From Mesodorylaimus sp. YZB2_4 (taxonomy: Eukaryota > Nematoda > Enoplea > Dorylaimida > Dorylaimidae), in the NCBI GenBank assembly GCA_030248295.1, contig JASANH010001399.1, positions 1-64,000 on the forward strand: a stretch of 64,000 nucleotides of DNA, written 5' to 3'. The notes under the pieces were generated by a model. The model saw only the letters and a list, made by a program, of their open reading frames with translations. It ran no database searches and was not told the DNA's origin. Below are positions 1-64,000 of this stretch, piece after piece. Numbering within the stretch: position 1 is the stretch's first letter; each line of letters opens with the position of its first letter. The position numbers were made by a program, and so were the translations under genes.

Positions 1-58
1 GCATGATTTAGCGTATGCGCTATCAACCTTTATTGTACAAATTTTTTTGAATTTTCAG

Positions 59-641
59 AGAGTCGTACTTCGGGTGGTGAACACGGAGACAACGAAGCCG
101 GTCGCACATTGATGGAACTGATTGTGCAATTGGACGGGTTCGATGCGCGTGGCAATATCAAGGTTCTGATGGCCACGAATCGCGGCGACACCCTTGATCC
201 AGCTCTGCTGCGCCCTGGTCGCCTGGATCGCAAAATCGAATTCGGGACGCCTGATTATCAGGTAATCAGGAAATCAGAAATCCTCATTTAGCGTTTGGTG
301 AAATAGAAGGAAAATAAACTTAATTTCTAGGGACGAATCGAAATTTTCAAAATTCACACGCGCCAAATGAACGTGGCTCGGGACATCCGATACGAGCTCT
401 TGGCCCGGTTGTGCAACACGGCTAGCGGTAAGATATGGTCGAGGATTGGCATGTACGTCCAGAGTGATCAATAATCTTTTTAGGAGCCGACGTCCGCAGC
501 ATCTGCACTGAGGCTGGAATGTTCGCTATCCGTGAGCGCAGGAAATTGTGCACTGAACGCGATTTCTTGCGCGCCATCGACAAAGTGGTGCGTCGCGACA
601 AGCGCTTCAACGCCTTGGGTCGGTACCTGACGCACAGCTGA
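59..641 (+). CDS. PSMC2: 26S proteasome regulatory ATPase Rpt1/PSMC2-like, 3' part
   Basis: This is the C-terminal half of an AAA ATPase of the 19S proteasome base, which unfolds ubiquitinated substrates in cytosol and nucleus. Three exons are visible: 59-261, 331-427 and 484-641, with matching phases and GT-AG introns of 69 and 56 nt. Bases 1-58 are the end of another intron, so the Walker A/B half lies outside the window. Visible hallmarks are the QLDGFD block, a sensor region MATNR..DTLDPAL, the arginine-finger segment [11 protein letters not shown] and the C-terminal small domain ([16 protein letters not shown]). The order and wording match Rpt1 best among the six Rpts. It is more diverged than usual for this very conserved family: the proline of NRPDTLDP is glycine, and the tail ends in LTHS rather than the usual Rpt1 ending. 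It could be a fast-evolving ortholog or a second, tissue-specific paralog. Confidence 0.88.
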
Positions 642-1278
642 AGTGTTCGATCGATTCAGTGACTGAAGGGAGTGAAATGGTGATCTGATGTGGAAGGGGA
701 TCGGCTGTCGTTTTCGCGCCGTGTAGTCCAGATTGCTCATGTGTGTGCTGGCCTGCTGCATGGAGTAGCGACTTACTCGTATTCATACTGTCCTAATGAT
801 GTTTCCAGGCCTATTAACCGTCCGCTCCTCCATATTGCTAGATATCCAGAAACTCCTTTTTCCTACCAGCACTCTGTTCCTCTGGTCTTGCGCACACGCT
901 GATTTTTAAACTGGTCGTTCTTCATGTTGGACCTAGCATTTCAGCGTCACGTACCTAAATTGAGCCCAAGCGTGAAGCGTCATTCCCAATGTCCTTATCT
1001 CATTATCGAAGGCAACCATTTTATTTCATGTTTATCTGGACTTTGAAAGATACCATGTTGCCATGTTACTATCGCGATAGCGCTAAATGAATCCATGATC
1101 CACAAAAAGTTGGCAGCAGATCTCCACGGATTCGTTGACATAGAAAACTCATAGACTTATCGATATAAGTGTGATTAATTGTGGGCTACTTTTTGCAATT
1201 CTCTCCCTTCTCTCTACGCATGGCGCTCATTTTCAGTTATAGATGCGCACTCGGCGGCTAGTGAATAAAGTGGGAACC
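642..1278. other. 3' UTR and intergenic spacer
   Basis: About 640 nt between the proteasome ATPase stop and the peptide precursor start. I see no convincing exon or RNA gene; short open stretches on both strands lack family similarity and codon character. Confidence 0.6.
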
Positions 1279-1656
1279 ATGTCTACCAAGTTGGCTACTA
1301 TTTTCACGCTCTTTCTGTTAGCCGCCACGAGCCCAGCTTTGGCAAATCCGAGATACGTATGGGAATACAATTCTCATGCGCCCTTTGAAATCCGACAAAA
1401 TGACGAGCCCATCTTGGTCTACGAGGACTCCGCAAAGGATAAAAAGTTTTATAAACAAGCGAGTCTGGATCAGTATTTGGAGATTGGGGATCCAGAGTAC
1501 GACGACAGGTCGGCGGTCGAATTGCCCGCTGCTCAGTTCAATCAATTACACAAGCCGATGGCAAATGAAAAATACATTTTCTCGGATGATCCAAGATTGA
1601 TCAAGCGAGGTTACTTTTGGTTAAAGGGAATCAGCGGGGCTCGTGGGTTCGGATAA
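1279..1656 (+). CDS. Probable allatotropin neuropeptide precursor
   Basis: A single-exon, 125-residue secretory precursor. I chose the ATG at 1279 because it puts a textbook signal peptide first (MSTKLATIFTLFLLAATSPALA); an in-frame ATG at 1243 would add a charged leader. After an acidic, Tyr-rich spacer the protein ends with a dibasic KR site, the segment GYFWLKGISGARGF, a glycine and an immediate stop. KR cleavage plus use of the Gly as amide donor would give GYFWLKGISGARGF-amide. The GY/GF start and ARGF-amide end are the allatotropin signature of arthropods (insect form GFKNVEMMTARGF-amide). Allatotropins act through an orexin-type GPCR on gut, heart and endocrine tissue. Unusually, the peptide is the very C-terminus with no trailing propeptide. 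A polyadenylation signal follows at 1736. The assignment rests on the short motif only. Confidence 0.68.
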   Translation: MSTKLATIFTLFLLAATSPALANPRYVWEYNSHAPFEIRQNDEPILVYEDSAKDKKFYKQASLDQYLEIGDPEYDDRSAVELPAAQFNQLHKPMANEKYIFSDDPRLIKRGYFWLKGISGARGFG

Positions 1657-1735
1657 GGCGGCCCCAGGGAGGATTTTGGTGACGTAGAGATAGGCAAATG
1701 AAAGAAATAAGTAGTAAAGCGTTACGCAATTGGTA

Positions 1736-1741
1736 AATAAA
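1736..1741 (+). promoter_or_regulatory. Polyadenylation signal AATAAA
   Basis: Perfect AATAAA 80 nt after the stop codon of the allatotropin-like precursor. This supports a short single-exon transcript. Confidence 0.6.
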
Positions 1742-2637
1742 ATTTTGACTGGTTATTTGAAAATGATGCTTCGGATAAGAGCGACTGGCTGCAAGTGCCA
1801 CGAGGTCTCGTGGACTTTGGTGCGCTGAGGAGAAGTCTGAAGCTCCTCTTCTCCCATTTGGCTTTATTCTGCAGCTGATCAGTTGAAGCCTTGCTCGACC
1901 GAATCGCGTATCACGTGGGCTACTTTTTATAACAAAAGCAGAACAAAGAAGACAAGCCCCTGGCGCGTGCTCAACGGATCAAGGTCTTTATTTGAGAGGT
2001 AGCAGGACAGAACATGGCCTATGCAAGCAGACGTGAAATACTCGTTCGGATCAAGCTGCCCAAGGTAAACCGTCAAGAACTAACCAAAGCCCAGCATCTG
2101 CTGCCTTTCTGTCTGAACGGGGGAATTTTTCTTTTAATACGAATCTTTTTTCCACTTTTCCGTTTCCGCTGTAAGGCTTCAACCAGGAGCCCACCGTATC
2201 ACAGAATACAGTATTCCCGTTTGCCCTTGCACATTTGTTGTCGCTTCATTGAGCCGCTTTTTCGCTGTTTCACCGAGCTTAAATCCAGTTCACCCATGCG
2301 CAAGTTTCGTTTTCGCTTTGCCAACTTGAGAACTTTCTTTTAAAATCGAACAGCGCGCTTTTGCGACAGAGGAAAACTTTGTGAAGTGAGTGTGTCCCTT
2401 ATAAGGCACGCTCGTTCAAGGTGATCGCTGTCGAACCCTCTCTCCAGGTGGCATTCACAATGATCGAGCGTCGAGGTACGTGTGTATCGAGCGTCATGGC
2501 AACGAGAATGCGCTTGGTCGCTACCGGGCTGCAGAGAGCCATAGTTCCGCACTCCAAGACATACGACTTCCTCGCCAACTTTCCGAACGGAAACCATTTT
2601 ACAATCGGACATAAAAAGGGACAGTGGGACTCGAGTC
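1742..2637. other. Intergenic region upstream of the crescerin gene
   Basis: About 900 nt without recognisable coding sequence. It should contain the promoter and 5' UTR of the downstream TOG-domain gene, but I see no clear TATA box or other site. Confidence 0.5.
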
Positions 2638-5600
2638 ATGGCTTTATCAGCTAAATTATGGCCATTTTCTTCTATTGAGAAAAGCGAGAAACCCACTTTG
2701 CCCAAAACTATGTCTCTCAAGTCCAGTTTGTTTGCTTCATCAGCTGCCGATGAAGAAATTTTGGAACAATTGAATACACCAGATTTCGAACTTCGATTGC
2801 GTACTTTAAATCGATTACGTAATTTAGCTTTGGGACATGAGCTGTGGTTTAAAAAATTTAGTAAAAAATTAGAATTATTTAAATCATTTTCAAATGTTTT
2901 ATCGGATACAAATTGGGAAGTACAACATCAATGTATCAAATTCTTGTCGGATACTATGCGCGATTACGGGCCCGATTTGGAATGGTGTATGGCTATTGTT
3001 ATGCCAAATTTGGTACCGAAATTGGGCAGTTCTAAAATTACAGTTCGTCGAATCTGTCTTCAATGTTTTATCGCCTATATTAAACAAGTGGATGGCGCGC
3101 ACACTTTTCAAAAAGCTTTGATACAATATGGATTACAAAAAGGGGATAAATCTTTGACGAAAGAAATCTTAAAAGAGATACCAAACTTGTTCATAAGCGA
3201 GTTCAATATGTACAATTGGTCTGTACTCACCGAGGGCCTCGCTGAATATTTATGCTCCCCATCTGTCGATCGCGAGACTAATGATCTGATTTTGGCCGTT
3301 TTGGAACGATTATTACATTTGGTTGGCCAATATCAGTTCAATAACTACGTGCATAACTTACCTGCGAATCAGAGAAGTCGATACGAGGAGCTGTTATTGC
3401 AAAGGGGTGCCACCTCTGCGCCATTTGGAAGGGGCAATCAAGGCAGGACGAGTTTGGCAGGGGTGAGTAAGTTCGAGGCATTGCCACCCATGGATGACGG
3501 AGTGGAGGAGTATGGGAAAAGTGGTGGTGCGGGAGAAGTCGCGGTTACTGCTGGCAAGCAATTCCGATACGGTGTGATACCCGTTTCTTTGGTTGATCAG
3601 CTGAATAACGAAGCTGATTGGCAAATACGATATGATGGTTTGGAGAAATTGAAAGAATTCATAGAAAATATGAACGAAACTGATATGAAGAAATTGCAGC
3701 CTCATTTATTCAGCTATATTAATTTATTGAGCAATGTTTTAGATGACCTAAATATCAAAAATATTGTTTTGGCACTGGATGTACTTCGAGCTTCGGTTAC
3801 CAAAATGCGCCGTCACATAGAACCACATTTGCAACACGTCGTGGCAGCTATGGGCAAACATTTGGGCAATCAAAAAGCTGTGGTCAAACAGTTGAATATG
3901 TCAATTATTTTAGAACTAATGCGTCAGTTGCACCCGAAACCAGTGTTCGCAGCATTGTGTGGGTTTCTGCAGCACAGAAATTCGAGAGTGCGCGAAGAAG
4001 TACTCAATATTGTGACTATTGCTTTGCTGACACATGCCAGTACTGATTTCAATATATCTGCCGTCGCCCACGTGGTCAGTCCCTTATTGGCCGATGGCAA
4101 GCGGCGCGTGAGATTGGCCGCTTTCGAATGCTTAGCCGTATTGGCCAATTGCGTGGGAGTTGGAAAGATTGAGAGTGTCATGAAGCATGTGAGAGAAGTA
4201 GAAGAGACCAAAAACGCACCAGGTATGTTCTAGCTAGCGTGGGGTGGGATTAGTGACAGAATAGGAATATAATGGGGGGGGGGAGGGTAGGAAACACTAG
4301 GCCGCATTTCGAAGATTTAACGTTTTCCGCCAAAGATAGTAAGCTGAAGTGCACTTGGTACAAAGTTGCGGCCCTTTCCCGCAGGGAGTATTGTGTTCGG
4401 CAAACTTGAAGTCTGGAATTATCGGGATTCAGGATTCTACAGCGATCAGACAGAGGTTACGGGAGCCATGCGCAGGTACACTACATAGTGTGTGCTTGTG
4501 TGGGCGGGGGAGAGTCAAATGCGTAGAATCTTACTGCTCGAATGCTTATGCGCTTAGCCGCTTGTCGGAAAGGTCACCAGGGCGAGTTACCTCGCATCCC
4601 TTTTTCTCGTTCATTTCAGCTGCTCATGTTTTGTCGCCTCCCCACTGTTTTGATCTTTGACGATAAGTCTCATTTTCTCACCTGCACAGTGGTCAAGTCA
4701 CGTCCGCTTGGCGTGCGGCTTTTCTTTGTGGTCTGGCCCTTTCGTACCTTGCTCTAATCCAGCAGAGCTGTTAGCACAATTTTTACCTTTTCACCCGACA
4801 AAGGGCTTGTTGACTTTGCTCCATCTCGTAACAGGCTACCCTTTGCACTAGCATTATCGCAGCTGCCAGGTAGTCGCGTAGGGAGGGCTTGTTTGCGCAG
4901 GCGGCCAGTTAATTATGTTCGGGTATGTCTGATCGATTACTATCCAGATTGCTTTTTTCCTGTCTCGCCGATTGCAAGGAGCTAATGACCGAGGATATGC
5001 TTACCTGGTAGCCAAGTAAATATCAGGACTGAAAAAAACAAAGTTACTGCTGTCGTTATGGGGCAGTAATGTTGTCACGGGAACGTTGCAAAGTCAAGGC
5101 TCATTGATCGCTAATTCCGAAAAAGAAAAAAAAGGTGTTATTGGAGCAGACTAGGCGCAAGCTTATAAATGTCGAGAGGGAGGGGCTCTTTCTAACATAA
5201 AATGCAAAGTTAGGTGTTCGGTTAATGAGGAGAGAGGTGAAGATGATAAGAATCACAACAAGTAGTGTATTGTCCTGTCTACCTATTCGTCCACTTTTAG
5301 GCCTAACACACGCTGTGCAGGCTCGCTTGACTCGAAATCAATTGCCCAAGATCCGGTACGATGGACTGCTTGAATACGCCGCCCTGCCGCTCAGTCCGAA
5401 CAGTGAAGAACCACGAAGGCACTCATCGGAATCGTCGACTAGCATACAGTCGGCCGACATCGAATGGATCATGAGTGCAAGTGTTGGACAAGGATCGGCC
5501 GTGTCGCGATCCCTTTCACCAATCAGATACAGAGCTACGACGGCCGTCGAGAAGCAAACTCTCGCGGGCTCTTCCCCGTCTCAATTAGTTCAAACTAGGC

Positions 5601-8600
5601 AGCAATCCCCTGCACCCGCTAGACGCGTGTTAAGCGCGGGAAGAAATTTGAGAAAGTTGCCGTGGGAAAATGGACAACAGGACCACTTGGTTAACATACA
5701 ACAACCCCAGACTCAACATCAGCAAGGAGATCGAGGGACGAATCGAAGCGCCCCGGTGAGGACTAATGAGGTACATGAGTGCCCTGTTGAAGCGTAGTCT
5801 GATCCTGACCTCTGGCGGGTTTCCAGGCTTCCAATAATGGTCCGGCTTTTGTTATATTATTGCTTGCTGTTTTCTGTGCTTGTCACAGCGGACAAATGAG
5901 GGGAAGAGACTGAATGCGAAAAGAGCGTAGATCCATGCCCATATCACTCCATCTTTCATATTTACCAATCGCCTTGGTTATTCCACCTTCTCCTTGCACT
6001 CATCTTGCACCCCACTGCCGCCTCCCTCGCCTCCAATTACTCTAAATTGCTTATTCTTTCTATCATAGGTGGAAGGACAACAACAGCGGCCAACAGCGAG
6101 GCCTGCCAAATTGCTCGATCATCTATCTAGTATTGACGGTGAGCATAGACTTGATTGCCCAAATCTTGGCCCCCACAGTGTGCTGCACTCGCTCAAATTG
6201 ATCCTTTTTCATTGCACCTTATATTCGAAAAATGGTAAAACGCGATTTTTCGATTGGGCTATCTCTATGACACCCACGTTGGCTAATAGTGTGAGATCAA
6301 GGCTCGTTATTCACGACCAAGACGACAGGCGTGAACTGGCAGACGAGTCCATGGCAACAAGAGACAAGCTAAACTAGCCTCCTCTCTCCCTTTGTCTAGC
6401 GCAGCGTCCCCTTCTCCTGGTTCAGTCACTGAGAGAAGGATAGTTAGGAACTATTTCAAACATCCATGTTGGTCGACCTGAGTCATTAGTCCGAGTTTGA
6501 AATGGGTAGTTCGACCAGTATCGAGAACATCAAATCGGCTTATCCACCAGAATCTTCCGCCTCCACTTCTTTTGCTTCTTATCAAAATGGATATGAGTAT
6601 GGTCAACGGATGCTGGGAAGATGGGATGATGATTATGCACGGAATGCGCAACACAGACAGTCGAGTGAGGTTTTTTTGATGCTGCTGTGTGGATTAGATA
6701 CTCCCCTAAAGTTTGGTCTGAACGTCTGTCTCTTGGCTAATCGATATGATGCAACTGAAGTACTACTGCCATATCCTGTGATTGACTGTTGCGACTCCAA
6801 ACTTTTCCAAGCTGACCATTTCGTAGAACAGCAATTTTTCAGATCCAAGCAAGCCAAATGTGCCATCGGGGTCAAAATACAATCAACAGTTCTCGAACAG
6901 CAAAGTCGTATTGACGCCGTTGGATGGCAACGCCAGAGGTAAATATCGAATTTCATTCTCGTGCGGTCTTTGTTAGCTGACGTGAATTGGCCATTGTGTT
7001 GTGGGGCGAGTTGAGGTTGGCTGTACGGTATTTGTGGCTATGTATAATTTTAGTGCAAGAGAACACGCTAATGGTTGCTTTTGTTGAATCTACAAGACGG
7101 ACGGCCAAACAATCTAAATACCCGCGTGTCTTCTTAGTTGCCCCATGCCAGCATACGAGTATATGCTGAACAATGTTACCCTTTTTAGGAAGCGGTATGG
7201 GGATCAAGTCTCGAATCGCCTCGCCGCCAGTAGAAGATGACGAGGTAGGTCCATTGGCCATTGCTGACCAGCTAGTGGCGACTGTTTTCTCACTCATATC
7301 TTCTTCCTTCGATCAGATCAAATGGAACACATCAAAGCGGCGGGGCGATCAAAGTCAGCATCACAACAATGCAATGCAGAAGTCGCATTCCGTAAATGCA
7401 CTAGTCAATGTGACTGCCGCTGATTACAAGAACTCGTAAGGGGCCGTTGTTATTTTGGGCTGGGTTGGCTTATTGCACTCATCTCCCCGTACGGGACTTC
7501 AACCCTTGCGCCCGTAACTGGTCAGCAATCAAGAAACGACCAGCATGCACGACAGCCTTCCCCTAGTCGCTAGGAGCAGTCGAATAGCTCTGATAAGTCA
7601 TGTGGATCAAGCCGCGTTCTCATGGCCATCAAGGACAGTGCCACTTCTTCGTATTTCCTTGACGGTCAGGAACAGATAGTTGCAGGTTTTATCATGCTGT
7701 CTCAAGTTGTTACCATTATGACTACTCAAAATATCAAAATATCATCCAGAAGTTGCCACAGGGGCAAGACTGCAAGAACATCGGACGCTGTGAGAGGGGG
7801 CTTTGTCTAGTCATGTTACTCTAGTGAGATGCCCAGAGACAAATGTACAAGACCAGTGACGGACGACTAAACTGTCGCCCTAGTCCCTGGTCATGGTGGG
7901 CATAATAGATGCGTCTGGCATTCATTTTGTGTCCAGGTCTGAATTATTATCACTGCTTTTATTTTACTTCTCATCCGAGCCTGGTTCATATGCTGTCTTT
8001 ATTTTAGTTGGGACGAGACTCCTATCAAGCCAGCGTCTAAACAACAAATGGACACGTATTTCGGCGGCGAGCCAGGTTCTGCTCCAGCCTCTGGCTTTGC
8101 CCCTGCTCGTAGCAACCACGTCGAGTCTCCCCGTAAGCACTCGCTCGGGGATCGCCTGAAAGGATTTATAGATCGACGACGGTCCTCGGATTCTTCTGAT
8201 GGCCAGCCACAGCAGGTAGGAGGCGGTGCTGTAATAGAGAAACTAACGATAAGTTAAAGGCACGGCAATCGCTCACATTTCATAGTCATTTGCTTGACAG
8301 ACGCACTCGAATGACGTGGCTCCTCGCAAACCACCTCTTCTGGCCAAACGCGGTGCTGTCAAACATCCAGCAACGCTAAGTAAGAATCGATCACCTCCGC
8401 CCATGAGAAAGTAAGCTGAGCCAGGTTAACTCAGATGTCTATGTGCCAGTATGCCGCTGCTGCAGGAATCGTTCTGATAGCAATAGCGAGTCGAACAGCG
8501 ATGCCTCGTCTCGGCCATATCCAAACCCGCAACAGGCCTTGACTAACGCCCTCAAGAAGTTGTCAAGCGAGGAATGGACGGATAAAGTGGAGGGAATAAG

Positions 8601-11600
8601 CTCCGTTGAACGACTAGCTCGCTACAACACCAACACGTTGGCCAGTGATATTCAACATATAATTATGGCATTGAATAACGAGGTAGGAGAGGGCGGTCGG
8701 GAGGGCCGCGGGCATAAGTGCTCTCATGCCAAGGGGCTGTGATGGTGCAGGTTTGGTGCCGATTTTGACTGCGGTCTCGGTTATCGGTTCTCACAAGGGT
8801 CTTGGTTTGAAAGTTTGGGTTTCGTAAGCATTAGAGTACCGCCCTTTCCACATCAAAGACGAAAAAAACCACGTGCAAAGTTCAAGTATCAGAAGAACCT
8901 GCCTTCGTTGTTTTTCTGAATATTGATCGCAAATGGAAACATGGTTCAAAACAAAACTAGAATTATTTGGGTAACGTTTCTGCAAACTGCACGCTGCTTT
9001 TGCTCTACCCATAATGTAATAAGGCTGGCGTGTCGTCTCTGTATACTGCGGAATAATCGTCAGTCTGATTAGATATTCACTCATTCATCGGGATTAGGAA
9101 ACTAAAACTTGGGCATTTTTTCTCCTCCACCTAAGTGACCTAAAAAATATATCTAGACATCCATATGCACCTAGGAGTATTTTCCAGTGGTTTTAAGTTT
9201 GATCAAATATCTTCAAATTTATTTTTTTGGGCTATTAGAAAATAAGCATAATCCGTGCTCGCTATGCGACAATCTGGTATGTCTAGTGATGCAGAAAAAG
9301 ACAGGTGCAATTTTTTTTGCTCCTCTGAGCCTACGCCTATCAAAATTCGGTGCATGTTATCGAAAATTTCAATGATTTATTGATTGAGAAAGCTGTACTT
9401 TGGACACTTTCTACGTCAAACAGATCCTCACTGGCCAATCATCTTGGGGCGAGGAGGCCCTTTGTGACATGGCTGTACCCGCTCTAGCTCTCGTGGTCAT
9501 GCATATTTCATAAGCAGGCACCACCTCAGCTACATCAGCTGGTGACAACGACCTTAGGAAACGGCACAAACTATTTAGAATACACAACAGCCCCCCCCCC
9601 CCCCCCATTTGATGGATTTGACCCGATACTGACCGACAAAATGCACAAACATGTCTCGCGTATTCTTTTCAGGTCAAGAATCTCAGATCCAGTGTTTCCA
9701 AACAAGCCCTGGAATGCTACTGTCACCTATTCCAATACTTGAAACGATCGATGGATCCGGAAGTGGATCGTGTATGCACGGTGCTCATGGCCAAAACGGG
9801 TGACACGAGCAATGCGTTCATGCGTGAGGGAGCCACGCGGGCACTGGAAAGCATGGTCGACTACGTCTCGCCTCAACGATCTCTCGCAGCGATTGTGGCC
9901 ACTGGAGCAAAGTATGAGTTTTGAGGTATCTGAGGCAATCTGGCCCTCACAGCTTTTCGGTTTAAGTCACAAAAGCGCCACAGTTCGCTCAGCCTGCTCG
10001 CAACTGATGTTTCGCTTGGTGGAGAATATGGGACCATCAAAAACCTTATCCAATCAGCCAGACTTTGTGGAAAAGGTGTTGGTGACGGCCGTTCATTTCG
10101 CTAACGACAATCAGCCACAACCTAGGTAGGAACAGGAAATGACAAGGCCCCATGATAACGTTTGCCAGGAGTCTTATATTCAGTGTGATCGTGGTTCTCC
10201 ACTTCCTGCGTGAAACCAATTCTTTGCCAGTCCTTATCAGGAACACTTTTTCAGATACCATGGCAAAGCAATTCTAGCTGTTCTTTCCAAGGACCCTGAC
10301 TTTGCCCGTGCCGCATCCCGATGTTTGTCCGAAGCTCAGCAAAGGACGGTGTTTAGCTGCGTCGACGCAGTTAGATCGAAGGTACAGACTAATCGTAAGT
10401 TAAACCTCACTCTCATCCATTTTTTCCTGCAGGGTCTTGGTGGCTCGTTGGGGAACGGCGGAACGAGTCTATCTAGTTCAATGAATGGATCGCTTTCGGG
10501 CAGTGTAAAAAGTGGGGCTATGAGTCGAAGTGGGAGTGTAAGGAGAAAAGCCAAACTACCCGACGAAGCAATGGATACATTTATGGCAGCTGAAAAGGAG
10601 CTTGGATCGAATAACTGGGAAGACCGGCTCCAAGGAGTCAATAGGATGGTACAGCTTAGTGGCTCCTATTCGAAGACGTTGAGTGAAGACGTCAAGGTAG
10701 GCTTGACTGGCGCTTTGTCGTTCCTACAGCGTGTCTAGGGCACATATACCTTTTCTAATCCATCCTGCAGTACCTACTGTGTGACCGTCTTTACTCGCAA
10801 CACACTCTATCACTGCTCTGATTGTAAGCCACGGTCTGCACATCAGTCTTGTCTCGAACTCAGGCATTTGCAGTGGTCCATTATTTTCTTCAGCTCATGG
10901 AAACATACATGGCTCGATTAAACGATATCAACGGAAAGGTAGCTGCCCAAGCTCTCCAGTGTCTACCATCTCTGTTAGCCAACCTTGCTCCGAGTATGAG
11001 CGATTCAGTCCGACCTGTCACGACAGAAATGGTCAAATGCCTATCGTCCCAGCTGCCAAGCAAGAACGATGATATCAGAAGAATGGCTCAAGATGGCCTC
11101 GATTGCGCAGTACACTATTTAGGTAAGGTGCATAAATGACCTGGTAGCTTGGTATGTCACTGAATTAGGGCTCATCATAACTGTGAGAACCCTTTATGAC
11201 CATCACCGTCACATCTTGTGTCTTTCGCTGTTTTACCTTCGACTGGGACGTTTCGACTGGACAGCATGGCGTGCGTTACTGCGCATGGTTGATCTTCATT
11301 TTGTACCCTCCCCCGTTTATAGCTTCCGGATCGGACCTGTAACCAGCTCACGCAGATGGGAGATGTCTCTGGGGCAAAAGAGTCAAAGCAGGAGTACTTT
11401 ACAGAAAAGCTGCAAAGTCGGCTGAAACATCAAACTGAATGGTTTGACGCCTCCTTGCAGGGGACAGTGTCGATCTGTCCTTCGCATGATAGAGCCCCTT
11501 TTTAATCCTATTGCCCCTGATTTATATCCCGAGGCCTGAAACTGTTTTGCGAAATATACGTCAAAAGGTAAATTTCGAGCACCCACCTTTATATTTTTTT

Positions 11601-12527
11601 CATATTCGTCCTTCCTTTTCATTATTACTATCACTTACAAAAGTTCCTATTATCAGGGCCACGTCTTATCGTTAGTATACCTCGTGATAGGTGTTTGTAC
11701 AGGAGCATTCTATTCGGCTTCCTATAAGCATCCCTGACTTATAGCTGGTCGGACCTCTTTGAGATCCTGTAGCTCCTAGGATAACAAGTGAAAGACTAAC
11801 GGTATGCAGCAGCCGTGGTGTCGATCTAATTTTGTCACCACAAACATTTATTTTATTCTCCACATGTTCTGCTCCGAATAGATCATTCTTCACGAACAGG
11901 AACCCTGTCGGCGGATACTTCGGGCAACACTGGACATGTTGTCAGAGCTATAGAGAGCATGGATAACGATAAGCTGTAAAGAGACTCTACAGTATAACAC
12001 ATGGCGGTTGCTGGTACAGGTGGATGACGTACACTATGAATGACGTGTACTGTATGTAGACACAGCACGCAAAGGACACTGACATGGGTGCTGCTCAATA
12101 TTGTATCCTAGACCCTGCATAAAAGCTAAGCATCTATTCCACTTTGTTTTCAGACAATTCTGCTCTCATTCAACCGCTCAGTATTGCGGTCAAGACTGGA
12201 AACGTCAAGCAAAAACCTGAACTTCTGAAACGACTCGGAAGTCAGTACCTTCATCACCCTGTCATGGTAGCCAGTCTTATCACTGCGTTATGGTTTTTAG
12301 GAGTGGCTCAAAACATATTCGCCACAAAACCCAAGCTTGTCCAAATGCACGCCGTGCCAGTTTTGTATGATTTGATAAAAACTCAACAAGCCGACCCTGC
12401 GATGAGGCAGGCTACGCATGACTATGCCAGAACTCTGGCCAGAGTGACCGGTGTGAGGACGTTGCTCGACTCGGCTACACCATTGTCACCTGATCAGAAA
12501 ACGGAATTGGAGGAACTGCTATCGTGA
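2638..12527 (+). CDS. TOGARAM1: Crescerin / TOGARAM-like TOG-array microtubule regulator
   Basis: TOG-array protein that binds tubulin and promotes microtubule growth in cilia (CHE-12/crescerin family). I assemble 17 phase-consistent exons: 2638-4222, 5301-5755, 6069-6138, 6551-6664, 6843-6938, 7189-7244, 7317-7435, 8008-8215, 8301-8410, 8466-8682, 9673-9911, 9967-10125, 10255-10381, 10433-10696, 10864-11122, 12154-12240 and 12301-12527. Together they encode about 1,463 residues. TOG1 (about 35-240) and TOG2 (about 325-525) lie in exon 1. A linker follows with the family motif RLTRNQLPKIRYDGLLEY. TOG3 (about 955-1180) and TOG4 (about 1230-1463) carry the HEAT signatures LNDINGKVAAQALQ and KPKLVQMHAVPVLYDL. 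The small intron at 12241-12300 stays open if retained, but removing it restores the TOG consensus. The start could instead be the ATG at 2710, and the exon at 6551 is the least certain. An AATAAA lies at 12635. Confidence 0.88.
4223..5300 (+). other. Intron 1 of the crescerin gene
   Basis: A 1,078-nt intron with a GTATGT donor and TTTTAG acceptor. It contains a G-tract near 4272. No nested gene is evident. Confidence 0.6.
8683..9672 (+). other. Intron 10 of the crescerin gene
   Basis: About 990 nt separating two halves of TOG3. It includes a run of C residues around 9592-9606. I see nothing coding on either strand. Confidence 0.55.
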
Positions 12528-12634
12528 AAGTGTACGTGGTGTGTTTGGGTAGGTGCTGCCGCGTTCAGACATGCACGGTGAATATGATGTGATCAGTGTA
12601 TACGGTACGAGTGCAAAACATACAGTGGTGTGGT

Positions 12635-12640
12635 AATAAA
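12635..12640 (+). promoter_or_regulatory. Polyadenylation signal AATAAA
   Basis: AATAAA 108 nt after the crescerin stop codon, well placed to end that transcript. Confidence 0.6.
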
Positions 12641-13566
12641 GTCTTCAGTCGAAACCGTGGGAAAAGTCAGGACACAGCGTTCTAGCTTACGACAACGGCA
12701 CGGCACTTGGTACCTGCTGGAAATTTGAATTCCCGCGCCTTACGCTACGCATAACTATCCCGATCGTTTTTAGACCCTTTTTGCTCTTTATATCAATTTA
12801 GGCTTGCTAAGTCTGTGCGAATCTGCGCTTCCGTGTGGGTCAGTTGGTGGAACCCGTGTGTCAAAAATGTGTGCACAGTAATCACAAGAACGGCGACAGG
12901 CGACAGTTTAGTAATTGAACGAAAGTTCGCAACGTCCAAAACGGATTTATATTTTACTAGACTGAAGTCGACCTAACAGCCTGTCGAATCGCTTTGTGTT
13001 ATTTCTTCAGGGATTCTTCAGGTACCTTTTTCTGAATGGCTCTTGTGTCATGTGGTTCTGACCTACCTATCCTTAAAAAACTTTGGCATTACTGTATGTA
13101 TGTAGGTACAGTACTAACACGGGCTTACCTAAGGGCTTGCACCTATCCCGTGAATTCAAATGTCGGAATCGTGACTGTTCCCCTGCCGAGCACGCTGGAT
13201 GCACTTTGGTCCGCTTTTTGTCTTGCTTAGCTATTGTGGTCGATCTGACGTTCTGTTGAAAGTGCCAACGGGCTTATTCATGTCACTTCTCATGTACGTA
13301 CAGAAGCTTGAGCCAACGACCTTCCCCTAACCCGATCAGTGTTTGCAGTTTTTCACCATCAAGGTTAGTGTGATCGTTGTTTTATACATGCTTGTTTGCC
13401 GTTTGTTTTTGCAGAGTCTGATGTTTGGTTTTTGTACGCTGCCCTGCCCCTTATACGGACACAGTTTATGATTTGTAAAACCCGCACGTGGTGTCGAATA
13501 ATTGCCTTGACTTTGATCAGCGACAGCACGGTGGTGGTGCACATTTACGTTTAGACACCTTCAGCA
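12641..13566. other. Intergenic region between crescerin and PAR-1 genes
   Basis: About 930 nt with no supported exon. It probably holds the PAR-1 promoter and 5' UTR; no clear core-promoter motif is visible. Confidence 0.5.
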
Positions 13567-22869
<9,303 letters not shown>

Positions 22870-24191
22870 ACATTAATGTAATATAGTTCCAAGCCACGAA
22901 CAAATCATCACTAACTAATGATTGTGTTTCTTATAGCACCACTGGAGCCTGGAGCCAAGCTCGACCGACGCCGTCAGTCTAAAGTCGATTGGTTTCGGTC
23001 GGTTTGCCTGTGTACAATATTCGGTGTGATCAGCAGGCGAGGAGGGGCGTAAAGATGGTGGGCGTCATTGTACATCCGGAAGTGCGTTCATATTTGATTG
23101 GTTCGAGAATTGGAAGTTGGCGGCTGGTGGGCTTGGCATGTTTGGTTATGACGCAATTCAATCCGCGAGCTGTGTTTGCATGTGTCATTTTTTCAAGTGT
23201 AATAGAATGATTTGTGCTAGGATTTGTGTGTTTTTTTGAGGTGAAGAATTTTAGCGAGGGAGAATTTATTGTATGATGGAAGGATAGAGAGCCATAATGG
23301 ATTGATGGGAAGGAGCCCTGTTCTGGCATTTATAGGACGTGGATTTAAATCTGAGTGATCGATGCCGAGCCAATTATATGTAGCAATGTAAAGTATTTTG
23401 TGCGCTTTGAAACTTTCAGTTTTTTCAGTGACGATATCGATTTATTGAAGTATGAGTGATTGGTACGGTCTTTTTAAGTTAATGTTCTCGTGCAACCTTC
23501 TTTTCCTTTTTTGGAAAACTGATCACTTTTTGTTAGACTCCCGTAAATGAGCATAGGTGGTCTCGGATCGTTGCTAGAAGCTAGGCGTTTGTGCTGGGTG
23601 CCGTGCCCATTCGAGGATGGTATTCTAAGGACGGACGTCTCGATGTTTGTGAAGTGAATGAGTGTGATAGGAGATGCTCTTTGTGCCGCACATTTGCGTT
23701 TGGATAAGTTTGGCACTAGCGTGTATGGTTTGTGCACAGCTTATTTTGGGTCTGCTGAGGCAAAGTAAACGCCGATAGGATGTGCTGTGCTTGCCAAGAT
23801 GGTATGGACGGTGATTAGTCGAGGACGTCTCGGTCGTGTGGGCGGTTCAATGAACTGTTTACGCTGGGTGCCCGCCAGGCGGCTGTCTGGTCCGCTTGAC
23901 GTCAGCTGACGTGGACTAGCTCGTGTTGTGATTGGCTGGTGGGTGGCGGTGTCACGAGCGGGGGCTGGCTAAACTGGTTATATCCAGTTGAGCTCGGGCA
24001 GTCTTTATCGACCTCGTATATGAGTGTGTGGCGAACGTGGAGGATTCCAGTGCTGTTTCGTACTGCTAACGTCGCTCAGCTCGAGTCCGAGTGTTCACTG
24101 AGTTTGGGTCCTTGATCGACGTTAGTCCTATCCGATTTTTGTGCGGCTGCATTCGTTGCTGTCATTCGGACAGGTGTGAGTGAATAGAATC
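22870..24191. other. PAR-1 3' UTR and intergenic spacer
   Basis: About 1.3 kb following the PAR-1 stop. No AATAAA is obvious close to the stop. Small open stretches on both strands show no family features. Confidence 0.5.
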
Positions 24192-26068
24192 ATGGCGACT
24201 GCTCAAGGTCTGATGATGAACCCGATGGCCCAGAATGGTCTTCTGACCGTGGCCAATGGCAATGCGGTGTCGAGCACGAGTGTGGTCTCGTCGGATGGTC
24301 GTTGGATGATTCGTCCAGCCCGGCTGGAAGAGTTCCTTCAAATAGTGGAGTGGTCATCGGAGGAGGAATGGGAGTTGGGCAATGCCGACTTCGAAGTGTG
24401 GCAACGTTGTTTCCCGGCCGAATCGTTTTTGTGCGCTGTGGAATTGGAGACGGGCAAGCTGATGGGCTTCTGCGCTGGTATCAAGCACGGCGATGACATT
24501 GGGTTCATTGGCATGTACTTCGTCAAGAGCGAGTACCGTGGCTGTGGTGTGGGATCGGCCCTGTTCAAGAGCGTGTGTCGATACCTGGATGGCAGGAATC
24601 TATGCATGGCGGCGGGTATGATTGATAAGAGCAGCCATAGACACATAAAAGTCTAATATGCTGCCACCTAGAGCAAAGTACGTGCACGTTGACTGTGTTC
24701 ACACGGGACCCCGGGTCCGTTTGGGAGCCACCAGATGTGATGGGCCGATCGGGGGCTAGGACGGGATGTGGTTGAGAGTACTGCGCCAAACTGGGACTTC
24801 GTACCGGCCCCCCGAAATCCCGAATTCCTTTTGCGCGTGCTGGTCGTGTTGGCTTGCCAAATTGATCCGAAGGCCGTTGTGTGGTATGATACATACCAAG
24901 TGGGTGATTGCATGCCTGACGAGTTTCAACGTTTTCGGTTGTGTTTATAATTTGAATAGCTCAAATATGAATCGAGTAGGCGGCTAGGGTAGCTTAGGAA
25001 TGTCAGGAGCTGATAAGCAAGTTGAGCTGATGGATTCATATTTGAAAACGGTACAGTCGAAGCGCATACATTCCGAGCAGGACGATTCATGTACTCGGTT
25101 GAAGCAGTGTACTCTGACTTTGATATTGCATGCCGAATATGGTCAAGGTGTCATGGAGCCCGTGCACGTACACGCAGCATGAGTACACGTACAGTACAGG
25201 ATTGTGCTGGCATTCGACTGGCGGGCCGATTGGGGCCAGTGTCTTTCGGTGATTCTACACTATGCCGAATCTAAAAATGAGTAAATTCTTTGTCTAATGG
25301 ACATAGTGTAGTGGTCATGCGTCACTGTTCGCACCAGTGGCGTATCGTATTAGCTCGTCAATAAACGGAGGCTAATGCGGCCGGGGCCTGTGTTTCCCAT
25401 CCCCACGGCGGGTGGTTCCGGCGAGGTCCATCATTCCAACGCTAATTCCTTTCCTCGACTTTTAAGCTTTACCCATGGTCGAAAAATATCGTGAACGTAG
25501 CCAGTTCAAAGTGGTGTCGAACTGGAAATTCCGCACGGCCGAAGGTGAACCCGACTTGGTCAACTTCCAGCCCCCGCCTGTCTCGGGTGTAAGTATGCTG
25601 GCACCGGTCACCGAAGACCTCATTCGTGCCGCCATCAACTACGACGCCACAGTGGCCGGCATGGTTCGCGAGGCCTGGTGCCGTCATTGGCTCACGGCCC
25701 ACCCGACCGGTCGCAGTTTGGTGGCCGTGGTGGAGGAAGAATTGGACGGGCATAGGACTTGGCGCTGCGTAGGGTTCGTGCAAATGCACGAGATCCATAT
25801 GGGTAGATTGAGAATAGGGCCATTGTACGCCGAGACGGCCCCCGTTGCCCGTCGTCTCCTCTATGAACTCTTGGTCTCGTATCCTGGAATCGAGGAACGT
25901 GAAATCGTCTTTGCATTCGTAGCCACCGACGATCGTGTGGTGGAAATGGCTCGCGAGTTGGACCTGGAACAGGACGACTACGATCTACGTATGCAAACAC
26001 GTACCGAGGTCCCGTTCGATCGACAACGTATGTTTTGTTTCTCGGATTGCGAAGTGAATTTTGTGTAA
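24192..26068 (+). CDS. Double GNAT-fold N-acetyltransferase (YitH/DUF1248 type)
   Basis: Two exons, 24192-24615 and 25467-26068, join in phase 1 to give about 341 residues. The first GNAT domain (about 35-165) shows the beta-4/alpha-3 acetyl-CoA loop region FVKSEYRGCGVGSALFKSV, equivalent to the usual R/Q-x-x-G-x-G/A motif. The second half (about 185-341) resembles the GNAT-related C-terminal domain of YitH-type proteins common in nematodes and relatives, without a clear acetyl-CoA motif. The junction reads CMAALPMVEKYRERSQFKVV, the expected end of a GNAT domain, which supports removing the 851-nt intron. The substrate cannot be predicted, and no signal peptide is seen, so it is probably cytosolic. 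Exon 2 is GC-rich compared with its flanks. Confidence 0.8.
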
Positions 26069-26118
26069 ACACCATGTCCATATATGGTATCCCCCTCGAG
26101 GCTCAAGAGGGTCGAGTA

Positions 26119-26160
26119 GACGCGGATAAACAGTACATTTGCTCCCCCTGTTTTATCCGC
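26119..26160 (+). repeat. Hairpin in the acetyltransferase 3' UTR
   Basis: GCGGATAAACAG and CTGTTTTATCCGC form an inverted repeat of about 12 bp with one bulge, about 60 nt after the stop codon. It could be a 3' UTR structure; its role is unknown. Confidence 0.45.
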
Positions 26161-27647
26161 CTAGGTTCCGTATGCAGTAGGGGTTGTACATAAGTATACT
26201 GTATAACGGTGTGTAATCACTTGAGACCAATATCTATTTCAGCCTGTTGTTTGTGATTTCTCTGATTTCTACTCCTCATGCTGTCAGTTTCGATTGCCTT
26301 ATCATAGTGGATTCATGGCCACTCTGTAGCTTCTAGAGATGATCGCGTACGATTCTTGTCTGTGGCCAGCCCTCATTTTTCTGGTCAATACTTTTCTGAA
26401 TTTAAATTTTTTTGAGTCATCAAACACTACAGACTTTTTGATTTTTTAAAGCTACTGTAGGTTTAAATAGGTTCTCTTGTCTGACCGTATCATGGGACCA
26501 CTCTGATCACCCGACACCTTTGTGCCTATTATTTGTCACTTTGGATTTCGATTTGACCCTTTTCGCTATTTATCGACTACAGTATTGCTTATCACTTTTA
26601 TGCTATCGTTTTTGCACTTTTAGTCATGGCGCTCTGGTACAACCTACCTAGTGATAACATTTTTTGATTGACGTTTCATTCACTGATTAGTTCTTACTTT
26701 ATGATTGGCTGATGCACTTCTTGTGCTGTCTTCGAAGAGTAGACCTTGGATAATCCTTTAAAAGTGCGTATTGACTGATAATAGTTTGTGAACTTGCTAT
26801 GAAAAGATCGTTGCAGGGGATGCTGGAAATAAACCAGTCACACGTGCGGTCTGTGTGTTGAGTGGGTAGCTGGCTCGTCAGCCTATTAGGCACAACGTGA
26901 CAGGAACTGAGTGGGTGCCGCAGGCCTAGCGTGTGACACGGAACTGGACAGTAATGTGACAGAGTCAGGTGACGAGCGGAAGGGACAGTCAATGCGACGT
27001 GGGAGACGTGGAAACGGGATAATTTTTATCAGAAGGATGTGCACAACGGACGCGGCATGTACGGGCAGCAAGCATGTACAAGGAGCTTATCACACGGGTG
27101 AATGGCGCAGAGATCTGCTATCATCATGATCGTGTTCCACCACGTCACCACATGCTGGCTATGCTGGGAAAGCATTTCGTGGCTATGTTCCTTCATCCCC
27201 GTGCTTGGTGATTTGGTAAATTACGAACATATGATCATGCGCACTTGAGGATAGGGGCACATCACACGAAATGAATTACTGGGCCTGCGAGTCGAACACT
27301 CACCAGTACCTAAGCACCCACAGTGAGAGGCAGACAGCAAATCCGCGTGGCCACGAGTCGGATCGCCGTCTCAACCAGTGCACTGACCGTGTGATAAGCA
27401 CGAGTCACTATTGTTCATGAAAAATTCAGCCCTAGCGGAAGTCGCACATGACCAATACTTAATTTTATTGACCGTCAGAACTCGTAGCCGTAACTCTGTT
27501 GACAATCCCTCAAACTCGAGTGCCAGTACCACCGTATGCCCCACCTCTATGCGTTACTGCAAACACTGTGCTTCCTCCTCCTAGTTGAAAAATACACCGT
27601 TGGCTCGACTGAATAGGTTTAACCAGATTTCCAGACTGGTATACAAA
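26161..27647. other. Intergenic region with a SINE copy
   Basis: About 1.5 kb between the acetyltransferase and the Cys-loop receptor. Apart from the minus-strand SINE copy at 27230-27365 I see no gene. Confidence 0.5.
27230..27365 (-). mobile_element. tRNA-derived SINE, copy 1 (minus strand)
   Basis: On the minus strand this carries the block CTGCCTCTCACTGTGGGTGC, a pol III B-box-like GAGTGTTCGACTC and a downstream CCTCAAGTGCGC tail block. The same blocks, in the same order and spacing, occur at 31921 and 35945. The head is tRNA-like but does not fold into an intact tRNA. Confidence 0.65.
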
Positions 27648-29483
27648 ATGTATACGGTTTGGATTTTGGGTCTAATCGCTCAATTTTTGAGGATTAGCGC
27701 ACAGATTAGTAATAGTGGGAGTTTTAGAAATCAGTTCTCCAGAGAGCGAAATTGTAGTTGGATCAAGGCTGTGGAAGGTATTGTTCTTGGACCATGATAT
27801 TTTATAGGGGATTTTTTGGTCGAGTACAGACCATATACATACATATGAGCCTTGGGCATCTATACTGTACTGTGTAGAACTGTAGCTGTCTCCTTGTCAC
27901 GTAATGCTGAGGTAAATCAGCATCAGTGCGGTGGGCTTACAGCGGGTTAGGAGTGCAATGAATCCACTTCCATCCTTCAGCCATATTTTCATTCTAGACC
28001 CCGAGAAACTAGCTCTTCACGAAAGTTCGATTCTGGAAAGCTGTCTCTACTATTACCTGCAAGATCGTAGCAGTGGTGCCTTATCGACGGGGACTCGTCT
28101 GAGCCCATCACCACTCGAGGTGCTTCCTCCCGTTCCCTATCGGCAGCGTGTCGTGGTCGAAATCCAGAAATGCACCTTGCGAAGGATAGTCGTCGACGAA
28201 TCCATGTCCAAGGCTATCGTTATGGCTGCACTGGATTTGGTAAGTTGGAGAGGGACTGGAAGTGCAGACACAAGGACGAGCCATGTTGCAGTCATGGAGG
28301 GACATACGCGTGCAATGGAGTGTTGACGAGTGGAAGATTTCTCAGTTGCAATTCAAATCGAGTAGCTCACTGTGGACACCGGATGTATTCCCGTCCAGGT
28401 AACTGGGACTGTGCACTGATTGTGAGGGGTATCACGTTGACCCCGAAGGAATATGTCTCGCTGTCTCTTTCCAGGTCCACCTCTTCCCCCATCTCAGGCT
28501 TCGCAAACACTCGCCGCGTCATAGCGCATTCGGACGGCAATGTGAGTGCGCGGTCCGAGATCCATGCCCAAAGCCAATGCATAGCAGATTATCACCATTT
28601 TCCCGAGGACCAGCAGACTTGCTGTTTCAACCTGTACTCGCCATCAACCCGAAATTCCATTTTGTATCATCTGGACGATGATTCTGATCAGCTGACCTCG
28701 CACCTGGACCCCACGTTCGCCTTATCACCCTCTTGGAAAGTGGACAATGTGCACATGAGTATCGAACATGACGATCAATCATCCATTGCTGCATCTAAAA
28801 ATCAATACTTGAAAGTGTGCATTGTTCTACGTCGTCATTCGCCGCCACTGCAAGTCGAGCTGACTGTGCCAGCGGCCGTGTCAGCCTTAATCCTGATTCT
28901 GGCTCCATTATGTGGAGACTTGAAAAGTCAGCTGGCAGTCAAGTTGTTCGTGCTGCTATTGCAGTTACTCTCTTTCCAATTTTTGGTTCAACGAACACCC
29001 AACCAAAATTTAGGTCGCGTATTCCCCAAAATATGTAAGTTCGTTCTTTGTTTATTTTCCCGCTTTGTGTCCCGACTGGCAACTAACCCTTTAAGCCCCG
29101 CCCTAAATATGGCACCTGATAGATCGATAATCAGAATTAGCGTTATGACGATCGATATCGATCTATTTTGATCAGAAAATATGACCCAAGCAATATCGAT
29201 CTTACTTTCAGATTTCTTCTACGATTACACAATTACTTGCACCATCATCAACATAGTTATCTCCTTAATCATATTTGGATTGTCCCAACGCCATCGCCCC
29301 ATACCACCTCGTCAATCCACGATCAGTACGTCCAAGCGAATCAATCGAATCTTGTTCTGTTGCGATAAGGAATCAGCCAGTGATAATCCATGGGTCATAT
29401 GCTTTGTTGCTGTGAACACCCTTATCAATACTGTGATCGCTATTTCTTATTTGGCTGGCGTAATTGTTATATATGCGCATTAA
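27648..29483 (+). CDS. Divergent Cys-loop ligand-gated ion channel subunit
   Basis: Five exons, 27648-27777, 27998-28239, 28292-28398, 28475-29034 and 29212-29483, give about 436 residues with all phases matching. A signal peptide (MYTVWILGLIAQFLRISA) starts the protein. The ligand-binding domain shows the loop region WRDIRVQWSVDEW, the WTPDVF motif, and a 13-residue Cys loop CIADYHHFPEDQQTC. M1 follows QVELTVPAAVS, M2 includes AVKLFVLLLQLLSFQFL, M3 is ITCTIINIVISLIIFGL, and M4 lies just before the stop (WVICFVAVNTLINTV). The M3-M4 loop is very short, about 35 residues. The segment before M2 has no PAR motif, so an acetylcholine-receptor-like (cationic) affinity is more likely than a chloride channel. 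It is strongly diverged and its ligand is unknown. Intron 2 is only 52 nt. Confidence 0.8.
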
Positions 29484-29800
29484 TTTACAGGAAAATCCCA
29501 AATATGTTGGAGCCACTAGGATTCGAGCCCTGGTACTATTTGTCGACTTTAAAGCGACACGATAACGCACTCAACCAACACCACCTAGTGTCTTCTTCTC
29601 CAACTACAGCAAGCTGGTGATTCCTACGGCCTTGGTCAATGCTGCCTGTGCTCACGAAGTCGTAGTACTCAACATAAATCTTGATTTTAGGCATCCATTA
29701 AAGGAGCGCATAGTCCACCGCTTGGTCATATGTTACCCACAACATTACACACCTTTTCACGTAAAACACGAGGGAACATGTCGGGATTGATACGGCCTGA
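29484..29800. other. Short convergent intergenic spacer
   Basis: About 320 nt between the + strand channel gene and the - strand formamidase, whose 3' ends face each other. It contains a weak tRNA-like stretch (29503-29595, minus strand) that does not fold into an acceptable tRNA. Confidence 0.5.
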
Positions 29801-31379
29801 TTATCCCCGGGTTAACCCCATCCATTGGCATATCAACTTGAAAAATATGCTATTAGGCTCGTCCAAGCATTCTATCAGGGAAAAGTGATCCATTTCACTG
29901 ATCACGTGATACCCAGGATCGGTAAATAAGTTAAGCGCGGTCGATAGATCGAAAAATTCTTTGCTTTGTTGCAGGAATTCAGGCGATTCATATCCACCAA
30001 CCACCACACGAACGTTGACCTGGGACAGAGCTTGGCGACTCGATCCAGGCAGGGACCGAATTTGGTGGCTGGGACTGGACCGGCGAGCAGCATCCGGGGT
30101 TAGCCTACAATAATGAAGGCTCTCAAATCCCAAGATTCGTGTCCCTGCACGTAAAGGAACTGAACTAAAGGGCGGTTATCCAAACAGAGGGGGACCACGT
30201 GCCGCCAATTTCAGAAAAGCACCCACATATTTCAAACTTGCTCTAGGAACTCAGGACAAGCACATCCTTACCCCAATGGTCGATCGATGTAGGTGCCGAC
30301 TAGAGGTAGCAGGTCGTAGATGCCACTGGCCAGGTAAATGCCGTTCACTCGATCCAAATTATTTGAGCAACTCATGACGGCCGAAGCGAGCAGGTGCGCC
30401 CCGGCAGAGTGCCCGCATAAGTACAAACCATTCGATCCCCGCTTTGTGCACCAATCGTTCAGGAAGCTCGTCGCCTCTTCGATGGCCTTGATCATTTGTT
30501 CCATGGAAATTAAAGGGGCCAAGTCGTAACCGATCACCGCCGTCACCACGCCATGACGAAATAGATTCTCGACCATGACCGCAGCCTGTTTCCTGGATCC
30601 TTCCTATGACCGGACTCGAAATATCAGCACCATATAAAGCGGGGGTCAACACCCTACCTGCCAATAGCCACCGTGTACGAAAGCGAAAACAGGAGCTGCC
30701 GCTGGCAGGACGTCGCTGCCATAAATATCCACTTTCTCGTTTTCGCCTTGACCATAAGACACGTCCATCTGACCACCCGTGATCGCTATCAGATCAACGG
30801 GCGAATGCATCAGCATTTTCCTCAAGTATCGTGCAATGACCTGCAAAAATGCAAGCTCGTTGGTCGTCATTTCGACAGTCACAGTCAAACATGGCCCTGA
30901 CTTGTGAGCTCCATCCCGACTGGTCCTCCTGCACTTACCTGACTGCCTGATGCTGCTAGTTGCCACTTACATGGTTAGGATGTAGTCCAGCGGCTGTCCA
31001 ATGACTCGGTGAGTATCCACACTCCAATCGAGTATATGGAAACCCATGCACACATTCCGGCAAAACAGACGCTGGCAAAGACTGCGGCCAAGTTCCTGCA
31101 AGAAGTGTCAAATTACTGACCGTCGAAGACAAGTCATTACATACAATATGCCGACACCAAAAGTACCACCATCAGTCGCGCCGACATGTCATGCCGACAC
31201 CATCAGTACCAGTCAGGACAGAAAAAACATGTGTACTGTATGTATGACAGTTTTTGCTCCGACCTCCCAGTCACTGCTGGAAAATCGGCCCCTTTTCTCG
31301 GGCTTAGAGGAACCTCTCTCGACTAGCCACCCAAGATGAATGCCAAAAGAGGGCCACTTGGCTTACCTTGTGCAGCCAT
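29801..31379 (-). CDS. AFMID: Kynurenine formamidase (arylformamidase)
   Basis: Alpha/beta hydrolase that converts N-formylkynurenine to kynurenine and formate in tryptophan catabolism. Five exons in transcript order: 31379-31367, 31095-30971, 30840-30658, 30603-30272 and 30104-29801, all phase-consistent, giving 318 residues (human enzyme 303). Diagnostic motifs are YSPSHW near the N-terminus (family YSPSRW), the oxyanion motif HGGYW, the nucleophile elbow GHSAGAH, and the histidine in EMDHFSLIE. The acidic residue of the triad, Asp in the family motif DSPEF, appears here as Glu (GGYESPEF). I placed the start at MAAQG because this 13-nt exon supplies a start codon, a consensus donor and the right phase; an upstream 5' exon is possible. 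The gene lies tail-to-tail with the channel gene and in tandem with ThrRS. Confidence 0.87.
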
Positions 31380-31920
31380 ATCAGCCCATGCCACGCGTGT
31401 GGAGGCAGAATCAGTCACCCGTCCCACTTTAGTAGGGTATGCCTCGTCAATCGACCCTGGACGACAGGCTTGCAACGTTCTGAGAAACTTCTGCCCGCTA
31501 GGAACTGAACCCTTGACCAACCAGTTTCAGTTATGCCGAGCGAACACTGTCTCGCGACAGCCACCAACAGGCGCTTTCACATTGGCTGCGTCTGATGCGT
31601 TCGACGCAAAAACCCAGCCGAGACGCAGAAGCATCAGACTTCTTGCAAGACCCAGCTCTTTGAAGCAGACACCTTTTTTACATATACTGTAGCAGTCTCT
31701 CACTTGGGCCACCAAGGTACGCAAGCTGATACGATCTCATGATTGTATTAGCTGACAGCATGTCATCGTGTCACCACTTGCATCCTGACTTTTTTCTTCA
31801 AGCCTAGACAAAGCACTGGAATTTTCCACAAAAACCATCAGCAGTAGCCGCGCTCAGCTGAGAAAGCTTCCAAATTTTCCAACTGGCAAAATTTTCTCGG
31901 CTTGTCTACTACCCTCAAGG

Positions 31921-32071
31921 CCCGACCCGCGGCCATCTGCCTCTCAAGCTAGGTGCGCATTTATTAGAGAGGGTTCGACTCCCGCCGGGCTAGAAAATTA
32001 TTGTCGATTTATGTGTTCCTTAGCCCTTGAGTGCGCTGTATACTGTACATAAGCGATGGATAAAGTATGGC
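31921..32071 (+). mobile_element. tRNA-derived SINE, copy 2
   Basis: Shares with 35945-36111 the blocks TCTGCCTCTCA, GGTGC, GTTCGACTCCCGC, CCTTGAGTGCGCTGTA and a 3' GATAAAGTATG. It has a tRNA-like head with a B-box (GGTTCGACTCC) and a unique tail, typical of a SINE. Confidence 0.75.
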
Positions 32072-32136
32072 ACACGTCTCTCAATCAGCTCCAATGTAAA
32101 AGCGCCTCGATAGCGAAAGGACCGACAGCCACTTAC

Positions 32137-32338
32137 CCTTTTCTACCACATGCGTCAAAATTTCATTCACACTATTCTTTGCCACCTCGCTGGCCTCGAT
32201 CACAGACTTCATTGAAATCGGTGCCGCAACCTGGTACCTCGTAACTGGTAATGGTTTCGGCCCAGTCCCAGTAACTGTACCAGGCAGCTTCCATTCGACC
32301 GTGATCGCCAATTGCGACTTTCCGTCGCCCGAACTCAT
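32137..32338 (-). CDS. Unidentified short coding exon with start codon
   Basis: Begins MSSGDGKSQLAITVEWKLPG and runs 67 codons to a consensus donor (AAGG|GTAAGT) in phase 1, so it looks like the first coding exon of a small protein; unspliced it would stop after 85 codons. An amphipathic stretch (SVIEASEVAKNSVNEILTHVV) suggests a helix. I do not recognise the family. The size and layout (short beta-like N-terminus, then one helix) faintly recall the KEOPS subunit GON7, but similarity is too low to call. Its phase would also allow splicing to the formamidase exon at 31095, which would give that enzyme an unusually long N-terminus; I consider this less likely. Confidence 0.4.
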
Positions 32339-32581
32339 TTCTTCAACAAAGGTCGTCTCACCGTTTGCGCCACCAGGACCTGACTAGGATATGCAAGGAG
32401 TACTAGAATCTCCGACCCTCAATTTTCATACAAGAGCATTCCACCTTCCTCATCTCTTTATCCTTTTATAATACTTAAACAACGAACGGCAACATAGCTT
32501 TCCTTTCACAAACTACAATAAAAATTGGCATAGAGTAGCCGCCCACTCGCTTCATAACGATCACATGTATCCAGTTATCAC

Positions 32582-35500
32582 CTACCACTCTTCGCTGTTC
32601 TTTACGTATCCTTCTTTCAATTTCCTAAAGCGTTCCAACAGCTCTGCTATTCCGAGTTCACCGTGAACCTAAAAATAGATGTCGAGGTACTAGCATTTGT
32701 TATCCTGATCTAAGGCTACTTCAAAACCGCCACCTGATATTTCATTCAAGAATCAGAAGACATTTTTCCTCCTCCCGTCACTCCCCTACTCCCTCTCGTT
32801 CCTTTCCACTTTTTCTACTCGTCCCCACATATCCGGCTGCCAGAAATTTGGCTCTTCTCAGGAAGAAGGCAATAGGACCAAGTAGCTCTCTCTTATGTAC
32901 TTTTTTCACACTCTCTCTCGCCCTACATGGTCGTCAGAAATTTGGAAGCAATTTGGCTGTCCCCAGGAAAGGAGGCGAGGACCATATGGCTCCCATTAGC
33001 TTTCCCCATTGGCGCTGCATTTGTCTTATCTCCCAAAACCACTCACCTTATTATCCCTTGTGCGCACGTTGACCGTCTCGTTAGTCTTCTCCTTTTCACC
33101 AACGACCAATATGAAATTGTACTGAGCCAACTGCGCCAACCGAACTTTCTTGTTGAATGTATCGCTGTGATCCACATCCACGTCGCATTCGTACCCAGCT
33201 TCGTAAATCTGCCACAAAAGACTTTTTCCCACCAACAGGCGCAACGACTTAATCACGGTTTTACCTGATCACGAACTTTGATAGCATAATCGTCCAATGC
33301 CGGATGAACAGGCACGACCATCACTTGCCGAGGCGATAACCAGAACGGCCACTTGCCACCATAGTTCTCAGTCAATATGGCGATCATCCTTTCCACTGAT
33401 CCCAGAACAGCCCGATGTATCATGACTGGTCGTTGCTTCTCGTTATTGGCGCTTAAACGAGATACTTTCTTTCTGAAATAACCAGTACCTCAGAATCAGC
33501 CATCCACTTACTCGGTATAATTCAAATCAAATCTTTGCGGCAGTTGAAAATCCAACTGAATAGTAGCGCACTGATGAGGCCGACGTAAGGCGTCCGTGAT
33601 TACGATATCGATTTTCGGTCCATAAAAAGCGCCATCGCCCGGATTGATCTTGTAGTCCTGACCGGTCTCCGCTTTTAAGTGCTCCAATGCTTCCTTCAAC
33701 TGTTCTTCAGCGTGGTTCCTATAAACGAGACCACACCATTAGTCGAATCGCATTCTGAACCACGACAAAGTTTCGCTTACCAATCAGCCAGCTCCCCCAT
33801 GTAATCGTCTGGACGAGTAGAAAGATACAATTGGAATTGAAATCCGAACACTTCCTCGTATACGCGACGCAAGAATTGCAAAGCGCCAATCATTTCTTGA
33901 CCGATTTGGTCAGTACGGCAAAAAATGTGGGCATCGTCTTGCTGAAAACGTCGTACTCGAGTCAAGCCCGATAAAGCTCCCGCCAGTTCGTTCCTATAAA
34001 GTGCAAATATATGCAATGTATTAGCATATATAACCTTAATAAACCTACCTGTGCAAAACACCAAAATCGGCGTAACGCAGCGGCAAGTCTTTGAAAGTAC
34101 GCGGGCGCGAATCGAACATGAGACAATGGCCAGGGCAGTTCATTGGTTTCAGAGCGAATGTTTCTTTCTCGACATCGATCCTAAAAGGAAAGAAACCTCC
34201 ATTTAGGAAAGAATGCGAATCTAAAAACTTCGACTCACTTAAACATGTTCTTCGAATAATGCTGCCAATGACCCGACTGTTCCCACAAACGGGTATTGTA
34301 CATATTGGGCGATATGACTTCGACAAATCCACGTTTTCGATATTCTTTTCGCATAAAATCAATCAGCGTATTGTAAATATAAGCCCCTTTTGGGAAAAAG
34401 AAGGCCGAGCCTGGACTCAATTCGTGAAATACGAATAGCTCTTGATCTCGACCCAGCTTCCTATGATCCCTAGCCGCTGCTTCTTCCTAAAATACGAACT
34501 AGCCATGAGAGGGCTGCGAGAGCGAGAAGAAAAGCACCAACCTGAAACTTCTGCCATTCCTTCAACTGCTTCGGATCTGGAAAGCTAATACCGTAGATGC
34601 GTTGTAATGATTCAGCATCGGTCTTTCCTTCCCAGAATGCGCTGCCGACCTTGGTGATTTGATATGCCTTAATCTTGCCAGTATGACGAACATGAGGACC
34701 TCGGCATAAATCGATCAATGGACCGCATCGATAGACGGTGGTGGTCGGCGTATCAACCTTCTCGTTCAAGATTCGCACTTTAAATTCGTTATACCTGAAA
34801 GGTGCGATATTTTGTAGTCTAATCATGTAAAGGTTTTGGAGGAACTTACTTAAACATGTCCAACAGCTCAGCTTTTGTCAACTCTAATCGTTCGAACGGT
34901 TGTTTATCCTTGATTGCGCATTTCATAATTTCGTCCAGCCGTGGGAAATCTTCTCCACTTCGAACAGTGTTACGATCACCGCAACCGCAAGTGTCCAAGA
35001 ACATATCGTAGTAGAAACCGTCTTGGATTGGAGGTCCATAGCAAAGCAAACCACCGTAGAAACGTTCCATCGCTTCACCAAGCACGTGGGCGGTCGAGTG
35101 CCAGAATACCTGGAGAAGAAAAAGTACATTGCGTGCACAGAGGAGGGACGATAATAAGTGCACCTGGAAAAGTAATAAGCCTCCGAAATCCGAGTTCGCT
35201 ACCCAAGCAAGCAATAAAGGATCATCCCTGCATGCTGGGAAGAATGTGTCCTTTCCTTTTGTCCCTTAACCAAGCTTCTCACCCTGACTCACTGCCTCAT
35301 ACAGCTGTACAGAACTCTTACCTGCTTGGCGTCATCGTCGTCAAACTTCAACAATTGCAATCGGCAATTACGTTCTAATGGACGATCTAAATCCCAAACT
35401 TCGCCATCTACTTTAGAGATGACCACTTCTTCGGCCAAACCCTTGCTGATCTTTTGAGCAATATCGAAAGGAGTGGTGCGCCAAGACTGTCCGTCCATGA

Positions 35501-36491
35501 CTTTTCCGTCAGGTAGTGTAACTTGGATTGGCTCCGCCTGCTTGGACGCCAGCTCCGCTTTGTATCTGAAACGCAGATAGGGAGGCATAGAACATGTGTT
35601 CGATAACATCGACCGGATTGGATGTGAGGCCACCCACATCCGAGGAAAGTGCATCAAATGAGCAGCGCGGTACAACGACCCGACGAACCCCCGGTCCAAC
35701 GTTGTACTGCGCTGCTCATTTGATGCACTTTCTTTGGTTGATGAAGGACATCCGCTGTCATGAAGGGAAACGTTGAAGGAATTTTTTAGCCCACAGAGAA
35801 AGATATTTTAGTGGGAATTCAAAATTACGATCCAACCGACCCACAGATTGTGTCAGTTCCCCAAATCGATCCAGCCCAGATCGGCGGGTCGGTCGGTGCT
35901 GGCACTGCTTCTCGAATACAATAAGTCAATGTCATGTTGCCCCTCGGGTCGTCGCCTAGCGGTTAAGGCGTCTGCCTCTCACGCTGGGTGCACACTTACA
36001 GGAGAGTGTTCAACTCCCGCTTGGGTACAAAATGATTGTCAAATGCGTGTTCTTTAGCCCTCGAGTGCGCTGTACATACAGTATGGTGCTTGGCTATGAA
36101 TAAAGTATGACATAACATGGCATCGTTGACCCCAAACCCCCGTGTCCAACTAATATCCTTACCTTGACATATACTTATCCCACAAGGCCAATCGTTCCTG
36201 GATGTAATCCGGCCATGGATTCAATTCGTGTTGGCATTTGCTATCACCTTTCGCTTTCGGCTGCTTTTCTCCCCCCTTTTTCTTTTCAGGCGCTGGTTCA
36301 GTTTCCGTGGTCATTCTTTTCGGTGACGATTTTGAACTAAGTGAACGATTGAAGTCCAAAAATGTAGGCGCTTTCTGGGAATGTTCCGAGTTACGATTCA
36401 AATAAATGACAATCGATCTATTGGCGACAAATCTTCGGCCAAATTCAACAATTGGAGTTCTACGCAGGAGAAAGAGAGAATTCAACAACAC
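32582..36491 (-). CDS. TARS1: Threonyl-tRNA synthetase, probably cytosolic and mitochondrial
   Basis: Class II synthetase that charges tRNA-Thr. Eleven exons in transcript order: 36491-36163, 35565-35322, 35109-34850, 34794-34542, 34486-34239, 34180-34049, 33993-33781, 33718-33512, 33472-33265, 33208-33047 and 32668-32582, all phase-consistent. The long form has 780 residues. From the second in-frame ATG (36314, MTTETEPAP) it has 721, close to the 723 of the human cytosolic enzyme. Domains are TGS ([13 protein letters not shown]), the editing/SAD domain ([12 protein letters not shown], later a conserved Cys-Gly region), the catalytic core with MNCPGHC zinc ligand and motif 2 ([11 protein letters not shown]), motif 3 surroundings ([10 protein letters not shown]), and the anticodon-binding domain. 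Residues 1-59 of the long form are Arg/Ser/Leu-rich with few acids, a credible mitochondrial presequence. Confidence 0.95.
35646..35731. repeat. Near-perfect inverted repeat (hairpin) in ThrRS intron 1
   Basis: Arms 35646-35677 and 35700-35731 are 32 nt each and complementary at 31 of 32 positions, with a 22-nt loop. This could be a small hairpin transposon remnant (MITE) or a microRNA-like precursor; sequence alone does not decide. Confidence 0.75.
35945..36111 (+). mobile_element. tRNA-derived SINE, copy 3 (in ThrRS intron 1)
   Basis: The head has an A-box-like TAGCGGTTAAGG and a B-box-like GTGTTCAACTCCC. The tail carries the family block CCCTCGAGTGCGCTGTACAT and ends in AATAAAGTATG. It lies antisense to the host gene. 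The acceptor stem does not pair, so this is not a functional tRNA gene. Confidence 0.75.
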
Positions 36492-37647
36492 GAAATTCAG
36501 TGATGATACCAGTTTGGACGAGGAGGCCGTATATATAAGGAGAGTATCAAATCGATGACGAAATCTTTCACCAAGTGAATCTCAGAAGTGGGCGAATTTC
36601 ACAGAACATGCTTACATGCCGCGCACGTACTAGATCTGTCGCTATTCCTCACTCGCGTATCCCAATTAGTGAGTGAGAAATACGTAAGCGCGTGTTCAAA
36701 TTAAGAGGGCTGCCATCGGTCTGTAACTTAAGTATGGGATATCCGTAAAGCGAAACGTCGGAGCAACCCTCGACAGTCGAGACTGCTTCTGCGAAAAAGC
36801 GGCCGTCGTTCTTCTCGGATGAGGAGGACTAGACGAGAACTGCGGAGAGAGAAAGGTATGATCCCTGTGCTGCTCTTTCCTTATTCTCGAATCGTCAGTG
36901 TGTCGCTGTGTGTGCCCGTGGTGCTCTACACACAGCGATAGAGTTCAGGCGGAGAAGAATTTGCAAGAGAGTAAAGCGATTAAGAACCCACGAAAAGCAG
37001 AGGACAAGCCGCAGCAGCGTCGTAAAAGGTACTCTGATGTGCTCTCTGTGACATTGGCTTCTTGTCGTCGAATAAGCCTAATGCATTTATGATGTCAAAA
37101 ATCCATCTTCACAGCCTGCTACAAATTTATTGCTAGATTCGGACTGTAAGTCGAGGAAGTGATGTGAAATCTAAGACTGCCATTATTTAATTTTTTTCAG
37201 TTTAAGCGCCATCAACCCTGCACCGCAATCTCAATAGCTCAAATCCCGCTTCCATATGGCGACCTGCCACTAATCGTAGGCTCCACTCTTGGTATCGATC
37301 ACGAGGACACCAGCAGGCACCAATGATAATGAAACTATCAGTGAACTATGAGATGGTCACCAGATCGATGCTGTTCAAACAATTCCTCTGACATCCAGCT
37401 TATCTTTTAACTGGATATTTTGCTCCATTGCAAAGTATTTATTCTTGTAGGAACCTTTCCCTTTAGCTTGGTTGCCTTTAAATAAACCCTTTATTTTACT
37501 TCTCTCCCCACTGCAAGCAAACAAAGGCACGAATTTTTTAGGTCACGCAAACACTTTAAGCCCGTTAATGAGGGCAGCTTCAGGCACTTACATAATTTCT
37601 TACTCATCCCATCAAAAGAAAACGAAAAAATCATCTGATTCACTTCA
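36492..37647. other. Intergenic region between ThrRS and the Tudor gene
   Basis: About 1.15 kb that must include the ThrRS promoter and the Tudor gene's 3' end. No supported exon was found on either strand. Confidence 0.5.
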
Positions 37648-37653
37648 TTTATT
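37648..37653 (-). promoter_or_regulatory. Polyadenylation signal (AATAAA on the minus strand)
   Basis: AATAAA on the minus strand starts a few bases after the TAG stop of the multi-Tudor gene (37658-37656). This supports my choice of its last exon. Confidence 0.5.
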
Positions 37654-37655
37654 TC

Positions 37656-40600
37656 CTATTTTCCTTGTCCCCTAAAAAACCCTGTGTCAATGCACAATTT
37701 TTCAGCAAAGGCAAGCAACTGACCTCCTTGAGCAGCCATTTTATCTTCGTCCTCGGGATCCGCCAACTCGTCTTCGATCTCTTCATCCACACCTGAAACA
37801 GTAAAATTTACTGCAGAGCGCATCCGAGCACGCTCGTTTCGAACTCACCCGTAGCTTTGAGCAGTGCCTGACGCGCGTCCGCTCCGTTCACCTTTAATTC
37901 GATCCCATACCCCGCGTCTTCCACTGACATCACCGTTCCAGTCACCGATTTTCCTTTCGCCTCACCCGCAAACTTCTTGATCAATCGCCCGTACTCCGAC
38001 CAGCTGGCCTCAGCACCGTACAACTTGCATTTTATCGCCTGCCTGGGCCACTTCTTGAACGAGTCTGGAATCGCAAATATTTCGCATGCGTCCACGGAAC
38101 ACAGTTGCAGACCGTAGTCGACCAGCATCACGTCGCAAACTCGGCCGCTTTCGCCAACGGCCTTCACCAAACCACGACAATATATCGGAGCGTCGCTCGA
38201 TTCTTCCACTTTCGATTGAACGATGCAAGACTGACCAACTCGCGCCTCGCCCACCGCACTGAATGAGCCTCCTTCCAGATTCGCATAATCGGCCAGCAGA
38301 GCGGGAATCGTATCCAAGCCCGAAGCCTCAGCCACATTAATCCAAATTTCGTCGAAACTGACCACGTTAGTAATGCGACCGGCCACCGCCTCACCCACTT
38401 TGTACTCGATGGCAGCTGCCAATCGGCTCTTTCCATCATCGACCAACGGAAACTCATCGGGGTTCTGAGTCTGGCTGCCTTTTAGATTCAAGACGGAAGC
38501 TACGTCACCAGTGCTGGTTAGCAAGTCGACCATGTAGCGCCCGCCCTCAACATCGAACCGCTTAAACATCATTTTCAGCTCCTCGTTCGTCTCGACTATT
38601 TCTTGAAATTTCTCCGTCGCCTCCGACGCCTTTGTCGTGTCGACGACTCCATCTAATGCGGCCGCGATGGCAAGCGGGTGCAGTTCCGCCAGTTTCAGGG
38701 GCAGCTTCTTGATTTCTTGAATCTTCTTCGTCTCCGTGTTTCCGTAGTCCACAAATAGCACCTCCACTTCACCTTCCATCACGCGTACCACTTTGGCGCG
38801 GTACGGCTGGTCCTCGAACATGGCGCAGCAGACGTCGCCCTCCTTCGGGCTCTCGATCCCATCAGACCCATCGAATGCGCTTTGCAGATCTTTCCCGATG
38901 GCCTCCAATTTTCCCGAATCGGCCTTCGTCATGACGAAAAACGAGGGCAGCTGATCCACGTATGTAAATTGAACGCTGACTTCGCCTGAGTACTCGGGAG
39001 CGGATGCGTAGGACGTAGCGTGCGTTTCTTCCTTCTTCTCCGGGACGGTTCCTAAAAAACCATTTCCATGCTTTGCGAACGAGTATAGAAGCTGTTTCAG
39101 TGCTTACCGCCCTCCTGATCCTCCGCTTTGGCACCTTCGCTCGCCTCCGCCTTCAAACCCAATGCGACCGCCACACTGCTTCCGTCGACACTCGAGATCA
39201 AATCCATCACGTATAGGCCCTGTTGGTCGTCGAATCGCTGGATCACTCCTTTCAGGCCCTCGTCAGCTTCCACCATTTCCTGGAATTTATCCGTCGCTTC
39301 AGACGCCTTTTCAACGTCCATCACACAGCCAAGCGTCGCAGAAATGGCCAGCGGGTACAGCTCAGCCATCTTCTGCGGCAGTTTCTTGATTTCACCAAAC
39401 TTTTTTGTTTCTGTGTTTCCGTAGTCGACAAACAAAACTTCGACCTCGGACGATTCCGCTCTAACGGCCACCACTTTGGCGCGATAAGGCTGATCCTCGA
39501 ACATGGCGCAGCAGATGTCGCCCTCCTTCGGATCGTCTATGGTTTCAGAATTGTCGAAAGCTACTTGTAGCTCGCCAGCCATGGTAAACAGTTTTTCCGA
39601 ATCAGACTTGGTCATGACGAAAAAAGCGGGCAGTTGCTCGACGTAAGTGAACTGCACTTCCAGCACTTCAGAAAATTTCGGAGCGGATGGATAAGATGTG
39701 GCGTAGCTTTCGGTCGTTTCTGAAAGGGACAGCGGACGTTGAACATGAAACAGGCCTACAGTAAGTTTGAATATGCGCTTACCTTGCTCCGATGACTCGT
39801 CGCCTTCTTCTTTCAATCCCAGGGCCACAGCCACGTCGCCAATCGTGTTGGCGGTCAGATGGACAATATATTTCTTGCTTTGGTCGTCGAAACCTTTGAT
39901 TTTCATTTTTAATCCTTCAGCCGTCTCCATGAGATCCTGGAATTTCTCCGTCGCCTCTGCCGCCTTCTCTGAGTCTGGCACAGAGTGGAATGTGGACGCC
40001 AAGGCGGCCGGGGCCATCGCGGCGTATTTCTTTGGCAGCTTTTTGATTTCCGCACATTTCTTACTCTCTGTATTTCCGTAGTCGACAAAAAACACGTCGG
40101 CCTCGTTGTCTTTGACTTGTACGACCTGAGCTCGGTACGGCTGATCTTCGAACATGGCGCAACATACGTCGCCAGCTTTTGGGTTCGCCAGTGATTCCAG
40201 CTGGTCAAAGTCGCTCCTCAGACCTTCCGAGAGAACGCTCAGAGGTTCGGCGTCGGTCTTCTTCATCACGAAAAACGATGGCAGTTTGTCGACGTAGGCG
40301 AATTCCACCTCTAATAAGCCAGAGGCCTTAGCAGCGGCAGGATATGAACTGGCATATTCATCTTCTTTGGTCACTGTCGAAGCTAAAACAAAAACGAAGC
40401 TATTTTTAAAAATATTGGTCACACAAAGACTACAACAGTAGACACCTCAGAAGAACATTCGTCATAATGAAGAAAAAATCCTACTTGTATCCCAAGCCTC
40501 AGTGGATGCTTTCGGCTCATCGAATGACGATTGTGGAGCTGCTGCGGGGAATGAATCAAAACCAGATTTGTCTTCGCCACCAAAGCCTCCGCTCGAGGTT

Positions 40601-43600
40601 TGATCCCCTCCGAAACCTCCGCCGCCACTAAACCCTCCGCCAAAGCCCCCGCTTCCTCCGAATCCTCCGCGATCTGAACGTCCTCCGCCGCGACCACCGC
40701 GATCGCCGAAGCGGCCGCCGCCACGGTCTCCGAAACGATCACCGCGACTGCCACCTCCTCGGCCACCAAATCCGCCACGATCGCCGCCCCGCCCTCCGCG
40801 CTCTCCTCCCCCAAAACCACCACCTCTTCCGCCGCCAAAGCCGCCCTGCTGATCACGGTCGCCACTGAAACGGCCCCCGCCGCCACGCTCTCCACTGAAC
40901 CGTCCACCGAATCCGCCGCCTTCGCCGTCTCCACGGGGCTGCCTTTCGCCAAATCCTAGAGCACTTTTATCATCATTACGGGCAAAAAACCTGCAATCGA
41001 ACGAGCCACTTACCGCCGCGTCCTCCTCTTCCGCCTCGACCGCCTTGGTGGTCGTCGTTGCGTCGGCCATACCCGCGATTATCGTCCTCGCTGCGCCGAG
41101 CTCCAAATCCACCGTCGTCGCGGCGTCCACCACGATTTTCTCCAAACCCGTTTTGGCTAACTTCGCTTTGAATTGGAGCAGCCGCCACTGCAGCAGCTAG
41201 CGCCGGCGGCGGCGGGCCTTTTCCGAGCAGAAACGCGTTAATGTCGTAGTCCGACTGATTATTCACCACTTTGTAAAGAATGACGCGAATACTCGACCCT
41301 TCTTGATCCACTAAAAAAGTACAACTTATTCAGCACTGCAAGTTCATTTGCCATCTGAACCTACCTAAACGAATAACCATCTCCTGCGCCTCAGCAGCAG
41401 CTCGAAACTTGTCGATTAAAGTCGTATCAATACCGAACTCGACATCAGTCAGTTTGCACTCGACTGCTTGAGCGGGCAACCTCACGCACTCCGAAGGAAG
41501 CATCTTCACGTCCCCTTTCGACATTTTCTCCGTATTTCCATAATCCACGAAAAACACCTGCAAGCTACCATTGCAACACGAGCAATGGCGGCCAACTCGA
41601 AGCACCTACCTCCAACTGAGTGGGGGACAGACGCTCCAGAATCAATGCGCGATACCAGCGCTGATCGACACTGTATTTTGCGGCGCAAATTTGACCTAAA
41701 AAGCAAAGGCACTCGAAATTTTATTTATAAAACTACGTTCAACTTTCCAGGACTTACCTCGACATGGATTCACCAAAGAAGTCACGTTTCCTCCAGAATA
41801 TAGCGTGTTGAGTTCTTGACTCAGTTTTTCGATATCAGCTTCGTTCTGTTTGAGCTGTACGAAAAATTTGCCCGAAACTGTAACATAGATTCTGTTGAAG
41901 CGAGCGAGCCCCCATAAAAATACGCCTTACCGTCCACATAGCTCACAATGACGTCGACAAAATCGTCAGTCTTGGCAGGCACCACCAGCGGACTGAATCC
42001 ACTCACCACCACCTTCGTCTGGCCCGGCGCGGTTAGAGGCGCTGAAAAAGAAAAACGGTTAGATTCCGGACAAAGAGGCTTTTTTCTGCTACTAACCTAG
42101 ACTAGCATTATAGAAGATGAAACTTCTGGACGCAGTGTTCCGCGCCAGTTCTGTTCTTCGAAAATCCGACATTCGATTCATTTTCTCAACCTGTGACCGA
42201 CTTAAAAAAAGAGAAAAATACGGAAATTATAATTTGGATCGCCTCTACCCGCGATCCGCGCCAACACGCCCCGTCGCGAGAAGTTCATCTTCGCTCACTC
42301 ATCCCCCCACTCAACAACTCGAGGAGCCGCTTTCCGGGCAGGGACGAACCCGAACTCGAATTACGCCTCCTCTCTAAGCTACCCTAACAAACCTGCAGCC
42401 GCCCGGACTGCCCTCTCGGCGCCACGCTCCTCATTTCGGGCAGGAACGGACACGCTGGCCCCTGCTCGTTGCTGTGGATTCACGGCTGCACCTCCAGCGC
42501 CCGGCTCTCGCTCCAGCGTCGACCGAAGATGATCGCGCACAATCACGTTGATGTTAACTCGGTCCATCGTGAACAGCTCGACCAAGTGAACGTCATCGAC
42601 AATATTGTGAACGAGTGCGATGAAAGGCTGACTGGACTCTTCCAAGACGTTGCGGAATATTTCGATCTGTTCCAACGACCAGACTCCTTGCTCAGGGACG
42701 CCGACCAGGGCGCACTTGATGGCCATCACCTCGTACTGCATGCACTGCGGGTGCATCGGGAGAATGCTGTTCTTCGGGATGATGGCATCATTCCCATAGT
42801 CGACATAGCGCACCTTGACCGTCGGCGCGTGTACTTCCAAGATGACGGCCCGATACCACGCGTCCTCGAACGGGGCCACGCACGGCGTGTCTTTTCGAAT
42901 GACTGCGAGCGGACCTATTCCAGGCGTGGCGGCGTAGTGCTGCAGCGTTTCTTGCAACTCGATTAATTCGGTGTCCCAGCTGAGCAGATTGACGAAAAAT
43001 TCTTCGAGATCCGTGATGTGAGATACGATGCAGGGTTCTTTCGAGCGCCTTTTTAACAGGCGCTGCTTGAAAGCCATCGACGGTTGAGGCATCAGTGGTT
43101 GAGGTTTGACGGGTACTGGGTGACTTTGTTGCACAGTCGTCCCAGCCACTGGAGCAAACAGAGACTGCTTATTGGGTATCGGAGTGATCGTAGACAGCGA
43201 TTGTTGATGCTGCGGCGGAGGCAAACCTGGCGGTGGTGCAACTGCATTGATGCGACCAACAACAGCCGACGGCAACTGAGTGCCCGTTGAAACGGAAGAA
43301 AACCGCGGAAGAGCAAAACCCAAGCTGATTAATCGTTCCGACAGTTTCGTGTGACCGCCGTCGGTAAAGACTTGGACGACCATTTTGGTCGGCTGATGAC
43401 CGACTATTTCGACCTCAATTTCTTCGTAGCAGAGCGTTGATTGGATATGCGTAACGGCGTCAAGAGTCCATTGGTCGCCGATCGCCACAATGCCATCGAG
43501 CAGACATTCTTTAGCCAGCGATTCACGATCGAACAAAGGAATGATGGACGAATCGAAGATGCTGTTTATGTCCACATCCGCATCGTTTCCGAAATCCATG

Positions 43601-44804
43601 TAGTGCACCTGCGGGTAACGAAATCTGGTTTGAAAATGTGGGAAAGAATGTTACTCGAACTTACCGTTACAGTGTTGTTGTCGTTGAACTTGGTAATCAC
43701 CGATCGATACAGCTTGCGTTGACTGGTACCGTCGTCGTACAAAGCCACGACTTTTGATCCTAGGGCGAGGAAAAAACATAGATAAATGGGCGAAGAAAAC
43801 AATTAACGCAAGATACTCACCAATGTCTAAATTAGCACGATTCAGAGTCAGTGGAATAGCTGCCGTTGATTTCTCCAATGAGGCCAGCCGCATTTCCATC
43901 TCTTTTCCAGCACCAAGATCGAACTGAGCCCATATCTGAAACCAAAAAAAGATTACATACTCTCACTCACTCACTCAAGTAGCAGGTACAATAAGGGGTG
44001 AGGAATTTTCGTTTAAAGAGGAGTGACATGACGGTTTTTATGGACCTATACGCGTAACAACTGTTTCTAGTGGTGGGATGACTTACATCACAGTGTCTAG
44101 AATCCCTGGGTAGGCTTGGATTGGAGGCATATATTTGTGCTCACGGCATTGCCTGATCCGAAATGGAGACACCAGCTCGATCAAACGATATGTCTATCTT
44201 CAAAACGCAAGTAGGCTACATGCGTATCTGAGCGAGGCACCCACTAGTTCAAATCCCCACCTGGCATGACAGTAATATGAAAGTTGGCCAAGCGTGTGCG
44301 TGGATGAATGGAAAATAATACAAGGGAAGACACTGCGTTGCTTTGCTGCCATTGTGCTAGGATAAAAATTTGTTGCGATTTGATGGGTACAGTATCGAAA
44401 TCGCGAGATAGACCGACCGATACATAAAACGCGACCGCAAACACAGAAAATTGATTCACACGCGCTAAGAGTCGGATTGGTTCTATCTACTTCAAAAATT
44501 TCAGGTCCGCCTGGAACTGAAATACGCGAGATGAGCTAGGTGGTTAGGGGAATCCGCTGTGAATGCTGAATCACACGTGAATGATGAATTATAGAACTAT
44601 ACATAAAACGGAAAAAACAAAAAACAGTGCTATTACGAAGGACTTGAACCCCGAGCTTACTTTCAGATCTCTGGATTGAAAATCAACATGCGTGACGTAA
44701 GCGCGACAACGTTGCCTACCAGGAATTGGCCCCGCCATCGTCTGAGGTTGCCGACCGACGTACGCTGCCGATGTCGCACTTGAAACTTCGAATGCACGTT
44801 GCAT
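37656..44804 (-). CDS. Seven-Tudor-domain protein with internal RGG/FGG block
   Basis: Fourteen exons in transcript order, phases all matching: 44804-44661, 43935-43821, 43759-43665, 43608-42393, 42041-41931, 41877-41758, 41695-41610, 41557-41365, 41310-41014, 40955-40485, 40382-39783, 39719-39108, 39051-37849 and 37792-37656; about 1,799 residues. Tudor 1 (about 33-190, HYMDFGND) is interrupted by three introns. Tudor 2 (about 320-500, WYRAVIL..RYVDYGND) and Tudor 3 (about 525-700, FFVDYGNTE) follow. Residues about 740-935 are RGG/GGF/DRGG-rich. Tudors 4-6 are three similar about 200-residue modules (CCAMFEDQPYRA, FVDYGNTE), and Tudor 7 (about 1560-1750) has VDYGL in place of DYGN. Extended Tudors with aromatic cages bind symmetric dimethyl-arginine in Piwi and Vasa-type proteins of germ granules. 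The first exon is the least certain. I cannot assign a named ortholog. Confidence 0.88.
40485..41310 (-). other. RGG/FGG-rich low-complexity segment of the Tudor protein
   Basis: Two exons (41310-41014 and 40955-40485) encode about 200 residues dominated by G, R, D, F and S with many RGG, GGF and DRGG motifs. Such segments bind RNA, phase-separate and are substrates of arginine methyltransferases. Here the segment sits between Tudor 3 and Tudor 4 of the same chain. Confidence 0.85.
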
Positions 44805-47572
44805 TTGCAATACTGTGGGCCTCGTCGAAATAATAAGGATACAGGACTAAATCAAATTCTTGATTACTTTTCAATCGCAAAATTTTCCAGACATTCGAAA
44901 TTGCGCAAAGTTTATCGAGACACAACACCACCCATACTGAACAATGCAATGCAACAAGGCGAACCAGATATGCCTTCTTGCTCCTTTGTTTATTTATTTA
45001 TTACAGTACTTGGTCCACTTGGTCTCGCGCACAATAGAAAAAGCTTAGCGCAAACTGATGCTCATTCTGATCTTGTATGGAAAGTTATCAGACTTGAAGA
45101 TCACGCGCGAAATTTAAATGTGGCATATCCCACACAGACACCACATATAAAAATGATTCTTCTTATTGTTATATTGCAGATGTGACAGCAGACTTTTGTT
45201 CCTTTCCGAAAATCTATATAATTTTTCCGATTTATGCGCGCTCAAAAATTGCGGTGTTGGATTCCAAAACATTCTGCCCGACCATATTTTGCACTGACAG
45301 CCTTGGCAGATTTCTTGTTCCTGTGGGCAGAGAATGTTTGAGCCTGCTTCGTTTTTTACTCTTGCTCATTAAAAATTCTTCTTCATATTCTGGAGTTTTC
45401 TTACACAAAATCAACCATGAATGTACTGCACATGTGCACAGCTAATCCCCATATATATATCCCCCCTGGGGCCTATGTTGAACCTTGAGGCTAACGTCAA
45501 TCAGTCAGGTCTGGTAGCAGCATGAGAGTAACAACGTGGCAATATAGATTACAGCACCTGCTGCGCGTACTCTATGCTAATCTATTCGCTGCATGTCGCA
45601 ATATCAGTCGGGCCATCTAATTATTCCTTATCTCTCAATCACGATATTGGGACAATTAATCTTAGCCTCAGATGAAAATTTCGTGCCTATTGTCCTTGAA
45701 CTCGGACTATTCAAGGAAAGCTGTAACCGACACTCTACCCTGATCGATTGTGAACTACTGTAGTAGGCAAGAGTATGTTAGGCGACAATTTTTGTTCGAT
45801 ATGTCCTCAAACGGCTAAAATTTCGAGCATCAAGCACCAGCACTAGCAGCACCAGTGGCGGCTACGTTTTCCACATGCGGCTCCAGGCGAGAATAGCTCT
45901 ATTCAAGCACTTCGAGTCTCGGCACACTTCTTGGGCTCGAGCCATCGTATCAGTCACCACCAGGCACCGGTCAGGCAAAGGAGAGACCTGTACCTTTTAG
46001 TCTACGAGCCAAACCAAAACTCTGATCAAAAGTCGCTAAAGAACAACACGAAAGGATGGGTTCACAGAATCAACCTGAGCCTTGGTTTGCTTCTCAATTG
46101 AGGATTTCAAATCATCATGCACAACACGAAGTTATTCCCAGATTCTTGGGTGAGAGCCTTGGTGCGTATATTTTTGGCCAATGTTTCCATCTGCTGCAGC
46201 TGCTGTGCATGACCAATTCTCATTCTCATACACGGGACAACTCTCACGCAATCTCTGCCATTTCGTGACACGTGCGAGCTACTCTGTATATCTTGCGTGT
46301 CATGCTCGCAGATTACTTTTCATGTTTTCGACACATGCCACGTTCTTATTAGTTTCCTGTTTGAAATACAAGTGTCAAAGCGGAGGCTAGAGACTAAAGA
46401 TATCGAAGCAATGTAGATCGCAGTACGAGTCATTATGAGCAGGCAGGTAGATCTAGTGTGCTCATAAATAATTGTCTTCTCTATAGCAGCCATTCTACAG
46501 TACTCCTCAACAACAAGCATCACACTATGTGGGTCTTCCGTTTCAAATGACAACATTTCGCTTTTGGCACAGAAGTTAACGATGTTTTATGTTAGGGTTA
46601 GGCCCAGGATATTACGTCCTTTACATCGCGGCATAATTGGATAAGATGGTAATGTGATCATCCCGCTCACGGTCAAATCCATCCGCCCAAGGGCTCCTCT
46701 GTTTTGGCATCTCTTATTGTAAAGTATGCGAGTTTGCACATTCTGCGCTAGAATTCAGGCCATTCAGATCATTCACTCATTGCTCGTTCTCCTCCCGAAT
46801 GGGTGCAATCAAATAGTAAGCTGCACCTCCAATGCCTAAAAGCATCGTGACAAGTCGTCACTTTGAGCGGGCTCTGCAATTCCCGTAATCCCGATCGGCG
46901 CCTTTTTCATTCCGATTCAATCAGTGCCTGCTCACAACATTAGACAATCCTTTGCCTTCCTTACAATTAGAGACCACCTACTAGGCCCTAAGCTTCCCAA
47001 CCATCACTGCCGTTTCGAACACCTTCCTGCCCGCGCGTGCGCTTTGTCGATAAGCACGGCTCAAGCTAATAGTTCAAACACAGGCGAGACTTGAAAACTT
47101 ATCGAATTCGGAAACAAGCAAAAAGTGAAAGGGGCGCCAGAGACTATGTCCCAGAAAAGGTTAGCCTGTTCGGTCAATATGTGGCTCGGTGTTGAATAGA
47201 ATAAGGAATGAAGCATGCGAGGGCACTAGGTCATAATTACGGACCCGTGGGCATAGCTTTCCAAAGAGCCCATAAACGTTATATTACCATGGACGAGTCC
47301 GAATCGTCATTACGTCAAAGGCAGACCAAACGGCCAGCACGCACCTCATCGAGTCATTATGTCCGCTCATGTGCTTGCAACGGTTTCCTGGGCCCGTGCG
47401 TGCCTACTCAAAGACTTTTAAAAGCTGAAGGAACCGCCTAGATTAGATTAAACAAAGCGCACTCGAAGCTCATTCCTTCTGTCCCGCCCTTCCTTCTCAG
47501 AGTTTGAGCTTGTGCAAGCCTCGCGTTCGAGATCGGATTCTATTCCAGTCGGCACCTGCTGAGCACTCGATC
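44805..47572. other. Divergent intergenic region
   Basis: About 2.8 kb between the Tudor gene (minus) and the small peptide gene (plus). It is AT-rich in places (44900-45450). I see no exon with recognisable similarity or convincing codon use on either strand. Confidence 0.5.
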
Positions 47573-49183
47573 ATGAGCTATTCTGGTTTATTGCTGTTGG
47601 CGGCTATCTCCTGTCTCCTCGTCCTCTCTACTGCTAAACCAACTGGATACGGAGTCGAATATGCATTCGTATTGGCTGTAAGTTCGAGATTTCGGGTATC
47701 AGATCAGACCTGAACGAAGTAGAGGATGAGTAGCGATGTGTTGTATTGAGCAGCAAGCCATAACTTCTTAAAGCCTGTCTTCCCTAATCGTACAAGTTAG
47801 TCCTGAACTTTAACGGGTGTAGGCCAGTTGAGCCGTTCCTGATTGCGCCCTTTCTAGTAGCGCTGACCTATTTGCGCTGTTTTGGTTTGCGCCATGTCCT
47901 AATTTCGCCGACCCCGAATTGCGTTTCTTTCTGTTGCGCCGCTCTTTGATTGAGCCGGGTCATAGAGTGGTATAGCAGTTTGTGGTAGTCGCCTGTGTTT
48001 ACTCGCACATCATCTAACCTTGTAATAATCCTGATGAAAGTAAAGCTTTCGGCCGTTTATAATCAGGTCTCTACTATAGACGCGACGCTAAAAAAGCTGC
48101 GTTTCTGCAATGAAATTTTTGATAGGTTCTTGAGCAAGCCATCAAAATTTGAGCTCATCATTCGTGATCAGTGCTCATACAGTATGAGCACTGATCACGA
48201 ATCGTTGCGGCCCAGAGCCAGCATTGACCGATCCGAGGGGTTAATCGGTTCCCGATCCGATCCGACCGCTGGGTCGGCCGGATCGGCAACTGAAATTTTA
48301 CGCTCTGTATCTGCCGAAGAATGATAAGGTGTGGCATACTATAATGAGAAAATCCCGGTTTTTCTCTCAAAATAGCACTCAGTCCCACTTTAGGCTCTGC
48401 TGCTTTCTCCTCCCTGCGTCCTTTAGAGTGGACTGACAGAGTGACAGCGAAAAAACAGAGCAGGTTGGTGAGGACGCAGTGCCAAGTACTGTACGTCCTC
48501 CCCGTCAATCTAAATTCTTTTGGAGCGGATTGGCCGAATCGGATCGGCATATAGACCTAGGGTTGGATCGGTCGATGCCGGGCACAGAGAGGTTTCAATC
48601 CAACCTGAGAAATCAGCGCAATTAGTGACAAGCGCAACTCAAAGCGGTGCAATTATGTATTGGCGCAACACAAACCGGCGCAATCAGGAAACGGCGCAAG
48701 TGAAACGGCGCAATCCGAACGGCGCAACTCATAAGCGGCGCAACTGGGTATTTCTTACTTTAACGTTAGGTCTGCTTTGTTTATTGCATACTTTAGCTGC
48801 TGTGTCGATAGGAGACAGTCATGTGGAGAAATAATCTGTACTGTGCCGCAGTGAGCTACCCACCAGTTCGTGAGGCGCAATCCATGCTGGCCCAGTTCCC
48901 TCGCGAGACTGCCAATACTTGGTCTGAGCCGGTGACGGACACGAAACTGCCTCTGCTGGCTGTATTAGGACCCCGGTCTCCTGATCATGCATCACTTTAG
49001 TGCGAGCTATCTTTGATTCCTTTACAGGACGAACGCCCAATGAAGCCGAATTATCCATGGCAAGCAGTCGAAACGGATGAGTTTTCTGAGCTATCGCCTA
49101 ATGTGGCCAGTCCGGCTGACTTCCCCGATCAAGGTGGACTAGTGTTCATGAAACGCGCTTTGCCACCTTTTCGATTGGTCTGA
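47573..49183 (+). CDS. Small secreted peptide precursor, family unknown
   Basis: Two exons, 47573-47677 and 49028-49183, joined in phase 0, encode 86 residues. Residues 1-21 form a clear signal peptide (MSYSGLLLLAAISCLLVLSTA). The rest is an acidic spacer rich in Pro, Asp and Glu that ends in a dibasic site and a short tail (FMKRALPPFRLV) followed by TGA. Cleavage at KR would release ALPPFRLV as a non-amidated octapeptide, or the tail may be trimmed further. The layout (signal peptide, acidic spacer, KR, C-terminal peptide) matches a neuropeptide or peptide-hormone precursor, much like the allatotropin-like gene at 1279. I do not recognise the family. No cysteines remain after the signal peptide. 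The 1,350-nt intron holds the foldback element described separately. Confidence 0.6.
47833..48752. mobile_element. Foldback-type repeat element with long, tandem-repeat inverted ends
   Basis: The left end (about 47833-47962) has about nine degenerate 14-18-nt units built on TTGCGCC. The right end (about 48610-48752) has about nine units built on GGCGCAA, the reverse complement. The outermost units pair well: left GTTGAGCCGTTCCTGATTGCGCC against right GGCGCAATC/GGCGCAACT units. The interior holds a perfect palindrome at 48160-48202 and GATCCGATCCGACC / GGTCGGCCGGATCGG blocks. There is no transposase coding sequence, so it would be non-autonomous. It resides wholly inside the intron of the peptide gene at 47573. 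Exact ends and target-site duplication could not be fixed. Confidence 0.65.
48160..48202. repeat. Perfect 21-bp palindrome
   Basis: Left arm 48160-48180 and right arm 48182-48202 are exact reverse complements with a single A at the centre. It lies in the interior of the foldback-type element. Confidence 0.9.
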
Positions 49184-49794
49184 TTCCGGGATTTGTGTCT
49201 TGAGAGTGGAACTCAGCTATAAGCATCATCTTATATGGCTTATGCTTTCGATGTACCATCTTTGTTTGACAAGACAAGATAAAAAGACCCCAAGCTGAAA
49301 TGCTTTGAGCCTACAGTACACGTGTGGTATTTCTATGTGCGTGAAGGATACACTCATTGATCGTTAGGCACTTGCGTTGGCGTTCGATCATGTCACCTGG
49401 CTATGTGAGGTCCTCAACAATGGTTCCTTAATACCTCGAACGCCCACGTTGTCCTCCATTGTCTGTAACGTGCTTGTTCACGCCCACACCTCGAAACCAC
49501 GTCAGCTATTTCGCATACGTACTGTCATGTCGTCAACGAAACAAGACCTGTCGCATCGATTTGGGTGCAACGTTGTCCAAATGAAATGTTTTTATACAAA
49601 TGAGACAAAAACACGCGGGTTTTGTAGCCACGCAACAACGAACTCATTTAACAAAAAAGCAAGGACAAAGTCAAGATCAGCTAAAAAACAAGATTGCGTC
49701 AAAAATCGATATCTATAAGTTGTCTCTTCCGGCCCTCAGCAGGTATCCTGATCGCTTCGTATCATCGCCAGAGATAAGCTGCACCATCACAAGA
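49184..49794. other. Convergent intergenic spacer
   Basis: About 600 nt between the ends of the peptide gene (plus) and the vWA-domain gene (minus). Nothing recognisable; presumably both 3' UTRs. Confidence 0.5.
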
Positions 49795-52700
49795 CTAATC
49801 GGTCACCTGCTGGTCTCCTGCTGGCAGAGCAGAAGCTACTGCTTGCTGTTGCTGTTGCGCGATGAGCATGACTTTTCTCCTGTCTTCGATCCATTCACTA
49901 ACTTTTAGATGATCTTCCAATCGAAAGATGCTTTTTGGATCTCGGGTTACCAAGAGCAAGGCGTCTTGTTGATGCCCTTTCACTGAGACGGCAGCGAGTT
50001 GAACGCCGGAAGCACGAAGATTCTCAGAGGCTTCTTCCACGTGATCTTCACTAACACCATCCGACACAAAGATGATGACGTTAAGCCTATTTGGTTGGTC
50101 AACTTGGGACTTGGCCTGTTGTCGTGGTGATAATCTTAGCACACCCTGCGATAGGCCTTGTTGCGGCTGACGCGGAGAGATGCCACCAGCCATGGTGGAA
50201 GCAGGTGGAGGGCGAGATGGTTTCTTGGAAGGCGACAGAGTGGGTGTCTTGAAAATCTCTGCAGCAAAACGTAATGCGCGCCCAGAGTAGGTCCCACCGC
50301 CCATATAGGTCAGACGATCTAGAGCTCCTGAAGACAAGGAAGCCAATCGTACCAAAAATTTCGCTTGATTAGACAAGAGTGTGCTCACCTAGCACATAGG
50401 CAGTAGATAAGTACTTGTCAAAGCCGAACATAAGAAGCGGTTCTTGATTGAACATGACACAACTTATTCTCGATCCTTCGCCCATTACATCGATCCGTCC
50501 AGCTATGAATTTCAAGAATGTCTTGACACGATCGAAGTTGCCATTGCCGATGCTTCCACTGTTGTCGACCAGAAACAGAAGATCCACGAATGGCAAAGGA
50601 GGCAAAGCGGGTGGCATTTTTTTGACTGAAATAAGTACCTTTGTGCACTAGGTCAATGCAATTCAGGTCAGGTATGCCTACTCACCAGGTATCTGCGTCT
50701 TCTTGCGCCCAAACTGACCAGTGACTGCAATGGGGTCACTGAAAGCACGACTACCACGTTTTCCGCCGTCTTCTCCCGCTCCTTCTAGACTCTGGCTGGT
50801 CGCATTGCCATATTGCTTTCGTTTAAATGTTCCAGTCAGATTCGAATCGGACTTTCTTGAGGCGAGGTCAGATAAGGAGTTACGTCGATTTTGGGGTTCA
50901 ATCTCGTCGCTTCGCTTGCGTCTAAATTGGCCGTGAACACCACTCCGTTTCTGCTCTCCGTCTTGTCTCTCAGTCCCTTTTGCGGTTGCTGGGTCTACAA
51001 AGATTGTCCCTGCCGCTGTTGCATCAGCGCCATCCACCGCGGCGTTTTGATCAGATTCTTCCTTACCGCCTGCATTTTCACCCAATTTTTGCCCAGATTG
51101 ACCGACTTCGTTTAAATACACTCCTTCGCCACCCTGTTGTTGTCTAGGCTTTTCTATGTCTGATCCATCATTCCTTTCATAAGTGGCCGTGGCGCCTCTC
51201 AATTGATCACGTTGTAAGCTAGGACCCGCGACGGCGTTTCGACCCCGAGCATATAGGGCATTGCGAGGAGGCACCCAGTAGGTCCCGTTAGGGAGTCCGT
51301 TGTCAGGCCACTGTTCACCAGCAATGCCTATGGATGCTGAAAAGTCTAAAATTACTCCTCTGTCCCGACAGATTACTCGACAAGTCCACCTCTTACTCTG
51401 AGCCTGATCCGCTCCGGCGACGTAATTTGGGTCTTCACTCGGGGACCCTTTCCTCTGATCGCCTAATAACCGTTGCCGATCATTGTGCACTCGGTAGTAA
51501 TCCACGTTCTCCGCCCCGTTCCTGTGCGTGAGACGGACATTGCTAAGCGAGGTCGAGCCACCAGCCGTGTTGCCGCGTACGACTTGTACCCCTTTGGCCA
51601 TGGTCGGCAGCTTGTTGCTGGCTTGACCTTGTTCCACTTGAGTGCTCTTTGTTCTGAGTTCTTGGATTTTGATCAGTAGCTTTTTGTCTGGAACGGAAAA
51701 CAGTATAAAGTGGATCATGCATGCATAAGTTAAGTGAAACATACTTTCTTGCCGCTTTCGATACAGACAATAGGCCAGAATGAGAAAAGCGATCAAAGCA
51801 AGAATGATGAGCAATATCAATATGCCCAATGTGGTCCCCCCGCCAAAAGTGGCCGCAGCCACTGAGCTTTCGGTTGTAGAATTTCTGGAGTTGGAGTTGG
51901 CGTCATCATTCCCGCGAACGGCGCCACCATTATTCCCTCCACTGTTTCCGTTTCCGCCGTTGGTTCCACCTCCATTACCAGAATTGGAATTGCTGTTGCT
52001 GTTGCTGCCGCTGTTTCCATTGCCTCCATTGCCTCCATTGCCATTGCTGCCATTGCCGTTGGCTCCGTTGCCGCCAGTACCGCTACCGGTTCCACTGTTT
52101 CCGCCGGTACCACTGCTGGTCCCTGTTCCATTTGCTCCTCCACTATTGGTCCCACCTGAACCACTGCCACCATTGCCGTTACTTCCAGAATGGCTTCCAC
52201 CACTTGTACCAGACCCATTACCAGTTCCAGTCCCGCCATTGCTACCACTGTTGTTTCCACCGCCCGTGCTCCCGCTCCCATTGCCGCTCCCGCTATTTCC
52301 ATTGCCACCAGTGCCACTCCCACTATTGCCACCATTTCCGGTACCGCTTCCGCTATTGTTTCCTCCTTGGTCATTAGAACCGTTTCCGTTCGTGCCACCG
52401 TTACCACCAGACCCGGTCCCACTGCCATCCGCCACGCCAGTAACTAAAATGAGTAGAAGGTCATAAAAATGATATGTATATGCTACCAAGGGGTCTCTGT
52501 CGAGAACCCCGCTATAAATCCTTCTCTTCTGTCACCCGGCGTGACTAGCTCTCAGATAATGACCTTAGTAGCGGGAAGGCTCAATGCAAAAATATACAGA
52601 TTGTAAAGTTGTCATATTTCGCCCAATGTGGCCGTATTTCAAAAACTGTGTGAACATAGGACGAGAACACAGGTCTTTTAACAAAAGACTTAAACTTGTT

Positions 52701-54829
52701 TCCCAGCCGCTGGTGCGATGCGGCACCCTTGCATCAGGTCAAACAGGCGTTCCATAGTGAAATGCACATTCCAAATATTGTCATCCATATCAGTACTCAG
52801 CCTTTCAAAACACCGCCGCAAGTCTGTCAAGCCGATAGAGTTGGGAGCACATGTTTTGAATGCCATGAAAAAAACAGTGAGGCGTCCCTACTGATCTAGT
52901 CTATATTTCCATGAAAAACTCACCATCACTTTGTAGCTAGTGCGATCATATCTTGAGACAGGGCTAAACAAAAAACGTTTCCGTTTCTCATCAAGGCATT
53001 ATGTATGAAATGACTAAACAGGATCTCGTATCAACCGTGTCACACCGAACCACATCAACGCGCTGTTTCGCATTGGTGCAGCCTCTAATTTTTAGTGCAT
53101 ACAAAGACATGGTCGGTGTAATATTCCCTTTGAGGCAGGTAAGACAAGGCGAGTTATTGCTAACGGGAAATCAGATTACGGACGACGACAGAATTCGACT
53201 GGTTAGCGAGAAAAGCGTAGGATGCGCCTGAAATACACTTTATCCATTTTCGAACGTACGAAGGCCATTTGAACAAGGCAGTAAAACGGTGTGTGGCTGA
53301 GTGGCAGACTCGTGCTGGTGTACAAAAATTGTGGTTTAGTGAACAAACGAATTCGGCTGCCAGATTTCATTAAAAGAAAAAGACGACAATGCGTTGGCTC
53401 GTACTTGTAGCGAGTGCTGGCCTTTTCTCTATTCTTCATGGTTAGTCGGAGCTGATACAAGATGTGGGCATAACTGGTGGACATTTGTGTTTTAGGTACC
53501 CATGCTTCTATTCAAGGACAGGCCGAAGATGTTGATTTTGTGGACCTCGACTTGATGCTAGAACAAGATAATATTCGTCTAAACAGGATCGAACGTGCTC
53601 CTGACTATGGCGCTGGATTAGGTGGCCCATTAGCCGCGTCCTCGTGGACACCACCTGGAAAACCAGGACAAAAGCCTGCTCCGGCTCCAGCACCCAAACC
53701 TGCACCAGCACCAGCACCAGCACCAGCACCTAAACCTGCGCCTGCACCTGCTCCGAAACCAGCTCCAGCTCCAAAACCATCGCCAGCACCAACGAAGGGC
53801 ACTCCAGCGGCCCCAACGCCAACACCTGGAACGCCGGCGCAACCAACGGCGCCAACAAAGGCACCCCAAAAGTCACTGAAGTCAGGTTTGTGGTTTTTTG
53901 TTCGCGAGGAGAAAAGGGGATGATACGCCCCAGATCAGGTAGCCTGTTGTTAGGGGCACAAAAATCGAAGTCTTCTGAGTCAATAAGAACAAAGGAGGAA
54001 TAATGAAAGCCATTCAGAACATCCCTTGGTCGCTTGGTACAGTATTGAAATTAGTCATCCGTTTTCGAATGCCTGCACCGACGCCACAAGCTTGGTCTAG
54101 TTCTACCTTAGAGCATGTTGTACTCGGAAAATTAACTCAAGGTCGACAACGTAAGTAATAAAACTTACTCAATCCAGCCACGCCACCTCGAACCGAAATA
54201 CACAGGGCCTCTTCCGTTTCGCCGACATGATCGAAATCGACCACATGAAAGATCTGTATGACATCGGCTCCAGGAAGTCTTGTAAACTGGGGCACATCAC
54301 CCACTTCGATCACGTAGATTAGACGAGGCGAAAGAGGACGGATCACGTTCAAAACGGACGTGTTTGACTTGGTATTTTGGTGTCCAGTAGTGACCACAAT
54401 TACCACATCGGGGAGGTCAGGTCGGTTGCCTGCTCCTTCAGTCAAAGCCAGTTCAGCCGCGTAAGGCAGCGATGTGTTCAGATCGTCACTACCGTAACAG
54501 TTGACCCAACTCTGACACGGGTCGTAGGACATGTTGGCGACGGCGAAGTCGATTCGCCCTGGGTCCGAAAAATGCTTAAAATAAAATTCGGGTCTGGCCA
54601 TCGGCGTGAATTGGACCAGACTCACGTGTGTGGCAGCCAGAGAGATTGTGAATCTTTTCAAAACTGATCGTATGAAATCTTTAGTCTTCTGAAAGTTCGC
54701 ATAGCCAACTGCCGAGGTTCCATCGACGAGAAATACGACGTCGCACGTTGGCACTTTGCATGTTGGCAATTGAGCCTGAGTCATTGCGAGCAGAGATAGT
54801 GAAAAAAGGAATTGAAAAATCAAGTGCAT
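49795..54829 (-). CDS. Single-pass membrane protein with two von Willebrand A domains
   Basis: Six exons in transcript order: 54829-54169, 52443-51745, 51687-51397, 51336-50686, 50625-50389 and 50327-49795; phases match throughout, about 1,023 residues. A signal peptide (MHLIFQFLFSLSLLAMTQAQ) starts at 54829. vWA domain 1 spans about 28-205; its MIDAS-like start is LVDGTSAVG, so DxSxS is degraded. A Gly/Ser/Asn-rich linker of about 200 residues follows, then one transmembrane helix (about 428-448, LGILILLIILALIAFLILAY) with an RKRQ stop-transfer. A long charged, Ser/Arg/Gln-rich region comes next. vWA domain 2 (about 775-990) has an intact DNSGS MIDAS and ends with a Gln-rich tail. vWA domains bind protein ligands through a metal ion. 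With this topology domain 2 would be cytosolic, which is odd. The function is unknown. Confidence 0.82.
51810..52443 (-). repeat. Gly/Ser/Asn-coding simple repeat
   Basis: The 5' three quarters of the second vWA-gene exon is an imperfect tandem array of GGN/AGN/AAN-type codons encoding runs of G, S, N and T. It probably acts as a flexible, possibly glycosylated stalk between vWA 1 and the membrane, and is likely to vary in length between individuals. Confidence 0.8.
53389..53923 (+). CDS. Secreted Pro-Ala-rich repeat protein, nested antisense in the vWA gene
   Basis: Two exons, 53389-53440 and 53496-53923, joined in phase 1, encode about 159 residues. The signal peptide is MRWLVLVASAGLFSILHG. 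It is followed by an acidic segment (EDVDFVDLDLMLEQD) and a repetitive region of PAPAPKPAP units grading into Pro/Thr/Ala. The last codons could differ, because a possible donor (TCAG|GTTTGT) lies at 53886 before the stop. The whole gene lies in intron 1 (52444-54168) of the vWA membrane protein on the opposite strand. Repeats of this type occur in extracellular matrix, cuticle and mucin-like proteins; no enzymatic domain is present. I cannot assign a family. Confidence 0.68.
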
Positions 54830-54964
54830 TTTACGACACGTAATGGTGCCTGCAAGTGTCCTCGACCGCACCAGACCAGCATGCATCGAATCGAATGCAA
54901 CGCGCGTTCTTGGGCGACGAGTCATTACCGAAGAGAGTGACACGCGTTTCGGGCCAGTCTATTA

Positions 54965-54974
54965 CTTATATAAG
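54965..54974 (-). promoter_or_regulatory. Candidate TATA box of the vWA gene
   Basis: The self-complementary CTTATATAAG lies about 135 nt upstream of the vWA start codon. Transcription would start near 54935-54940, leaving a 5' UTR of about 105-110 nt. This is a motif match only. Confidence 0.4.
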
Positions 54975-56422
54975 CTCTCCAAAAAAGCATAGCAACTCTC
55001 TTAGGCAACAAAGTAATAGTCGATGGCGTTGCCAAAAGAGAACGCTCATACCTTAATCCATAGTTTCAAGGCTATTACGACAAGGAAAGAAGAGCAAGAC
55101 AAAATAGGGCATCCCTCTTCTCGATGATTTATGCTTTTCCACGGAAACGGTCGCTGAGCATGGACCCACCTCACCTGAGTTTCGATGCGGTATTCGGTCT
55201 ATTTTTGTACAGGGACCACTGTCCTGGCGAAAGCGGTTTTTTGATTGCATTTTTCCTATAATGCATGGCTTGATCAGAAAATGATGATGTGTTTTGACTA
55301 GTTTTCCTTCTTCCCTCGTCGATGCGAGTGAAGGCACCGCACAAATTTATGTGCTGTTTTTAGTCCTTGAAGTTTTATTTTAAACGCTGTTGGCCAGGTG
55401 ACGGACCCTGTTTGGACCAAGTCTACTGAACCGGACAAATTGACCATGTCCATAACAGAACTCTCTTGGTCCTTGACCGGAGTGACGAAAAATGCATAGC
55501 AGGCTGCCTCGACAAGCCATTCTGATTCATTGAACCTAAGACACACGTGTTAAATAATTTGTTTGCTTTGACCAAAAACCCTTTTGTTTCAAATGCGGCT
55601 TCGATTCCACCCAGAGTAGAATTAAATCACCCCTTGCGCTACGGCCCCCTTATCTTCTCCACTTTACTTTTTATGTCTCCATAAAATACCATCTTCATTT
55701 CAAATTCTCCGTGCCGTATCATTTCCTCCTGCCCCACTCGGAATTCTTATCAAGTGCTCTTGAGAGACATAGATTAACTCAAAATCTAACAAGCCTACGT
55801 AATAAGGATGCTCCGAGAGGGGAAAAAATTAAATTTACGTCTTCGCCGTAGGAGGAAGTCTGGATTTTGTGAAGAACGTAAAGTTCTGTTTGTTTGATTA
55901 CATCATTTCGACCGAGGGGAGTGGCGTTGCTCGCGGCTTGCTGTGATCGGAGCGCCATATGAGGCTCTTTCTACCAAGAGCGATAAAATGATTAGACGCC
56001 TCCTCCTATTCTGCCTCTCCCCCGCAGCCAATAAAATTTGGAACTGCACCAGCACTTCTCATACCGCTCAGCTTCTTTCAGTCTTTCCAAGCTTTAATCG
56101 TTAGTCCGCAAGGCTAGAGCTCGGTGTGAATGGCAAAGCAGATAACGAACCTTATTTCTCAAGCAGTCTCAAAAAGAGGATTCTTTAACAAAGCTTGCAG
56201 CTCGATTGAGCCTGATGTTTGGATAAACTCGGGGCACAAATCTGTGACGCCATTCTTTTACAGGATAGTGCGAGGAGGCATGTGTATGTAGTCACTTTTT
56301 CAGCCCTGCGAACATTATGAACATAGAATATACGCCTTCAATCTTGAGCTCTCACTCAAATGGCATCACACAAGCACACATAGGGTCGACCCGTTCATTG
56401 TGACTGTTATCCCAGTAAGGAG
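54975..56422. other. Intergenic region between the vWA and GPCR genes
   Basis: About 1.45 kb. A minus-strand open stretch at 55298-55546 has an acceptor-like start but no recognisable domain or partner exon, so I do not call it. Nothing else is supported. Confidence 0.45.
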
Positions 56423-57632
56423 TCACAACTTCGTCACCATGCTGGCATCGATCTCACCTCTCTTCGTGTTGCCCGTTCCCCCTCGCCTTCTCACGTTGGT
56501 CACTTTTCTGTAGACTTCTTTGATGTTCCTGTTCATGACTGTGTACAAAATTGGGTAGCCAGTGCAATTGATGTAGGGCTAAAGAAAGAAGGGCGAAGCT
56601 ATCACTTGTGCTGGAGGCTAGAAAGGAAAGACTTACCAATGTATGGATAATATATCCGAAGACGACTGAGGCAACTGGTGGTGGCCCAGTGTCCTCGTCG
56701 TCCGTTGACATATACGTGTATAACATCATAAACCAGTATGGACTCCAACAGAGCAAGTAGAATAGGATTAGTCCAGTCGTGGTCTTAGCTACACGGCTAA
56801 AATATTCTGACGATGGCCTCCGACGCATGGTCGACGCTTGGATACGCACTCTGTACAACAGAGCCACGTAGAAAAGGGTGAACGAGACCGCCGGGACCAC
56901 ATAGCCTCCAAAAAAGCTATAAATGGTAAAGGCGCTCAAAAGAACGGGCGGAGGCTCGAAAGCGCACTTTCGTACTATTTCGGTGATCTCGGTTCCATTT
57001 TGAAACACGACGTAATGCAAATCACCGAAAACATAAACGGGCGAAACTAAGAGTAGGACCAAAGCTATCGAAGCGAATACGATGAGCAAAGCAACTCGCG
57101 ATTCGCTCCAACGTCGCACGTCCAAATTAGAAAGAGATGTGACGAGACGATTACCAGTCGGCCGAGGTCCAGCTGAGAACATAGCTGGTCTATATATACT
57201 GAAAAAGCAGTATCCACTCATGGCCACGAGCAAAAAGGGAGAACAGAACTTGTTCACACTTTCGCTGCTCAGATAAAGACGGCACAAGAAAACTGAAGGT
57301 ACCAGCCATTGTCCATAGATTAGATCAGAAATCAGGGCTGATAGGAAACCTAAGACCACCAAATCGCAAAAACATAATGCCAGAATATAAATCTGTACGG
57401 CACGTGGTGCGTCGGGCGAATGACTAGATCGTGTATATCGCCATATTGACCCGTGAATACAGGCCACCCAAAAATTACCGCCCAGACCAATCACGAATAG
57501 TGTACTGTAGACGGCGATAAGACAAGTCTGTGTTGTAGTAATTGGTCGAAAGTTCTGATATTTTTGAATATCGACTCCAGCGAATTGTCGTTGAAATTCT
57601 TCGCTCAAATAACTATTGACACTGTCGGCCAT
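56423..57632 (-). CDS. Rhodopsin-class GPCR lacking DRY and NPxxY residues
   Basis: Two exons, 57632-56637 and 56578-56423, joined in phase 0, give about 383 residues from MADSVNSY. The first exon has an acceptor at 57713, so a 5' non-coding or short coding exon probably lies upstream. Seven helices are visible. Conserved landmarks are TM1 GN, TM2 LCFCD, a TM3 Cys, TM5 Pro in YVVPAVSFTLF, and TM6 LLCWSPYWF. Splicing out the 58-nt intron gives TM7 LPYINCTGYPILYTVMNRN with helix 8 IKEVYRKV. At the TM3 end the DRY position reads YCF (MSGYCFFSIYRP), and NPxxY reads YPILY. Overall form resembles peptide receptors of the somatostatin/allatostatin-C/galanin group, but the ligand is not predictable. 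Loss of both microswitch motifs suggests unusual signalling or an orphan, decoy-like role. Confidence 0.82.
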
Positions 57633-57712
57633 GACCGCCTCTTGCTGATAGCTCTCTGCGGAGTATTCTTCCTCGTACCAACCCGATTCTCGCCACAAAA
57701 TCTCACTTTGAC

Positions 57713-60700
57713 CTGAAAAAGAGAAAAAAAGCGAAGTAGAATATTTTAATCTAAAATCGGCGAAAAAGAAACTGTGAGTGGTCCACAACGGGAGGCAGAA
57801 CTAGATTAGACCTCGACCCGAGCCTTGATTACCCCAACCATCCCTCGAGATTGCGAAGAAAAGTAGAAACCGTACAAGCACGAACAAATCCGTGCTCCAC
57901 TTCTCACAATCTTTCGTGCACTCGTTTAACACACTCGTCAAATTGCATCGGGATTCTTAGTTACGGCAAAAAGACCGCCATCACGCAAACGTCTCATTGC
58001 CATTCTTGTATCGACAAAAGGCCGACTTTTCGAGCAGGCAAAGCAAAGAGGCGATGAGAACAAGCGTTGCAGCCAAGTGATATTGGGTGAGCAAGACGAA
58101 GACAAGCGTTTGATATAGTCGGCCTTGGTGATAGGCACGTCCCTCAAGACCACTACTCACATACATATATACTGGTGTTCGATCCAGATGGGGACATTGG
58201 ACTCGTAACCAACCTCTCCATCATTCACGCTCGCTAACCAGAACGATTCGAACGAATTTAAATCGCTTTCTGCTTCATCGAACCACCACGCAACTAAACT
58301 TCACCCATTCGGCCCCCTGTCAAATATGTATTTCCAATCCGGAAGTGTTCTCTCTCGTCCAATACTGGCTTGAATCTATTAAATTTTCACACTTTCCTCG
58401 CGAAACTTGTCAAAGAGGAGCGAATGGAGTACTGATGTCAGTGTGGTAAATTTCCAGCCTTGTCAAACAATGATAAAGATGTTGAGAGGAAATCTTGCCA
58501 CGGCTTATTCTATTATGTAAAGTTTGTTTGAACTTAACTGATCTCACGCTGTGACACAAATGGAAGGAAAAGCCATGTATTAAAGACCATACAGAATGGA
58601 TACAATCAATTAAAGTTGTTGTACTCGGGTAAGGATCGTAATCCAGATTTTTGTGCCAGAAATAATGACCTCTTGCTTAAGCCTTAACGAGGATAAACTA
58701 TAAAGCAACTGGAGCGAACAGAAAAAGCACCCCGAAGACCAGTCTATTCCTAAAGAACAGTCCTTTATCCCGGAGCACACCTAAACAAATGAAAAACAAC
58801 CAGCCAGTTACAAGCGCATTCGCTAATGAAAGTTGAAAAGCGAAGCAGATGAGATGCGAAACGTGGACCAACTATGGACCTTTGTGTGATTAATTTCCAT
58901 ATCTCTACTCTACGGCGAAGCATGGATCAGCTACCACTCGCCTCTGGACCATAGCACCCCTCCTCCAACACACTCCCGTTTATTACATTCGTTCCGAGGC
59001 CTCTCTTTGAGCCGACCCAAGTGGACGCATTCGGAAATATACTCTTGTCTGACCAAACGAGGTCTATCACCTTATCTTCAATAAACCGACATCCTTATCC
59101 ATCAAACTGATCCGCTTGCCCCTAACCTCCGGCCGTCGTCCTCTTGTTTCTAGTTCCAAAAACGACCCCAGAAGGCATGAAGAAGGCACGAAAATTGAAA
59201 ATGTCTGTCACTTACTTAGGTCTGGCGCTTGGATATGATTAGCTTCGGGCATTCTGTACTCGCCCACTACGCTCTTATTCGCACCCATCCTTGATATCTG
59301 ATTCGAAAAAAGCTATGTTGAGTATAGCTCTCCTTACACTCCACGCGTGTCGGATTGACCAAGCCTATCACGAAACTTCTAACTTTCTCACGTTTTTTGC
59401 TATCGTCGTTTTCTCGTCGACGTTTTTCGAGGGTCCGAAAAATGTAAAAAAAAAGCCTAGTTCTGGGCACTCTTTTAGTTCTGGCAAGACGCGCCTGAGC
59501 TAACGAGGCGAAAGGAAGCATCTAGACTGGTTCCTCGTCTGGGTGAAGATCTTCCTAGAATAGCCGTAGGTAAATGTGAAATGCAAAGAGGCAAGATTTA
59601 GGAGAGCTTGATCGATTCGTTGAGGATAACGATCTAAAGCGCGAGGAATGATAAAAACGTCAGAGAGGTGACTCGTGAGAGCGCGTAAAAAAGCCTTCAC
59701 TTCCTAATGGACTCGTTTTCTTGTCTATAGAAAAACATCAAGGCAATCAGTCACTATTTTGGAACATGGACCAAGATGCGTTATCAGGGCCAGTGTCTCG
59801 TTAAATCACAGGCCTTGTGTCTGTCTTGATAGAACTGCCTTCACCTAGAGCACAGAAAGTTTTTTATCTCACAGCAAAAGGGGCCATGAAGGCTCATAAT
59901 TGGGCACTAACGAGAGGCAGAGAATTGTGAAAAGTTTTTAATTGGATCATGCGCTAGCATTTCGGAAAGGTTACTGAATATCCTAATGGCCAAAGGGTCT
60001 TAAAAAGGATAATTTTTTTCCGTGCTTATTCGTGCCGAGCGAAGAACCTATTTTTACATAAATTGACCTACTAGACCTAACGGCTTGTTCAGGACTAATT
60101 GCTGGCCTTGTGCCACGCTTGTTCCAAGAACGTAAATTGCTTTTCGAATAAATTTTTCGAACGTCAACACTATATTAGGTTAGTTACCTGGCGCACTTCA
60201 TAAAATTCTGGACACGCTGGCGGGTTTTACAACGGTTTGGCTAATCAAAATTAGGGTCTGTGTCTGAAGGGTGCTTCACAAGGTTAGACTGTTTTCCTCA
60301 AAAGGTTTGTCTTAATGAATCTACTTGGCTCGGGTTTGAAGGCTTCATTGAAGTGAGGGTAATGAAAAAAGCTGGGCTGCCTACATGAGTGGTGGGCGAG
60401 ACTAAAAGCACGATAAGGTCAAGATTTCTGAAAAGCGTAAATTGACTTTCTAGGGCCTCTTTTGTTTTTACTTACGTAAATCTCTTTAATGATTCGAGGG
60501 AATGAGCGAAAGGGCAAACTGACTATGGAAGTATACCCAAAGTATGAAAGCCGGCAATTGAAGAAAGCAGCCACCTTTACGCGGCCGAGCAAGAAGAGTG
60601 TTCAGACCTTTCAAATAAGATGGCTGTTCACTTCTAACTAAGCACCTGGCACAAACTTTATGGTACAGGTAGTGCCGTATAGAAGCTAGGGATCCCTTCG

Positions 60701-61209
60701 GGCCTCGATCATATTGTGGCAGGAACACCTGTTACCAAGAATTCCCCATAGTGGAAACTAACCTCGTCGTGGCCAAAGGTCTTTGCTACCCACTCACGGG
60801 TTACCCGTCTTGAAATATTCACACAAAATACAGTACAGATCAGCCTTGTTTGCTAACCCGTATGGCACAACGTATTTTAACAGGCCTATTACCACAGTCA
60901 GAACTTTGCAGAGCAACGCCGTCACCTTCTCTCCTAGCTAGTCGGATGTCCCGGTAAGCAAGTACATCGCAGCATCATACAATTCCATTGTCCTCCTTTC
61001 TAATTTCACGCTCGATAGTGCCTAATGAATAATGCAACCAGCAACGGCTATACACATATTAAAATTCAACCTCTCCTGAGTAACTCTTGTTCAACGCGCA
61101 TCCCAAACTTAATCGCATGAAGCCACCATCTTTCTCACAAAAAATTAAAAATTTAGCTACTTTCACAAATAAGAAGCCTTTTACATAACAAAACTGGGCA
61201 TTCGACTGG
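57713..61209. other. Long intergenic region
   Basis: About 3.5 kb between the GPCR and the anion-type channel gene, likely including GPCR 5' exons and promoter. I see no coding region with family similarity and no structured RNA gene. Confidence 0.5.
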
Positions 61210-63971
61210 TCACGTGACAGTTCCATGACTAGACATATCAGCCTCGATTGGAACGGGTGAATGTAGTTCACCACCATATTCGTGGCCGTGGCCCTGTCCT
61301 CCGAGATAATACCACCAGTATACCGCGTTAAATAGAGTAAAGCATAATGGAAATAAGACCATCGAGGCCCGGTCTATTTTTTCTGGTGCCCATGCACTAC
61401 TTAATTGAAATTTCCTTCGCTTGACGCATCGTTGACCAAATCCAACACTGTACTGACTCCAAAATCCTGCGGCGCAAGCCGCATTTCTCGCACGAACATC
61501 CAAGATTCTAGGTCTTTCGATGCCTCGCTGTTGGAAGAGGGTGCAGTCCGACATGCTATGCATGCACGTATTCAATGGCAAGGATGCAGGCAATATGGGC
61601 GAACGACACGGGTCGTCATCGTTGCTTGACTGAGCCAAATATCTAGGAGACACAGTGGGTGGCCATTGAGTGGCCAAAGGTCTTTGCTGGGGTCTCCTGC
61701 AAACTAGGCCGTTGTTTGGTCCAGAAACTGACGAAGGCCCGGCATTAATTAATGAGCCGTTTTTCGCACCCGACGCTACTCCTATATTGGACGGTGGAAC
61801 TGGTTGTGGCTGTGATTGAGGTGTGCCCACTGAAGAGTCGTCACTCAGGGCTGATTGACGGGGACCAAACTTGGCCGCGTAGCATACTGCAAGAAAAGAA
61901 CAAGTGGTGGGGCTGGAGACCAGGACTCCGTACTTGCCTTACCGATAGCTAACTCGACCATTGTGGCGAAGACGAACGATATGCATCCTGAAACCGATTG
62001 GAATCAAACGAGAATACTCATATCAGAATAGGGCAAGGCACAGAATGACAAAAACCATTCATCTTTAGTCGGACTATCAGGGAGGGCACGTCAAGGATAG
62101 GAACTCGTGCTTCTACATGGGTTTCCTACGGTTAGTTCCCACCAAAACTCTATCTGATCCTAAAGTCTCTACTGCCTCTGTCATGAAGTCTAGAGCATTT
62201 CGGAATAGACTACAATACTAATGAGGGGCCAAAGTCCCTGGGGTACAATCAATTGCCTATCACCCCTTCGCGTGTCTTGTTCAGCATATCTCCGATTGCG
62301 ATCGATCATATTTTCCTCACGGCAGTCATAAGCCAATATCGTTTCTGTCATCGGCTGCCTTTGGCCGATTTCGAGAAACAGCCCACACATGAGAAGTGGC
62401 AACTGGGGTGCAGAAATGCAGCTTTTCATTAATTTATAAGCGCGCCAAAGTGACTTTCATCCAAGTGCTATTTCGCGTGCCCTGAAGATGGGTACGCTGA
62501 CATATTATTGATTAAGCCTTATTTGAAGCTTAGCTCAAGAAAACTTCTTCTCAATAAAAACTTGCCTCTTCTCCTTCTCGATCCTTGTAGTCAGGCGTCA
62601 ACTAGGAGCATGCAGTGACATGTGATGAGAGGTTTGTTTCATTTCGGCATTCGCTCCTCTCATCGAATCCTGCACAAGTCGACACTCACGCCAGACCGGC
62701 TGACCGAATAGGACAAGTTGCATACAACGTGTTCTCTACAAGAGTTGTTCGATGTGGCATAAACCCAGTTTGTGGCAGTTTTCGTGATCCTTGATTGGTA
62801 GAGTCGGGAAATAGTCATAGAAATCGAACACGCGAAGCTTCCATCTGTCCAAAACGCGACTTTGTATAAATGCTGAATGTGATGCCTTTTGGTCCAGCCG
62901 AAACGTTATTGATGTTGAGAGGACAAAGAGCGATTCTAACAACTCCCTACAGTATCCCTTGACCAAGCTCATAGTCTTTGCACTTTTTTCAAATTAACCA
63001 TCGTACATGCTCTCCTCTGATTGCACTAGCGCTTTACCCTTCATTTTCTAAACGTGTTGTCCCTTCCCATTTTTTCTGCCTTGTTCCCCCAGTTTTCTCG
63101 AGTTTCACGCATCAGAGATTCCTATCCATACGGCGGCCCAGCCCTCATCATAATTGCTTCCATATTCTTATCTAATCTGACATATTTGATGTGGAAGCAT
63201 CGACTTTGATCGTTAGCCCCGGGCGAACTCTTCCAACATAATGATTCCTTGTATCGGCACGGCGAAGTATCTGGAGTGCTGTCACTAGGATTCTAGACTC
63301 GTCTTGACAAAGGATCAAGGCAAGTCTAGGAGCCAGTTAAGCCAGCGTGGGTACAAATCACACAGGCCCAGAAGGCTTAGAATAGATTAGCAGCAGCAGC
63401 AGCCAGACTTACCAAGCATCCAGACATCCATGGCTTTTATATAGCTAACACGTGGCAGATTCTTTAATATGTTACCAAATTGAAAAGTCAATGCCAATAA
63501 CGAGCTAACGCCGACAGTGGTTCGGGCGGGCAGTGCCTTGGGATCCATGCAGAACGATACCCAGCTGACCATGATCGTCAAATAAGTAGGGATATATGCT
63601 TGTAAAATATAAAATCCGTATCTACGTCTGAATACGAAGGTGGCATTTAACTGGTCCCAAGCTCCGTTCGGATACTGACTAAATCCCGGAAAAGGAAAGA
63701 GGTGAAAACGAGGTGATTTTTGCATTAAAAGTGGTCTAGATTACAGTGTATTATTGCCGGCCGCGAACCCGACTAAATCGAAATCGGGCAATTCTATTTT
63801 CTTCATTAACGTTATCGGGTCATCGAACCACTGCAATTTGACCTCCTCAGAATTATAAGAGTAGGATTCGAATAATAGCGAGCATTCCTGAGTATCGAAC
63901 GGGAATGAACGCAAATCCAATATGCAAGGAGCTTTCACCTGCATTCGATAGTTGACCCAAATGGTTCCATT
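61210..63971 (-). CDS. Anion-type Cys-loop receptor (pHCl/GluCl-like), 3' part
   Basis: Four exons in transcript order: 63971-63745, 63678-63413, 61987-61943 and 61886-61210, all phase-consistent, about 404 residues. The upstream ligand-binding exons lie beyond the window. The first exon contains the Cys loop [16 protein letters not shown]1 is [21 protein letters not shown]. The pre-M2 segment [19 protein letters not shown] carries the Pro-Ala-Arg signature of chloride-conducting channels. The stretch [20 protein letters not shown] is most like invertebrate pHCl-type channels. A 45-nt exon encodes most of M3. The M3-M4 loop is about 150 residues, Pro/Ser/Gln-rich. M4 is [17 protein letters not shown], preceded by the KIDRAS motif. 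Intron 2 is about 1.4 kb. Confidence 0.9.
61988..63412 (-). other. Intron 2 of the anion-channel gene
   Basis: A 1,425-nt intron between the M2 and M3 exons with consensus GTAAGT and TTTCAG ends. No nested gene was recognised. Confidence 0.6.
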
Positions 63972-64000
63972 CTAAACATGGGAACATTCAATTCAGGGAA

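What the first reader, a model, noticed from the sequence alone, without database searches (positions are those of the whole stretch)
37656..44804. Tudor protein carrying its own RGG ligand-like segment
Tudor cages of germ-granule proteins read methylated RG-rich tails of other proteins (Piwi, Vasa). Here about 200 residues of RGG/FGG repeats lie between Tudor 3 and Tudor 4 of the same chain. Reader and potential substrate in one polypeptide would allow self-association or condensate scaffolding. I do not know a named animal Tudor protein with this exact order.
Basis: partly seen in the sequence, partly recalled or inferred. Interest (0 to 1): 0.72.

Follow-up and report, generated by a model that had tools for sequence, protein, structure and literature searches.

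The report
Nematode Tudor scaffold with own RGG
A roundworm gene encodes a protein with seven Tudor domains, most of which look able to read methylated arginines, and a conserved arginine-glycine tract of the kind such domains read, so it may help assemble granules by binding copies of itself.

Summary
The minus-strand gene (ATG 44804, stop ends 37649) joins in frame over 15 exons with GT-AG introns to 1784 residues: Tudor 1-3, a 226-residue RGG/FGG segment, Tudor 4-7. The first 68 residues of the segment share an exon with the end of Tudor 3.

The genome is a nematode's (133 cuticle-collagen matches). A paralogue on contig C19 has the same 15 exons and phases. Between the two copies the RGG segment is the most constrained part: dN/dS 0.043 against 0.10-0.34 for the Tudors; 29 of 29 aligned arginines are identical.

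A third, diverged gene on C36 has the order Tudor 3-RGG-Tudor 7 without Tudor 1, 2, 4, 5 and 6. Its first exon resembles a nearly invariant block inside intron 4 of the long genes, which suggests an internal start giving a Tudor 3-RGG-Tudor 4-7 isoform.

Cages of Tudor 1-6 are intact, that of Tudor 7 is not. PRMT5 and an RG-tailed PIWI are present. Reading of its own RGG is plausible but untested. New variant of a multi-Tudor scaffold.

The parts
44661..44804 (-). exon 1, start codon at 44804, begins Tudor 1
   Evidence: open frame joins exon 2 in phase 0; same exon of 144 nt in the C19 copy
42393..43935 (-). exons 2-4 (introns included): rest of Tudor 1 and Tudor 2 (aa about 301-480)
   Evidence: Pfam TUDOR 29.5 bits for T1, 77.4 for T2
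42097..42181 (-). candidate internal first exon inside intron 4: 28 codons from ATG 42181 to a GTTAGT donor, phase 1, in frame with exon 5
   Evidence: 2 differences in a 103-nt block between C394 and C19, least changed 103-nt CDS stretch has 5; resembles first exon of the C36 gene, 2 of 20000 shuffles score as high
41365..42041 (-). exons 5-8 (introns included): most of Tudor 3
   Evidence: Pfam TUDOR 99.2 bits on the spliced segment
41014..41310 (-). exon 9: C-terminal end of Tudor 3 plus first 68 residues of the RGG segment
   Evidence: phases 1-1; RGG part 93% identical to C19
40485..40955 (-). exon 10: RGG/FGG core, 471 nt, symmetric 1-1 phases
   Evidence: dN/dS 0.018 for aa 793-930; RGG exon at the same place in C19 and C36
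39783..40382 (-). exon 11: Tudor 4
   Evidence: Pfam TUDOR 57.7 bits; cage F,Y,F,Y,N
39108..39719 (-). exon 12: Tudor 5
   Evidence: Pfam TUDOR 65.3 bits; best solved relative Drosophila maternal Tudor, E 7.6e-13
37849..39051 (-). exon 13: Tudor 6 and Tudor 7 (T7 cage broken)
   Evidence: 68.3 bits and 44.2 bits; cage reading
37649..37792 (-). exons 14-15 (intron included): acidic C-terminus and stop
   Evidence: same two small exons in C19

Best explanation
The gene encodes a germline-type Tudor scaffold of the Drosophila Tudor / TDRD1 kind, built on a conserved core Tudor 3-RGG-Tudor 7. PRMT5-type enzymes would methylate arginines of the RGG tract (and the RG tail of PIWI). The intact cages of Tudor 1-6 would bind methylated RG segments of PIWI and of neighbouring copies of the same protein, while the RGG/FGG tract also binds RNA and other RG/FG tracts. 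Together this gives a multivalent, self-complementary protein that concentrates PIWI and RNA in granules. An internal start in intron 4 would make a shorter form without Tudor 1-2. Shown here: gene structure, domain order, cage residues, purifying selection on the RGG, a family of three genes, presence of PRMT5 and of a PIWI with an RG stretch. Inferred: methylation, binding, self-association, germline expression, the internal start.
For: In-frame 15-exon model; paralogue with the same architecture; RGG most constrained: 19/482 nonsynonymous against about 352/3571 elsewhere, Fisher P 4.7e-6, while synonymous change is higher, 91/169 against 364/1073; 29/29 aligned R and 18/18 aligned F identical, one R and one F lying in gaps; cages T1-T6 intact in both copies, and the profile of T2 and T4-T6 aligns at these positions with SND1 and Drosophila Tudor; third gene with T3-RGG-T7; PRMT5_C at two loci; PIWI-clade Argonaute on C172 with an upstream frame bearing GRGRGRGR. 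Precedents read in passages: Drosophila Tudor as multi-Tudor condensate scaffold, citing DMA-Tudor modules (PMC12261137); Krimper, whose separate self-interaction region is needed to form granules in heterologous cells (PMC8249470).
Against: No binding, methylation, expression or localisation data. The RGG is phenylalanine-rich (19 F, 1 Y); in C. elegans an F-rich RGG motif was found in nucleolar proteins and a Y-rich one in P-granule proteins (PMC9633708, passages); neither motif was searched as such here (FRG 0, YRGG 0). The C36 gene keeps its RGG with an imperfect Tudor 3 cage, so an RGG is kept without many own cages. The tract has 14 gap columns in four runs between the two long copies, so its length is not fixed. 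RGG contexts (14) outnumber GRG (7). No structure could be predicted: the machine was busy at all six tries.
Confidence: 0.42

Rival explanations
1. The RGG tract is chiefly an RNA-binding and condensate-forming linker; the Tudor cages read only other proteins (PIWI, Sm and the like). Reader and RGG share a chain, but the RGG is not the cages' ligand.
For: An RGG is kept in the C36 gene, whose two Tudor domains have one imperfect cage and none; 14 RGG against 7 GRG; a PIWI with an RG stretch exists as a ligand in trans.
Against: All aligned arginines and phenylalanines are unchanged between the long copies, stricter than a loose linker needs; six cages are kept in the long copies.
Confidence: 0.33
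2. [quoted passage not shown] elegans pores, and its methylation is incidental.
For: 13 FG and 8 FGG in the tract; GLH-1 FG repeats drive association of P granules with pores (PMC12050070, passages); F-rich RGG motif in C. elegans nucleolar proteins (PMC9633708, passages).
Against: FGG is absent from the C36 tract (0 FGG, 4 FG), so it is not the family's common feature.
Confidence: 0.15
3. Two genes, Tudor 1-3-RGG and Tudor 4-7, misjoined by reading across a gene boundary.
For: No transcript was available; intron 10, between RGG and Tudor 4, is the third longest of the 14 (102 nt).
Against: The frame joins without a stop and in the same phase in both long copies, and in C36 an RGG exon is followed by a Tudor 7 exon, though that junction rests on a hand-picked donor.
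Confidence: 0.03

Closest known systems
Drosophila Tudor (maternal protein tudor) and TDRD1-type multi-Tudor scaffolds
   Same: Several extended Tudor domains with aromatic cages in one chain; best solved relatives by sequence (4q5y, 5m9n, 3nth among them).
   Different: Seven instead of eleven domains; a conserved RGG tract between domains; the word RGG does not occur in the main text of the Tudor paper searched (PMC12261137).
Krimper (Drosophila)
   Same: Extended Tudor domains plus a self-interacting region; proposed scaffold of nuage (PMC8249470, passages).
   Different: Krimper self-interacts through an N-terminal region, for which those passages mention no RGG tract.
Coilin
   Same: RG box and Tudor-like domain in one chain, condensate scaffold (PMC3539977, passages).
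   Different: One atypical Tudor-like domain; RG box bound by SMN in trans; Cajal bodies.
GLH-1 and related FGG-repeat germ-granule proteins of nematodes
   Same: FGG repeats.
   Different: Vasa-class helicases (PMC12050070, passages).

Membership tests
Multi-extended-Tudor scaffold proteins (Tudor/TDRD type) | Several Pfam TUDOR domains in one chain | tested here: met
   7 of 7 over cut-off
Multi-extended-Tudor scaffold proteins (Tudor/TDRD type) | SN-like extension around the Tudor core | tested here: inconclusive
   profile of T2 and T4-T6 aligns before and after the core with extended Tudor chains; structure prediction did not complete
Multi-extended-Tudor scaffold proteins (Tudor/TDRD type) | Aromatic cage for dimethylarginine | tested here: met
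   T1-T6 complete in both long copies by pattern, T7 not; cage positions recalled
Multi-extended-Tudor scaffold proteins (Tudor/TDRD type) | Binds sDMA ligands and builds germ granules | not testable with these tools
   needs protein and worms
RG/RGG-repeat proteins | Three or more RG, each within 15 residues of the next (rule of PMC9633708) | tested here: met
   runs of 6 and 10 RG in the window protein, 5 and 9 in C19, 14 in C36
RG/RGG-repeat proteins | Arginine methylation of the tract | not testable with these tools
   needs mass spectrometry

The most novel reading that the evidence does not exclude
A nematode Tudor family carries reader and ligand in one chain as an ancient, selected unit (Tudor-RGG-Tudor core in three genes). 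Long members grew by joining a Tudor 1-2 part upstream while keeping the core's own promoter inside intron 4, and by adding Tudor 4-6. Methylation of the tract would switch the protein between closed and cross-linked states, and the choice of start would set the number of cages per RGG.
Probability: 0.2. Interest if true: 0.8.

Novelty: new variant of a known kind. Interest (0 to 1): 0.55.

Why it matters
Multi-Tudor scaffolds are thought to build germ granules by reading methylated RG tails of other proteins. A chain that holds six intact readers and a strictly conserved RG tract gives a single-molecule system in which to test whether dimethylarginine-Tudor contacts are enough for condensation. 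It is also unexpected in a nematode: loss of canonical piRNA-type Tudor genes is reported for several nematodes and called a common pattern there (PMC12147562, passages).

Tried and rejected
Rfam search of 36.5-45.5 kb: no match. Intron 4 as a structured RNA: two stretches, z-scores -0.92 and 0.03, rejected. Intron 4 as a repeat: only the two long genes matched. Alleles of one gene: rejected because dS is about 0.5, introns 1 and 9 differ greatly in length and the downstream neighbours differ (opposite-strand open frames in C19; threonyl-tRNA synthetase in the window). Intron 4 as a cassette exon after exon 4: in the window the acceptors I tried by eye put a stop in the frame, so a first exon fits better; this was not exhaustive. 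SL1 in the genome: no match, but none of the 14 controls matched either, so it says nothing. A genome search with the RGG tract found only the two long genes, yet C36 has one, so that search misses diverged tracts and says nothing on rarity. The 43 Tudor matches lie on 26 contigs; I read the regions on 9 of them (window and L009-L016), and 3 of these 9 have a dense RG tract between Tudor domains (window, L009, L016). The taxon below Nematoda was not settled. Conservation in other species could not be tested: I found no other nematode genome among the collections on hand.

Literature: ten searches showed no paper that I recognised, from titles and abstract openings, as describing an RGG tract between Tudor domains. 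Two lists were cut (15 of 132, 15 of 30), and the library lacks most subscription papers. The Cell paper on DMA-Tudor modules is not held and is known to me only through its citation in PMC12261137.

Full report
What is there. Read on the minus strand, window 44804-37649 gives a 15-exon gene of 1784 codons with GT-AG introns throughout and phases that join (model made by hand). The order is Tudor 1 and 2 (exons 1-4), Tudor 3 (exons 5-9), RGG segment (end of exon 9, exon 10), Tudor 4, 5, 6 and 7 (exons 11-13) and an acidic tail. All seven Tudor domains pass Pfam's cut-off. The RGG segment, aa 725-950, has 17 RG, 14 RGG, 8 FGG, 30 R, 19 F and 1 Y; outside it the protein has 3 RG and no RGG.

Where it is from. 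The window is contig C394 of a 145-Mb assembly with 133 matches to the nematode cuticle collagen domain, so the animal is a nematode; the species is not known.

Second copy. C19 holds a paralogue with the same 15 exons and phases, 1777 residues. Over 1765 aligned codons identity is 82%. Per segment dN/dS is 0.17, 0.31, 0.11, 0.17, 0.30, 0.18, 0.34 for Tudor 1-7, 0.27-0.57 for two linkers and the C-terminus, and 0.043 for the RGG segment (0.018 for aa 793-930). Nonsynonymous change is lower in the RGG than elsewhere (P 4.7e-6) and synonymous change higher (P 1.2e-6, sites taken as independent). The higher synonymous rate may partly reflect glycine codons, so the ratio exaggerates, but the nonsynonymous rate alone is also the lowest. 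Of aligned residues, 29/29 R, 18/18 F and 78/79 G are identical, with one R, one F and six G in gaps; outside the RGG 45/56 R are identical. The tract does vary in length: 14 gap columns in four runs.

Third gene. C36 holds a gene of first exon, Tudor 3, RGG, Tudor 7 (both Tudors over the Pfam cut-off, 87.0 and 44.5 bits). Its exons 3-5 are 117, 86 and 193 nt, against 120, 86 and 193 nt for exons 6-8 of the window gene; its first six junctions have the phases of the window's (internal first exon and exons 5-10), but the RGG-to-Tudor 7 junction is phase 0 instead of 1 and rests on a donor picked by hand. The RGG exon starts with GFGER in both genes. Against the window gene, Tudor 3 is 44% identical over 118 query residues and Tudor 7 33%. 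A genome search with the C36 protein gives C36, C19 and C394 as the clear family, with weak Tudor-only matches on C47 and C157. The 3' end of the C36 model is not settled. In C36 the first cage position of Tudor 3 is H, and Tudor 7 lacks the cage (read).

Internal first exon. Intron 4 is 351 and 348 nt in the long copies and 84% identical over 346 aligned positions; 11 of the other 13 introns are 49-74%, but the short introns 12 and 14 reach 80% and 85%. A 103-nt block in it has 2 differences; the least changed CDS stretch of that length has 5 (the block was picked after looking). The block holds ATG 42181 and 28 codons that end at a donor in phase 1, in frame with exon 5. The peptide resembles the first exon of the C36 gene (shared FR..ELARN), with 2 of 20000 shuffled pairs scoring as high (also picked after looking). 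I read it as an internal first exon. CSR-1 of C. elegans is a parallel: two isoforms that differ by one N-terminal exon with RG motifs, with regulatory elements for the short form in the following intron (PMC8270938, passages).

Working parts. Cage residues (F/Y, Y, F/Y, Y/F, N) are complete in Tudor 1-6 of both long copies by pattern; the profile of T2 and T4-T6 aligns at these positions with SND1 and Drosophila Tudor. That these positions form the cage is recalled from the literature on SND1 and Tudor. PRMT5_C matches lie on C107 and C6. Of 17 Argonaute C-termini read by eye, one, on C172, looks PIWI-type; its exon is closest to Piwi-like 1 and Piwi-A among solved proteins, and an upstream frame begins MSEHGDGGGASGAAGRGRGRGRPR (the link between that frame and the rest is inferred).

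Mechanism. Most likely a self-complementary scaffold: methylated RG tracts of itself and of PIWI bound by its own six cages, with RNA binding by the tract. The rival that the RGG is only an RNA-binding linker is nearly as likely, because C36 keeps its RGG with hardly any cage. Nothing here measures binding, methylation or expression.

Known or new. It is a multi-Tudor scaffold by sequence. RG plus Tudor in one chain is known from coilin (PMC3539977, passages). An RGG tract as a conserved part between Tudor domains is not described in anything that my ten searches showed me, hence new variant of a known kind. The C. elegans RG/RGG survey has the word Tudor once in its main text, in the reference list (PMC9633708); its list of 43 proteins is in a supplement that I did not see.

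Noticed in passing
window 42042-42392, minus strand: Intron 4 is conserved along its whole length between the two long copies and holds a probable internal first exon (ATG 42181, last exon base 42097).
   Followed up: yes
L016 (C36:204288-206518, minus): Diverged short family member with Tudor 3-RGG-Tudor 7; its 3' end is not settled.
   Followed up: partly
G000 C172 about 114.0-118.3 kb (L052, L048): PIWI-clade Argonaute with a GRGRGRGR stretch in an upstream frame, in a genome with 126 Piwi-domain exon matches; 16 of 17 C-termini read by eye look AGO/WAGO-type.
   Followed up: partly
window about 33800-35300, minus strand: Threonyl-tRNA synthetase-like gene downstream (tRNA_SAD and class II core domains).
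   Followed up: no
window 48616-48745: Imperfect tandem repeat of 31-bp units containing GCGCAA.
   Followed up: no
window 50678-52531, minus strand: Long open frame rich in G, N and S followed by a hydrophobic stretch, no Pfam match.
   Followed up: no
window 2545-4230, plus strand: TOG/HEAT-repeat protein (XMAP215/CLASP type).
   Followed up: no
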